From NCBI GenBank assembly GCA_947495575.1, contig CANLZL010000002.1:558001-622000 (forward strand): a stretch of DNA of 64,000 nucleotides. Direction: 5' to 3'. Position 1 is the first letter of the stretch. Every line of letters starts with the position of its first letter. Below, piece by piece: positions 1 to 64,000 of the stretch. This stretch comes from an uncultured Nioella sp. (GTDB taxonomy: Bacteria; Pseudomonadota; Alphaproteobacteria; Rhodobacterales; Rhodobacteraceae). The translations under genes and the position numbers were made by a program. The notes beneath the pieces are model-generated. The model searched no databases. It was not told where the DNA came from and was given only the letters and a program-made list of their open reading frames with translations.

Positions 1-333
1 GGCCTGTTAGGCACGCAGGTTGTCATGGCCACCCGACTCTATGGCCAATTGACTCAGACCCAAGCCATTGCGCTGGACCGCGAGAGTGAGCAGTTGGGCC
101 AGCGATATATCGATATGGCCGTGTCCGGGGTTTGTACAGAGACGCAACGCGCCACCTTTCTTGCTGCTGGCGCGCGGATGATGGCGGCAGGCGCGGATGC
201 AATTGTGCTGGCAGGCACAGACCTAAACCTTGCCTTTAACGGGCGCGACCCAGGCTACCCCGTTATCGACGCGCTGGATGTCCATGTTGATCTATTGGCA
301 GATATCGCGACCGGGCATGCGCCAATCCCCTGA
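1..333 (+). CDS. Aspartate/glutamate racemase family protein, C-terminal part (5' end outside window)
   Basis: Open frame from base 1 (GLLGTQVVMATRLYG...); AGADAIVLAGTDL resembles the C-terminal catalytic region of Asp/Glu racemases. Confidence 0.7.
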   Translation, partial: GLLGTQVVMATRLYGQLTQTQAIALDRESEQLGQRYIDMAVSGVCTETQRATFLAAGARMMAAGADAIVLAGTDLNLAFNGRDPGYPVIDALDVHVDLLADIATGHAPIP

Positions 334-419
334 AAACAGGCGATGATTTCTGGTCACGCTTTCAAAAGTTTTCAAACTGCTTAGTTGATTGGCAATTTTT
401 TCCGGTCAATGATGCAATC

Positions 420-809
420 ATGAGCGGTTTGAAAACAATTCATCTCGCCCTGCCTTGCATGATGGCGCTTTTGGCCCCTCCCGCCCCGGCCTCCAATATC
501 TCTGAGCTTACATTGACCTTTGCAGGGTGCGCCGGGCGGCTTTCCGCGCAGATGGAACACCAATGGCTGTTCTCTGATCCGGCGTCTGAGCGAACTGAAG
601 CACACCGCGCTGCGATGATCAGTCTGATAGAGGCCGTGATGCCCGAAGATCAGGGGCGCCAGGTTCTGGCCCATCGGATAGCGGCGAAACAGGCGCATGC
701 ACAGCTGCTGACGCGTGCATCGTTTAATCAAGACGACGGCGACGCGCATTGGGCGTTGACGCGTGCGGAACAAGAAATTGCCACTTGCCTTAGCCTGATC
801 CTGACCTGA
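420..809 (+). CDS. Small exported hypothetical protein
   Basis: 129 aa ORF with signal-peptide-like N-terminus (ALPCMMALLAPPAPAS). Confidence 0.5.
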   Translation: MSGLKTIHLALPCMMALLAPPAPASNISELTLTFAGCAGRLSAQMEHQWLFSDPASERTEAHRAAMISLIEAVMPEDQGRQVLAHRIAAKQAHAQLLTRASFNQDDGDAHWALTRAEQEIATCLSLILT

Positions 810-877
810 GCCTTTTTGCAAAGGCACTTCTCTCGCGCTACGATCTCAGAATATTATTAATCATTTCAGGATTTCTC

Positions 878-1522
878 ATGCGTTTGTTCTTCGCCGCCCT
901 GCCCTTGCTTTTGCCTGCCCCCTCAGTTGCACAGGGTCTATCACCTTCAGAAACAACTGCCCTGCCCCGCGTCATTGACCACTTGTGTCACAACATTCAC
1001 GACCTCAATGGTTGCGAAAACATCTTTCTGCTGGAAAACATCGAAGAGCCGGATACCGCTGACCTGATCGTTCTGCCCGACCGTCGGACAGATGCAGAAG
1101 ATCCGCTACTGATCCTGCGAAGCGTGGCCTTCAACGGGGCAATGTGGGGCATGTCGCCATCCCTTGAGGCCGCAGGAGAAGGGTTCACGCTCCACTCTGA
1201 ACAAACCGGCATTGGCCGCCATCCCTGGCACGAATCCCTGACAGTCAGATGGATCGACGATGCGTTTTATGTCACGGCCTATGCCTTCTCGACTTATGAT
1301 CGCATCCTTGCGGCCTCAGCCAATTGCAGCCTTGATATTCTGGGCGGATACGCTTCGACCGAGCTATCACTGGTTGATATGGATACAGAAGCCGATGAGG
1401 TCACAGGGCGCAGCTGGTCAGTAGAAATGGAGTTGATTCCGATCACGGATTGGCGTGCCTTTATGGGAACGCCCGAGCCCTGCGCGGTCATAATGAATGC
1501 GTTTTACGAGGCAACCTTTTGA
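878..1522 (+). CDS. Exported hypothetical protein
   Basis: 214 aa ORF with signal peptide (MRLFFAALPLLLPAPSVAQG). Confidence 0.6.
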   Translation: MRLFFAALPLLLPAPSVAQGLSPSETTALPRVIDHLCHNIHDLNGCENIFLLENIEEPDTADLIVLPDRRTDAEDPLLILRSVAFNGAMWGMSPSLEAAGEGFTLHSEQTGIGRHPWHESLTVRWIDDAFYVTAYAFSTYDRILAASANCSLDILGGYASTELSLVDMDTEADEVTGRSWSVEMELIPITDWRAFMGTPEPCAVIMNAFYEATF

Positions 1523-1782
1523 TCCAATTTCCGATCATGTTTCTATCAATCTGGGCGGCACTTGGCCGCGAGGACCCTCGCATAGCTGAGGCAGAGGCCA
1601 TCGCCGAGGCAACCTGTGCATGCGTCTACCTGGCATGTGCTATGGATGCTTCCGGCCAACTTCTTGAAGGTCGCGGTTTGGAACAAGAGGATTATGCAAA
1701 CCTTTCTGAGGAACAAATCGCGCGCTATGGCGCCGCCGTCGAAGCCGCCCGCGCCTGCGTAAGGGCGCAGATATTGGAATAG
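1519..1782 (+). CDS. Small hypothetical protein (start uncertain: TTG 1519 or ATG 1537)
   Basis: ORF overlapping the previous stop (TTGA); Cys/Ala-rich product. Confidence 0.4.
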
Positions 1783-1852
1783 GGTGACGCGCCGCATCTG
1801 GACTGATCGAATCCGCTTTCCAAGAAGGCCACCCGGCCCTAAATTGCGGATC

Positions 1853-3727
1853 ATGAAAAAGCCGAGCGATAATCCAGCCGATCCGTTTAAAAAGGCGCTT
1901 GCCGAAACCACTCGGGTCATGGCCGACAACCCTGATCTCGATGTCAGCTTCTCCGTTGACCCACCGGGTGTGAACGGTGACACCGTGCGCTTGCCACAGG
2001 TGTCGCGCCGGATGTCACGCGACGAAGTATTGTTGGCACGAGGTGTCTCGGACGCATATGCGCTGCGATTGAAATATCACGACCCTGCAACGGCCGTTCG
2101 CTATGCCCCGCAAGGGCAGATGGCGCAGGATCTGATGGAAGCGATGGAAGTGGCCCGCTGCGAAGCCATGGGTGCGCGCGACATGCCCGGCACAGCAGGA
2201 AACATCGACGCAAAAATCACACATGAAGCGCGTCGCAAGGGCTACGGTGATGTGCGGGAGGCCTCGGATGCGCCGCTCGCTGTGGCAGCCGGTTATCTGA
2301 TCCGCCACCTTGCGACCGGCCGCGAATTGCCGCCCGAGGCGGCCAATGTCATGGAACTTTGGCGCGGGTTTATCGAGGATCGCTGCGGCGGAACCCTTGA
2401 AACCCTGGGAAAAACTCTGTCCGATCAAACTGCATTTGCCAAATTTGCCCGCCAGATGGTCGAAGATCTTGGCTATGGTGATCAGTTGGGTGATGACCCC
2501 GATGACCTGGATCAAGAGGATGAGGACGAAGCCCAGTCGCAGGAAGAGGATGATCCCGATTCCACAGGTGAGGCCGATGACGATCAGGATGAACAAGCCG
2601 ACGCCAACCCTGAGCAAAGTCAGGAAGAGCAACAAGATGCCTCTCAAGCCACGCTTGAGATGGAGGATAACGGCGATATGGAAGATGCCGAAGAGACCGA
2701 GATGCCCGAGGGCGAGGCGCCTCAGGATCCACCTCCACCGCAGCCCCATTCTGATGCGGATCCCACTTACACAGTCTATTCTACTGAAAACGACGAAGAA
2801 ATCGCCGCAGAAGAACTGGCGGAAGCGCGTGAATTGGAGCGACTGCGCTCCTATCTCGATCAACAGCTTGAGCCGCTAAAAGGTGCAGTCAGCCGTCTGG
2901 CCAATAAGCTGCAGCGCCGCCTGCAAGCACAACAAAACCGGTCGTGGGAATTCGATCTGGAAGAGGGCACGCTGGATGCGGGCCGATTGGCGCGCGTTGT
3001 TGCCAACCCCACCACGCCGCTGAGTTTCAAGGTCGAGAAAGACACCGAATTCCGCGATACCATTGTGACGCTGTTGCTGGACAATTCGGGCTCGATGCGC
3101 GGGCGTCCGATTTCGATCGCAGCGATTTGTGCTGATGTGCTGGCGCGTACTTTGGAGCGTTGCGGCGTGAAAGTCGAAATTCTAGGTTTTACAACAAAGG
3201 CTTGGAAAGGCGGGCGCGCACGTGAGGAATGGCTGTCCGAAGGACGCCCGCAGCAGCCGGGCCGCCTGAACGATCTGCGCCACATCATCTATAAACAGGC
3301 TGATGCTCCGATGCGCCGGACACGGGACAATCTGGGCCTGATGATGAAAGAGGGTTTGTTGAAAGAAAACATCGACGGAGAGGCTCTGGAATGGGCGCAT
3401 CGTCGAATGGTATCGCGGCGCGAGGCACGGAAAATCCTGATGGTGATTTCGGACGGTGCGCCGGTGGATGATTCAACATTGTCCGTTAACCCCTCGAATT
3501 TTTTGGAAAAACACCTTCGCGACGTGATCGAAATGGTTGAGAAACGCAAGGCTGTGGAACTGCTGGCGATCGGGATCGGCCATGATGTCACCCGCTATTA
3601 CGAACGCGCTGTGACCATCACAGATGTCGAGCAATTGGCAGGCGCGATGACTGAACAACTGGCCTCACTCTTTGACTCTGATCCACGAGCGCGGGCGCGG
3701 GTTATGGGCATAAAACGCGCCTCTTGA
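1853..3727 (+). CDS. cobT: Cobaltochelatase subunit CobT
   Basis: [24 protein letters not shown]..., central acidic region, C-terminal VWA-like domain ([18 protein letters not shown]); start chosen at ATG 1853. Confidence 0.9.
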
Positions 3728-3794
3728 GGTACTGGGTTTCGCGACAGGGGTGTCAGTTTTCGTGAAACCCCTGCCCGAGCCCTGAACAATCGGT

Positions 3795-4604
3795 TCAGAT
3801 AGCTGTTGCGGAAATAACCACCGATGGAATTGGCACGGTCCATGGACCGGTGGGCCCGCCCAAAGCCTCAACACTGTTGATTACCGCCTGCCGGATAGCG
3901 CGCTGGTTCTCCTCCGGCTGATCTTTCAAAAGGGCCGATCCCCGCACAGTACCAGTCAGGAAATAGTCATAGGGCGCGGCGGGGTCGCTCACTGTCCAAT
4001 TGCTGGCAACCTGGACCCGCGCGATATTGCCAAATCCAGCCGCCTCCAGGGCCGGTATGGCGCGTGCCATTTCAGCAAATTCAGTGGCACCGGGGCCTGC
4101 AGGCATTTTCACCTTTGTCGATCCAAATGTTGCCGCTGCGCCGGTCACATAGGCCATGGCCGAATCTACCACGCCATCCCAGACCGAATAGGCGAATCGT
4201 CCGCCCGATTTCAAAACACGACGCGCTTCAACCATTGCGGCGGCGGGATCGGGCACATGGGGAATACCAAAGCCGACGGTCACGGCGTCAAACCGGCCAG
4301 CATCGAAAGGCAAATTCATTGCATCCCCTTCTGTGAAATTCGCAGAAGGAACACGGGAGCGGGCCATGTCGAGCATAGCAGGAGAAAAATCCAAACCCAG
4401 CACACGCGCCCCGGTGGCCACAAGCGCCTCGGCGACGATGCCATGGCCACAACACAGGTCCAGCACTTCGTCACCCTGCCTGACGTTAACGGCGTCAATC
4501 ATGGCCGGAATAGCCATTTCAGACGCCTTCGCAAAATCGCTGGCATAGGTCGCCGCAATTGACGCATCCGACCAGCCCTGTTTCTCCATCTCTGCAAAAT
4601 CCAT
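3795..4604 (-). CDS. Class I SAM-dependent methyltransferase
   Basis: VLDLCCGHGIVAEALVATGARVLGLDFSPAMLDMAR motif I; FDAVTVGFGIPHV. Confidence 0.85.
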   Translation of the reverse strand: MDFAEMEKQGWSDASIAATYASDFAKASEMAIPAMIDAVNVRQGDEVLDLCCGHGIVAEALVATGARVLGLDFSPAMLDMARSRVPSANFTEGDAMNLPFDAGRFDAVTVGFGIPHVPDPAAAMVEARRVLKSGGRFAYSVWDGVVDSAMAYVTGAAATFGSTKVKMPAGPGATEFAEMARAIPALEAAGFGNIARVQVASNWTVSDPAAPYDYFLTGTVRGSALLKDQPEENQRAIRQAVINSVEALGGPTGPWTVPIPSVVISATAI

Positions 4605-4735
4605 CCCGTCCCCCTCCTAACGTTACGAATAACACTATAACACGGCTTGATTTGCCTGTGGCTGCCCCTTGCCTTGTCGGTCAGTTTTAGGGTCTTCTCT
4701 GCCAACTCGGTTGTGACAGGAAAAGGCGCCCATTG

Positions 4736-6532
4736 ATGTTTCAAGGATTTACTGCAACCACAAATCCCGGTGATGGCGCCCCTCGTTTGGCCATGTTGCG
4801 CGAAAATTTGGCGCGTGAAGGTCTGACAGGGTTTCTGGTGCCCCGCGCCGACGCGCATCAGGGGGAATATGTCGCGCCTCGGGATGAGCGTCTGGCCTGG
4901 CTGACTGGTTTTACCGGGTCTGCCGGATTTGCAGCCATCTTGCCGGATAAGGCGGGCGTTTTCGTCGATGGGCGCTACCGTGTACAAGTCAAAACTCAGA
5001 CCGACCAGAATGTGTTCAGCCCCGTGGACTGGCCGGAGACCAAGCTGGAGGATTGGCTGAAAGAGGCACTGCCAAAAGGCGGAATTGTCGGGTTTGATCC
5101 GTGGCTGCACACATCCAAGGAGGTCGCGCGCCTCGAAAAAGCGTTAACTCCGGCACAGATTTCCTTGCGGCCCGTGGCCAATCGCATAGATGCAATTTGG
5201 GAGGATCAGCCGGAACGACCAACCGGCCCCGCCACCGCCTATTCCGCTGAACTGGCTGGCAAAACCTCGGGCGAGAAACGCGCAGAGGTGGCCGCGACAT
5301 TGCGAGAAGCCGGACAGGCGGCCGCCGTTTTGACCTTGCCCGATTCCATCAATTGGATGCTCAACATTCGCGGTGCTGATCTGGCGCATTTGCCGGTGGT
5401 GCAGTGTTTTGCCGTTATCGACGATCAGGGCCTGGTGACGTTGTTTTCAGATCCTGAAAAATTTGCATCTCTTGGCCCCGACCCTTCGACCACACTGAAA
5501 ACATGGGATGAATTTGATTCTCACCTGCGTGGGCTTGACGGCCCTGTAAGAGTGGACACAGCAACAGCCCCCCATCAGGTGAGCGTTATTTTGCAGGAGG
5601 CGGGAATCTCATTTCAAGCAGGCGATGACCCCTGCATTTTGCCCAAAGCCTGCAAGACAACGGCCGAAATAGCCGCAACTGACGCGGCACATATTCGTGA
5701 CGGCGCGGCAATGGTCCGGTTCCTGCATTGGTTCGACGTGAATGCCCCAAAAGGCGGGCTGACTGAAATCGACTGCGTAAGGGCCTTGGAAAGGTTCCGC
5801 GCTGCAACTGGCGCTTTGAAGGAGATCTCCTTCGATACGATTGCTGGTGCCGGGTCCAATGGCGCGATTGTCCATTACCGTGTAACGGACGAGACCAATG
5901 CCCACATCAAACCCGGTGAATTGTTCCTGATCGATAGTGGAGCCCAATATGAGGATGGCACCACTGACATCACCAGAACTGTTCCGATAGGCGAGGTCGG
6001 CGCAGAAGAACGGGCGGCCTTTACCCAGGTGTTGCAGGGAATGATCGCTATTTCTCGCCTGCGTTTTCCTCAAGGCCTGACGGGTGGCCATCTGGATGCC
6101 CTGGCGCGTGCTCCGCTTTGGGCCGAAGGGCGCGATTATGACCACGGCACGGGCCACGGCGTCGGGGTCTACCTAAGTGTCCATGAGGGGCCACAGAGAC
6201 TGAGCCGGGTATCGGACGTCCCACTGAAGGCTGGCATGATCCTGTCCAATGAACCGGGCTACTACCGTGAGGGGCAGTTTGGCATTCGGATCGAGAACCT
6301 GATTGTGGTGGAAGAAGCCCCGGACTTGCCTCAGGGCGACAAACGTCCTATGTACCGCTTCCACACCCTGACCTGGGCTCCGATAGATCGGCGTCTGATT
6401 GACGCAGAACGGCTCAGCAAGGGCGAAATTGATTGGCTGAACGCCTATCACAGAGACACCGCCGAAAAACTCACGCCGCTTTTGGACGATGAAGCGGCAG
6501 AATGGTTGGCACAGGCCACACAGCCTTTGTGA
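4736..6532 (+). CDS. Aminopeptidase P family protein (M24)
   Basis: DSGAQYEDGTTDITRTVPIG, HGTGHGVGVYLSVHEGPQ, NEPGYYREGQFGIRIEN metallopeptidase motifs. Confidence 0.9.
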   Translation: MFQGFTATTNPGDGAPRLAMLRENLAREGLTGFLVPRADAHQGEYVAPRDERLAWLTGFTGSAGFAAILPDKAGVFVDGRYRVQVKTQTDQNVFSPVDWPETKLEDWLKEALPKGGIVGFDPWLHTSKEVARLEKALTPAQISLRPVANRIDAIWEDQPERPTGPATAYSAELAGKTSGEKRAEVAATLREAGQAAAVLTLPDSINWMLNIRGADLAHLPVVQCFAVIDDQGLVTLFSDPEKFASLGPDPSTTLKTWDEFDSHLRGLDGPVRVDTATAPHQVSVILQEAGISFQAGDDPCILPKACKTTAEIAATDAAHIRDGAAMVRFLHWFDVNAPKGGLTEIDCVRALERFRAATGALKEISFDTIAGAGSNGAIVHYRVTDETNAHIKPGELFLIDSGAQYEDGTTDITRTVPIGEVGAEERAAFTQVLQGMIAISRLRFPQGLTGGHLDALARAPLWAEGRDYDHGTGHGVGVYLSVHEGPQRLSRVSDVPLKAGMILSNEPGYYREGQFGIRIENLIVVEEAPDLPQGDKRPMYRFHTLTWAPIDRRLIDAERLSKGEIDWLNAYHRDTAEKLTPLLDDEAAEWLAQATQPL

Positions 6533-6601
6533 CATGACGTTGTTACATAGGCCGGGCATCACCGGGCCATGGCGGTCGCGCAGATTGAGGGAGAAAGAGG
6601 G

Positions 6602-6949
6602 ATGGAAACCATGAGCCGTATCACTATTCGCAAAGCAACAGGTACCTGGGTTGTACGCGCAGGGGGCGCCGTTTTGGGCGAATCCACCAACGCTTTGGAA
6701 CTCAGCGAGGGCGATTTGCCCCCCGTCATCTATTTCCCCCGCGAAGATTTCGGCATGGCCTTCCTCGATGCGTCAGACCGGACCAGCTATTGCCCCCATA
6801 AGGGCGATGCCAAGTATTTTTCGGTCGTGACCAAGAACCAGGTTCTGAAAGATGTCGCGTGGAGCTATGAGACGCCAAATGAAGGCGTTCAGGCCATTGC
6901 CGGTCATCTTGCTTTTTATACCGACCAGGTTGCCGTCGAAAAACTGTAA
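6602..6949 (+). CDS. DUF427 domain-containing protein
   Basis: VIYFPREDFGMAFLDASDRTSYCPHKGDAKYFSV signature. Confidence 0.85.
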   Translation: METMSRITIRKATGTWVVRAGGAVLGESTNALELSEGDLPPVIYFPREDFGMAFLDASDRTSYCPHKGDAKYFSVVTKNQVLKDVAWSYETPNEGVQAIAGHLAFYTDQVAVEKL

Positions 6950-6969
6950 GCCCTTACTTGGGGCCGGGG

Positions 6970-8109
6970 TCAATCGACCAACGGCCCCAATGCCTGGAAA
7001 TGAACCAAGCGTAAAAGGCGCAGATAGGCTTGATTATCCATCGCGCCATCCTCGCCCCAGCTTCCTGCCATTAAAAGCGAAACAGCCGGCACTTCCCCTG
7101 TATGGGCCGTAATTTGGGGTGCTATATCCCAGCCAGCCGAATAGGGCTGACCAGTAATCGGGTCGGCCACGTCGTCCCAGTTTTCGCGCATCCGGGTGGC
7201 TACTGCCTCGGCATCGCTACCCGGCGCAAGAACAAGGGTCAGCGCACCGCTCTCTGTGGTTCCGTTGGCAATATCCGTGACAGCAATGGCCAAAAGCTGC
7301 CCCGGAACGGACAGCCCGAGCTCGGTCGCCAAATCCGTTGGTCTGTCGGAAGCATCCGGCGTCAGAATCAAATAGGCACGCGACATTGACGCTGGCGCCT
7401 CGATTACATCGTTCAGCGCACTCATGATGGCCTCTACCACTACACTTTCGGCCAAAACAGGCCCGGCCGAAAGCGCACGGGTGATTTCAGGCCATGCCGG
7501 ACTGTAGAGCAGAACATCCGCACCAAAGCCTAACCGGGCGGACCGGCCAAGACGCCCGCCGAAAGGGTTTGTTGGATCAAGAGCATCAAAATCGATCCCG
7601 TTATCCTGTTCCCCGGACCACAAAACCGGCAGACCAGACAAAAGGTCAGGCTCGTAGCCTCGTCCATGCAAGACACCATAAACATTATCCAAAGCTTCGC
7701 CGGACAGGCGCATCATCATGATTTGCGAGGGCAGTGACCTGATCGCCAAAGTCTGTCTGAAATCCTGATGCCGCAAACCGACTGAGGCGAAAAGCTCGTC
7801 CGGGTCTGCAAGGGCCACATCCTGCATGATATCCGCAGGCAATGACCGCCCGGCAGCAAGGGCCGACGCGTCCAGCGAAATGAGACCCTGCACTTGGCTA
7901 AGCGCTGCCAATGGCGCAATTACCTCTGCATCGCCAAACTCGATCTCAATCAGACCATTATGGCTGTCGATTGTGTCTTGCGGCACCAGTTCCAACATCG
8001 CCCAAAGGGGATCAACCGGGCGATCCTGCGCCAGCGCCGGCGCGCAGACTAAGGGAAGGCAGAACGTCGTCAGTATGAGGGCGGGCTTAAAAAGCATTTG
8101 AAAAAACAT
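6970..8109 (-). CDS. Exported hypothetical protein, paralogue A
   Basis: Signal peptide; shares NPF(G/S)GRLGR and WGEDGAM(D/A)NQ with the adjacent ORF. Confidence 0.7.
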   Translation of the reverse strand: MFFQMLFKPALILTTFCLPLVCAPALAQDRPVDPLWAMLELVPQDTIDSHNGLIEIEFGDAEVIAPLAALSQVQGLISLDASALAAGRSLPADIMQDVALADPDELFASVGLRHQDFRQTLAIRSLPSQIMMMRLSGEALDNVYGVLHGRGYEPDLLSGLPVLWSGEQDNGIDFDALDPTNPFGGRLGRSARLGFGADVLLYSPAWPEITRALSAGPVLAESVVVEAIMSALNDVIEAPASMSRAYLILTPDASDRPTDLATELGLSVPGQLLAIAVTDIANGTTESGALTLVLAPGSDAEAVATRMRENWDDVADPITGQPYSAGWDIAPQITAHTGEVPAVSLLMAGSWGEDGAMDNQAYLRLLRLVHFQALGPLVD

Positions 8110-8192
8110 GTTGAAATCATGCGATCTGACATGTGTCTGTGTCAAATGCCCAGTCTTTGGAAAAGCTTAGCCCTCAAATAATTCGCTAGAGG

Positions 8193-9335
8193 CTATTCGT
8201 TCAAAAGTGCCGGGATGGACCCCCTGAAAACCATTTGCAGCAGCCGTGTCTGCGGCTGGTTGGCCATCGCGCCGTCCTCACCCCAATCCTGCGTCAGCTC
8301 AAGGGTTACCACCGGGCGTTCACCGGGAACCGCGTTTATGATGGGCATCGGTTCACCATCGCGGGCAAAGGGCCTTTGCATCACTGGATCGTCCGCATTG
8401 GCCCAGTTTTCTGCAATCCTCTCGGCCATGGCATCAATATTGGTGCCTTCCGCAAAAACCAATGCCATTAGGCCAGTTTCGTCAGTCATGAACGGAACCG
8501 CAGAAATCGCGACAAGTGAAAGACCTACGGATTGATCCAGCCCAAGCAACGGGTCCACGGTGGCGCCTTGGGACCCGCCCGCGGGAGGCATTGCCAAATA
8601 GGCGTGGCCAACCCTTCGAGGCGGCTCCAGCGCGGCATCGGTCGCGGACAATGCCGCCTGAATATCAGGATGGTCCGACAGGACCGGGCCGGGTGACAAA
8701 AGCCGTGTCATTTCCGGCCACCCAAGGCTGTAAGCCAGTAAGCCCGGGGCCAGTGCAAATCGCGACGCGCGCCCCAACCGTCCACTAAAGGGATTGTTGC
8801 GATCAATGGCATCCAAATCAATTGCGTAATCTATTTCATTCGACCAAAGGACCGGAACGCCCATTTCCACTGTGCGCGAATATCCGTTTGCTGTCAGTGC
8901 GGCGTCGACCGAACTGATTGCAGTATCCTGCACGCGCATTAATACGATTTCCGAAGGCAGCGCCGAAAGGGAAAGCGTTTGACTGAAATCGGCGTGGCGC
9001 AGGCCGACCGCCTCAAACATCAAATCTTCGTCCGCCACCATCATGCTTTGTCGAATACTGCCTGGCATTGATTGAGCAACGGCAAGTCGTTCTACCTGCT
9101 GTGGGTTCCGCCCCTGCAGCGCGCCCAAGGCAAGAAATGGGGACAGGACAGACACGTCTCCAAACTCAATCTCCATCAGAGACGATGACGACTCAATCGT
9201 GTTCTGCGGCACAAGAGAAAGCATTTCGGCAAACGCGGCCGTTGCACTTTCTTGGGCTGTAATTGGAGAGGACAATGTGACGGCAAAAAAAACGGCCACA
9301 CAGCTGGCGGGTTTGAAGAGGATTTTTGAAATCAT
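8193..9335 (-). CDS. Exported hypothetical protein, paralogue B
   Basis: Signal peptide (MISKILFKPASCVAVFFAVTLSSPITAQE); collinear similarity to 6970..8109. Confidence 0.7.
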   Translation of the reverse strand: MISKILFKPASCVAVFFAVTLSSPITAQESATAAFAEMLSLVPQNTIESSSSLMEIEFGDVSVLSPFLALGALQGRNPQQVERLAVAQSMPGSIRQSMMVADEDLMFEAVGLRHADFSQTLSLSALPSEIVLMRVQDTAISSVDAALTANGYSRTVEMGVPVLWSNEIDYAIDLDAIDRNNPFSGRLGRASRFALAPGLLAYSLGWPEMTRLLSPGPVLSDHPDIQAALSATDAALEPPRRVGHAYLAMPPAGGSQGATVDPLLGLDQSVGLSLVAISAVPFMTDETGLMALVFAEGTNIDAMAERIAENWANADDPVMQRPFARDGEPMPIINAVPGERPVVTLELTQDWGEDGAMANQPQTRLLQMVFRGSIPALLNE

Positions 9336-9386
9336 CCGGAATATTGAAACGACGCGCCGCGATCTGTCAATTCAGCGCCCGGAGGC

Positions 9387-11075
9387 TCAGCTATGTTCCT
9401 CAGCCGCTGTGGCTGCAAGGGCTTGATTATAAGCCTTAAGCGCATCGACGTGAAACAGGGCCCCTTCCAAAGCGGGCGGGGCATCACCGGGCGCGAGAGT
9501 CACCACAGGGATCACATCCAACCCTGTGCGCTCAAAAACCGGCAGGGCCCGTTCCAGCGTGGCGTTTAGATCAAGGTAGATCCCTTGTTCGATCAGTGTC
9601 TCCAACCGTTCCGCGTTGCCAGCCGCGTCATGATCCATCGGACGCATAACCTTGCCCACCCGGAACATGGCCAACAGATAGGCCTGAGGCCCCGCGGCAA
9701 GGTGAATGTTGCGCCGTTCAAGCAAGGTCAGGAAATAAGAACGGTGAACCAGCCGACTGGCCACGGCGGTTGAGATCGAGACGCTGACCATCACCGCGAT
9801 CCCCGTTTGCCAATCGCCGGTCAGCTCAAAAACAATTAGGGTCGTCGATATTGGCGCGCCCAAAACGGCAGCAGCCACTGCCCCCATACCTGCTAGCGCA
9901 TAAAGCGTCTCGGATCCGGATACATCGGGGAAGATGCTGGTCGCAATCATGCCATAGGCCAGACCTGTCAGCGCACCGATCATAAGGGATGGAGAGAATA
10001 TACCGCCCCCCATACGCCCAGCCAAAGTGATCGCAGCGGCAATCGCCTTGAGCACAGCAAAAATAATCGCCTCGTGGAGCAACAGTTCTCCGGTTAAGGC
10101 CGCTGACGTGGTTTCATAGCCCACCCCGATTATATGGGGGTAAAAGATTGCAATGCAGCCAAGCAAGAGCCCGGCAATCGCCGGGCGCAAGTAACGCGGG
10201 ATCCGTCCCAGCCGTTGAACAAGATTACCCAGATCCTCGGCCCAGAAATTGGCACGCATGAACACCACAGCAACTAACCCGGCCACAAGGCCAAGGATAA
10301 GAAACGCCGGAAGCTCGACATAAAACTCCAACGCGCTGTCGCTGCCCAACTGAAACTCTGTCATATCGCCAAATTCGAGGCGGTTGATAACGGTGCCGGC
10401 GACAGAAGCGATGACGATGGGGGCGAAACTGTGAACTGCAAAGTGTCGCAAGACGACTTCTAACGCAAAAAGCGCGCCTGCAATCGGGGCGTTGAAGCTT
10501 GCCGAAACGGCCGAGGCCACGGCGCAGCCCAATAGATCGCGCCCCGTAATTCCGTCGGCACGAATGCGGGCTGATACCCAGGATGAAATGACAGCCGCCA
10601 AATGCACCACCGGCCCCTCTCGGCCAGACGATCCACCAGTGCCGAGCGTGATCAGCGAGGCAAAGGCCGATGCGATACCGGCCTTTTGTTCCACTCTGCC
10701 ATCGGCCAGAGCCGCACCTTCGATCACGTCGGCCACAGACCGCACCCGCCCATCCGGCGTAAAGAAATGCAGGATCAAACCTACAGCAAGCCCACCAAAA
10801 ACCGGGAGGATCAAGATTGAGTACCACGGCAAAGCTTCGGCAAAACTATGCAGCAATCGTGGGTCTTCGACGCCGTAAAACGTCATCTGCAGCCAATTGA
10901 TGGTCTTTCGGAAAAAGAGCGCGGCGAAGCCCGCACCAATTCCCACTGCCAGCGCAATAAACCAAAAGGTGATTTGGCCGGGTGCCTTGTGCCGGATCAC
11001 TTCCCAGCCGCCCCGCATCGAGGTCACAACCTCATTGAGCTGGTCCTGCAAATATGGCGGGCGCTGTTTGGCCAA
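9387..11075 (-). CDS. ClC-family chloride channel/transporter
   Basis: GSSGREGPVVHL, GIFSPSLMIGALTG, GMGAVAAAVLGAPISTTLIVFELTGD motifs. Confidence 0.9.
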   Translation of the reverse strand: MAKQRPPYLQDQLNEVVTSMRGGWEVIRHKAPGQITFWFIALAVGIGAGFAALFFRKTINWLQMTFYGVEDPRLLHSFAEALPWYSILILPVFGGLAVGLILHFFTPDGRVRSVADVIEGAALADGRVEQKAGIASAFASLITLGTGGSSGREGPVVHLAAVISSWVSARIRADGITGRDLLGCAVASAVSASFNAPIAGALFALEVVLRHFAVHSFAPIVIASVAGTVINRLEFGDMTEFQLGSDSALEFYVELPAFLILGLVAGLVAVVFMRANFWAEDLGNLVQRLGRIPRYLRPAIAGLLLGCIAIFYPHIIGVGYETTSAALTGELLLHEAIIFAVLKAIAAAITLAGRMGGGIFSPSLMIGALTGLAYGMIATSIFPDVSGSETLYALAGMGAVAAAVLGAPISTTLIVFELTGDWQTGIAVMVSVSISTAVASRLVHRSYFLTLLERRNIHLAAGPQAYLLAMFRVGKVMRPMDHDAAGNAERLETLIEQGIYLDLNATLERALPVFERTGLDVIPVVTLAPGDAPPALEGALFHVDALKAYNQALAATAAEEHS

Positions 11076-11196
11076 GGTTCGTCCTCACGATGTCTGCCAA
11101 AAATGCACCTCATTGGCAGATAACTGCCACATCTAGCGTGTTTATTTCCCTAGGGAAATCGCTTGGGCCGGAAAAACTCTATTTGATGGCGTCGAT

Positions 11197-12855
11197 TTAG
11201 GTAATGCTGCCGCTCAAAAGGGCGCGAGCGGCGTCTTTCGCGGCATCTGTGATGGTATCGCCCGATAGCATCCGGGCCACTTCGGTGACCCGTTCTGAGG
11301 CATCCAGCGGCACAACCCGTGACAGCGTGGTTCCGTCTTTCACGGCTTTTTCAACCCGCCAGTGATGCGCGCCCAAAGCTGCGACTTGCGGCGAGTGCGT
11401 TACAACCAGCACTTGCCCGCCATCTGCCAGCGCAGCCAGGCGCCGACCGACCGCATCAGCAGTGGCGCCGCCGACACCGCGATCGATTTCATCAAAGATC
11501 ATGGTTAGACCTTCGGCCCGTTCACTCAGGCACACCTTCATGGCCAAAAGGAAACGGCTAAGTTCCCCGCCAGACGCGATCTTGTTAAGCGGTCCGGCGG
11601 GTGCGCCGGGATTGGTGGCAACTGTGAAGGTGACAGCGTCACGGCCGGACGGGCCAGCCGTCTCTTCCACGATCCGGGTTTCAAACACCGCGCGGTCCAT
11701 TTTGAGCGGCGCAAGTTCGTCCATGATCCGTCGATCGAGGCGTTTGGCAGCCAACTGCCGCGCGGTGGTCAATTCAGCGGCAACAGCCCCATAACTAGCC
11801 TCGGCCGCAAGCAGCGCGGTTTGAAGGGCCGCAATATTGTCGCCCGAGCGATCCAGCGCCTCGAGGCGAGCACGCAGATCGTCTGCAAACGTCCCAAGAT
11901 CATCGGGCGCAACCGAATGCTTGCGGGCAAGACCGCGCAGAGCAAACAGGCGTTCTTCGGTCTCTTCCAATTCATGCGGATTGAAGCGCAGTTGGTCGGC
12001 GAAGGTTTCGACGCCAGATTGTGCTTCGCCCAATTCCACCATAGCGCGTTCCAGCGCGGCGATGGCGTTGTCCAATCCACCCTCTGCTTTTTCAGTCAGC
12101 CCCTCAATCCATCTAAGCGCGTCGCCCATGGCGCCCTCGGCACCCTGCCCGCCTAGCGCCTCGATCACACGGGCCACATCGGCGCGCATTTTCTCTGCGC
12201 CCTGCATCAGGCGGCGGCGCGCATCGAGGGTTTCTTCTTCGCCCGCTTGCGGGTCAAGCGAGTCCAGTTCGGCCACCGCGTGGCGCAGAAACTCTTCTTC
12301 CGCCTGCAATTCGGCCATCTCCGCCGCGGCCTGCTCCACCGCCTTACGGGCTGCGCTTTGAGCTTTCCATGCGGCGGTCACCGCATCTCGATTGGGTGCT
12401 AACTGCCCGTAGTCATCCAGCATCGCGCGGTGACCGCGCGGGTCAAGCAAGCCTTTGTCATCCTGCTGGCCATGCAACTCAACCAAACTGTCGGAGAGCT
12501 GTCGCAAAACATCGCCGGGCGCCCGCCGACCGTTGACCCAAGCGGTTTTGCGTCCTGCTGCCGTGTTAACACGCCGCAATATCAACTCATCCTCATCCGG
12601 CAGGCCGGCTTCCTTCAGGATCGCATGAACAGGATGACCTGGCGCGAGCGAAAAAACGGCTTCAACCTCGCCCTGCTCGGCACCGGTACGCACCAAATCC
12701 GCCCGCCCACGCCAGCCCAGAACAAACCCAAGCGAATCCAACAGGATTGATTTGCCCGCACCAGTTTCACCGGTCAGCACGTTTAGGCCCGGTTGGAACT
12801 CAAGCTCCAACCGGTCAATGATCAGCATGTCCCGGATATCGAGGCTGTGCAGCAT
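11197..12855 (-). CDS. recN: DNA repair protein RecN
   Basis: MLHSLDIRDMLIIDRLELEFQPGLNVLTGETGAGKSILLDSLGFVLG; C-terminal FDEIDRGVGGATADAVGRRL. Confidence 0.93.
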   Translation of the reverse strand: MLHSLDIRDMLIIDRLELEFQPGLNVLTGETGAGKSILLDSLGFVLGWRGRADLVRTGAEQGEVEAVFSLAPGHPVHAILKEAGLPDEDELILRRVNTAAGRKTAWVNGRRAPGDVLRQLSDSLVELHGQQDDKGLLDPRGHRAMLDDYGQLAPNRDAVTAAWKAQSAARKAVEQAAAEMAELQAEEEFLRHAVAELDSLDPQAGEEETLDARRRLMQGAEKMRADVARVIEALGGQGAEGAMGDALRWIEGLTEKAEGGLDNAIAALERAMVELGEAQSGVETFADQLRFNPHELEETEERLFALRGLARKHSVAPDDLGTFADDLRARLEALDRSGDNIAALQTALLAAEASYGAVAAELTTARQLAAKRLDRRIMDELAPLKMDRAVFETRIVEETAGPSGRDAVTFTVATNPGAPAGPLNKIASGGELSRFLLAMKVCLSERAEGLTMIFDEIDRGVGGATADAVGRRLAALADGGQVLVVTHSPQVAALGAHHWRVEKAVKDGTTLSRVVPLDASERVTEVARMLSGDTITDAAKDAARALLSGSIT

Positions 12856-12883
12856 GATCGCGCCTGAGGCTCCTGCTAGCGGG

Positions 12884-13756
12884 TCAGAGCCAATTTCCGC
12901 GGATGGTTTGCTGCCAGATCTCACGCAACCAGCTTTCGCCGGCAGCCTCTGGTGCCAGATCCATATCGGTGAGCTGGCTAAAGGCATCATCATAGAACGG
13001 CGACGACTGGAAGTTATGGCCCAGAATCGCGCCAGCGGTCTGCGCCTCATTTGGCAGTCCAAGTGCCAGATAAGCCTCTACCAGACGCAACAGGGCCTCT
13101 GGCGTGTGGCTCGTGGTCTGGAATTGTTCAACCACCACACGGAAACGGTTGATAGCAGCTGTGTAGTTCTGACGACGCAGGTAATAGCGCCCGATTTCCA
13201 TTTCCTTGCCCGCAAGATGGTCAAAGGCGAGGTCGAATTTCAATATGGCCGAGGCGGCGTATTCGCTGTCAGGATAGCGTTCGATCACGGTTCGAAGCGC
13301 TTGTAGTGCCTGATATGTGATGCCTTGGTCGCGGCCGACATCATCCATTTGGTCGTAATAGCTGAGCGCGAGCAGGTATTGCGCATAGGCCGCATCTTCG
13401 TCAGCAGGATAGAAATCCAGGAACCGTTGCGCGGTGGCGCGGCTGTTTTCGTAGTCACGGTCCTGATGGTAGGCATAAGCCGCCATGATCAGCGCGCGGC
13501 GTGACCAATCGGAATAGGGATGCAGGCGTTCCACTTCCAGGAACAAGGCAGCCGCGTCTTCCGGGCGACCTGTTTCCAGTTCGGCCTCGGCGCGCTCAAA
13601 AATTGGCTGCGCTTCCAGTTGTTCCAGCGGAACTTCACGGTTACCGCCACGGAACACCGCGCAAGAGGACAGAACAAGAACCAGACCGGTGGCAATCGCC
13701 GCCCTACCAAATGTCTTTAGCAATCCCCGCCCGCGTGCCATGCCCACAATCCTCAT
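12884..13756 (-). CDS. bamD: Outer membrane protein assembly factor BamD
   Basis: Lipobox-like LVLSSCAVF; TPR-type repeats; position between lpxC and recN. Confidence 0.88.
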   Translation of the reverse strand: MRIVGMARGRGLLKTFGRAAIATGLVLVLSSCAVFRGGNREVPLEQLEAQPIFERAEAELETGRPEDAAALFLEVERLHPYSDWSRRALIMAAYAYHQDRDYENSRATAQRFLDFYPADEDAAYAQYLLALSYYDQMDDVGRDQGITYQALQALRTVIERYPDSEYAASAILKFDLAFDHLAGKEMEIGRYYLRRQNYTAAINRFRVVVEQFQTTSHTPEALLRLVEAYLALGLPNEAQTAGAILGHNFQSSPFYDDAFSQLTDMDLAPEAAGESWLREIWQQTIRGNWL

Positions 13757-13853
13757 GCATCACATCCGGCAGGCTTTGGCGCCTGCCCTTTCTGACAGAT
13801 GGTCTAGCACATTAATTCTGAGGGCAAAACGCCTGAATTTACCCCTATGGGGA

Positions 13854-14777
13854 TCAGGCAACATGCGCCAGATCTTCTGCATGAAGATCGACGCCAGGAA
13901 GCTGCGCGGCCTGCTCAGGGCTGCATTCGATCAACCGCCAGGCAGAGGGTCGGGCAAAGAGCGCACGGAGAAGCTCATTGGTCAGCATATGACCCGCCCG
14001 AACGCCGTGATATTCCGCCAAAAGCGGAGCGCCCGCCAAGGCCAGATCGCCCAAAGCGTCCAGCATTTTATGGCGCACAGGTTCGTCTTTGTGGCGCAAG
14101 CCACCCGGGCTGACGACGGCATCGCCATCGACAACAACCGCGTTTTCTCCAGGGACACCGCCAAGCGCAAGGCCATTGGCCTTCATCGCATCCACTTCGG
14201 CCTGACGACAGAAGGTGCGGCTGTCACACAGTTCACGCACGAAATGACCATTGCGCAAATCCGTGGCCAAGGTCTGCTGACCAATGGCGGCATCCGGAAA
14301 TTCAATATCAAAGCGCATCTTCATACCACGCGCAGGGCGCAGGGTGGCGGTTGCATCGCCGCGGGTGACCGTCACTTCTTCAAGCACTTCAATGGCAAGA
14401 ACCGGCACGTTTTGCGCCTGAACACCACGCGCCAGGAGCCCACGGACAAACGGAGCAGAAGACCCATCTAGAATTGGAACTTCGGGGCCGTCAATTTCGA
14501 TCAGGGCGTTATGAATGCCGCAACCGGCAAGCGCGGCCATCAAATGCTCAACGGTGGAAACTTCGACACCCGCTTCATTCCGCAAACGAGTGCAGAGCTG
14601 GCTTTGCGGCACAACGTCATAGCGCGCCGGGATCATGTTATCAGAATCTTGAATATCAACGCGGCGGAACCAGATGCCGAAAGAGGCCGCGGCCGGGTGC
14701 ACTTTCATCCGCGCTGGACGCCCGGAATGAAGGCCAAGGCCCTTGAACTCTACCGATGATCTTAGTGTCGCCTGCAA
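13854..14777 (-). CDS. lpxC: UDP-3-O-acyl-N-acetylglucosamine deacetylase
   Basis: SVEFKGLGLHSGRPARMKVHPA, TVEHLMAALAGCGIHNALIEIDGPEVPILDGSSAPF. Confidence 0.95.
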   Translation of the reverse strand: MQATLRSSVEFKGLGLHSGRPARMKVHPAAASFGIWFRRVDIQDSDNMIPARYDVVPQSQLCTRLRNEAGVEVSTVEHLMAALAGCGIHNALIEIDGPEVPILDGSSAPFVRGLLARGVQAQNVPVLAIEVLEEVTVTRGDATATLRPARGMKMRFDIEFPDAAIGQQTLATDLRNGHFVRELCDSRTFCRQAEVDAMKANGLALGGVPGENAVVVDGDAVVSPGGLRHKDEPVRHKMLDALGDLALAGAPLLAEYHGVRAGHMLTNELLRALFARPSAWRLIECSPEQAAQLPGVDLHAEDLAHVA

Positions 14778-15010
14778 CGGAACGCTCCTGCTTTGCGTCG
14801 ATTTGAAACCAGATTAAGCGACTATTTCGCTTTCGCTGTCCCAGTTATTTGGCCAAGTAAGTCCCACCCCGCTGGCCGTGGCAATGATCTACCCCGTGGC
14901 AGGACACAAAACAATTCAACCTTTGTGACCACCTGCAACAAAGCCGAAAACTGTCGGCAAATTTTCGCCAACTTCCTGCAAAACACCCTTTAACATACAG
15001 AATACAAACA

Positions 15011-15040
15011 AAAAAAGACCGCCTATTCCGGCGGTCTTTT
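15011..15040 (-). terminator. Rho-independent terminator downstream of ftsZ
   Basis: GACCGCC-tattcc-GGCGGTC hairpin; U-rich tract on the minus-strand transcript. Confidence 0.8.
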
Positions 15041-15060
15041 CCGTCACATTTGACGTAAGA

Positions 15061-16644
15061 TCAGTTTGCTTGACGTCGCAAGAAGGCCGGAATTTCAATC
15101 CGTTCCTGCTCTGGATCCACGGGCTCTTCGGCTTGCACCGGACGGCTCTGCTGCATCGGCGGCTGACGGCGTGCGGGTTGCGACGGTGCCGCCTCCTCAC
15201 CGTGACCGGTCATCCGGTTGATCAGTGAATTAATGCCGAAACGGGTCTTGCCGGCTTCATCAGCTTCCGGTTCGACCGCTTGCTGAGCAGGGCCATCTTT
15301 TGCAATCGCTGCGCGCAATCGGGCCAGCGTTTCGGGCGATGGAGAGCCACCGGCAGAGCGAGGCGCGACATAGTCAGCCTCATCTGCTGGGGCACCGCGC
15401 TGAACAGATTTCGGCGCCGGCGCTGCTTCTGCCGCTGGTCGGTAGGCTGGCGCAGGAACAACATCATCCTCAAACAGGTCTTCTGCCTGTTCATGCGCGG
15501 TTTCCGCATCGAATTCAGTGAAAAGGCTGGGCTCCGGTGCTTCCGAAGTGACCTCTTCACCTTCTTCAATTTCCTCATCCATAACGGGCTGCGCGGCAAC
15601 CGCCGCATTGCCCGAAGACTGGAAAATCGGTTCGCCCGACATGCGACGGGTTGGGGCCGGGATTTCCTGACGGATCTCGGCCGCATCGATCCCGGTTGCG
15701 ACAACCGAAACACGCATCTGGCCTTCCATATTGGTGTCCAGCGTCGAACCCACGATGATGTTGGCCTCTGGATCTACTTCCTCACGAATACGGTTGGCCG
15801 CTTCATCAAGTTCGAAGAGGGTCAGGTCATAACCACCGGTGATGTTGATCAGAACGCCTTTGGCGCCTTTCAGGCTGATTTCATCCAGAAGTGGGTTGGC
15901 AATCGCTTTTTCCGCGGCCTGAACTGCACGGTCATCGCCGTCGCCTTCACCCGTACCCATCATCGCTTTGCCCATCTCGTTCATCACAGCGCGAACATCA
16001 GCAAAGTCGAGGTTGATAAGGCCGGGACGAACCATCAGGTCGGTCACGCCCTTTACACCCTGATAGAGCACATCGTCAGCCATCGCGAAGGCTTCGGTAA
16101 ACGTGGTCTTTTCATTGGCCAATCGGAACAGATTCTGGTTTGGAATGATGATCAGCGTGTCGACAACCTTTTGAAGGGCTTCGATGCCTTCATCAGCCTG
16201 GCGCATCCTCTTGGAGCCTTCGAATTGGAAGGGTTTGGTCACAACGCCAACCGTCAACACCCCAAGCTCTCGCGCCGCTTGCGCAATAATCGGAGCGGCA
16301 CCGGTTCCGGTACCGCCGCCCATGCCAGCTGTGATAAAGCACATATGCGCTCCCACTAGGTGGTCAACGATCGTCTCGATGCTTTCCTCGGCCGCGGAGG
16401 CCCCAACTGCGGGCCGAGCACCTGCACCAAGACCCTCGGTAACTTTCGCACCCATCTGGATGCGGCTGGTTGCCTTGGACTGCTGCAATGCTTGCGCATC
16501 GGTATTTGCGGTCACGAATTCGCAACCATCAAGCTGTTGGTCGATCATGTTATTGACGGCATTTCCGCCAGCGCCACCTACACCAAACACGGTGATGCGG
16601 GGCTTCAGGTCCGGCTGGTCCGGCATGGTCAGATTCAGGGTCAT
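15061..16644 (-). CDS. ftsZ: Cell division protein FtsZ
   Basis: [29 protein letters not shown] tubulin signature. Confidence 0.97.
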
Positions 16645-16893
16645 TTATAAGTCCGCCTGTCTTATTGGTTCTGGCACCGATCTTGTCGTCGGATCGCCGA
16701 TTTCTGCCTATTTGGCTTGAATCCTACCGTGTTAGCCCCGGCGCGTCACGCGAAAATTGGCAAAAAACGTCGAAATATTGGGCCAAAATGTGGCGCCCCG
16801 GCGGGATTTTGCTTATCCACGCAGTATATAGCGCAATCCACCCGCCCCCACACCATGGGTGTGAAGCCGGCAAGATTACAGATTTTGCGCCGT

Positions 16894-18228
16894 TTACCAG
16901 TTATCGCGGAACCAGCGCACTGCGCGTTTCAAAGAACGCGCGGGATAGCGGTCGGCGGGCACTTCGAAATCCCACCATTCATCCTGTGGATAAGCGGCAA
17001 ACAATGCCAGGCCGACGCAGGCCGAAAATGCCGGGCCACAAGCCGATTGCGGCAGGCCCTGAACACGCAAAGGGCGCCCCAGACGAACCTGGTTTCCAAG
17101 GATGCGGCTGGCCAGTTGGTCCAGGCCAGGGATCTGGCTGGCCCCGCCGGTCAGAACAATGCGTTGCGAGGGCAAATGGTCAAATCCCGCGTCTTCCAGG
17201 ATAGCGCGCACTTCTTCCAAAATTTCTTCGACACGTGGACGCATCACACCGATCAGTTCGGCCCGACTGATAGAGCGCCGGTCATGTTCCCAATCGCCTG
17301 TATCGGCCTCAAGCTCGATCTGTTCGCGATCATCCATGCCGGTTGCCACAACACCGCCAAATCGGGTCTTGATCCGCTCGGCATCATTGGCGGGAATTTG
17401 CAGGCCCTGACTGATGTCAGAGGTGACGTGATCGCCACCCATCCGCACGGTGTCGGCATAAATCATGTGTTTCTTGATGAAGATCGATACGCCGGTGGTG
17501 CCGCCGCCCATATCAATGCAGGCCGCGCCTAGTTCCTGTTCATCTTCCACCAAGGAAGAGACGCCCGCGACGTATGGGGATGAGGCCAGGCCCGCAAGTT
17601 CAAGATCGCAGCGTTTGACGCAATGCAGGATCAGCTCAACCGCATGTGCATCAACAGTTAGCATATGCATATCGGCGCTGAGGCGGTTGCCGACATGGCC
17701 ACGCGGGTCTTTCAGACCGGTGCGGTGATCAAGCGCAAAGTTCACGGGCTGTGCATGAAGAACCTCACGCCCTTCCCCAATATCAGGCATGTCACAGGCC
17801 GCCAGTGCACTGGCGACGTCACATTCGGCAACTGTCCCGGTTTGCAGGCTGGTTTCGCCCACCAGTCCATAAGACCGGGGTCGCGCACCCGCGATGCTGA
17901 CAATGACATGATCAACCCGGACCTGCGCCATTTTCTGCGCCGCCTGAACGGCTGTTCGAATGGCGCGCTCGGTTTCCTGAACGGTATCGACCTCTCCAAA
18001 ACGCACGCCGCGCGACCGAGTGGTGGCCGCACCAATGACGCGAAAATTGCTCTGGCCCGCCATGGCACCGACGCCATCGGCCACGGCCTCTTCCTCGACA
18101 CTGTCAAACCGCAGCACCAGACAGGAGGTCTTAAAACTGCCGATATCCAGGATGGCGATCACGCCGCGACGCATTGCTTCCTGACGTTTGGCGCGCATGG
18201 CCCGCTGCGAGTGGTACAGCATACTCAT
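16894..18228 (-). CDS. ftsA: Cell division protein FtsA
   Basis: AILDIGSFKTSCLVLR, ACIDMGGGTTGVSIF actin-like motifs. Confidence 0.95.
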   Translation of the reverse strand: MSMLYHSQRAMRAKRQEAMRRGVIAILDIGSFKTSCLVLRFDSVEEEAVADGVGAMAGQSNFRVIGAATTRSRGVRFGEVDTVQETERAIRTAVQAAQKMAQVRVDHVIVSIAGARPRSYGLVGETSLQTGTVAECDVASALAACDMPDIGEGREVLHAQPVNFALDHRTGLKDPRGHVGNRLSADMHMLTVDAHAVELILHCVKRCDLELAGLASSPYVAGVSSLVEDEQELGAACIDMGGGTTGVSIFIKKHMIYADTVRMGGDHVTSDISQGLQIPANDAERIKTRFGGVVATGMDDREQIELEADTGDWEHDRRSISRAELIGVMRPRVEEILEEVRAILEDAGFDHLPSQRIVLTGGASQIPGLDQLASRILGNQVRLGRPLRVQGLPQSACGPAFSACVGLALFAAYPQDEWWDFEVPADRYPARSLKRAVRWFRDNW

Positions 18229-19151
18229 CCGTTTTCTCCCGTCGATAGTGTCACCTCACGCATCTGGCGAAGTTCGCTCAGCGCTTGGGGGGTCAGTTGT
18301 AATACGGTGCGCGAGGGATCGCGCAGATCCACTCGCAAAATATCGCGCTCAAGAATTTCCTGGGCGTCGTTCTGGGCCAGCACGCGATCCAATGCGGTGA
18401 CCGGATCTTCGGCAGGCAGAAGAATGCGAATGCCATCGGTCAAGACAACGTCCCACCGGCGCTCACCCATCCGCACAAGACCGCGCAGTCGGTCGCCCAA
18501 GGGGCGTGCGGCATGGATCAAGGCCAGCGCTTCGGTGGCGGCCTCATTGGCGCCATCGCCCGCAATTTGCGGCAGATGCGACAGGTTTGGCCGAGCTAAA
18601 AGCGGCGCGACACGTTCGCCCGAGGCATCAACCAGCCACAGCCCTTCACGCGCCTGCCAAACCATGACCGGGCGACGTTCGGTAATGGCCACGGCCAGTT
18701 CGCCCCCCGACCTGATCCGCAATTGCGCGCTTTCCACCGCGCGGATCTGTTCGACCCGTAACCGCAGCGCCTCCAGATCTAGGTCGAAGGAAGACGTCGG
18801 GAAATCCAAAGCCAATGTGGCGCGGATTTCTTCGGACAGGACCGGGGTCGCGCCGTCAATTGACATCAGATTGACTTGAAACTCGGGGCGCGCCTCGATC
18901 GACCGCCTAAATTCCGCAATGCTATCCTGCATTCTTTGGATATTTGTGGGGTCGGACAGGTAAACGCCCCCCGCTGCAACAACTGCGAAGGCAGGAATGC
19001 CCACGCGCAGGATAGCGCGAAAAAATGGCGTCAGCCAAAGCCGTTGAATTCTGTAAGACCATTTTGAGGGGGCCGGGTCGCGCAGTTGTGGCGCCGGGCG
19101 GGCCTGACCGTTGCGGATTATCTGTCGCATGAGGCGTCCTCCACCATCCAT
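18225..19151 (-). CDS. ftsQ: Cell division protein FtsQ (start 19151 or 19130)
   Basis: POTRA/FtsQ-like ([40 protein letters not shown]); position upstream of ftsA. Confidence 0.88.
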
Positions 19152-20041
19152 GCGCAGAACTGGCCAAAGCTCATCCCCCTAAGGGCTGCCTGTTCAGGGC
19201 TGAGGGATGTGGGCGTCATACCGGGTTGGGTGTTGACCTCCAGCACGATCAACCCGTCCAATCCGCGCGTTTCATCCCACCGAAAATCAGTGCGGCTGAC
19301 ACCGCGACATCCAAGCGCTTTATGCGCCTTCACAGCCAAATCCATGCAGGCATCGAATATATCGGCAGGGACATTGGCCGGAACTTCGTGGCGCGATCCG
19401 CCCTCGGCATATTTTGCGTGATAATCATACCAGCCATCGGTGATGATATCCGTGACGGTCAGGGCTTCATCCCCCATCACAGTAGTCGTCAACTCTCGCC
19501 CCGGTGCATAGGTTTCGACCATCACCTGTTCGGGCATCGTATCGGCCAGTTTCGGCGGTCCATTCGCGGCTTCATGCACCAGGTAAACGCCAACGGATGA
19601 CCCTTCGTTGTTTGGCTTGACCACATAGGGCGGATCCATCACATGGCCGACCATCACATCTTCGCGGGCGGCGATAATGCTTTCCATTACTGGGATGCCT
19701 GCCGCCCGAAACGCCTCTTTCGAGCGCTGTTTATCCATCGCCAGTGAAGAGGCCAGAACGCCGGAATGGGTGTAAGGAATGCGCATCCATTCCAACATAC
19801 CCTGAACGCAACCATCCTCGCCCCACCGACCATGGAGGGCATTGAACACAACATCAGGTGAAATATCGGCCAAGCGCATAGGCAGATCGGGGCCTGCATC
19901 GACCTCGATCACTTCATACCCTTCACCTTGCAGCGCATTGGCGCATTCACGCCCTGTAGACAGCGACACCTCGCGCTCTGCGCTTGGTCCGCCCATCAAC
20001 ACCGCTACACGAGGGGGAGTTCTGCCCGAACCTACCAACAC
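19118..20041 (-). CDS. ddl: D-alanine--D-alanine ligase
   Basis: [38 protein letters not shown]-grasp motifs. Confidence 0.95.
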
Positions 20042-20118
20042 CTGTGCCTCAATTCATGCCGCGGGCTTTGCCCGTCTGGCTTATTATTTATGCCCCTTTA
20101 TTGGGGCTTTTCAGCCGG

Positions 20119-21063
20119 TTAGTCCGACTTATCTCCACTTGCGGGTTCCCCCACGCGCTTGATTTCCCATACTAGCTCTATTCCGCTGTTTTGGAAAACC
20201 CTTTTTCTGACCTCTTCACCAAGAGATTCAAGGTCTTCGGCGGTAGCCCCGCCCGCATTGAGCAAGAAATTGCTATGTTTCTCGGACATCTGAGCGCCGC
20301 CCCGCCGGGCGCCGCGCATCCCGGCATCGTCGATCACTTTCCACGCCTTCAGGTCATGCACGTCATCTGCCTTACCGGTGGAACTGTAGCCTGCCGGGTT
20401 ACGAAAGGTCGACCCGGCGCTGCGATCCTTGGTGGGCTGCGTCTCATCACGCTTGGCCAGTTGATGCTCCATCCGCGCCGCCAGTTCTTCGGGATCGCCC
20501 GCATCGGCACTGAAAGTGACAGAGGTTACAACTGCACCATCAGGCAAATCGGTCTGGCGGTATTGGAAATGGATATCGTCCCTGCCAAGTGTTACCTGTG
20601 TTCCGTCCCGCAAGACTGCGCGCGCCGAGTGAAAATGATCCGCCACATAAGACCCATAGCAGCCTGCATTCATCGTCAATGCCCCCCCGATTGATCCGGG
20701 AATGGTCCGAAGGAAAGTCAGGTCCAGACCCGCCGCCGCCGCCTTACGGGCGACATGGGCATCCAATGCTGCGGCACCAGCTGTAACAGTGCCCTGCCCC
20801 ATTTCGATGCTGTTGAACCCGCGTCCCAATCGAATAACCACGGCCCGCAACCCGCCATCGCGCACGATCAGGTTGGACCCAACGCCCATTGGAAAGACCG
20901 GAATAGACGGATCGAGTGCCGCCAGAAACTGGCTGAGGTCTTCCTCATCTGCCGGCTGAAACAGGTAATCCGCAGGTCCACCAACCCGCAGCCATGTCAG
21001 TTCGGCCAGCGACCGGTTGGGCGTCAACGTGCCGCGCACGGGCGGCAGGATTGTGTCAGTCAT
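20119..21063 (-). CDS. murB: UDP-N-acetylenolpyruvoylglucosamine reductase
   Basis: [46 protein letters not shown]. Confidence 0.95.
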
Positions 21064-21361
21064 CTTGGTCAGGTCTCGTCGCGGCTACGCGCCCCTTTTG
21101 CCGCAAACCAAGCCGCCCGCCAAGAAGGGAAAACAAAAAGGCCGGCGTGGTTATGAGGTAGGCCATTACCCGGTCGCTCGTCCTTTGGGTCCAATCGGTT
21201 GTCGGAAGTAAGGATTGGACGATAAAGTAGCCAGCGGCGACACCCAACGCGACCCAAAAAGCGTAAAGTAGTGCCTTGGAAAAAAAGCGGCCAACCATCG
21301 ACCCGACAACCAAACCAAGCACGGCACAAACCGCCGCTGCGAGCAACAAGACAAGACTCAT
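21056..21361 (-). CDS. Small membrane protein of unknown function (paralogue of next ORF)
   Basis: Two or three hydrophobic segments; overlaps both neighbours in tight operonic packing. Confidence 0.65.
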
Positions 21362-21669
21362 TGCCCGCCCTCGTCCTGTTCACGACGCCGTCGCTGGACC
21401 AAAGTTGCCAATCCTACACCCAGGCAGCCAATAAGGGCAGGCGCAGCAAACAGCATGGCAAGCGCGAAAAAGCCGATGCGATCATAGCCATTATCAGGCA
21501 ATCCCAGTAGGTCCATAACCGGGTCGACCGAAAAACAGACGATAAAAACTGCCAGGACCGCCCAAACAAAATAAAGTAGCCAAGGGGCCGCGTATTTCGC
21601 GAGCAAAAACCCGATGGCCGATCCGGCAGCAAAGGATGTGCCCAAAATGATTAGAAGCATTGGTTCCAT
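21358..21669 (-). CDS. Small membrane protein of unknown function
   Basis: Hydrophobic ORF similar in layout to 21056..21361; 4-nt overlap with it. Confidence 0.65.
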   Translation of the reverse strand: MEPMLLIILGTSFAAGSAIGFLLAKYAAPWLLYFVWAVLAVFIVCFSVDPVMDLLGLPDNGYDRIGFFALAMLFAAPALIGCLGVGLATLVQRRRREQDEGGQ

Positions 21670-21678
21670 GACGCCGGA

Positions 21679-21924
21679 TTATTGCAGAAAAATCCGGCGG
21701 ACCCAACGGGCCGCGTAGAAAACCGGCCATCTTAGAATCGAACAGGCTGCGGCCACTAGGGCAAGGCCCCACCAGGGACCAGCCTGAACAGTGACAAATC
21801 CGAGGATCGGAATGCCGGTCGCGATGAGAACTCGCGCGGCGGGCCAATGATATCGGCTTGGTGTCATTCCCATTATACAGGCAGAGGCTGCCCAAAGACT
21901 GGCAAAGGTCAAGGACAACGGCAT
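21679..21924 (-). CDS. DUF2484-type small membrane protein
   Basis: MPLSLTFASLWAASACIMGMTPSRYHW...RWPVFYAARWVRR; TGATG overlap with upstream paralogue. Confidence 0.7.
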   Translation of the reverse strand: MPLSLTFASLWAASACIMGMTPSRYHWPAARVLIATGIPILGFVTVQAGPWWGLALVAAACSILRWPVFYAARWVRRIFLQ

Positions 21925-22178
21925 CAGACCGTGCCTCGTTTCAGCAGCCCCATGCCGCGCCGCGCGAAATAGGCCAAGGGACGACGGAACATCGAGATTA
22001 TGCCCAATAGCACCAACCCGACGACCCAAAAAGAATGTTCGATCCCGATGAAGATCAAAAGCGGCAGGGCAAGGATGAGCAGGGTCAGCCCCGGTTTATA
22101 CTGAAACCGCATAGGCAATAGCGCGGTGATTGTCGCCGCCAGCACCCAAAGACTGGCCAGGGTTAGAGAAAGGGTCAC
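21924..22178 (-). CDS. DUF2484-type small membrane protein
   Basis: MTLSLTLASLWVLAATITALLPMRFQYKPG...RRPLAYFARRGMGL; GGAGG Shine-Dalgarno. Confidence 0.75.
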   Translation of the reverse strand: MTLSLTLASLWVLAATITALLPMRFQYKPGLTLLILALPLLIFIGIEHSFWVVGLVLLGIISMFRRPLAYFARRGMGLLKRGTV

Positions 22179-22190
22179 GCTGCGCCTCCT

Positions 22191-23375
22191 TCAAAAAATT
22201 GCGAAGCCCAATGCCAATAACGAAGCGAAGAGGCCAAAATATGGCACGGAGATGGGCACAGAGAACGGCGCGGATGCGGAAATTGACTTGAGGCGGATAA
22301 GCGACAGGTTCACCACGGCGAAAACCGCCAGCAACAATATGGATGTTGCCGAGGCCAACGCACTGACTGGCAACAGCAAAGCAGCCGTGATCAGGGCAAT
22401 TCCCACGATCACTGTTGCCCGAACCGGCGTTCCAAATCGGGTCGAAACGGGTCGAAATACCGCCAAGGTCTGTGTACGGCCGCCAAGCCCATAAAGCACC
22501 CGCGCCGCCATAACCAGTTGCGCCAAAACGCCGTTCAGCGCGGCAAGAACTGCGATAATGGCAAGGAACCCGGCAGAGCGCCCGGTGCCAACCTCCCAAA
22601 CCAAGGCAAGCGGCCGGTCCGATGCAGCAAGATCAGACAGCGGCACGGCCCGCACAGCGGCGTAGCTGACCAAAGCGTAAAGCAACGCCGTAATGATGAG
22701 GGACCAGAGGATGGCCAATGGCAAGCTGCGTGAGGGGTTTTTCACCTCTTCAGCCATATTCACAATGTCTTCAAAGCCGATAAAGGCAAAGAAGGCGAGG
22801 CTGGCGGCAATGCCGATGCCGGACCAAATCGGCGGCGCGGCTGCGGACCAATCAGGGGAAATCACCGGTGCCTCAATCACACCAGCCCAGATGACCAGCG
22901 CCAAACCGATCACCTCAATGACCGTGAAAAGCGCTGCGACGGCAAGGCTTTCCAGCACACCCAAGGCTGCGACCGAAATCAATGCACATCCAAAGATCAG
23001 AATGGCCAGTGCCGTCGGGATCGGCATGATCGAGGTCAGATATCCAACCCCGCCACGCAACACAGCAGCAGCCGAGATAGTTCCGGCAAGCACGATGGCC
23101 AACCCGACAAAAATGGCGAATGCTTCTGATTTCAGCCCTGCTGCGATATAGGCAGCCTCACCTGCTGCTTCGGGCATGCGGGTAGAAAGCTCAGCATAAG
23201 ACAGTGCGGACGGGGCCGCGACAATCCCCGCGATCAGGAAGGCCACCGGCGCCCAAATCCCTGCCAAACCTGCAACGGCGCCGACCAGAACATAGATCCC
23301 CGCACCAATCATCACGCCGGTTCCGTAGGCGGTCAAAAGACCCGGTCCGATACGACGTTTGAGCGGTGCAGTCAT
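22191..23375 (-). CDS. APC-family amino acid permease
   Basis: GPGLLTAYGTGVMIGAGIYVLVGAVAGLAG; about 11-12 hydrophobic segments; FIGFEDIVNMAEEVKNPSRSLP. Confidence 0.9.
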   Translation of the reverse strand: MTAPLKRRIGPGLLTAYGTGVMIGAGIYVLVGAVAGLAGIWAPVAFLIAGIVAAPSALSYAELSTRMPEAAGEAAYIAAGLKSEAFAIFVGLAIVLAGTISAAAVLRGGVGYLTSIMPIPTALAILIFGCALISVAALGVLESLAVAALFTVIEVIGLALVIWAGVIEAPVISPDWSAAAPPIWSGIGIAASLAFFAFIGFEDIVNMAEEVKNPSRSLPLAILWSLIITALLYALVSYAAVRAVPLSDLAASDRPLALVWEVGTGRSAGFLAIIAVLAALNGVLAQLVMAARVLYGLGGRTQTLAVFRPVSTRFGTPVRATVIVGIALITAALLLPVSALASATSILLLAVFAVVNLSLIRLKSISASAPFSVPISVPYFGLFASLLALGFAIF

Positions 23376-23378
23376 GAC

Positions 23379-24779
23379 TTATGCCTTCAAACGCTCCGGC
23401 AGCCCATGCGCCCATGTACTGATCGTCCCCGCCCCAAGGCAGACCACCATATCACCGGGCTGTGTCTGTTCGCGAACAAGGCGCTCAAGGTCATCTTCGG
23501 AAAGGATCGCACGCGCATGGCGGTGGCCATGGGCCACGAGACCCGCCACCAGATCATCACGGGAAGCACCCGGAATAGGCTCTTCGCCCGCTGCAAAGAC
23601 TTCGGCGATGGCCACGACATCGGCCTCGTTAAAGCAATTGCAGAAATCATCGAAAAGGGAATGTAGGCGCGAATAGCGGTGCGGCTGGTGAACGGCGATG
23701 ACGCGACCCTCGGTTGCCTGCCGCGCGGCTTTCAGCACAGCCGCGATTTCAACCGGGTGGTGACCGTAATCATCAATTATGGTGACGCCGTTTACGTCGC
23801 CTACTTTGGTAAAGCGACGGTTTACGCCTTTGAAATTGGCAAGCGCCTCGCGGATTTCGGCGGCCTTCATGCCCAGATGGCGGGCAACTGCCACGGCAGA
23901 CAGCGCGTTGGAGACATTGTGGTCGCCCGGCATCGGTAATGTGCAACCCTCGATCACCATGTCATCCTGACTGAGCACCACATCGAAATGGGCGACGCCT
24001 TTGACGTAATGCAAGTTGGTGGCGCGCACATCGGCCTGCGCATTGAAGCCGTAGGTGACGACTCGGCGGTCGGTGATTTTACCCACAAGGCTTTGAACTT
24101 CGGGGTGATCGGTGCAGCAGATGGCCAGCCCATAAAATGGGATGTTTGACACAAAATCGAGGAAGCCCTGCCGCAGATTGTCGAAACCGCCCCAATGCTC
24201 CATATGCTCTGGATCGATATTGGTGACGATAGCGATGGTGGCAGGCAGGCGGTTAAACGATCCGTCGCTCTCATCGGCCTCAACCACCATCCATTCACCC
24301 TGCCCTACCCGCGCATTCGAGCCATAGGCGTGGATGATGCCACCATTGATCACGGTCGGATCAACGCCGCCCGCATCCAGCAGCGTCGCGACCATCGTGG
24401 TCGTGGTGGTTTTGCCATGCGTACCTGCAATCGCGATATTGGAACGCAACCGCATCAGTTCGGCCAGCATTTCAGCCCGGCGCACAACGGGCAGGCCTTG
24501 GATACGGGCCGCGTCAAGCTCTGGATTGCCGGGTTTGATGGCCGAAGAAATCACGACCACCTCCGCCCCCTCAAGGTTTTCAGCCTTCTGTCCGATATGG
24601 ATGCGCGCGCCAAGACGCTCTAACCGTTCGGTGATTTTGGAGGGTTTGAGGTCCGAACCCTGAACAGAGTACCCGTGGTTCAGTAGCACTTCGGCGATAC
24701 CTGACATGCCAATGCCGCCGATACCGACGAAATGAATGGCGCCCAATTGAGTGGGAAGCTTGGTTGCGGCAGCGTTCAT
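23379..24779 (-). CDS. murC: UDP-N-acetylmuramate--L-alanine ligase
   Basis: [46 protein letters not shown]. Confidence 0.95.
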
Positions 24780-24937
24780 GAGAATTCCTTGGATCGAATG
24801 CCTTGGGATGTGGGGTTCACAAGATTGGATCGCGCGCGGCACAGCAAGTTGACACAATTGCGCCCGTCATGGGGGGCGTCGTTGAGCGCGATCCAGTTCA
24901 CGGGCGAACCGGGAAGTTGAATGCGGTCAGACGCCAT
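24776..24937 (-). CDS. Candidate 53-aa small ORF between murG and murC
   Basis: ATG lies inside the last codons of murG, stop overlaps the murC ATG (ATGA), GAGGA Shine-Dalgarno upstream. Confidence 0.4.
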
Positions 24938-26021
24938 CAGCCAGTTCCTCGACCAAAGCCACCAGGCGGTCCGTGGCATCGGGCAATCCGGCCTGTGCCG
25001 CGGCGATTGACATTTGCAGGGCCGCATCCGGCTGGCTCAAAACAGTTTGGATCGCGTCGGCCACGGCCTCTGGCGTGAATTTGCTCTCTGGTATTCGGAT
25101 TGCCGCACCTGCATCAACCAGACCCTGCGCATTCGCGGTTTGGTGATCACCGGTGGCGGCCGCATAAGGCACAAAGATCGACGGGCGACCGATGACCGAA
25201 AGATCGGCGACAGACGATGCGCCAGAGCGGCTGATCACAAGCTGCGCCTCAGAAAAGCGACGCGGAATATCGCGAAAGAAAGGCTCAACTTCGCAGCCAA
25301 CACCCATCTCGTAATAGGCGGCAATCACGCGGTCCTGATCCTCGGGCCGGGCTTGCTGGGCCACGCGAATGCGCGCACGCATATCATCCGGCAATAAAGC
25401 GATCGCCGCTGGAACCACATCCGACAAAATCCGTGCGCCTTGGCTGCCGCCGATAGCAACAATGGACATAGGCCAATCACCAGGTGGTGTATAAGGCGCG
25501 CCGGCGCGTTCAAGAACCGCAGAGCGAACGGGATTGCCTGTGTGAACACCCACAATCCCCTCAGGCAGATCCGTGGGCCATGTCCCACAGGCCACAACAT
25601 TGACGCGCTTGGCAAAGACCTTGTTCACGCGGCCAAGAATACCGTTTTGTTCATGGATCATCCGCGGGCGTTTGGTCAGATAGGCCGCGCCCATCGCCGG
25701 AATCGTCGGATAGCCGCCAAAACCCACTACTACTTCCGGTCTTTCGCGGCGCATCTGCAATGTGGCGGATAAAATACCGCCCATGATTTTGAAGGGGGCC
25801 AACAATTTGCCAACCACTCCGCCCCGGGCAAAGGTCGCAGAACTGACCTGCTGAATATCCACCACATGCGGAAACCCACCCGCATAGCGCGCGCCGCGCG
25901 CATCCGTTGACAAACGTACACGCCAACCTTTGCGGATCATCGCCTCGGCGAGCGCTTGCGCTGGAAACATATGCCCGCCCGTGCCGCCTGCTGCGATCAC
26001 CAAGAGAGGTGTCTTGCTCAT
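24927..26021 (-). CDS. murG: Undecaprenyldiphospho-muramoylpentapeptide beta-N-acetylglucosaminyltransferase
   Basis: [57 protein letters not shown]. Confidence 0.95.
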
Positions 26022-26025
26022 TCCC

Positions 26026-27192
26026 TCATCTGCTCCTGTTCAAGAGGATGTCACCAATTTCGCCCTGTGGACGCGTTCTGGTGAAGGAAAGCAACATGCC
26101 AACTGCAATGCCCGTCGCAATAAGCGAGGAGCCGCCATAAGAGACAAATGGCAAGGTCATACCCTTGGCGGGCAAAAGCCGCACAGCAACGCCCATATTG
26201 ATTATGGATTGAAGTGCAAAGAGTGAGGCAATGCCGGCGCCCGCCAGCCGGATAAAGGGATCACGTTCGCGCATGAGCCGGAAAAAACCCCGCAGCGCGA
26301 TGGTGGCAAAGAGCGCGATTATGGCCAGAACGAGGACCAATCCGTATTCCTCGGCGGCCACCGCAATGATGAAATCGGTATGGGCATCCGGCAGGGTCCA
26401 TTTCACCGCCCCCTCACCCAGACCTGCGCCAAAAAAACCGCCCTCGCGGATGGCATTGGCTGCATAGGCAAGCTGAGTGTTGGGGTCGACCTCAGCCGAC
26501 AAAAACCCATCAATGCGGCGGGCCACATGTTCTGAGCTGGAATAGGCAAAGACGCCGCCCATGGCGACCAGAACGAAGACCAGCCCCAAAACAAGCATCG
26601 GCGCACCGGCCACAAAATAAATCACGGACCACGCGAACAGGATCAAAGCGCCCTGCCCGTAATCGGGTTGCGTAACTAGAAATCCTACGATGATCATCAT
26701 CACGATAAGCGACAGGGTTTTGCCCGGCGGGCCATTGATCTCTTGGCTTGCCGCAATCATCCAGGCGGTGAAGATTACAAAGACCGGTTTGAGGAATTCC
26801 GCAGGCTGCAAAGAGGCAAAGCCAAGCGAATACCAGCGCGTCGCGCCTTGGCCAAAATCGGTGCCAAAAACGGGTAAAAGCGCCAAAGCTGCAAATGCGC
26901 CAAAAAATCCCAGAACGCCCAAACGGCGCACTTGGGTCGGGCTAAGCATCGACGTAAAAATCATCGCAATCAGCGCCATGATCCCGAAAAACGCTTGCCG
27001 ATTTACGTAGTGAAACGGGTCATGGCCATTGCGTGCCGCCAAGGGCGGCGAGGCCGCAAAGCCCAGCAAAAGACCAACCAAGAAGAGGGCAAAGATACAG
27101 GCGATTGTTACCCGATCCACTGTCCGCCACCATCGTGGAAGAATCGCTTCGCCCGATTGCACGAGAACCGTGCCATGCGCCATTTCTGTCAT
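26026..27192 (-). CDS. ftsW: Peptidoglycan glycosyltransferase FtsW
   Basis: SEDS family: [28 protein letters not shown]. Confidence 0.93.
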
Positions 27193-27303
27193 GAGTACCG
27201 CCCGATACTGCCTCTGATCGCCCGGTTTTCCAGGTCTGTGCGGCAGCTTAGCGTGAAATGGATTCTGGCGCCAGAGAAACCAACATCCTCGCCATGAGAT
27301 CGC

Positions 27304-27690
27304 TCATTCGGGCGGCTGCCACAATTCAATTTTTCGACCGTCTGGGTCCAATATCCATGCGAAAGCCCCATATTCATGGCGCTCGGATGGTTTCAATTGA
27401 GGAACGCCCTCGGCCTCAATGCGGCTCAAGATGCCCTCCAGATCATCCACAATCAGATTAAGTATGAACGGCAAAGTCGAGGGTTTGAAATACTCCCCTC
27501 CAGAAGCAAAGGGCGCAAAAATTGTTCGGGCCCCTTTTGGAAAAGCGCGAGCACTTTCGCTGTGTGGAAAGTCAAAGCCGCCATAATCGTTTGGTTCCAA
27601 ACCCAGAACTCGCATGTACCAGGCCTTGGTGGTGTCGGGGTCCGCGCATTCCAGAAACACACCACCAATTCCGACTACATTTGCCATCAA
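27304..27690 (-). CDS. VOC (glyoxalase/bleomycin-resistance) family protein
   Basis: GVFLECADPDTTKAWYMRVLGLEPNDYGGFDF ... AFAWILDPDGRKIELWQPPE. Confidence 0.88.
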   Translation of the reverse strand: MMANVVGIGGVFLECADPDTTKAWYMRVLGLEPNDYGGFDFPHSESARAFPKGARTIFAPFASGGEYFKPSTLPFILNLIVDDLEGILSRIEAEGVPQLKPSERHEYGAFAWILDPDGRKIELWQPPE

Positions 27691-27741
27691 GCAGCCCCCA
27701 GTTTGAAAATCCGCACCTATAATGTCAGCCGATATGACGGC

Positions 27742-29142
27742 TTATTGCAAGGCGCGCAGGACCTGCGCCACGAAATCCTCTCCACGCCTCTCGAAGCTGT
27801 CATATTGATCAAAACTGGCCGCAGCCGGGGCCAACAACACAACTTCTCCAGCTTCAGCCTCCTTCGCCGCTCGAGCCACAGCCACCTCCATCGTTGTACA
27901 GATCTCATGCGGTGTGTCTCCCAGACCGAGTGCAAAAGCTTCGGCTTCACGCCCGATCACATAGGCTTTCACCACCGATCCAAACCCATCTTTTAGCCCG
28001 TTCAGACCGCCTTCTTTCTCCAGCCCGCCACAGATCCAGCGGATCTTGGGGAATGCCTTGAGTGCCTTGGCGGCTGCATCAACATTGGTCGCTTTTGAAT
28101 CGTTCACAAAACGTACACCGTCGCGCTCCCCTACCAGTTGAGAGCGATGCGGCAGGCCCTGGAAACTGTGAAACGCGCGCTCGACCACCTTTGGGGCAAT
28201 GCCAAGCGCCCGCACTGCTGCATAGGCGCAGCAGGCATTCTGATGATTATGCTCGCCTGGCAATCCCGAAACCCCACGCAGATCAATCGAGCCGGCCTGG
28301 CGTCCTTTACGAAATTCCGAGAGCCAACCCTTGCGGGCAAAGACGTTCCAGCCGGAGCCACTCAGCTTGCGCCCGACAGAAACGCGGATCAGGCGGCTAT
28401 CGCCATTGCCTTCGCTCATCTGCCCCGCGAGGTAGGCCCCTTCGGCCTCATCCACACCAATCACGGCGCGATCTGGTCCACCCTCCGAGAACAGCCGGCG
28501 CTTGGCGGCAAAGTACCCGCCCATACCGCCGTGTCGGTCCAGATGATCCGGGCTGAGATTTGTAAACACCGCCACATCCGGCGTGAGCGCGCGGGCCAGT
28601 TCAGTCTGATAGCTCGACAGCTCCAACACAATAACTTCGCCATCCAATGGCGGCTCTATATCCAGAACCCCGCGCCCGATATTTCCAGCCAGTTGCACCG
28701 GCGTACCGTTTTCCTCCAGAATATGCGCGATCAGGGCCGAAGTTGTGGATTTCCCGTTTGATCCAGTCACTGCAATGACGCGCGGCGGCGTATCCATTTC
28801 GGCCCAATCCGCCATGCCAATTGACCGAAAGAACAAGCCGATATCATTGTCGACCGGCACACCAGCTTCATAGGCCGCTGCGATCACGCGATGGGGTTCC
28901 GGGTAGAGATGCGGAATGCCAGGGCTGGTGATCAGCAGGTCGACCCCATCAAAGGCGAGCCCTTTGGTCAGATCAACGCAGATAAACCCTTCCGCTTCGG
29001 CCAGTTCTCGGCCCTTGGCACCGTCGTCCCAGGCCAATACGTCCGCGCCACCGGCCCGCAGGGCTCGCGCAGCCGATAAACCCGACCGGCCCAATCCCAG
29101 AACTGCAACCCGTTTATCTTCGACACCCTGTACCGGGATCAT
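27742..29142 (-). CDS. murD: UDP-N-acetylmuramoylalanine--D-glutamate ligase
   Basis: [35 protein letters not shown]. Confidence 0.95.
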
Positions 29143-29307
29143 GGCCTCACCTCACGCCGAACCATTTTCAATTTCCAGAAATATCCTCGTCAGAGGGTTC
29201 CTGCCAGCCCGATTGCACTTAGGCCTGATTGCGGACCTGTACGCTAGTGCGATTTCCCTGACCAAAACGCCCTGCGACCGCCCATTGGGCGGTCACGTTT
29301 CTACAAC

Positions 29308-30393
29308 TTAACGCAGTTTCAGTGTCGCGAGGCCGATCAGGGCAAGGATGAGCGAAATGATCCAGAACCGGATCACAATCTGCGGCTCGGCCCAGCCCCG
29401 CTTTTCGAAATGGTGGTGGATGGGTGCCATCAGAAACACGCGTTTGCCGGTGCGTTTGAAATAAAGCACCTGAATGATCACAGACAGAGCCTCGGCCACG
29501 AACAGCCCGCCGACAATGGCCAACACGATCTCGTGCTTGGTGCAAACAGCAATTGCGCCGAGCGCGCCACCAAGTGCTAGAGACCCCGTATCACCCATGA
29601 ATACGGCCGCAGGGGGTGCGTTGTACCAAAGAAAGCCCAACCCGCCGCCGATAAGGCCTGCTGTAAAGATCAACAATTCCCCAGTTCCCGGGACGTAATG
29701 CACATCCAGATACTCGGTAAAGTCGACCCGGCCAACCGCATAGGCGATGACACCAAGGGTGGCTGCGGCAATCATCACTGGCATGATGGCCAGACCATCA
29801 AGACCGTCGGTCAGGTTCACCGAATTGGCGCTGCCCACGATCACGATCATCGTGAAGGGAATGAAGATGTATCCCATCGGCAAAAGCACATCTTTGAACA
29901 CCGGAAATGCCAATTGGCCGGACAGTTCATCGGGGTGCAGATACATCGCAACCACAGCCGCAATTGCTGCAATCACCAGCCCGATGCCAAACCGAATGCG
30001 GCCCGACACACCAGCCGTTGAGTTCTGGCTGACCTTTGCGTAGTCATCGACAAATCCAATGATCCCAAAGCTGACCGTCACAAACAGCACCAGCCAGACA
30101 TAGCCATTGTCCCACCGCGCCCAAAGCAGGGTCGACAGGGTCAGGGCCGCCAATATCAACAAGCCCCCCATCGTCGGCGTGCCTGCTTTGGTCTCGATAT
30201 GGCTTTCGGGCCCATCCTCGCGGATCGGCTGACCATTTTGATACTTCTTGCGCAGAAGGTTGATCAGCGGGCGCCCAAAGACAAAGCCGAAAATCAGGGC
30301 GGTGAAAAACGCGCCGCCTGCGCGAAAGGTGATGTATCGAAAGAGGTTAAAAAAATCGCCGCCATCCGACAGCGCGTTGAGCCAATAAAGCAT
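29308..30393 (-). CDS. mraY: Phospho-N-acetylmuramoyl-pentapeptide-transferase
   Basis: [44 protein letters not shown]. Confidence 0.96.
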
Positions 30394-31815
30394 CTAGCGG
30401 GTTTCCTCTGAACTGGATGGGGCGGATTGACCCAATTTTCTGAGCGCGTCAACAGCGAGGGAGAGTTTCGAGCCTTTTGAGCTTTTTATGAGCACGATGT
30501 CACCGGGCCAAAGCAATCCAGGTAGGGCCTTAGCCATATCTTGCGGTGTTTCTGTATGCAGACCGCGCTTGCCTCCAGGTAGCGCCGCATGCAGCGCGGC
30601 CATCATCGGACCAGACGTGCACACCAGGTCAATGGCATTCATCGCCGGCAATTCAGCAAGCGCTGCGTGCATGGCAGGCCCCTCCGGACCCAATTCCAGC
30701 ATATCGCCCAAGACGGCCACACGGCGCCCGCGCCCCACAGGTGTGGCTGCCGATAAAACTTCGAGACTTGCGGCCATCGAAGCCGGGCTTGCATTAAATG
30801 CATCGTCAATCAGTTCAACTGCGTGCTCCACGCCGGGATCCAGGTGAATGCGCTCGCGTTTGCCGCGCCCTCCAACTGGGCGCCAACCGGCCAAGGCCAA
30901 GGCGGCCCGTGGTAAATCACGGCCAAGCGCGTGGATTGCGGTCAACACCATCAAAGCATTGTGGGCCAAATGCCGTCCTGGTGCAGATAGTTTGAAAAGG
31001 ATCGGCGTGCCTGCGATCTGGGCCTGCACGATTGTCGCCTCATCGCCAATTGTCACAGCACGGGCCCGTGCCGACGCATCGCTGGCCTCACCCACGTCAA
31101 GAATTCGTCCGGCTGAAAACGCTGCACTGCGCAGAATTGGCGTAACAGCAAGATCTTCAGGGATAATGGCGTCTCCGCCCGGTTCCAGCCCTTCGAAAAT
31201 CGCGCCCTTCTCGCGGGCGATGCCCTCGATCTCTCCAAATGCCTCCAAATGCACGGCGGCCACGGTTGTGATCAAAGCCACATGCGGGCGCGCCATTTTT
31301 GCCAGAGGAACAATTTCGCCCGGCGCATTCATGCCGATCTCGATGACCGCATATTCAGCGTCTGCTGGCATTCGTGCCAGTGTTAAAGGCACGCCCCAAT
31401 GGTTGTTATAACTGGCCTCAGCGGCGTGGGTTTTGCCAAAGCTGGACAAGACCGTGCGCAGCATTTCTTTCGTTGTGGTTTTTCCGACAGACCCCGTGAC
31501 TGCGACAACTTTGGCGGTTGTTCTGGCGCGTGCGGCACAGCCCAGATCTTCGAGCGCTGTCAGGACGTCTGGTACAACAAGTAAAGGCGCATCCTGTGCG
31601 ACGTTATCGGGGATATGGCTGACCAGTGCCGCCCCAGCCCCACATTGCAGTGCCTGCGCAACAAAGTCATGCCCGTCGCGCGCGGCTTTCAGGGCGACAA
31701 ACAGATCGCCAGGCTGGATGGTACGCGTATCGATAGACACGCCATCCACTGACCAATCGCCGCTGGCCTCGCCTCCTGTTGCTCTTGCGGCCTCCTCTGC
31801 CGTCCACAGGCTCAT
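30394..31815 (-). CDS. murF: UDP-N-acetylmuramoyl-tripeptide--D-alanyl-D-alanine ligase
   Basis: VTGSVGKTTTKEMLRTVLSSFG; YNNHWGVPLTLARMP; ELGPEGPAMHAALA. Confidence 0.94.
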   Translation of the reverse strand: MSLWTAEEAARATGGEASGDWSVDGVSIDTRTIQPGDLFVALKAARDGHDFVAQALQCGAGAALVSHIPDNVAQDAPLLVVPDVLTALEDLGCAARARTTAKVVAVTGSVGKTTTKEMLRTVLSSFGKTHAAEASYNNHWGVPLTLARMPADAEYAVIEIGMNAPGEIVPLAKMARPHVALITTVAAVHLEAFGEIEGIAREKGAIFEGLEPGGDAIIPEDLAVTPILRSAAFSAGRILDVGEASDASARARAVTIGDEATIVQAQIAGTPILFKLSAPGRHLAHNALMVLTAIHALGRDLPRAALALAGWRPVGGRGKRERIHLDPGVEHAVELIDDAFNASPASMAASLEVLSAATPVGRGRRVAVLGDMLELGPEGPAMHAALAELPAMNAIDLVCTSGPMMAALHAALPGGKRGLHTETPQDMAKALPGLLWPGDIVLIKSSKGSKLSLAVDALRKLGQSAPSSSEETR

Positions 31816-33299
31816 ATCCGACCCTCCAGTGCGGCGACCGCAACCGAGGCTTGTTCAACATCATCAAAGGGGTAGACGACATCACCAACTGTCTGTCCGG
31901 TCTCATGCCCCTTGCCTGCGATCAGCAATGCATCGCCTGGCTGCAACATATCCACGCCGCGCAAAATGGCTTCTGCACGATCGCCTACTTCCGTGGCTTC
32001 AGTGCATCCCGCCAGCACTTCCTTGCGGATCGCGGCTGGGTCTTCGCTGCGCGGGTTATCATCTGTCACGATCAGGATATCAGCATTCTCTTGTGCCGCT
32101 TTGCCCATCAGCGGGCGCTTGCCGCGATCACGGTCACCGCCTGCGCCAAAAACGATGATCAGCCGCCCCAGAACATGTGGGCGCAACGCCTTTAATGCGG
32201 TTTCGATACTGTCAGGTGTATGACTGTAATCCACATAGATCGGCGCGCCGTTACCGCGGCGTGAGGCCAGCTCCATCCGGCCCCGTACACCTTCGATTTT
32301 CCCAAGGACAGAAAATACGGCCTCAGGCTCTTCACCTGCTGCTATCACCAGCCCTGCGGCGGTCAGGACATTCATCGCCTGAAACGCTCCGATGAGGTCA
32401 AGCCGCGCCCGATAGCTTTCGCCTTGCCAGCGGAAAAGCACGTCTTGCCCGGTTTCGTCCATGCGCCGCCCAGTGATCTTAAGGCGTGCATCATCGGCAT
32501 ATTGGCCAAGCGTGATCACTTCGATCTCGCGACGTTCACAAATGGCGGCCAGATCTGCCCCTTTGGGATCATCGAGGTTAATGACAGCAGTACTTTCCTC
32601 TGGAAGAAGCTCCGTAAAAAGGCGGGCCTTGGCGTCGAAATAGGCCTCCATCGTGCCGTGGTAATCCAGATGGTCCTGGGTGAAATTGGTAAAGGCGGCG
32701 GCAGCCAGGTGAACGGCTTCCATCCGGCGTTGATCCAAGCCATGGCTGCTGGCCTCCATTGCGCCATGTGTGACCGCATCTGCCGCCATAGACGCAAGCA
32801 ATCGGTGCAATGTCAGCGGATCAGGTGTGGTGTGGATGCCCGGCGCCGAATAAGCGCCCTCAACCCCAGTGGTGCCGATGTTCACAGCTGCTTTGCCCAA
32901 GGCGGACCAGATCTGGCGGGTAAAACTGGCGACCGAGGTTTTGCCATTGGTCCCAGTGACCGCGATCATGGTCTCTGGCTGGGCACCAAACCAAAGGGCA
33001 GCGGCATGGGCGAGGGCCGCGCGCGGATCTTCGACAATTACAACGGATGCTTCCGAGGCAGACAATTCCGCAGCAGCAGCAATCTCTGCGCCCTGACGAT
33101 CTGTCAGAATGGCGCCTGCTTTTTGACGAAGCGCGTATTGGATAAATTCCCCGCCATGCACACGGGTTCCGGGCAGTGCCGCAAAAAGAAAGCCGGGCGT
33201 AACCTCTCGACTGTCCAGCGTGAGGCCTGTGACCTCAACATCACCGCCACGTGTGGCCGTCAGGCCAAGGGCCGAGAGCGCTTTGGGTGTTGGCGCCAT
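31812..33299 (-). CDS. murE: UDP-N-acetylmuramoyl-L-alanyl-D-glutamate--2,6-diaminopimelate ligase
   Basis: VTGTNGKTSVASFTRQI; EASSHGLDQRR; DNPRSEDPAAI (DNPR Dap-specificity motif). Confidence 0.95.
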   Translation of the reverse strand: MAPTPKALSALGLTATRGGDVEVTGLTLDSREVTPGFLFAALPGTRVHGGEFIQYALRQKAGAILTDRQGAEIAAAAELSASEASVVIVEDPRAALAHAAALWFGAQPETMIAVTGTNGKTSVASFTRQIWSALGKAAVNIGTTGVEGAYSAPGIHTTPDPLTLHRLLASMAADAVTHGAMEASSHGLDQRRMEAVHLAAAAFTNFTQDHLDYHGTMEAYFDAKARLFTELLPEESTAVINLDDPKGADLAAICERREIEVITLGQYADDARLKITGRRMDETGQDVLFRWQGESYRARLDLIGAFQAMNVLTAAGLVIAAGEEPEAVFSVLGKIEGVRGRMELASRRGNGAPIYVDYSHTPDSIETALKALRPHVLGRLIIVFGAGGDRDRGKRPLMGKAAQENADILIVTDDNPRSEDPAAIRKEVLAGCTEATEVGDRAEAILRGVDMLQPGDALLIAGKGHETGQTVGDVVYPFDDVEQASVAVAALEGRI

Positions 33300-33338
33300 A
33301 AGATCCCCCTACTGGCGTCGAGGCCGTGGATTCGGCCC

Positions 33339-35126
33339 TTATTGTGAAGCGCTGGATAGCTGATAGCCATGCCCTTGTTCAATATCTTGTGGCCGCAGAC
33401 CCAAAAGAGGCGCGGCGCGGCGGATGATTTCGGCAGCGACGGGAACGGCTGTCCAACCTGCAGTGCGGCGGGTTTCGCCCAACATTACGATAGAAGGCTC
33501 GTCCAACGTGACAACCAGAACATATCGCGGGTCACTTGCCGGAAAGACCGAGGCAAAGGTCGCCATGACGCGATCATCATAGTAGCCGCCTTGTGGATTG
33601 GGTTTGTCGGCCGAGCCGGTTTTGCCGCCCACTTCGTAGCCTTCGACCTCCGCATAGGATGCGGTGCCGTCGGTCACAACGGCCCGCAGCATCGCTCGGG
33701 CCTGCGCGGAAACCTCTTCCGAGACGACGCGGTGGCCATCTTGTGGCGCGTCACGTCGCAGTAGCGTGGGCTGGACATAAGTGCCGCCGTTCAGAAGTGA
33801 GGAGTAAGCGGCCGCAAGGTGCAGGGGACTGATCGAAATCCCGTGGCCATAGGAAACGGTCATCGTTGACAGGTCCCCCCAACGCTGCGGCAAAAGCGGA
33901 CGACCCGAATTGCTTTCCACCATTTCGAGACCCGTCGGTTCGAAAAGGCCTAACTGTCGCAAGAAATGCTGTTGCCGCTCGGACCCGATCATTTGGGCAA
34001 TACGGGCCGTCCCGATATTGGAAGAATGAACAATGACATCCGTCACCGAATTGCGAGGGCCGTAATCGTGAAAGTCATTGATCGTGAAACCCGCCATACG
34101 CAGCGGCCCGGTTGTGTCGATCATAGTGTCCGGGTTCACAAGCCCCTCTTCCAGCGCTTGCGCTGCTGTAAAGATTTTGAAGGTTGAGCCCAATTCATAA
34201 AGCCCCTGAACAGCCCGGTTGAAGAGCGGGCTGTCTGAGTGATCGCCTTCCAGCAGGGGCCGGGGCCGTGCGTTTGGATCAAAATCGGGCAATGAGGCCA
34301 AAGAAATCACCTCGCCGGTATGGACATCCATCAGGACAGCCGCTGCGCCGACGGCGCTCATCAACGTCATTCCGCCGGCCAACACCTCTTCGACGGCGGC
34401 CTGAACGCTGAGATCGATTGACAGTTGCAATGGCTCACCGCCATTTGCCGCGTCGCGCAATTCGTCGTCAAATTCGGCCTCGACTCCGGCAACCCCAAGG
34501 ATTTCCGCCGCGTTTACCGCCTGTTCACCAAAGCGCGAGCCGCCCATGATGTGACTGGCCAATGCCCCGTTGGGATAAAGCCGCATCTCTCGTGGGCCAA
34601 ACAGCAATCCGGGTTCGCCAAGATCGTGCACATCCTGCTGTTGCTCTGGCGATATCGAACCGCGGATCCACATAAACCTCGAGCCGGACTCGAATCGGCG
34701 CAGCAAAGTGTCGGCATCAAGGTCGGGGAAGATTGCCGCTAGTCCGGCAGCAGCTCTTTCAGGATCGATTAGCTCATGCGGATGAACGTAAAGCGCGTTG
34801 GTGACCAGGTTGGTGGCCAGAACCCGTCCCTCACGATCCACGATGTCGGCCCGCGTCGAGATGATAGAACTGCCAGAAGTTGCTGTGCGTGGCTCTTCCG
34901 GTTCGGACGCTGCAAGCGACGACATTTTCAGGCCAACAGTCAGAAAGGCGGCGAAAAAGCAAACAGCCAGCATCAAAAGCCGGCTCTCCGCGCGGTTGCG
35001 CAACCGGTCGCGTTCTTGTTCGTGTCTGAGCCTCAGGTTTTCACGCTCAATCACATCAGGGTTTTCGCCCTTTTGGCGGGCATCCAGAATGCGTGCCAGT
35101 GGACGCAGAGCAATTCGGCGGGTCAT
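33339..35126 (-). CDS. ftsI: Peptidoglycan transpeptidase FtsI/PBP3
   Basis: ELGSTFKIFTAAQAL (STFK), HSSNIGTA (SSN), GGKTGSADKP (KTG). Confidence 0.94.
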   Translation of the reverse strand: MTRRIALRPLARILDARQKGENPDVIERENLRLRHEQERDRLRNRAESRLLMLAVCFFAAFLTVGLKMSSLAASEPEEPRTATSGSSIISTRADIVDREGRVLATNLVTNALYVHPHELIDPERAAAGLAAIFPDLDADTLLRRFESGSRFMWIRGSISPEQQQDVHDLGEPGLLFGPREMRLYPNGALASHIMGGSRFGEQAVNAAEILGVAGVEAEFDDELRDAANGGEPLQLSIDLSVQAAVEEVLAGGMTLMSAVGAAAVLMDVHTGEVISLASLPDFDPNARPRPLLEGDHSDSPLFNRAVQGLYELGSTFKIFTAAQALEEGLVNPDTMIDTTGPLRMAGFTINDFHDYGPRNSVTDVIVHSSNIGTARIAQMIGSERQQHFLRQLGLFEPTGLEMVESNSGRPLLPQRWGDLSTMTVSYGHGISISPLHLAAAYSSLLNGGTYVQPTLLRRDAPQDGHRVVSEEVSAQARAMLRAVVTDGTASYAEVEGYEVGGKTGSADKPNPQGGYYDDRVMATFASVFPASDPRYVLVVTLDEPSIVMLGETRRTAGWTAVPVAAEIIRRAAPLLGLRPQDIEQGHGYQLSSASQ

Positions 35127-35473
35127 GGCAGTTCATCCGCGAGTGAGGAATTCAGAAATATCTCTTCAACCGGTTCGATCGGTGTTTCCTGTCCCCATGG
35201 AATCTCGTCCACGACCGCAAATTGATCTGGCGTCATTGGCATGAGGCCAAGTCTATCGAAGTTCAGGTTAACCAGTTCACGCAGACGGTCTGGGCGATTG
35301 AGATAGGCCCATTCGGCCCGCAAAACACCAAGACGTTCTCGCTCCATACCGATCTGGCGCTGCAATTGGTCAATCTCGCGAATGGCCTGCTGTGTCTGGA
35401 TATTCTGATGATAGGCCCAATATCCAAGCGCCACGACGGCAAGGGCAGCAATGAACGTGAGGAAACCTCGCAT
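35123..35473 (-). CDS. ftsL: Cell division protein FtsL-like
   Basis: Single TM segment plus coiled coil; located between rsmH and ftsI. Confidence 0.8.
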   Translation of the reverse strand: MRGFLTFIAALAVVALGYWAYHQNIQTQQAIREIDQLQRQIGMERERLGVLRAEWAYLNRPDRLRELVNLNFDRLGLMPMTPDQFAVVDEIPWGQETPIEPVEEIFLNSSLADELP

Positions 35474-36484
35474 TTAGAGAATCTCCGACAGCTTCGGCAG
35501 GCCCATCGGGTCAATCGAAGGGGGGGCTGCCGGGGCATCGGTGCGACGTGCCACACGCAGTTTTGCTGATCGTGCGCGAGGATTGCGCGCGATTTCCTCG
35601 GCGTCTGGCGCGATTGCCCGGCGTGGGGTCAAAACGAAACCTGGCTCACGTGCGGCCTCTTGCGGGGCGTAGCGGGACCCGCCGCCGCCCGAGCTGGCCC
35701 TGTCTTGCAAAAAGCGTTTTGCAATGCGGTCTTCTACGCTGTGAAAGGTCACAACTGCCAATTGCCCACCGGGGCGTAGCGCACGTTCGGCGGCCATCAA
35801 ACCCTCAGCCAATTGGCCGTATTCATCATTTACAGCGATGCGGATCGCCTGAAAGCTGCGCGTAGCAGGATGGCTTTGGTTTGGCTTTGCTCGCGGCAGG
35901 TTATTTGTAATAATTTCAGATAATTGCAAAGTAGAGCTAATGCGTCTAACTGCCCGTTCGCGGGTGATCGCGCGCGCAATGCGGCGCGACGCACGCTCTT
36001 CACCATAGTGGTAAAGGATGTCGGCCAGCGCCTCCTCGGGCGCATCGTTCACCAGATCCTCAGCAGAAGGGCCGGACTGACCCATGCGCATATCCAATGG
36101 CCCGTCACGCATAAAAGAAAACCCGCGCTCTGCCAGATCCAACTGCATAGACGAGACCCCAAGGTCCAACATCACGCCATCCACTTGCGGATGCCCTACA
36201 CTGGCTACATGCTCATCAAGATCAGAGAATGTCCCGGCTACCAGTTTTAACCGGTCGCCGTAGTCATCGGCCCAATCTGCGGCCAATTCGAAAGCCAACG
36301 GGTCACGGTCAATACCGATAACTGTTTCCGCCCCGGCCTCCAGAACCGCGCGGGAATAGCCTCCCGCTCCGAAGGTTCCATCGGCCCAGACGCCGCTTAC
36401 AGGGGCCACCGCGGCCAAAATCGCACCAATCAGAACTGGAATATGGGGCATGTCGTCACCGTCCTTGCCCGCATCGCGGGTCAT
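35474..36484 (-). CDS. rsmH: 16S rRNA (cytosine1402-N4)-methyltransferase
   Basis: [17 protein letters not shown]...[47 protein letters not shown]. Confidence 0.95.
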
Positions 36485-36999
36485 TCGCTGTCACCCGTCG
36501 CCCGACCCACAAGACTGAGCGGATCGAAGAATTCTTCGTCATCGCCACCGAGGGCCACCAAAAGCTTCTCGATATTCTCTTCCGCGGCCTTGCCCTCTTC
36601 AGGGTTCAGGATGTGGAACTGATCGCCTTTACCCTGGAATAAGGCCTCGGCCCCGAGATTGATTTTGTCACGAGCGGCCACCGGCAAAACCAGACGGCCA
36701 GTGTCATCCACCGTCGTCTCATCGCATTTCGAGTAATAAAGGTATTCCAGTGCGGCGCGGAGGCGGGTGCCGCGGCCTTCATTCTGAATCATCTCGTCAA
36801 TCTCGTCATAGGCATCGCCCGACAGACATTCGAGGTAGTTTTTCTTGGGATCGCCATATGCAATGTAAAGGCGCGGTGCGCCGCCGGGGGCGTAGTCCTT
36901 GTCGGAATTCTGAAGCACACGACGGAACTTGACCGGGATAGACACCCGGCCCTTTCCGTCTACTTTGTTCAGGCTTTCGCCTTGAAACCTGCGCTCCAC
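36481..36999 (-). CDS. mraZ: Transcriptional regulator MraZ (GTG start)
   Basis: [39 protein letters not shown]; first gene of dcw cluster. Confidence 0.93.
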
Positions 37000-37464
37000 T
37001 GTCCCCGTCCTATCACTGTCAAAATTTGCCCTGGCCCTGAAACGGAACACGGCGGATCGAGCAAGCTGCCACTGCTCAATCCGCCGCCCTCGTCCCATTT
37101 CTGGGCTGTCCGACTGCGCGCGCTACCTGGGGGGGGATGTCTGCTCTGCCCGCGCGCCGGATCTCCATATTCAGCGAATGAGAATGCCTGTATGAAACCT
37201 GCTTTTATTATCTTTCCGGTCTGGCCTTTGGCTCTGTCCCGGTGCCTCTCGTTTGCTGTGTGATTGTTGTCTCATGGAACGATTTCCCAATCAATCCCCT
37301 TTTATGGGATTTTTCCCCACATCTTGGAAACTGCGGCCATGAAAAACAGGATATTGTGGGTTCATTGGCCGAATATTGACCAAATGCTGCGGAACGATGC
37401 TTAGTTACCCACTAGATATAGCCGTGCCTTTCCAGCCACAGAGCATGGGGATTTTTCCCATAAA

Positions 37465-37501
37465 AATGTAAAAAACCCTCCAAGTGGGGCTTGGAGGGTC
37501 C
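37465..37501 (-). terminator. Rho-independent terminator downstream of mrp
   Basis: ACCCTCCAAG-tggg-gCTTGGAGGGT hairpin followed by T6 on the minus strand. Confidence 0.85.
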
Positions 37502-37558
37502 GTTTTGGGAGGATTTCCCAAATTATTTCACGGCTGCTTGGCGCAAATCACTGGTCGG

Positions 37559-38647
37559 TTATGCCATTCCACCTTCAACAAGGCGTGCGGCAAGATCGGC
37601 ATAGGCCTGCGCGGCCGGCCCCTCGCCCGCCGCGATAGGCGTTCCGCCGTCGCCTGCCAGCCGGGTTTCGAGTGAAATCGGAAGCGCGCCCAAAAACGGC
37701 ACTTTGGCACGGTCGGCCTCTTTGCGCACACCGCCTTCGCCAAAAATATGCGCCTCGTGGCCGCAATTCTCACATATATATCCCGACATATTCTCGATCA
37801 GACCCAAAACCGGCGTCTTGAGCATCTGGAACATATTGAGCGCTTTCTTGGCGTCCAAAAGCGCCACGTCCTGCGGCGTGGACACCACTATAGCGCCAGA
37901 GACCTCAGATTTTTGGCAAAGCGTCATGGCTACGTCGCCGGTTCCAGGGGGCAGATCGACGATCAGAACATCCAGTTCGCCCCATTCGACTTGCGTCAAC
38001 ATCTGCTGAAGGGCGCCCATCAGCATCGGGCCACGCCAGACCACGGCCTGATCTTCACCCACCATAAAGCCAATCGACATCAGTTTGATGCCGTGGTTTT
38101 CCAGTGGAATGATGGTTTTGCCATCCGGGCTTGCCGGGCGGCGATTGACCCCCATCATGCGCGGCTGCGACGGGCCATATATATCTGCGTCCAACAGGCC
38201 CACTCTGCGGCCCTGCTTGGCTAAGGCCACGGCGAGGTTAGAGGAGACAGTAGATTTCCCCACGCCGCCTTTGCCGGATCCAACGGCCAAAATGCGCGCG
38301 ACGCCTGCAGGTTTCATGGGGCCGTCCTGTGCCTTCATGTGCCCGCCGACTTTCAACGAGGGCGGTGCGCTTGCACCTGCCTGCGGCGCAGCCTTTCCTG
38401 CACTATGAGCCGTCAAGGCGACGGAAACCTGAGAAACCCCGTCAAGGCGCTTAACCAGATCCTCAACCGCATCGCGTAGCGGCGACAGACTGCGGGCCTC
38501 ATCGGCATTTGCGGCCTCGATGACAAAGGAAACCTTTGCGCCATCCACCTGCAAGGCGCGGATCATGTCGCGACTCACCAATGTACCGCCATTTGGTAAG
38601 TTGAGTTTATCCAGTGCAGCCAGCACTGATTCACGTGTTTGGGTCAT
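37559..38647 (-). CDS. mrp: Mrp/NBP35-family Fe-S carrier ATPase
   Basis: VGSGKGGVGKSTVSSNLAVALAKQGRRVGLLDADIYGPS; VDLPPGTGDVAMTL; CENCGHEAHIFG. Confidence 0.93.
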   Translation of the reverse strand: MTQTRESVLAALDKLNLPNGGTLVSRDMIRALQVDGAKVSFVIEAANADEARSLSPLRDAVEDLVKRLDGVSQVSVALTAHSAGKAAPQAGASAPPSLKVGGHMKAQDGPMKPAGVARILAVGSGKGGVGKSTVSSNLAVALAKQGRRVGLLDADIYGPSQPRMMGVNRRPASPDGKTIIPLENHGIKLMSIGFMVGEDQAVVWRGPMLMGALQQMLTQVEWGELDVLIVDLPPGTGDVAMTLCQKSEVSGAIVVSTPQDVALLDAKKALNMFQMLKTPVLGLIENMSGYICENCGHEAHIFGEGGVRKEADRAKVPFLGALPISLETRLAGDGGTPIAAGEGPAAQAYADLAARLVEGGMA

Positions 38648-38808
38648 GTCAGCCTCGTTCCCGCTCGATGGGCAAGACCTACCCGCTCAATGGGTCAAGA
38701 GGCCAGCCACAAATTGTCTCGGGAATATATAGTGTTTCCTAGCGTCACTTCACAGGAACGTGAGCTAGAACTCTCTAATCGTCCGAAATTTAAGCATAAT
38801 TTGTCTGC

Positions 38809-38839
38809 GCCATGCATTTGCTGCATGGCAGCATTGACG
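38809..38839 (+). promoter_or_regulatory. Candidate operator/promoter upstream of the DUF1127-sRNA operon
   Basis: Perfect inverted repeat GCCATGCA-tttgc-TGCATGGC followed 4 nt later by TTGACG. Confidence 0.35.
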
Positions 38840-38971
38840 CTTTCGAGGATTGTGCATCTGCAGCAAATCCCTAATTTTAGGATCAACGAAACGAACATGG
38901 GCCACGCCGGACGCCACACAATGTTGGCGCAAACATTTCTCCGACGGACCTGGACCATAAGGAAACAAGAC

Positions 38972-39193
38972 ATGGCATACGCAGCACATAGCAAATCTAT
39001 CGACCTGTCCTTCGGCACACGTCTCCGCGAAATCCGCGAGCAAGCAACCGAAGCCTTCAAAGCGTACCGTATCTACCGCAAGACAGTTGCCGAGCTGAAT
39101 GAACTTGGCCCTCGTGAGCTGAACGATCTTGGCCTTAACCAGTCGATGATCCGCCGCGTGGCCCTAGAAGCTGCCTACGGCAAGAACGTTTGA
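38972..39193 (+). CDS. DUF1127 small protein (CcaF1-like)
   Basis: 73 aa; FKAYRIYRKTVAELNELGPRELNDLGLNQSMIRRVALEAAYG is DUF1127; located immediately 5' of the CCTCCTCCC hairpin array. Confidence 0.85.
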   Translation: MAYAAHSKSIDLSFGTRLREIREQATEAFKAYRIYRKTVAELNELGPRELNDLGLNQSMIRRVALEAAYGKNV

Positions 39194-39207
39194 CAATTAG
39201 AGACATC

Positions 39208-39287
39208 AGCCGGTTTTCTCCTCCCTTTTAACCGGTTGATCCTGCGGCGACGCCTCCTCCTCCTCCCTTGGCGTCGCCGCCAAAAAA
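39208..39287 (+). ncRNA. CcsR/cuckoo-type sRNA unit 1
   Basis: Hairpin 39208-39237 (loop CTCCTCCC) and 39244-39280 (11-bp stem GCGGCGACGCC/GGCGTCGCCGC, loop CCTCCTCCTCCC). Confidence 0.82.
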
Positions 39288-39312
39288 TACCGGCCCAAAG
39301 TTGGGTCAGATC

Positions 39313-39390
39313 TACGAACCCTTCCTCCTCCCTTTTGGGTTCGTAATACAGCGGTAGCGCCTCTCCTCCTCCCTGGCGCTACCGCAAAAA
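39313..39390 (+). ncRNA. CcsR/cuckoo-type sRNA unit 2
   Basis: Hairpin 39313-39345 (TACGAACCC/GGGTTCGTA) and 39351-39385 (GCGGTAGCGCC/GGCGCTACCGC), both loops CCTCCTCCC. Confidence 0.85.
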
Positions 39391-39419
39391 TATCGGGCCC
39401 CGAAGCGGGTCAGCTCTTC

Positions 39420-39492
39420 CGGGTCCTTCCTCCTCCCTTTTGGACCCGAAATGAGGCGGCAGCGCCCTTCCTCCTCCCTTGGGGGCTGCCGC
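39420..39492 (+). ncRNA. CcsR/cuckoo-type sRNA unit 3
   Basis: Hairpin 39420-39448 (CGGGTCC/GGACCCG) and 39456-39492 (GCGGCAGCGCCC/GGGGGCTGCCGC), both loops CCTCCTCCC. Confidence 0.85.
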
Positions 39493-39528
39493 ACCTCCCA
39501 TACGGGTCCCCAAAAGGACCCACTCATC

Positions 39529-39601
39529 CGGGTCCTTCCTCCTCCCTTTGGATCCGAATTGAGGCGGCAGCACCCTCTCCTCCTCCCTTGGGGGTTGCCG
39601 C
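39529..39601 (+). ncRNA. CcsR/cuckoo-type sRNA unit 4
   Basis: Hairpin 39529-39556 (CGGGTCC/GGATCCG) and 39564-39601 (GCGGCAGCACCC/GGGGGTTGCCGC), both loops CCTCCTCCC. Confidence 0.85.
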
Positions 39602-39637
39602 AAACAACAAAAGGCCGGGTTTCCCCGGCCTGTCAGA

Positions 39638-39718
39638 TCGGCGCCTTCCTCCTCCCTTTTGGGCGCTGAGTTCTGGCGGTGGCACCCTCTCCTCCTCCCT
39701 GGGTGCCACCGCCTTTTT
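39638..39718 (+). ncRNA. CcsR/cuckoo-type sRNA unit 5, last of the array
   Basis: Hairpin 39638-39669 (TCGGCGCC/GGCGCTGA) and 39675-39713 (13-bp perfect stem GGCGGTGGCACCC/GGGTGCCACCGCC) followed by TTTTT. Confidence 0.87.
39675..39718 (+). terminator. Rho-independent terminator closing the sRNA array
   Basis: 13-bp GC-rich hairpin followed by T5; its loop also carries CCTCCTCCC. Confidence 0.8.
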
Positions 39719-39734
39719 CATTTCCGGCGGCGCG

Positions 39735-40187
39735 TCAGGCGCGCTCGTCCTTGGGGGAGGCCATCAAAACATGGGTCTGGATCGTCGCCACTTGCGGCAG
39801 GGCGCCAAGCCGATCGGTGTGAAACTGTTTGTATGCGGACAAATCTTCGACTTCGACACGCAGCAAATATTCAACATTGCCAGTGATATTGTGACATTCG
39901 CGAACCTGCGGTGCACGGATCATTGCCGCCTCAAAGGCTTCCTGCGCTGCCTTTGAATGCTCATTCAGGCCCACGGTCACCATTGCGGTAAAGCCAATCC
40001 CCAACGCAGCCGGGTTCAGAACAGCCCGGTATCCCGAAATGGCGCCTGCCTTTTCCAAGGCTTGCACCCGTCTGAGACAGGCCGAAGGGGACAGAGAGAC
40101 TCGGTCAGCCAACTCCAGGTTGCTAACCCGACCATCCCGGCCAAGCTCACGCAATATTTGACGGTCTTTTTCATCAATCTTGATCAT
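39735..40187 (-). CDS. Lrp/AsnC family transcriptional regulator
   Basis: DEKDRQILRELGRDGRVSNLELADRVSLSPSACLRRVQALEKAGAISGYRA. Confidence 0.93.
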   Translation of the reverse strand: MIKIDEKDRQILRELGRDGRVSNLELADRVSLSPSACLRRVQALEKAGAISGYRAVLNPAALGIGFTAMVTVGLNEHSKAAQEAFEAAMIRAPQVRECHNITGNVEYLLRVEVEDLSAYKQFHTDRLGALPQVATIQTHVLMASPKDERA

Positions 40188-40260
40188 AAGTTGTGATGAT
40201 AGAGCATTAATCGCGATATTTGCAATTTAATTGCGAGTAAGTCCCCCTAATCTCACCTCC

Positions 40261-40857
40261 ATGAGCTTTGACCTGATCCTTGCCCTTATCGGCTATGCTT
40301 TTGCCACCTCGATCACTCCGGGGCCAAACAACCTGATGCTCATGGCATCGGGTGCCAATTTCGGTTTGCAACGCACATTACCCCATATGGCCGGCGTCAG
40401 CCTTGGACACGGGTTCATGACCTTTGTTATCGGATTGGGCCTGACGCAGGTTTTCGAGAGTATTCCGAAACTTCGCACTGTTTTGGTCATTCTCTGTTCG
40501 GTCTACCTTTCATGGCTCGCCTGGAAGATCGCCAATGCCGCGCCACCCTCGGAGGCGGCAACCGAGGGAACACCGTTGAGTTTTCTGCAAGCCGCGGCCT
40601 TCCAATGGGTGAATCCAAAGGCGATCTTCATGTCGATCACAGCCCAAACCAATTACGCACCAGAGGGCGGCGGATGGATGGGGGCGTTGATGGTTGCGGG
40701 AATTTTCGCCTGCGTGAACCTGCCATCGGTCGGTGTCTGGGCCTGGCTAGGCGTTCAGGTCAAACGGTTCCTGGATACAGGGCGGCGATTACGCATCTTC
40801 AACATCACGATGGCCGTACTTTTGGTGGCCTCTCTCATCCCGATTGTCGCGGGTTGA
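40261..40857 (+). CDS. LysE family exporter
   Basis: TPGPNNLMLMASGANFGLQRTLPHMAGVSLGHG; divergent from Lrp regulator. Confidence 0.92.
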   Translation: MSFDLILALIGYAFATSITPGPNNLMLMASGANFGLQRTLPHMAGVSLGHGFMTFVIGLGLTQVFESIPKLRTVLVILCSVYLSWLAWKIANAAPPSEAATEGTPLSFLQAAAFQWVNPKAIFMSITAQTNYAPEGGGWMGALMVAGIFACVNLPSVGVWAWLGVQVKRFLDTGRRLRIFNITMAVLLVASLIPIVAG

Positions 40858-41084
40858 CTGGGCTTAACCATGGCCATGGCGTAAGAGAACAAAAACTCTT
40901 CTTGCGTAGGCGGGTTCAGGGCTGCCATGTGATCCATTCGGGACCGATCCAGAAACTGTATGTTTAACGGATTTTGTGGTGCTCGTCCTGTTCGCTTGCG
41001 ATGCCCGACCTCGAACGACTCCGGTTCACCAAAACCAAGTGCGATTACAGGCCCGGCGGGCCACAAAGGCAAATAAGCAAAGGG

Positions 41085-42524
41085 CTATTCTGCTTGGACG
41101 ACCTCCATTGCCTGTAGAAACTGGTATTCATCACCAGCCGTGGATATCCGTGCGACCCAAGAGTTCAACTCGGGCGCAACCCAGATGCTTTCTGTGAAAT
41201 CCACTTCTACTGGTTGGCCAAAAATGACAATGGAACTTTCCACAGCAACGTCGATCCTAAAGGTGGTGAAGATGCCCATCGGTACGTGGATGCGATCTAA
41301 AGAAACAGAAAGTGACCAACCGAGTGTCCCCGCCTCGGCAATTTCAGTCCCCGGCAGGCACCCAAGCGATACGTAGGGAAACCCACGCCCCGCGCTACAA
41401 TCGACAAGGTAACGCGCGTCGCCAGACAGACTGCCGCCGTTTGTCAGAGGCCAAATCTCTGAAGGATCTTCCTCATCAAATTCTGCATAGACCAACGGCC
41501 CCTCTGGCCCAAGTGGCCGCGCGAAAAACGGGAACATGCCATAAAGGCGTGGGGCACCACTGGAGGGCGGCATGTCTTCCCCTGCCGCGGCCTCGATCAC
41601 CGGCATCGTTACCGTGGCGTCTTGGCCAAAGGGGGTATTAGGCATCTGAACAATCACGCTGCTGACGGGGACGGGGTAGGTCTGCCCTCCAAAAAAATTG
41701 ATCATGTCTTCGATGGCCCGGGTCATTTCATCACGTTCATCCACGGGGGCGCGAACCAGGAAATAACGAAGAGTTTGCTCTGACGACGGCATCGTCCATT
41801 CATAGGGTTCGAGGTCGGGCGCTGGCGCATCGCCGAGATGGCCGATCAACCAATCCCGTGTCGACAAATCATTTGGATTGAGCGTGTAGGCAATGCGCGC
41901 ATGGTAGGCGGCTTCTTGAAGAAGTCCCGCCTCTTCGAACCGCCAATATGCGCGCAGATGAGCATCATCATTGAACGGTCGAATTCGGGATAATCTGCGA
42001 TAAAGCTCTGCTGCCTCCAAGTCGCGGTTCAGCCGAGACAATGCCGTTCCCAACTGCCAATAATTCAACAGGTATTCTGGATCTATTTCAATTCCAGCTT
42101 CCAAATACTCTAAGGAGTCTTCGATCCGCGTCGATTGGGAGAGACGTCGACCAAGCCGGTAATACCCCCATGGGTTGTCCGGCGCGACTTCGATCAGACG
42201 GCGGAAGTCTTCCTCTGCCTGTGTCCAACGGTAAAGCCCTTCAAATGCAATACCGCGACGTCCTAATGCGCGAGTGTGTTCTGGGTTCACCTCCAACGCC
42301 TGCGAAAACAACTCTATGGCTTCAGCCCAGACATCATTTTCGAAATAGACATCAGCGATGTCGGCCAATGCCTCTGCCTGGTCTTCAGCCCCTTGCAAGA
42401 CCTGCTGACACGCAGAGACACGAGCCTCCAAGCTTTCGTCTTCGTCCTCGCATATATCTGAAAAATCGGCTGCGGCAGGAGTAGCCAATGCACAGCAGAG
42501 ACAAATGAAAAGTGGCAGGCGCAT
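41085..42524 (-). CDS. Exported TPR-repeat protein
   Basis: Signal peptide; EAIELFSQALEVNPEHTRALGRRGIAFEGL TPR pattern. Confidence 0.8.
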   Translation of the reverse strand: MRLPLFICLCCALATPAAADFSDICEDEDESLEARVSACQQVLQGAEDQAEALADIADVYFENDVWAEAIELFSQALEVNPEHTRALGRRGIAFEGLYRWTQAEEDFRRLIEVAPDNPWGYYRLGRRLSQSTRIEDSLEYLEAGIEIDPEYLLNYWQLGTALSRLNRDLEAAELYRRLSRIRPFNDDAHLRAYWRFEEAGLLQEAAYHARIAYTLNPNDLSTRDWLIGHLGDAPAPDLEPYEWTMPSSEQTLRYFLVRAPVDERDEMTRAIEDMINFFGGQTYPVPVSSVIVQMPNTPFGQDATVTMPVIEAAAGEDMPPSSGAPRLYGMFPFFARPLGPEGPLVYAEFDEEDPSEIWPLTNGGSLSGDARYLVDCSAGRGFPYVSLGCLPGTEIAEAGTLGWSLSVSLDRIHVPMGIFTTFRIDVAVESSIVIFGQPVEVDFTESIWVAPELNSWVARISTAGDEYQFLQAMEVVQAE

Positions 42525-42568
42525 TACCTGACAATAGCATAACTACCGAATGTCACAAAATTCCGGTT

Positions 42569-44995
42569 CTAAAACGGCACGTCATCGGCAGAGTCTGCGG
42601 CCACCAAAAAACGACCTACAACATGTTTTGTGCCCGCCTTGTCAAAGACGATCTCCAGCTTGTCGCCCTCGACACCTTCGACCGTGCCATAGCCGAATTT
42701 CTTGTGGAACACGCGTTCACCAAGCGTGAAAGACGAAATAGCAGAGGCATCGATGACGAAATTCTTGGTCTCTCGTGGCTGGCTCATGCCGCGCGCGCCT
42801 TGATTGGCGTGCATCCGCTTCCATCCGGGGCTGTTATAGACATCGGCGCGCGCGGCCTTTGCCTGCAAGTTTGACCCGTAATCGGCGCCGAACTCACTTT
42901 GCGCCGAGCCTGCGCCCTGATGACCGTACAGGCCGGGTGGTGTCAGAACCTCGACGTGATCTGCTGGTAATTCATCAATGAATCGGGACGGTAACTGGCT
43001 TTGCCACTGGCCATAGACACGACGGTTGCCAGCGAAAGAAATCGTACACACTGCTTCGGCGCGGGTAATGCCGACATAAGCAAGGCGGCGTTCTTCTTCG
43101 AGGCCCTTCAGACCCTCTTCATCCATCGCGCGTTGGCTGGGGAAAAGACCATCTTCCCAACCGGGCAGGAAGACAGCGGGAAACTCCAAACCCTTGGCTG
43201 CGTGCAGCGTCATGAGCGTCACCTTGGGCTCGCTGTCATCGCTTTCATTATCCATGATCAGGCTGACATGTTCGAGGAAACCCTGAAGGTTTTCAAAGCT
43301 TTCCAAGGCCTTGATCAATTCCTTGAGGTTTTCCAGACGCCCTGGCGCCTCTGGCGTTTTGTCATTCTGCCACATCTCGGTATAGCCGGATTCATCCAAG
43401 ATGATCTCGGCCAACTCGATGTGAGATATCGCACCCGTCGGGTCGAGATCCTCTAGAAGATCAGGGACCGGGTTGGCTGCGCGGGTCGGCCCCAACATCT
43501 GCTTGCGCCAACGCTCAACATTCTCGACAAACCGTGCCAGTTCCTTGGCGCCCTTGCCCGTCAGGCCCTTTGCCGCCAACAAGACTTTGGCCCCTTCCAA
43601 CAAAGACACGCCATTTGTGCGCGCGGCCATCTGGATTTTCTGCTGCGCCTTGTCGCCAAGCCCGCGTTTGGGCGTGTTACAAATTCGCTCAAAGGCCAGA
43701 TCATCCTCCGGGCTGACGACCAGCCGGAAATAGGCCATGGCATCGCGGATCTCCATCCGCTCGTAAAAGCGCGGCCCCCCAATGACGCGATAGGGCAATC
43801 CGATCGTCAGGAAACGGTCTTCAAAGGCCCGCATCTGGTGGCTGGCCCGCACAAGGATCGCAATGCCATTGGCGTTGATCGGGTCCATGCCGCGGGTACC
43901 ACGCTCCATCGCTTCGATCTCTTCGCCGACCCACCTTGCCTCTTCATCGCCGTCCCAGTGGCCGATCAGACGTACTTTTTCGCCGCCCTCGGCCTCCGTC
44001 CAGAGCGTTTTGCCCAACCGGCCTTTATTTCCTTCGATGACCGCACCTGCAGCGGCCAGAATATGCGCCGTCGAGCGATAATTTTGCTCTAGTCGGATCA
44101 CCTTGGCGCCCGGAAAATCCTTGTCAAAGCGCAGGATATTGCCCACTTCGGCCCCGCGCCATCCGTAGATCGATTGGTCGTCATCACCAACGCAGCAAAT
44201 GTTTTGATGCGATTGCGCCAACAGCCTCAGCCAAAGGTACTGCGCGACATTGGTATCCTGATATTCGTCGACCAGAATATAGCGGAACCAGCGTTGGTAT
44301 TGCTGCAAAACATCGGGATGGGCCTGAAAGATCGTCACGACATGCAGCAACAAATCGCCAAAATCTGCCGCATTCAGGGCTTTCAAACGGGCCTGATAGG
44401 CCGTGTAAAGCTTGACGCCTTTGTCATTGAAGGCGCTTGATTCCGCGGCGGGGACCTGTTCGGGCGTCCAAGCGCGGTTCTTCCATTTGTCGATAACGGC
44501 AGCCAAGGCACGGGCCGGCCAACGCTTTTCATCAATACCTTCGGCAATGATCAACTGCTTCATCAGCCGGATCTGATCATCTGTATCGAGAATGGTGAAA
44601 TTCGATTTGAGACCCGCCAGCTCGGCATGACGGCGCAACAGCTTCACACAGATCGCGTGGAAAGTGCCGAGCCACGGCATCCCTTCAACCGCTTGCCCCA
44701 ACAAGCCACCAACGCGGTTGCGCATTTCGCGCGCCGCCTTGTTGGTGAAGGTCACGGCAAGGATCTCGTTGGGTCGTGCCTTACCGGTCGACAAGAGATG
44801 CGCAATCCGTGCGGTCAGGGCCCGTGTTTTGCCCGTTCCCGCACCCGCCAGCATCAATACCGGGCCGTCCAGCGTTTCCACCGCTTCACGCTGTGGTGGG
44901 TTCAGCCCATCCAGATAAGGCTGTGGTCGCGCGGCCATGGCCCGCGCCGAAAGAGAGGCGGCCGCGAAGGCCTCTTCATCGTCGAAAATATCCAT
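42569..44995 (-). CDS. UvrD/PcrA-type ATP-dependent DNA helicase
   Basis: MLAGAGTGKTRALTARIAHLL, DEYQDTNVAQYLWLRLLA, GDDDQSIYGWRGAEV; start set at MDIFDDEEAF. Confidence 0.94.
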   Translation of the reverse strand: MDIFDDEEAFAAASLSARAMAARPQPYLDGLNPPQREAVETLDGPVLMLAGAGTGKTRALTARIAHLLSTGKARPNEILAVTFTNKAAREMRNRVGGLLGQAVEGMPWLGTFHAICVKLLRRHAELAGLKSNFTILDTDDQIRLMKQLIIAEGIDEKRWPARALAAVIDKWKNRAWTPEQVPAAESSAFNDKGVKLYTAYQARLKALNAADFGDLLLHVVTIFQAHPDVLQQYQRWFRYILVDEYQDTNVAQYLWLRLLAQSHQNICCVGDDDQSIYGWRGAEVGNILRFDKDFPGAKVIRLEQNYRSTAHILAAAGAVIEGNKGRLGKTLWTEAEGGEKVRLIGHWDGDEEARWVGEEIEAMERGTRGMDPINANGIAILVRASHQMRAFEDRFLTIGLPYRVIGGPRFYERMEIRDAMAYFRLVVSPEDDLAFERICNTPKRGLGDKAQQKIQMAARTNGVSLLEGAKVLLAAKGLTGKGAKELARFVENVERWRKQMLGPTRAANPVPDLLEDLDPTGAISHIELAEIILDESGYTEMWQNDKTPEAPGRLENLKELIKALESFENLQGFLEHVSLIMDNESDDSEPKVTLMTLHAAKGLEFPAVFLPGWEDGLFPSQRAMDEEGLKGLEEERRLAYVGITRAEAVCTISFAGNRRVYGQWQSQLPSRFIDELPADHVEVLTPPGLYGHQGAGSAQSEFGADYGSNLQAKAARADVYNSPGWKRMHANQGARGMSQPRETKNFVIDASAISSFTLGERVFHKKFGYGTVEGVEGDKLEIVFDKAGTKHVVGRFLVAADSADDVPF

Positions 44996-45117
44996 GGCCG
45001 CGACCCTACCCCGCTCTTTCCCCAAGATAAAGGATGTTCCTTTAATGTTCTGTGCGATTTCGGGTCCGTGTCTTTGTAGTAACCACCTACCACCCACAGC
45101 CCGCAATCGCCCGCTAC

Positions 45118-45147
45118 CGTTCCTCCCATCACAAAGAGGAGGAAACG
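45118..45147 (+). promoter_or_regulatory. Hairpin burying the Shine-Dalgarno of the DJ-1/PfpI gene
   Basis: CGTTCCTCC pairs with GGAGG-A-AACG (single A bulge); ATG at 45151. Confidence 0.45.
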
Positions 45148-45150
45148 ACA

Positions 45151-45714
45151 ATGGCCAAGATCCTGATGATCACCGGCGATTTCACCGAAGACTATGAAAC
45201 TATGGTTCCGTTCCAATGCCTGATGGCCGTTGGGCACAAGGTCGACGCGGTTTGCCCTGACAAGGCTGCTGGCGATACGGTCAAAACCGCGATCCATGAT
45301 TTTGAAGGCGACCAGACCTATACTGAAAAGCCAGGTCATAATTTTGCGCTCAATGCCGATTTCAACGCTACTGACCCTGCCAGCTATGACGCACTGGTCA
45401 TTCCCGGCGGACGCGCACCGGAATATTTGCGCCTGAATGAAGATGTCCTGACAATGATCCGGCATTTCTTCGACGCGGGTAAACCCGTGGCCGCCATTTG
45501 CCATGGCGCACAATTGTTGACGGCCGCTGGTGTTCTTGAGGGGCGCACTTGCTCCGCCTATCCGGCCTGCGCACCAGAGGTCACAGCCGCCGGAGGCAGT
45601 TTTGCAGATATCGAAGTGACAGATGCGGTAACCGATGGCAATCTGGTCACGGCCCCGGCCTGGCCTGCTCATCCTGCATGGCTTGCCCAATTCATCGCCC
45701 TGCTCGACGCCTGA
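45151..45714 (+). CDS. DJ-1/PfpI family protein
   Basis: [56 protein letters not shown] (AICHG nucleophile elbow). Confidence 0.92.
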
Positions 45715-45729
45715 ACCAAGGAGACGCCC

Positions 45730-46119
45730 ATGTGCCAATTGTTCATCAGCGCCAACCCCGATCAATGGGAAAGCCGGACCCGATCCATGCGAATTGACGG
45801 GGTTGCAACATCGATCCGGTTGGAAAACTTCTTTTGGGCCATCCTGGAAGAGATTGGCGCGCGCGATCGAATGACGACAGGGCAATTGATCACCAAGCTC
45901 TATCTTGAGGCCTTGGATGCAGATCATGACATGGGCAATTTCACCTCCTTCTTGCGGGTTTGCTGCGGGCGATACCTATCGCTTGCAGCAGATCAGGACA
46001 TCTTGCGTGACAACAGCGCCATATCTTCGATCGACGCGGCGGGCGTTTCGGCGCGCGAGGCTGAGCGGGCGCAGCAGAGACGCCTTTCGCGTGCGCCCAG
46101 GGCGGGCGCTGTCAATTGA
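45730..46119 (+). CDS. Ribbon-helix-helix domain protein (RHH_4-like)
   Basis: MRIDGVATSIRLENFFWAILEEIGARDRMTTGQLITKLYLEAL. Confidence 0.8.
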   Translation: MCQLFISANPDQWESRTRSMRIDGVATSIRLENFFWAILEEIGARDRMTTGQLITKLYLEALDADHDMGNFTSFLRVCCGRYLSLAADQDILRDNSAISSIDAAGVSAREAERAQQRRLSRAPRAGAVN

Positions 46120-46162
46120 TCTGTAGACAAGGCGTCGTGAGCTTGCTCAGATTGGTGCAGCT

Positions 46163-47338
46163 ATGGACTTGCACCAAAAATATCCCGGCCTGAGTGACCT
46201 CAAGGCCAAGGCGCGCCGCCGCATCCCCCATTTTGTTTGGGAATTCTTTGACAGTGGCACCGGGTCAGAATCGACACAGCGGCGCAATCGGACGATGCTG
46301 GATCAGGTCCTGTTCAACCCTGCGGTCCTCCGCGGCGAGGTCGCGGTCGATCTGGGCTGCACATTGTTGGGCAAAACATATCCTGCACCTTTTGGAATAG
46401 CGCCGGTCGGAATGTCTGGGCTTGTCTGGCCCAATGCCGAACGTGTGCTTGCCCGCCACGCGGCCGCGGCGGGCATTCCCTATTGCCTGTCGACTGTCGC
46501 GGCGCAGGCGCCTGAGGATTTGGCCCCGGACATCGGCGATCAGGGATGGTTTCAACTGTACCCGCCGCGTGACCCTGACATTCGCAAAGACCTGTTGGCC
46601 CGCGCCCGTGCGGCCGGGTTTCATACGCTCGTCCTGACTTTGGATGTCCCGATCGCCTCACGCCGGGAACGCCAGACCCGTGGCGGGTTGCAGCAGCCGC
46701 CGAGGCTCTCTCCCCGATTGCTCAGCCATGTCCTTCGTTGCCCCGCTTGGGCCATCGGAATGCTGTCCCTTGGCATGCCGCGCATGCGGACAATGGATAA
46801 GTACTCAGAAGGGCTGGCGTCAAACGGCCCCCTGCCCTCAAACGCGCATATTGGCTACCTGCTGCGCACTTCTCCGGATCTGGAATATTTCAAAATCTTG
46901 CGCGCGGAATGGGATGGGCCATTGATCGCCAAGGGCGTTATGGACGTGGCAGATGTCGCGATACTGGAGGCCGAAGGTGCGGATGCCATTTGGGTTTCGA
47001 ACCACGCAGGCCGACAGTTTGACGGATCCTTGGCCAGCATCGAAGTCTTGCCGAGAATCCGTGCGGCAACCGGCCTGCCCATTGTTTTTGACAGTGGGGT
47101 CGAGGGGGGATTGGATATCATGCGAGCGCTTGCCCTAGGCGCAGATTTCGTGATGCTGGGACGGGCCTGGCACTATGCCGTTGCGGCGTTAAATGTCACC
47201 GGCCCGTCGCATTTCCATGATATGCTGACCAAGGACCTGATCGCCAACATGGGACAGATTGGCGCGGCCCGTATCGGCGATTTGCCGGACCGTTTGGTCA
47301 AAAATCCGTCGATGCAGGGGCCGACCGCAATCGCCTAA
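46163..47338 (+). CDS. FMN-dependent alpha-hydroxy acid oxidase/dehydrogenase (LldD family)
   Basis: PFGIAPVGMSGLVWPNAE; SNHAGRQFDGSLASIEVLP; DSGVEGGLDIMRALALGADFVMLGRAW. Confidence 0.9.
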   Translation: MDLHQKYPGLSDLKAKARRRIPHFVWEFFDSGTGSESTQRRNRTMLDQVLFNPAVLRGEVAVDLGCTLLGKTYPAPFGIAPVGMSGLVWPNAERVLARHAAAAGIPYCLSTVAAQAPEDLAPDIGDQGWFQLYPPRDPDIRKDLLARARAAGFHTLVLTLDVPIASRRERQTRGGLQQPPRLSPRLLSHVLRCPAWAIGMLSLGMPRMRTMDKYSEGLASNGPLPSNAHIGYLLRTSPDLEYFKILRAEWDGPLIAKGVMDVADVAILEAEGADAIWVSNHAGRQFDGSLASIEVLPRIRAATGLPIVFDSGVEGGLDIMRALALGADFVMLGRAWHYAVAALNVTGPSHFHDMLTKDLIANMGQIGAARIGDLPDRLVKNPSMQGPTAIA

Positions 47339-47601
47339 AAAAAAACTTTCGGTCGATGGTCTGAGATGTTGACCGCTAACAGTTTCGGGATTCATAGGTT
47401 TTTTGACTTTGGCGCCATCAATTGGTTAGTATATTTGACCAGAATTGGCAAAAACCCCTATCCAATCCACGCATTTTCCTGCTAGAGAGCCGCAAAACCG
47501 GGCAATGCTGCGCCTGCCAACAAACCGACACCAATCTTATTGGCAGTGCAGCAATTCTGCCCTAACGTCCGCCACATCGTCGGGACCAGAGGGGAACGTT
47601 C

Positions 47602-50600
47602 ATGGCCGATTTCAAGAAGATTCTGATTGCCAACCGAGGCGAGATTGCCATCCGTGTGATGCGCGCCGCCAACGAATTGGGCAAGCGCACGGTGGCTGTC
47701 TACGCCGAAGAAGACAAGCTGAGCCTGCACCGCTTCAAAGCTGACGAAGCCTATAAAATCGGCGAAGGCCTTGGTCCTGTCGCCGCGTATCTGGCAATTG
47801 ATGAGATCATCCGGGTTGCCAAGGAATGCGGCGCGGACGCGATCCATCCCGGCTATGGCCTTTTGTCAGAGAACCCCGATTTCGTCGATGCCTGTGCCGC
47901 CAATGGCATCACCTTTATCGGTCCAAAGGCTGAAACCATGCGCGCGCTTGGCGACAAGGCCAGCGCCCGCCGGGTAGCCATCGAGGCCGGGGTGCCTGTG
48001 ATCCCCGCTACGGAAGTTCTGGGCGATGACATCGAGGCGATCAAGAAAGAGGCCGCCGAAGTAGGCTATCCCCTGATGCTGAAGGCCAGCTGGGGTGGTG
48101 GAGGCCGCGGCATGCGTCCGATCTTCAGCGAGGATGAGCTAGAAGAAAAAGTGCTGGAGGGCCGGCGCGAGGCCGAAGCCGCCTTTGGTAACGGCGAAGG
48201 CTATCTGGAAAAGATGATCACCCGCGCCCGCCATGTCGAAGTCCAGATCCTGGGCGACAAGTTCGGCGATATCTATCACCTTTGGGAACGCGATTGCTCG
48301 GTCCAACGTCGCAACCAGAAAGTGGTGGAACGCGCCCCTGCCCCCTATCTGTCCGAGACCCAGCGCGAGGCGATCTGCCTGTTGGGCAAAAAGATCTGCC
48401 AGCACGTGAATTATGAATGTGCAGGCACCGTCGAGTTCTTGATGGATATGGACTCGGGTGAATTCTATTTCATCGAAGTGAACCCGCGGGTGCAGGTGGA
48501 ACATACCGTTACCGAGGAAGTCACCGGTATCGACATCGTGCGCGCCCAGATTCTGATTGCCGAGGGCAAGAAGCTGATGGCCGCCACCGGAGTGGCCAGC
48601 CAATATGACGTGAAACTGGATGGCCATGCCATTCAGTGCCGGGTCACCACCGAAGACCCAACCAACAATTTCATTCCCGACTATGGCCGCATCACTGCGT
48701 ACCGTGGCGCGACAGGAATGGGCATCCGTCTGGATGGCGGCACCGCCTATTCCGGCGCGGTCATCACGCGCTACTATGACTCGCTTTTGGAGAAGGTTAC
48801 GGCATGGGCGCCAACGCCTGAGGCTGCGATTGCCCGGATGGATCGTGCGTTGCGGGAATTCCGTATCCGCGGCGTATCCACAAACATCGCCTTCGTCGAA
48901 AACCTGCTGAAGCATCCGACTTTCCTAAACTATCAGTACACGACCAAGTTCATCGACGAAACGCCCGAGCTGTTCGATTTCACAGCCAAGCGGGACCGCG
49001 CGACGCGCATCCTGACCTATATCGGCGACATCACGGTCAACGGGCATCCCGAGACAGAGGGACGCGCCGAGCCAAAAGCCGACCTGCGCCCTGCCAAAGC
49101 TCCTGCTCTGAAAGCCGAACCCGCTTACGGCACCCGCAATCTGCTGGAAGAAAAAGGCCCGCAGGCCGTGGCGGATTGGATGTCAGAGCAGAAACAGCTT
49201 CTGATCACCGACACCACGATGCGCGATGGGCACCAGTCGCTTTTGGCAACCCGAATGCGGTCGCTCGATATGATCAAGGCGGCGCCGTCTTATGCGGCGA
49301 ATATGCCTGGCCTCTTCTCGGTTGAATGCTGGGGCGGCGCGACGTTTGATGTGGCCTATCGGTTCCTGCAAGAATGCCCATGGCAACGTTTGCGCGATCT
49401 GCGGAAAGCCATGCCCAACATCATGACACAGATGCTGCTGCGCGCGTCGAACGGAGTGGGCTATACCAACTATCCAGACAACGTGGTGCAGTTCTTTGTC
49501 AAACAGGCGGCAGAGACCGGCATTGACGTGTTCCGCGTCTTTGACTCGCTCAACTGGGTTGAAAACATGCGCGTGGCCATGGATGCGGTCGTGGAAAGCG
49601 GCAAGATCTGCGAAGGCACGATCTGCTATACCGGCGACATCCTGAACCCCGAGCGGTCCAAATACGACCTGCAATACTACGTCAATATGGGTAAAGAACT
49701 GAAGGCCGCAGGCGCACATGTGCTTGGCCTGAAGGATATGGCGGGTCTTTTGAAACCCGCCTCAGCCCGCATCCTGATCAAGGCCCTGAAGGAAGAGGTC
49801 GGCCTGCCGATCCATTTCCACACCCATGACACAGCTGGCATTGCTTCCGCGACGATCCTTGCGGCCTCTGAGGCCGGTGTCGACGCTGTTGACTGCGCCA
49901 TGGACAGCTTCTCGGGCAATACGTCTCAGGCGACGCTTGGAACAGTGGTTGAGGCGCTGAAGCACACTGATCGCGACACTGGATTGGACATCAAGGCAAT
50001 CCGTGAAATCAGCGACTATTTCGAAGCAGTGCGTGGCCAATACGCAGCCTTTGAAAGTGGCCTTCAGGCCCCGGCTTCTGAGGTTTACCTGCACGAGATG
50101 CCCGGCGGCCAGTTCACCAACCTTAAGGCACAGGCCCGCAGCCTTGGCCTTGAAGAACGCTGGCACGAAGTGGCGCAGATGTATGCCGATGTGAACCAGA
50201 TGTTCGGCGATATCGTAAAGGTGACCCCGTCGTCGAAAGTTGTGGGCGATATGGCCTTGATGATGGTTAGCCAGAACCTGTCCCGCGATGAGGTCGAAGA
50301 CCCCAAAACTGATGTGGCCTTCCCCGATAGCGTCATCGACATGATGCGCGGCAATCTGGGCCAACCCCCGGGTGGCTTCCCTGATTTGATCGTGGCCAAG
50401 GCCCTCAAAGGCGAAAAACCCAATTTGGAGCGGCCCGGTAAGCACCTGCCACCGGTTGATATCGAAGCAACACGGAAAGAGGTTGTCGACCTCGTGGGCG
50501 AGCCAGTCGATGATGAGGATCTGAACGGATACCTGATGTACCCAAAGGTATTTACCGATTACCGTGCGCGCCATGCTGATTACGGACCTGTACGTACCTT

Positions 50601-51039
50601 GCCGACCCGCACCTTCTTTTACGGGATGGAACCGGGTGAGGAGATCGAGGCCGAGATCGACCCCGGCAAAACGCTTGTCATCCAGTTGCAGGCTTTGGGC
50701 GAGACCAATGAAGATGGCGAAGTGAAGGTCTTTTTTGAACTCAACGGTCAACCACGAACTGTGCGTGTACCAAATCGCAAAGCACAAGCCACAACCGCCA
50801 AGCGACCCAAGGCCGAACTGGGCAACCCCAAGCATATCGGCGCTCCGATGCCGGGTGCTGTGGCTAGCGTAGCGGTACAGGCCGGTGCCAAAGTGAAAGA
50901 AGGCGATCTGCTGCTGACCATTGAAGCCATGAAAATGGAGACCGGCATTCACGCCGATCGCGATGCGGTTGTTGCCGCCGTTCATGTCACGCCCGGCGGT
51001 CAAATTGACGCCAAGGATCTGCTGGTCGAGCTCGGCTGA
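47602..51039 (+). CDS. pyc: Pyruvate carboxylase
   Basis: 1145 aa with biotin carboxylase, carboxyltransferase (TTMRDGHQSLLATRMR) and biotinyl (EAMKMETG) domains. Confidence 0.96.
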   Translation: MADFKKILIANRGEIAIRVMRAANELGKRTVAVYAEEDKLSLHRFKADEAYKIGEGLGPVAAYLAIDEIIRVAKECGADAIHPGYGLLSENPDFVDACAANGITFIGPKAETMRALGDKASARRVAIEAGVPVIPATEVLGDDIEAIKKEAAEVGYPLMLKASWGGGGRGMRPIFSEDELEEKVLEGRREAEAAFGNGEGYLEKMITRARHVEVQILGDKFGDIYHLWERDCSVQRRNQKVVERAPAPYLSETQREAICLLGKKICQHVNYECAGTVEFLMDMDSGEFYFIEVNPRVQVEHTVTEEVTGIDIVRAQILIAEGKKLMAATGVASQYDVKLDGHAIQCRVTTEDPTNNFIPDYGRITAYRGATGMGIRLDGGTAYSGAVITRYYDSLLEKVTAWAPTPEAAIARMDRALREFRIRGVSTNIAFVENLLKHPTFLNYQYTTKFIDETPELFDFTAKRDRATRILTYIGDITVNGHPETEGRAEPKADLRPAKAPALKAEPAYGTRNLLEEKGPQAVADWMSEQKQLLITDTTMRDGHQSLLATRMRSLDMIKAAPSYAANMPGLFSVECWGGATFDVAYRFLQECPWQRLRDLRKAMPNIMTQMLLRASNGVGYTNYPDNVVQFFVKQAAETGIDVFRVFDSLNWVENMRVAMDAVVESGKICEGTICYTGDILNPERSKYDLQYYVNMGKELKAAGAHVLGLKDMAGLLKPASARILIKALKEEVGLPIHFHTHDTAGIASATILAASEAGVDAVDCAMDSFSGNTSQATLGTVVEALKHTDRDTGLDIKAIREISDYFEAVRGQYAAFESGLQAPASEVYLHEMPGGQFTNLKAQARSLGLEERWHEVAQMYADVNQMFGDIVKVTPSSKVVGDMALMMVSQNLSRDEVEDPKTDVAFPDSVIDMMRGNLGQPPGGFPDLIVAKALKGEKPNLERPGKHLPPVDIEATRKEVVDLVGEPVDDEDLNGYLMYPKVFTDYRARHADYGPVRTLPTRTFFYGMEPGEEIEAEIDPGKTLVIQLQALGETNEDGEVKVFFELNGQPRTVRVPNRKAQATTAKRPKAELGNPKHIGAPMPGAVASVAVQAGAKVKEGDLLLTIEAMKMETGIHADRDAVVAAVHVTPGGQIDAKDLLVELG

Positions 51040-51061
51040 ATTCGACTGTCTAGAGCTTCTG

Positions 51062-51097
51062 ACGGCCCGGTGGAAAAAGCCCCACCGGGCCGTTTTC
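51062..51097 (+). terminator. Rho-independent terminator after pyc
   Basis: ACGGCCCGGTGG-aaaaagcc-CCACCGGGCCGT followed by TTTCTT. Confidence 0.9.
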
Positions 51098-51183
51098 TTG
51101 ACGTTACGCAATGCAAGGCCTCATGGTGACATTTGCAGTTTGATGCATCAAAAATCCAAAACGCCATTGGATTGGAGAAGTTG

Positions 51184-51570
51184 ATGCCCGAAGTCACCGC
51201 CCTCTACGCCGGCTTGATCACTCTGCTGTTTCTGTTTCTCAGTTACCGTGTGGTTTTGGCCCGTCGCATGTACAAGGTCTCTGTCGGCGATGGCGGTGAA
51301 AAAGCGGTGACCAAAGCCATGCGGGCGCAGGCCAATTGCGCAGAATATGCGCCGCTTGGAGTGATCTTGCTTTTGATTTCTGAACTTCAGAATGCCCCGG
51401 TTTGGCTGGTTCACATTCTGGGCCTGACCCTGTTGGCTGGGCGCGTACTGCACGCCATCGGCTTCAGCGCCACGCCGCAAAAGGTTTCCCTGCGCATCTG
51501 GGGCATGTATCTGACCCTGACAATGCTTGTGACGGCCGCCCTATCAAATATCGGCCATGCCCTGTTCTGA
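51184..51570 (+). CDS. MAPEG family protein
   Basis: MPEVTALYAGLITLLFLFLSYRVVLARR...RAQANCAEYAPLGVILL. Confidence 0.88.
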   Translation: MPEVTALYAGLITLLFLFLSYRVVLARRMYKVSVGDGGEKAVTKAMRAQANCAEYAPLGVILLLISELQNAPVWLVHILGLTLLAGRVLHAIGFSATPQKVSLRIWGMYLTLTMLVTAALSNIGHALF

Positions 51571-51591
51571 GACCACGGAAAGTGACCCAAC

Positions 51592-52326
51592 ATGATCGAG
51601 CTTTTCTCTGACCCGGCCGTTTGGGCCTCGTTTCTGACCCTGACAATTCTCGAGATCGTTCTGGGCGTCGACAATGTCATCTTTATCTCGATTGCTGCCT
51701 CACGTCTGCCCGAAGAAGAGAGGCGGAGGGCGCGGGTTGTCGGCCTGACCGGGGCGTTGGTTCTGCGCATTCTTCTTTTGCTGTCAATTTCATGGATCAT
51801 CGGTCTAAGCGATCCGATCATGACGCTATTTGGGCTTGAGATCAGTTGGCGCGATATCATCCTGATCGCGGGTGGCCTTTTCCTGATTTACAAGGCGTCA
51901 ACCGAGATATTCGACGAGGTCGAGGGAACGGAACATGGCCGCGGTGATGCTGTCATGCGGGCGACTTTCATGACTGTCATTGTGCAAATCATGATCCTGG
52001 ATCTGGTGTTTTCACTGGATAGCGTCATCACGGCAGTGGGCATTGCTGATCATATCCAAGTTATGATCGCCGCCGTTTTTGTTGCAATTGTCGTCATGAT
52101 GGTGGCCGCAGCCCCGATTGCCGATTTCGTGGAAAAACATCCCTCAACCAAGATGCTGGCGCTGGCCTTCCTTGTCATGGTCGGCATGGCGCTGGTGGCC
52201 GACGGGTTCCACGTGCATGTCGAACGCGGGTTTATCTATGCGGCGATGGTCTTTGCAGGGGCGGTCGAAGCGCTAAACCTATGGCGGTCCCGCAATCGTC
52301 GTCAGACGGGTGATCCGGCCTCATAA
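51592..52326 (+). CDS. TerC family membrane protein
   Basis: LEIVLGVDNVIFISIAASRLPEEERRRAR; DLVFSLDSVITAVGIADH. Confidence 0.92.
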   Translation: MIELFSDPAVWASFLTLTILEIVLGVDNVIFISIAASRLPEEERRRARVVGLTGALVLRILLLLSISWIIGLSDPIMTLFGLEISWRDIILIAGGLFLIYKASTEIFDEVEGTEHGRGDAVMRATFMTVIVQIMILDLVFSLDSVITAVGIADHIQVMIAAVFVAIVVMMVAAAPIADFVEKHPSTKMLALAFLVMVGMALVADGFHVHVERGFIYAAMVFAGAVEALNLWRSRNRRQTGDPAS

Positions 52327-53231
52327 GGCGCAAGCGCACGCGCAAAGGTTTCATGAATCGGTGTCGGCACCCCGTGTTTGCGACCGATCCGAACCACATC
52401 GCCCGAGAGAAATGCGTTTTCAATCGGCTTGCCGCGGGTGAGGTCGTCCAGCATCGAGGCGTGCGAGTCGGCCGGTAGCACATTTTTCAAATGGTCCCAG
52501 CCAGCATCGATTACATTATCTGGAAGGTCGGGGACAGCCGCGCGCGCTACGGCCAAGGCCTCTTCCATAGCGGCGCGCAATAGAGCGAATGAATCTGGGT
52601 TCTGTCTCAGCGGGCCAAGATCCAAGCGCGTCAGCGACGACATTGAGGCATAGGTCGCCTGCATTATGAATTTCGTCCAGAGGTTATGCAGGATGTGCCC
52701 GGGCAGTTCTGCCATCACATTGGCGCCGATCAACGCATCGTGTAGTTTTTCGATGCGCATCGATTGTCCACCAGCGATTTCTCCAAAGGCCAGACTGTCA
52801 AATGAAGCCGAGTGGCGGATGACCCCCGGTTCAGCGATATCGCCCGGCATGCGCGCAACACCTGGCACTACGGCGTCCCATCCAATCACCTCCGCCAGCC
52901 TGTCAGGTGCGCTGACCCCGTTCTGGCAGGTCACAACCATCGTGTTAGATCCTACGATTGGGCGAATAGCTTCGCCTGCAGCGGCTACATCGTAGTTTTT
53001 GACCGTGAACAGCACCACATCGGCCTCGCCCGCGTCTTCCGGTGTCGCTACTGCGCGAATATCTGGCAATTGCAGATCACCTTTCGGACTGATCAAGCGC
53101 AGGCCATTCTTTTGGAGGGCGGCCAGATGCGCCCCCCTTGCAATCAAAGTGACATCATGGCCCGCCGCAGACAGGCGCGCGCCGAAATATCCGCCCATGG
53201 CCCCCGCCCCCATAACTGCAACTTTCATCAT
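52302..53231 (-). CDS. 2-dehydropantoate 2-reductase (ApbA/PanE family)
   Basis: KVAVMGAGAMGGYFGARLSAAGHDVTLIARG; C-terminal PanE domain pattern. Confidence 0.9.
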   Translation of the reverse strand: MMKVAVMGAGAMGGYFGARLSAAGHDVTLIARGAHLAALQKNGLRLISPKGDLQLPDIRAVATPEDAGEADVVLFTVKNYDVAAAGEAIRPIVGSNTMVVTCQNGVSAPDRLAEVIGWDAVVPGVARMPGDIAEPGVIRHSASFDSLAFGEIAGGQSMRIEKLHDALIGANVMAELPGHILHNLWTKFIMQATYASMSSLTRLDLGPLRQNPDSFALLRAAMEEALAVARAAVPDLPDNVIDAGWDHLKNVLPADSHASMLDDLTRGKPIENAFLSGDVVRIGRKHGVPTPIHETFARALAPYEAGSPV

Positions 53232-53363
53232 GTCGTTCCTGTCTTAAACTTGCGTACCTGGACCATATCGCGACTGAGATCAAAGCTGCGCGAAAAATCG
53301 CTTCCCGGGCTGTTTTTTCTCTTGCGCCCCTGCCCGCATATCCCTAAATACCGCCTTCACAGA

Positions 53364-53438
53364 GCGGGCGTAGCTCAGGGGTAGAGCATAACCTTGCCAA
53401 GGTTAGGGTCGGGCGTTCGAATCGCCTCGCCCGCTCCA
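53364..53438 (+). tRNA. tRNA-Gly(GCC)
   Basis: GCGGGCG/CGCCCGC acceptor, anticodon loop TTGCCAA, GTTCGAATC T-arm, encoded TCCA. Confidence 0.96.
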
Positions 53439-53446
53439 ATTGAAAG

Positions 53447-53476
53447 AGCCTCCGGATTTTTCCGGGGGCTTTTTTG
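53447..53476 (+). terminator. Terminator after first tRNA-Gly
   Basis: GCCTCCGGA-ttt-TTCCGGGGGC hairpin followed by T6. Confidence 0.8.
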
Positions 53477-53556
53477 ATTCCAAGTGGTCGGAAGAAATCA
53501 TTGAAAATCGCCCTTGCGGCCTCGAACGCATCGGACTAAACACCGCCCTCAAGAGA

Positions 53557-53631
53557 GCGGGCGTAGCTCAGGGGTAGAGCATAACCTTGCCAAGGTTAGG
53601 GTCGGGCGTTCGAATCGCCTCGCCCGCTCCA
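53557..53631 (+). tRNA. tRNA-Gly(GCC), second identical copy
   Basis: Same 75-nt sequence as 53364..53438. Confidence 0.96.
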
Positions 53632-53636
53632 ATTAC

Positions 53637-53667
53637 AAAAAAGCCTCCGAGACATCGGAGGCTTTTG
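53637..53667 (+). terminator. Terminator after second tRNA-Gly
   Basis: GCCTCCGA-gaca-TCGGAGGC followed by TTTTG. Confidence 0.75.
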
Positions 53668-53687
53668 TTGTTTCTGGTGGCAAGCAT

Positions 53688-54542
53688 TCAGTTGCTGGAT
53701 AGCAGCGCCTCTAGATTTGCCGCCGCATCAGGGTGCTCAAGCTCGACAGCGCGCTCAAACCAGAGGATCGCAAGGTCACGATCCGCCAGCACTCCGTCGC
53801 CATCGCGAACGATAACCCCCATATTGAAGGCGGCCGTTGCATCACCCAAATTCGCAGCTTCAGCCCAAATTCGCGCGGCCTCAGCCCTGTCTTGGTCATG
53901 GCCACGGCCAAAGTAGTGGCCCATACCAACCAGACGCATGGCAATCACATCACCCTGCGCTGCGGCTAGGCCCGCCCAGTGCATGGCGGCTGCATCGTCA
54001 TTTTCGACGCCTCTGCCATCCCAATACCCAAAGGCCAAGTTGGACTGGGCGACATCCAGGCCTTGTTCGGCTGCCTGACGATACAGCTGCATTGCGCGAA
54101 CACTATCCTGTTCGACGCCTTCACCCCGGTTATATCTTACGGCAAGATTGTTTTGTGCGTAGGCGTCGCCTGCCGCTGCGTCTGCCATCAGACGATCCAA
54201 TTCGCTTTCCCCGGCAACCCGAGTGCCATCAACCAAGACGGAAAAGCCGTCCGTTCCGTCAACTACAACGCTCGAGGCTGAGTTGATTGCAATGATCTGT
54301 CCGTCCACTTCGATCTCTGTGTCGCGAATAATGACAAGATGATCGTTCAGACGCGCCTCAATTCCCTGACCTGTCTGGGTAGAACCCATGGACCCATTCC
54401 CCGTGATCGTCACGGCAATATCGCCGTAGGTCGACGTCATAGAAGATTGCGCGAACGCGGCGACCGGAATTGCCAAGGCAAGGCCCGCGGCGAACCCGAA
54501 GGCAATCAAAGCACTGCGCGGATTAAAGGTCAGAATGGCCAT
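53688..54542 (-). CDS. Exported SEL1-repeat protein
   Basis: Repeats AQNNLAVRYNRGEGVEQDSVRAMQLYRQAAEQG / AQSNLAFGYWDGRGVENDDAAAMHWAGLAAAQG. Confidence 0.88.
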   Translation of the reverse strand: MAILTFNPRSALIAFGFAAGLALAIPVAAFAQSSMTSTYGDIAVTITGNGSMGSTQTGQGIEARLNDHLVIIRDTEIEVDGQIIAINSASSVVVDGTDGFSVLVDGTRVAGESELDRLMADAAAGDAYAQNNLAVRYNRGEGVEQDSVRAMQLYRQAAEQGLDVAQSNLAFGYWDGRGVENDDAAAMHWAGLAAAQGDVIAMRLVGMGHYFGRGHDQDRAEAARIWAEAANLGDATAAFNMGVIVRDGDGVLADRDLAILWFERAVELEHPDAAANLEALLSSN

Positions 54543-54797
54543 TAAGTGTCTCCTCAATCAAATCTGGACCCCAAGGAGCGCGCAAACTCTTGCGCAAATC
54601 GGGGAAGAATCAGTTAAAAAATCGTCCTGAACCCTTATTAGTGTATTTTGTACATTATATCAAGCCACGACGCCAGAAATCGTCAATTCTTGCTTGCTTT
54701 GCCTTCTCCTGACGCCCCTTTCCTGCTTTTTGTTGCCTTTTGTGCCTGGCCCCGAGAAGCTTTGGATATTCTGAAAACAAAATTGGGAGGATTTATT

Positions 54798-55748
54798 ATG
54801 ACCAAGACTGCCAGCAGCCTTTTGGCGGGCGCATTGGCGCTTTTCTCAGCCTTGCCTGCCATTGCGCAATCCCCGCTTAGTTTGGCGGGGATCAGCGTTT
54901 ACCGGTACGAAAACCTGATCGACCACACAGGCGATTCCGGCGTGGCCTGCTGCGCGCCATTTGTTCTGGGCGGACCAGACGGGCACTTTCTTTATATTCG
55001 TGCCGTATTTGATGTGGCCTGGTCGGACGAGGTGGATCGCGTCTCGATCAGCTCAAGCAACATTCTATTGCAAGTTCCCGGCGAAGAGGACCCACGCCGC
55101 GCGCAAGGGCGTTATGATTGGTTCGGGATCTACAACACATCTGCCGGATCCATGTCAGAGCGGCGGCCAAATGATTGGCCGAATGAAACTGCCCAAGTCT
55201 ATCTCAACGGGGTCTGGTATCTGCCACGGGGCGTGACCTCGGGCGAATTGCGGATTGGTGAAGATGATGAGGCCCTGACCGTTCCGGTTGACCTCAATGT
55301 TCCGGTCAGCGCGCCGATCACACCGGGACAGACGATGGTGGTTACCCCGCGCTCAATCACGCGCGCCGCGCCCGTGAACGGTGAAGACAGGTCGAACCGC
55401 ATCGACATCCCCGGCCAGATGGCGGCGCGTGTCGGGACGCTTTTGCAGGTCGAGTTTGACGTAACCCCGGCTTATTCAACAGATACCGATGCGCAGGCGG
55501 GTGAAAACCAAGCGTTTCTCAGGGCAAGTTGGTTTGCGCTTGTCGGCCCAGACGGGATGCCACTGATGGCCCTTGGCACGCAACCGTCCAACGATGCAGC
55601 ACCGCGTTCCGAATGGACGACCTCAATCAGCTGGGACGACGCCCCGCGCAGTTCCGATCAGTCGCTTTATTTCCTGGGTGCAGGGACACCCGGCACCTAC
55701 CAGCTCTATCTGTTAGAGGATCCGGTCGCCCAATTCACATTGCAGTAA
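54798..55748 (+). CDS. Exported hypothetical protein
   Basis: GGGAGGA Shine-Dalgarno, signal peptide MTKTASSLLAGALALFSALPAIAQS. Confidence 0.7.
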   Translation: MTKTASSLLAGALALFSALPAIAQSPLSLAGISVYRYENLIDHTGDSGVACCAPFVLGGPDGHFLYIRAVFDVAWSDEVDRVSISSSNILLQVPGEEDPRRAQGRYDWFGIYNTSAGSMSERRPNDWPNETAQVYLNGVWYLPRGVTSGELRIGEDDEALTVPVDLNVPVSAPITPGQTMVVTPRSITRAAPVNGEDRSNRIDIPGQMAARVGTLLQVEFDVTPAYSTDTDAQAGENQAFLRASWFALVGPDGMPLMALGTQPSNDAAPRSEWTTSISWDDAPRSSDQSLYFLGAGTPGTYQLYLLEDPVAQFTLQ

Positions 55749-55771
55749 TGCTCATCAGACCCGGCGCCATG

Positions 55772-55820
55772 GCTTGGGGCCGGAAGGCCACAAATGCCAC
55801 CCCTGCCCCAAGCATGCCCT
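55772..55820 (+). terminator. Possible terminator after 54798..55748
   Basis: GCTTGGGGC (55772-55780) pairs with GCCCCAAGC (55805-55813), followed by CCCTTTT. Confidence 0.4.
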
Positions 55821-55878
55821 TTTCCCGCCCCGTTGACCTGCCTATAAGGCGCTGAAACCAGACGAAGCGGAGAGCGCA

Positions 55879-56466
55879 ATGCGCAGAGCAGCGATTGCCC
55901 GTAAAACGGCGGAAACCGAGATCAGCGTTGAGATTAATCTCGACGGTACTGGCACCTACGACAATCAGACCGGTGTTGGTTTTTTTGACCACATGCTGGA
56001 TCAACTGTCGCGCCATTCCCTGATCAACATGACTGTTCGCTGCGACGGTGACCTGCATATCGACGACCACCACACGGTCGAGGACGTGGGGATCGCGCTT
56101 GGTCAGGCACTGGCGGAGGCACTTGGCGACAAAAAGGGCATTCGCCGCTATGGAGAATGTCACCTGGCGATGGATGACGCGCAGGTGCGCACGGCGCTGG
56201 ACCTGTCCGGGCGGCCTTACCTCATCTGGACGCTGGATCTGCCCACACCCAAGATCGGAACCTTTGATACCGAGCTCGTGCGCGAGTTTTTCCAAGCGTT
56301 TAGCACTCATGGCGGCATCACCCTTCATATCGACCAATTGCACGGTTTCAACAGCCACCACATCGCTGAGGCGGCCTTCAAATCGGTTGCCCGCGCCTTA
56401 CGTATGGCCGTTGAAACTGACCCGCGCAAAGCCGATGACATCCCCTCGACCAAAGGGGCGCTCTGA
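55879..56466 (+). CDS. hisB: Imidazoleglycerol-phosphate dehydratase
   Basis: [57 protein letters not shown]. Confidence 0.96.
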
Positions 56467-56469
56467 GCA

Positions 56470-57108
56470 ATGACCACGGTTCTGGTGGACTACGAGAGCG
56501 GCAATCTGCACTCGGCGGAAAAGGCATTTCAACGCATGGCGGCCGAGGGTGGCCATGGCGGGGTCATCGTCAGCGCCGACCCTGAAGTCGTCGCCCAAGC
56601 CGACCGCATTGTTCTGCCCGGCGACGGGGCCTTCCCGGCCTGTCGACGGGGTTTGCAGGCCATTGACGGGCTGGAAGAGGCCATTGTTGAGGCCGTAGAA
56701 AACCGCGCAGTCCCATTCTTGGGGATTTGCGTGGGAATGCAGATGCTGACTGGCTGGGGGCGTGAATACGAAGATGTTGAAGGTTTTGGCTGGATTCCCG
56801 GCGAGGTCGTTAGGATCACGCCTTCGGATACCTCACTGAAAGTGCCTCATATGGGCTGGAACGATCTGGTTCTGGATACAAACCACCCGGTTCTGGACGG
56901 TGTCCAAACCGGCGATCACGCCTATTTCGTGCACAGCTACCAGATGCATGTCACCGATCCGTCGCACCTTTTGGCGCATGTGGATTACGGCGGATCCATC
57001 ACGGCCATTGTCGGGCGTGACAATGTTGTGGGCATGCAGTTTCACCCGGAAAAAAGCCAATCTGCAGGCCTGCGAATGATTTCAAACTTCCTTGGCTGGC
57101 GGCCCTGA
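56470..57108 (+). CDS. hisH: Imidazole glycerol phosphate synthase subunit HisH
   Basis: [41 protein letters not shown]. Confidence 0.95.
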
Positions 57109-57112
57109 TCAG

Positions 57113-58027
57113 ATGGACAACCTGCAAGGGATCCTGACCGAAATCGTGCAGGAGATGGGTGCGCGCGAAGCGCGTGGAACCGTTGCCAATTACATTCCGG
57201 AACTTGCTGCCGTTGACCCCACGAAATTCGGCATTGCCGTGGCCCTGCCCGATGGGCGGGTCTTATCGTCGGGTGATACGGATGACGTATTTTCGATCCA
57301 GTCGATTTCCAAAGTGTTCACGCTTGCCATCGCCCTTGGACGTCTTGGTGATCAACTTTGGGCACGGGTTGGGCGTGAACCCTCAGGTCAGGCCTTCAAC
57401 TCCATCCTTCAACTGGAACATGAACAAGGCCGTCCGCGGAACCCGTTTATCAATGCCGGCGCAATTGCCGTGACAGACGCCATCCTTGCCGGGCATGTGC
57501 CAAAGGTAGTGTTGGGCGAAATACTGCATTTCGTTCGCACCGCCGCCGAAGATGACGACATCCACATCAACAAATCGGTGGCAAGATCTGAAACAGAAAC
57601 CGGCCATCGCAATTTCGCCCTCGCCCATTTCATGCGGGCTCATGGGCGCCTGTTCAACTCACCCGAATTGACGCTCGGCACCTATTTCCATCAATGCGCA
57701 ATTGAGATGACCTGCGAGCAACTGGCCCGCGCGGGCCGGTTCCTGACCAATGCGCCCGGAGTGCCACGCATGGTCTCACCCGACCGGGTGCGCAGGATCA
57801 ACGCCATCATGATGACGTGCGGGCATTACGACGCTTCGGGCGATTTCGCCTATCGCGTCGGCCTGCCGGGAAAAAGCGGGGTTGGCGGCGGCATCCTCTG
57901 CGTTGTGCCTGGAAAGGCTTCAATCGCCGTCTGGTCCCCTGGCCTTAACGCGCAAGGCAATTCACAACTTGGCACGGAAGCCATCGAAATGCTGGCACGT
58001 CAAATGGGCTGGTCTGTATTTGCCTAG
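57113..58027 (+). CDS. glsA: Glutaminase
   Basis: [53 protein letters not shown]. Confidence 0.95.
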
Positions 58028-58413
58028 TTCACCCGGGTCCAGGTGCCGCCATCTCGGCAAATGCCCAAACGGCAGCCCCTGACCGATAACGTATTTCCGA
58101 AAATTGTGACCCGGCTGTTATAGGTCTGCCCCCGATCGGGCGAGTAAACCTGTCCTCGATATTCGCCGCTGGAATGTATCTCCATGCCAATCAGGATCTG
58201 ACGCCCTACATTATCCGAGCTGATTTGGCTTCCGTCGGGCCCGTAGGCCACGATCAGGGTCCCGCAATAGCCGTCGGCACAGGGTGCAACCTCAATCAAT
58301 CCGCTATTACCATTGTCATCTCCTGCCGTGCGCCAGCGTCCCTCTATGGGGTCAGCAAGTGCTGCAGTTGCCGTGGCGACAGTCAGGATCACAGTCAAAA
58401 AAAGACGTTTCAT
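58024..58413 (-). CDS. DUF2147 domain protein, exported
   Basis: Signal peptide; [43 protein letters not shown] Shine-Dalgarno. Confidence 0.8.
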
Positions 58414-58550
58414 CGGGTCCTCCTCCCAAATCCTGTCCTGATCCTGCGTGTTTCCGTCCCAGTCAGGCAAGGATGACGTTGCTGCCGCTTGGCAAGGCAG
58501 CGCGCTTGCTGCAAAAGGCGCGGGACGCGTTAGAATGAAAGGCCCTGACA

Positions 58551-59273
58551 ATGATCCTCTACCCTGCGATTGACCTCAAAGACGGCAATGCCGTGCGGCT
58601 TTACAAAGGCGAGATGGATCAGGCGACCGTATTTTCAGACAACCCAGCGGCACAGGCTGTTGCCTTTCAGGACGCTGGCTGTGAATGGCTTCACCTTGTT
58701 GATCTGAACGGCGCCTTTGCGGGTGAGCCTGTGAACGGTACCGCGGTGGAAGCCATCTTGGCGCAAACCTCCGTCCCTGCGCAATTGGGCGGCGGAATCC
58801 GCGATATGGCCACGATCGAAATGTGGGTCACCAAAGGCATCGCCCGCGTCATCCTCGGCACTGTTGCCGTCGAAAACCCTGACCTTGTGCGCGAGGCCGC
58901 CAAAACCTTTCCCGGAAAAGTCGCGGTCGGCATCGACGCCCGCAACGGCAAAGTGGCCACCAAAGGCTGGGCCGAGGAAACCGACGTCATGGTTACCGAT
59001 TTGGCCCGCAGTTTCGAAGATGCAGGCGTGGCCGCGATTATCTACACAGATATCAATCGCGACGGCGCAATGCAGGGCCCGAATGTCGAGGCAACGGCGG
59101 CGCTGGCCAATGCGGTCTCGATCCCCGTGATTGCCTCTGGTGGTGTGTCCTCACTTGATGATCTGCGCGCCCTGAAATCCTGCGGGGCCACACTGGATGG
59201 CGCCATTTCTGGCCGTGCTCTATACGACGGAGCCATTGATCTGGGCGAAGCGCTGAAAGTCTTGAAGGCTTAA
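58551..59273 (+). CDS. hisA: Phosphoribosyl-formimino-AICAR ribotide isomerase HisA
   Basis: [48 protein letters not shown]. Confidence 0.95.
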
Positions 59274-59309
59274 ACTCTTGCTGCAGAAAGTCGCTTCGGA
59301 AATGGTACC

Positions 59310-59594
59310 TTGATAAGCTGGATCAATCGGGTTTTCACGTTCCTAACCTTTGCGCCCCTGTTGCTTTGGGCGCTTTGCGTTCTTGCTGCTATCCTTCTCG
59401 GCGCAATATTTGGCTGCCGGATTGATGAGGGCAACATCTACCCCTGCATCGTGGCAGGCCAAGATATAGGCCGATTTGCCGCGCTTGCAGGCTTTATGGC
59501 CAGTTGGGGGATCATTCTGTTCGGTGGGCTCTCAATAGTCTCAGCGATTTGTTGGGGGCTTGCCTGGGTGGTAGGTCGCCTGGCGCGACGCTAG
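59310..59594 (+). CDS. Small membrane protein of unknown function (TTG start)
   Basis: Hydrophobic 94-aa ORF between hisA and hisF. Confidence 0.5.
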
Positions 59595-59655
59595 GAATTG
59601 CATTCCGTGGTCTGTCTGTCTAAGAGACGGGGGAAACCTTCGTGCGGAAAAAGCC

Positions 59656-60417
59656 ATGCTGAAAACCCGGATCATCCCCTGCCTCGACGTTGCCGATGGG
59701 CGCACCGTCAAAGGCGTCAATTTCGTCGATCTGATTGATGCGGGCGACCCGGTCGAACAGGCACGTGCCTATGATGCGGCTGGCGCGGATGAGCTCTGCT
59801 TTCTTGATATTAAGGCCACGCATGAGAACCGGGGCACCATGTATGATCTGGCCACCCGTACGGCAGAACAGTGCTTCATGCCCCTGACCATTGGCGGCGG
59901 TGTCCGCACGGTTGAGGATGTGCGCAACCTGTTGCTGGCGGGCGCGGATAAGGTTAGTTTCAATTCCGCAGCTGTGGCTGACCCGACATGCGTGGCCCGC
60001 GCAGCCGACAAGTTCGGCTCTCAATGCATTGTTGTGGCCATCGACGCCAAAACCGTCGCCCCCGGAAAATGGGAGATATTCACCCATGGCGGGCGCCGAG
60101 AAACCGGAATCGACGCGGTAGAATTTGCCAAAACAGTCGTGGAAAACGGGGCCGGGGAAATCCTGCTGACCTCGATGGATCGCGACGGCACGCGGGCCGG
60201 ATTCAACTTGCCTCTGACCCGCGCGATCTCGGTTGCCGTACCGGTACCAGTCATCGCCTCCGGCGGTGTCGGCACGCTCGACCATCTTGTCGAAGGCGTC
60301 ACCAAAGGCGGCGCAAGCGCGGTTCTTGCTGCGTCGATCTTCCATTTCGGCGAATACACAATTGGCGAGGCCAAGGCCTATATGGCAGCGGCTGGAATAC
60401 CAGTGAGGATATCATGA
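59656..60417 (+). CDS. hisF: Imidazole glycerol phosphate synthase subunit HisF
   Basis: [52 protein letters not shown]. Confidence 0.96.
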
Positions 60418-60722
60418 ACACGCTTGAGAAACTTGCTGCCACCATTGAGGCCCGAAAAGGCGCTGATCCATCCTCCTCTTGGACGGCCAAGCTCCTGTCC
60501 AAAGGTCCAGAGAAATGCGCCGAGAAATTTGGCGAAGAGGCGATCGAGGCCATCATTGAAGCCATCAAGGATGACAAGGCGGCGCTCACCTCGGAAGCCG
60601 CAGATGTGCTTTACCACCTTTTGGTCATGCTGGCCGTCCGCGATGTCGCCCTCTCTGATGTCTTGGCCGAACTTGACCGCCGCGAAGGCACATCCGGCAT
60701 TGATGAGAAAGCCAGCCGCTAA
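60414..60722 (+). CDS. hisE: Phosphoribosyl-ATP diphosphatase
   Basis: [55 protein letters not shown] overlap with hisF. Confidence 0.95.
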
Positions 60723-60816
60723 CCCTTCTTCTTTGTGAAAATACCCCAGGGGGTCCGAGGGAGGATCACCTGGGCGCATCGGATGGTCGAAGGCTATTCG
60801 ATCCGACAAAAAAGCG

Positions 60817-61242
60817 CTAACTATACAATCTGGGTATCTCTATCTTCGGGCAGCGGTTTTGAATAACCTGCAATCCAGCGTCTTCAGCCATTTTTGCCGC
60901 CGACAGGTTCACAATCCCAAGCTGCATCCAGATGGTTTTTAGACCGTCGACATGCGCCAAAGCATCCTCGACAATTGCCGGGATTTCCTCGATGCGCCGA
61001 AAGATATCTATCATGTCCACAGGCTCGCTCAGGTCACGAAGCGACGCCACAACGGTCTCGCCAAACAACTTTTGCCCGGCCAGCCCAGGGTTCACGCCAA
61101 CCACGCGGTAGCCCTTGGAGACGAGGTATTGTGAGACGTAATGCGATGGCCTTGCGGGGTTAGCAGACGCGCCGACGCAAGCGATTAATCGGGTTTCGTC
61201 TAAGATTTTGCGGATGAGGTCGTCAGAAGGGGTCAAAGTCAT
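60817..61242 (-). CDS. CoA-binding domain protein (YccU-like)
   Basis: IACVGASANPARPSHYVSQYLVSKGYRVVGVNPGLAGQKLFGE. Confidence 0.88.
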   Translation of the reverse strand: MTLTPSDDLIRKILDETRLIACVGASANPARPSHYVSQYLVSKGYRVVGVNPGLAGQKLFGETVVASLRDLSEPVDMIDIFRRIEEIPAIVEDALAHVDGLKTIWMQLGIVNLSAAKMAEDAGLQVIQNRCPKIEIPRLYS

Positions 61243-61263
61243 GAGAAAAGACCTAGCACATGA

Positions 61264-61296
61264 AAAAAGCGCCCGCAGCGGGTTTCGCGCGGGCGC
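61264..61296 (-). terminator. Rho-independent terminator downstream of the YHS-domain gene
   Basis: GCGCCCGC-agcgggtttcgc-GCGGGCGC with T6 on the minus strand. Confidence 0.75.
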
Positions 61297-61417
61297 CAGT
61301 ACGGAACGAGGGACAGTGATGGGCGCTCACATGTTCCGAAGTGGGCGCCATACGTTGTAATTTAGCAACTTCGTTTCGCTTTCCAAGGGGTGGAACGAAA
61401 AAGTGATTGATATTTTC

Positions 61418-61870
61418 TCAAGCAAGAATTTCCGGCCAATGCTGATCTGCCGCCGCGATGTTGCCAGGAATGTCGGTCTGCCACATGGCCCGGACGTCCA
61501 GGTTGAAGTTTAGATACAACTTGTCTTCATAAATCGTCCACGCCTCAGGCAGCGTTGGCGCGATATAGCCGCGCGACATCGCAAAGGCGCAATACCCGCC
61601 ATATTGCGGTGCGTAACGCTCCGGATCGGCGGCAAAGGCATCGCGATTGGCGGTCGACGCGAAATGCCAGGTTGCGCCATTCCATTCCGCCGCATTGGCA
61701 GACGTTCCAATCACATGCGTGCCTTGGGTGAAATAGGCGACAGGATCGGCACCACGGATGGCTGGGCCATTGTCAGAAAAAACCGGCGCGGTTGAGGCAA
61801 AGGCTATGCGCGCTGAGAACGCAAGCGGAGCGGCGGCCAATAGGCCAAGAGTGGAACGGCGTGAAAGCAT
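61418..61870 (-). CDS. YHS domain-containing protein
   Basis: IRGADPVAYFTQGTHVIG...NRDAFAADPERYAPQYGGYCAFAMSRG. Confidence 0.88.
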   Translation of the reverse strand: MLSRRSTLGLLAAAPLAFSARIAFASTAPVFSDNGPAIRGADPVAYFTQGTHVIGTSANAAEWNGATWHFASTANRDAFAADPERYAPQYGGYCAFAMSRGYIAPTLPEAWTIYEDKLYLNFNLDVRAMWQTDIPGNIAAADQHWPEILA

Positions 61871-61957
61871 GGCAAGGGTCCTTTGTATCGTGTCCTCACC
61901 AAGATCATTGCTTTGGTGCGCTCAGGAAAGCCCCTTACACGCAGCTGTGAACCGTTG

Positions 61958-62293
61958 TTAGTCGAAGATATCCTCAATGACATCAAAAGCCTCGCCAAGC
62001 GCGCGTTTCCACATTGGCTTACGCGGTTTTTTACGACGTCGACGATCATCACCATCTCCGTCCCACTCGCGGGCGCGCCCACCCCAGTCATTCTGATCCC
62101 GCTTCCAATCCCCTTGCTGCGCATGACGTTGTTTTGACTTCTTTTTCTTGGATGATCGTGCTTCCGGCAGGGCCTTCATCTCGTGCAAGGGAGCGCCGCA
62201 CTTTCCACAGGCCAACTCGTGCCCGTCCCGTGCAGTCAGGCGTAGAGCGGTGCGTGACCCGCAGTAACAACAGGTTGCGATCTTGGTCGTCAT
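61958..62293 (-). CDS. Zinc-ribbon hypothetical protein with basic/acidic C-terminus
   Basis: CCYCGSRTALRL...ACGKCGAPLHEMKALP. Confidence 0.7.
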   Translation of the reverse strand: MTTKIATCCYCGSRTALRLTARDGHELACGKCGAPLHEMKALPEARSSKKKKSKQRHAQQGDWKRDQNDWGGRAREWDGDGDDRRRRKKPRKPMWKRALGEAFDVIEDIFD

Positions 62294-62303
62294 CTGGTGG
62301 CCC

Positions 62304-63083
62304 TTAACTGTTTCTTGTTACAGCATATAGGGAAACTGCGGCGGCATTCGAGACGTTGAGCGACCCAAATTCGCCCGCAAATGGGATGCGGACAAGGTGA
62401 TCGCACAGTTCTTTGGTGCGCGCGCGCAAGCCGGGGCCTTCTGCTCCAAGAACAAGAGCCACGGGGCGATCATTCAGTTCGGGCACCAGCGCGTCAATTG
62501 TACCTTCCCCCTCGCCGTCCAAACCAACCAGCGTGTAACCAAGCTTGCGCAGCTCTTCCATCGCATCACCAAGGTTCTTGATCCGCAAGTAAGGTTGACG
62601 TTCCAGCGCGCCCGAGGCGGTTTTTGCCAAAGCCCCGGTTTCAGGGGCCGAATGCCGGTGTGGCGCCACAACAGCACGCGCGCCGAACACTTCGGCTGAC
62701 CGTAAAACGGCGCCAACGTTATGGGGGTCGGTCACCCTATCAAGCAGCAAAACCCTAGGGGCACCTGGGCCAGGGTCACAGGCGTCGCGCAGTTTGCCCC
62801 AATCAAGTGGCTTCACTTCCAAGGCCGCCCCCTGATGCACAGACCCCGGATCCAACGGCACCGGAAATTTCCTTGGATCCGCAATCTCTGGCTCCATCCC
62901 CGAAAAGGCAATGGCTTCGGCCAGACGGTCGGACGCGTTTTTGGTGACGACCAGACGTAACCGGTCGCGCGCCTGATTCATCAACGCATCCCGCACCGCA
63001 TGCAGACCGAACAGCCAGACTGTTTCCGCAGCAGATTTGCGTTTTGCGCGTTCTTTTTCGACGACCCAGGTTGGTTTTTTCAT
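62304..63083 (-). CDS. rlmB: 23S rRNA (guanosine-2'-O)-methyltransferase RlmB-type (SpoU family)
   Basis: WLFGLHAVRDAL; LLLDRVTDPHNVGAVLRSAEVFGA; LVLGAEGPGLRARTKELCDHLVRIPF...SLNVSNAAAVSLYA. Confidence 0.9.
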   Translation of the reverse strand: MKKPTWVVEKERAKRKSAAETVWLFGLHAVRDALMNQARDRLRLVVTKNASDRLAEAIAFSGMEPEIADPRKFPVPLDPGSVHQGAALEVKPLDWGKLRDACDPGPGAPRVLLLDRVTDPHNVGAVLRSAEVFGARAVVAPHRHSAPETGALAKTASGALERQPYLRIKNLGDAMEELRKLGYTLVGLDGEGEGTIDALVPELNDRPVALVLGAEGPGLRARTKELCDHLVRIPFAGEFGSLNVSNAAAVSLYAVTRNS

Positions 63084-63227
63084 ATCGCGGCCCTCCAGAT
63101 CGGCCTTGCCGCCAGCTATGCCGCCCACCTTGGGAAAGGCAAGTGCAGATGCATGAGTTTTTCGTCTTGACGCCCTCTGCGCCGCGCATTATCCCCACCC
63201 AGCATTCAGTCGAAAGACTGAGGAAGT

Positions 63228-63311
63228 GGGCGACAGGCCGCAAGGTGTGGCAGGGGACTGTAACTCCCTCGCGGAGACGCACGCCTGGTTCGATTCCAGG
63301 GTCGCCCACCA
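63228..63311 (+). tRNA. tRNA-Tyr(GTA)
   Basis: GGGCGAC/GTCGCCC acceptor, anticodon loop CTGTAAC, long variable arm, GGTTCGATTCC T-arm, encoded ACCA. Confidence 0.95.
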
Positions 63312-63597
63312 CTTTCCTTTCTCTCAGATGACCTTGGAAGCGCTCTTGAACAGAGAGAGCTATTGGACAGTTGCGTCATCCTTCTCACTAGTTCCCTCTG
63401 AAAAACCACCCGTTTCTTTGTATTTCAAACCGGTATTTCCGTTTCGGCACTTTTGGGACTCTAGTCCGTTTTTGCAAATATAAAAATGACTCCCATATTT
63501 GGAAAGTTCGTGCTAGATCATCTGCAAGAAAGCGAGACGCCTGCCAGCCACCTGCCAGATCGTTTCGTCTTCTTGAAACTCGACACGGGAGGAAAAC

Positions 63598-64000
63598 ATG
63601 TCGTTTCTGAACTACAAATTGGCCGCAGCTGTGGCCGCCATCGCGCTGACCCCGGCAATCGGGGCCGCGCAGGACTATACATTCCGTCTTGCCCATGTGA
63701 CCTCGGACCAGGAGCCCCTTCAGCAAGCCATGGAAGAGTATGTGGCGAATGTGGAAGAACGCACCGAAGGCCGTGTCAGCATCCAGATTTTCCCCAATGC
63801 GCAGCTAGGCTCGAATCCGGAAGTGTTCGAACAGGTCCGCGCGGGTGCACCGATCATCACAATTTCCGATCCCGGCTACCTCAGTGATTTCGTGCCTGAT
63901 TTTGGGGTTCTCGGTGGGCCATACCTGATGGAAGACCCGCGTGATTTCCAACGCATCGTCGAATCTGACCTCTATACCGATATGTCGGATCGTCTGCGCG
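63598..64000 (+). CDS. TRAP transporter substrate-binding protein, DctP family (runs off window)
   Basis: Signal peptide; YTFRLAHVTSDQEPLQQAMEEYVANVEERTEGRVSIQIFPNAQLGSNPEVFEQVRAG. Confidence 0.9.
   Translation, partial: MSFLNYKLAAAVAAIALTPAIGAAQDYTFRLAHVTSDQEPLQQAMEEYVANVEERTEGRVSIQIFPNAQLGSNPEVFEQVRAGAPIITISDPGYLSDFVPDFGVLGGPYLMEDPRDFQRIVESDLYTDMSDRLR

Follow-up and report, generated by a model that had tools for sequence, protein, structure and literature searches.

The described system closest to the locus reported here is the CcsR1-4/ccaF1 operon of Rhodobacter sphaeroides. According to the published accounts drawn on here, co-transcription of the operon takes place from an RpoHI/RpoHII promoter, RNase E releases the four CcsR RNAs from the 3′ portion of the ccaF1 mRNA, CcaF1 itself takes part in their maturation, and the resulting RNAs act on flhR mRNA (PMC10253847, PMC8307010, PMC8625941). 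Cuckoo RNAs have been characterised as sets of two to four hairpins with a conserved loop and helices that lack sequence conservation (Reinkensmeier and Giegerich 2015, as summarised in PMC4504443), and the family has been linked to DUF1127 genes (PMC10253847). In rhizobia, the same loop is found in ar14/NfeR1 (SmelA075, RF02344), a stand-alone three-hairpin sRNA that in S. meliloti has a LysR-type LsrB box upstream and whose description includes no tandem array (PMC10746234). The VtlR/LsrB regulon of Brucella, Agrobacterium and Sinorhizobium in turn drives both DUF1127 genes and sRNAs of the anti-Shine-Dalgarno type (PMC12595884, PMC7486931).

We analysed a stretch of 64,000 nucleotides from an uncultured Nioella sp. 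(hereafter the window, with coordinates counted from its first letter). Inspection of the array region (39194-39725) revealed ten hairpins with a CTCCTCCC loop, arranged as five A/B pairs at 39208-39714 (+), just as a first-pass annotation of this DNA had described them; the ten CTCCTCCC motifs fall between 39218 and 39699, each within a stem of 8-13 bp, and the loop motif common to all ten is C(C)UCCUCCC. The annotation had also remarked that the first loop differs from the others, which holds, since this loop is CTCCTCCC and the remaining nine are CCTCCTCCC, and the stem sequences that it quoted are exact. Stems are about 9-11 bp long in the A hairpins and 11-13 bp in the B hairpins, most of which start with GCGGC or GCGGT. 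Each unit comprises one A and one B hairpin on the forward strand: unit 1 lies at 39208-39281 (A at 39208-39240, B at 39244-39280), unit 2 at 39313-39385, unit 3 at 39417-39492, unit 4 at 39526-39601 and unit 5 at 39638-39714. The B hairpin of unit 5 has a 13-bp stem followed by TTTTTC, and probably doubles as the transcript terminator. The array as a whole folds at −256 kcal/mol, against −177 ± 6 kcal/mol for shuffled sequences (z = −12.5; 0 of 100 shuffles as good). Nine of the 20 copies of CCTCCTCCC in the 3.68-Mb genome are within the array, and the window holds one more outside it, at 58419.

As in the R. sphaeroides operon, tandem two-hairpin units with CCUCCUCCC loops here follow a DUF1127 gene. 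This gene (38972-39193, +) encodes a CcaF1-like protein of 73 amino acids that matches PF06568 above the cut-off (E = 1.1e-10), a gene of the kind that the first reading had named for R. sphaeroides, and it ends about 15 nt before the first hairpin on the same strand. Its position is kept in relatives: when 35 arrays were picked by their hairpin motif and nothing else, a DUF1127 gene turned out to stand directly upstream of 31, with 8-83 nt between the stop codon and the first motif.

A covariance-model search, which had been proposed as a check, gave a divided answer. All five units match the Rfam model CcsR1 (RF02791) over its full 83 positions, with E values from 1e-4 to 2.5e-9, but all fall short of the gathering score, at 28.6-44.1 bits vs 65.3; the matches are at 39202-39285 (unit 1, 33.7 bits), 39309-39390 (unit 2, 44.1 bits, E = 2.5e-9), 39412-39497 (unit 3, 37.8 bits), 39521-39606 (unit 4, 28.6 bits) and 39632-39717 (unit 5, 39.5 bits). 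The model of the rhizobial relative ar14 matches several units, the best at 49.1 bits vs a gathering score of 58.8 bits, and an Rfam search at gathering scores returned no match in the array. CcsR1 units in 13 related loci likewise score at most 58 bits vs the cut-off of 65.3; across 20 related loci, no CcsR1 unit attains the curated cut-off and only three ar14 matches reach theirs. As the related loci are equally sub-threshold, the shortfall of this array reflects narrow models. The assignment to the CcsR/cuckoo family made at first reading is upheld by the loop pairs, the covarying stems and the full-length sub-threshold CcsR1 and ar14 matches, and the array is an ordinary member of the published cuckoo RNA family. 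The unit length of about 83 also resembles that of CcsR1-4, whose operon has four units where this one has five; the RpoHI/HII promoter is a feature of R. sphaeroides, and our comparisons of linker hairpins and operators, given below, cover genomes other than R. sphaeroides itself. With cuckoo RNA/CIN1 loci the array shares the conserved loop, the variable helices and the DUF1127 association, and set against the later description of those loci it displayed no difference. It differs from ar14/NfeR1 in that its units are paired and stand behind a gene.

To assess covariation we took 236 motifs in 31 arrays, chosen by motif alone and with no pairing criterion for any single motif, and exchanged their arms in a swap test. 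Mean scores were 26.0 for a hairpin's own arms, 13.2 for swaps between loci, 13.9 for swaps within a locus and 10.3 for shuffled flanks; the stems thus vary in sequence without losing their pairing, around a constant loop. The first-pass annotation had claimed exactly such covariation and had named random drift of the stems in relatives as what would speak against its reading; the former is confirmed by the swap test, and the latter was not seen. In a 10 × 10 matrix of the arms in the window, the own 3′ arm is the best partner for 8 of the 10 5′ arms, the exceptions being both hairpins of unit 4, for which the near-identical arms of unit 3 pair equally well or 1-2 points better; units 3 and 4 are recent look-alikes. 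The regular spacing of 105-112 nt from pair to pair might be taken as the mark of repetitive DNA (CRISPR-like, REP or other) whose folding is accidental. Such a reading is refuted by the covarying stems, the invariant loops and the place behind DUF1127 that is conserved across genera, and the array is moreover a single locus in its genome; we accord this explanation practically no probability.

The array had been presented as a five-copy version of the CcsR system, and while the count of five units is correct, the number is not remarkable. In a sample of 298 genomes of the family, about one per genus, 249 have at least one hairpin pair (median 4, maximum 25), 91 have at least five, exactly five pairs occur in 30 and as many as 25 in one. 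What the array contributes to the published family is another copy-number variant, and the comparative data indicate that unit number changes freely, from 1 to 25 pairs. Some arrays are made up of near-identical repeats (G052, G150 and G165), which points to recent tandem growth. The array of G165 (L053, G165:C1:333500-338000) consists of 25 pairs of a near-identical three-hairpin repeat, that of G052 contains five identical unit sequences, and that of G150 is also strongly amplified.

Beyond copy number, the analysis adds two features, namely a linker hairpin that makes the repeat a three-hairpin one and a family-wide operator. The linkers from pair to pair are 31-36 nt long and usually open with an A-rich run that leads into a small, motif-free hairpin rich in GC. 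The four motif-free hairpins, absent from the first-pass annotation, lie at about 39292-39307, 39396-39412, 39504-39521 and 39612-39631 (+). In linker 1 (39281-39312; ΔG −9.1, z −3.4) and linker 2 (39386-39416; ΔG −7.7, z −0.9) the hairpin follows an A-rich stretch, as it does in linker 4 (39602-39637; ΔG −17.1, z −4.9), where its stem is GGCCGGG/CCCGGCC; that of linker 3 (39493-39525; ΔG −11.6, z −5.9) is GGGTCC/GGACCC. All 57 linkers from this and related arrays (22-75 nt) fold at −5 kcal/mol or below (mean z −2.27 relative to simple shuffles), and as some of them hold an extra motif hairpin that was skipped by the finder (e.g., L043 and L044), purely motif-free linkers are somewhat fewer than 57. 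Because a folding hairpin is found in every linker tested, the repeat is more aptly seen as a set of three hairpins, of which two have the loop motif and the third lacks it.

The operator is part of a promoter block of about 60 nt (38812-38878) that is conserved across 39 aligned upstream sequences, that the first-pass annotation did not include, and for which no description was found in the literature for this group of bacteria. The aligned block reads tATGCA-n-ttgCTGCATaGCaGCATTG, 11-12 nt, ATTGTGCa--cGCAGCAt, then ccta--tT; judged by this alignment, it is shared by most relatives and shows tighter conservation than most of the operon. Its first part is a putative operator (38812-38836, +) in which the palindrome ATGCATTTGCTGCAT (38812-38826), of the form T-N11-A, overlaps TGCATGGCAGCATTG (38822-38836). 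The palindrome is ATGCA-N5-TGCAT here and ATGCR-N5-YGCAT across genomes, and in several genomes its R and Y change together. The second conserved block in the alignment, ATTGTGCATCTGCAGCA (38849-38865, +), is probably a −35 element (TTGTGC) with an overlapping half-site, and CCTAATTTT (38870-38878, +), conserved as ccta..tT, is probably the −10 element, of RpoH-like or housekeeping type. A sigma-70 consensus was not found at the promoter; it has a −35 of TTG type and a −10 of CCTAAT type, both conserved ahead of the DUF1127 gene across the 39 sequences.

We also examined 20 places in 14 genomes picked by their match to the block, many of them second copies and one cut by a contig end. All 19 readable copies precede a DUF1127 gene, hairpins or both; the selection includes places already known from the arrays, so that the informative cases are the extra copies. 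In G254 (L136/L137) and G295 (L144/L145) the operon is split, one copy of the block standing before hairpins alone and the other before DUF1127 alone, and at L150 and L152 hairpins alone stand behind the block. Given that every readable copy precedes one or both of these elements, the block marks a DUF1127/cuckoo module even where the two halves are apart. Separately, G168 was found to have four operator-DUF1127 loci (L140, L138, L139 and L141), with one motif hairpin or more behind each of them. In the source genome, the second-best match to the operator palindrome (G000:C11:30735; L066, and L133 at 3739) is upstream of an arginine-rich ORF of 54 amino acids; by eye this ORF resembles DUF1127, but it has no Pfam match and was rejected as a member.

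These arrangements bear on whether the hairpins act in trans at all. One may postulate that they work in cis, forming a structure at the 3′ end of the DUF1127 mRNA that lends it stability or sets its timing, and their place directly behind the DUF1127 gene in most genomes, together with the likeness of the last hairpin to a terminator, would suit such a role. A stabiliser requires no invariant loop, however, whereas here the loop is invariant while the stems change; hairpins without DUF1127 stand behind the same operator at L136, L144, L150 and L152; and in R. sphaeroides the corresponding pieces are reported to be matured by processing into sRNAs for which an mRNA target is known (PMC8307010). 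We therefore regard a cis role as very improbable, and have high confidence that the locus is a ccaF1-CcsR type operon of the cuckoo RNA family that works broadly as follows. As its anatomy and the R. sphaeroides operon suggest, a single promoter would drive transcription of the DUF1127 gene and, downstream of it on the same RNA, of five two-hairpin sRNAs. By analogy with R. sphaeroides, RNase E, aided by the DUF1127 protein, would cut this transcript into units of about 80 nt; the A-rich stretches after the B hairpins are likely cut sites, and the linker hairpins may cap the cut pieces. The ten C(C)UCCUCCC loops, if they behave as elsewhere in the family, would then pair with purine-rich ribosome-binding sites and lower the translation of many mRNAs under stress.

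Within the loop, which is complementary to GGGAGGAGG, lies CCUCCU, the core of the 16S rRNA anti-Shine-Dalgarno sequence. Anti-Shine-Dalgarno loops are a published idea (PMC3927594), and by analogy it is plausible that those of this array act in this way on many mRNAs. Outside the array the genome contains only 11 perfect 9-nt complements of the loop, and just 3 of these 11 are at apparent ribosome-binding sites, 5-7 nt before the apparent start codons of a DUF2147 gene, a gene for a PAS-domain protein and one for an unassigned protein. The DUF2147 gene lies in the window (58027-58413, −; ATG at 58413) and has GGGAGGAGG as its ribosome-binding site at 58419-58427 (−), which makes it a natural candidate target of the sRNA loops. 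Across the 61 gene calls of the window, the loop finds scarcely more complementarity ahead of start codons than in the in-gene control, which is a weak test of targeting, and neither the perfect loop complements nor the gene starts of the window gave clear enrichment; targeting is thus something that we infer.

Two candidates were weighed for the regulator that switches the promoter. A palindrome of the form T-N11-A is the usual form of a LysR-type site. The 15-mer TGCATGGCAGCATTG agrees with the reverse complement of the Brucella VtlR motif CAATGCAGCCATGCA at 14 of 15 bases, and the one differing base is at a position that is variable among relatives; in the shorter VtlR consensus, GCAT-N3-TG-N3-T, the TG position is AG here and is TG only in some relatives. 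In Brucella, VtlR acts as an activator of three DUF1127 genes and of the sRNA AbcR2 (PMC12595884); NfeR1, which is of ar14 type and carries the same loops, cannot do without the VtlR ortholog LsrB, whose site there is at −72 to −57 (PMC10746234). A transcription start near 38884 would put the block in the window at about −72 to −48. A gene for a LysR-type ortholog of VtlR/LsrB was sought in the trxB neighbourhood and is not there, an Lrp-type gene being present, and elsewhere in the class, outside the family, none of the 30 sites inspected that carry the exact 15-mer is near a DUF1127 gene, most being chance occurrences in coding sequence.

The operator could alternatively be a PhaR site, in which case the operon would answer to polyhydroxybutyrate stores. 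R. sphaeroides PhaR binds CTGCNNNGCAG (PMC12542648), and the window operator contains CTGCATGGCAG, which satisfies this consensus; of the features of PhaR operators (YGCRNYGCR / CTGCN3GCAG), it has CTGCN3GCAG and lacks the R-N-Y centre, its own centre being AT[AG] in nearly all sequences, unlike the two clear PhaR sites of this genome, CTGCAGTGCAG and CTGCACTGCAG, whose symmetrical R-N-Y centres are like the S. meliloti consensus. The CTGC...GCAG pattern is lost in both near-complete phaR-less genomes with arrays (L108 and L120), yet these keep ATGCR-N5-YGCAT and CATT, and many phaR-bearing genomes are also without GCAG, having GCGG in its place. The source genome has phaR, as do 288 of the 298 genomes of the family, and a phylogenetic profile of phaR against the operator was set aside as uninformative because the gene is nearly universal. 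A further close site in the genome lies ahead of the gene for a CoA-transferase that may use acetoacetate as a substrate. On balance we consider a PhaR site unlikely; with evidence on both sides, and with no regulator gene found beside trxB, LysR-type control is a preferred reading only, the better of the two. The two clear PhaR-type operators themselves are between phaC and the phasin-like gene phaP, at 1684 and 1712 of L134 (G000:C1:634500-638500).

Under LysR-type control, a regulator perhaps of the VtlR/LsrB kind may switch the promoter from 38812-38836. We would go further only tentatively, at somewhat less than even chances, and propose that a single LysR-type operator, conserved across Rhodobacteraceae, unites the DUF1127 protein and the cuckoo RNAs in one regulon and is what lets the link between them survive a split of the operon. 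If true, this would tie the stress sRNAs of Rhodobacter to the VtlR/LsrB circuit of rhizobia and Brucella, and a LysR-type regulator, if bound, would be a second input to the activation of these sRNAs in Rhodobacter-type bacteria, for which heat-shock sigma factors have been the explanation until now.

Two further observations concern other parts of the window. The start of the dcw cluster (mraZ, rsmH) is at 35474-37098 (−). In R. sphaeroides the sRNA UpsM comes from the mraZ/dcw leader; structure was sought in the mraZ/dcw 5′ leader here, and the fold of the whole leader has a z of only −0.89, which is not significant. Two tandem tRNA-Gly (GCC) genes of equal score, apparently a duplication, occupy 53364-53438 and 53557-53631.
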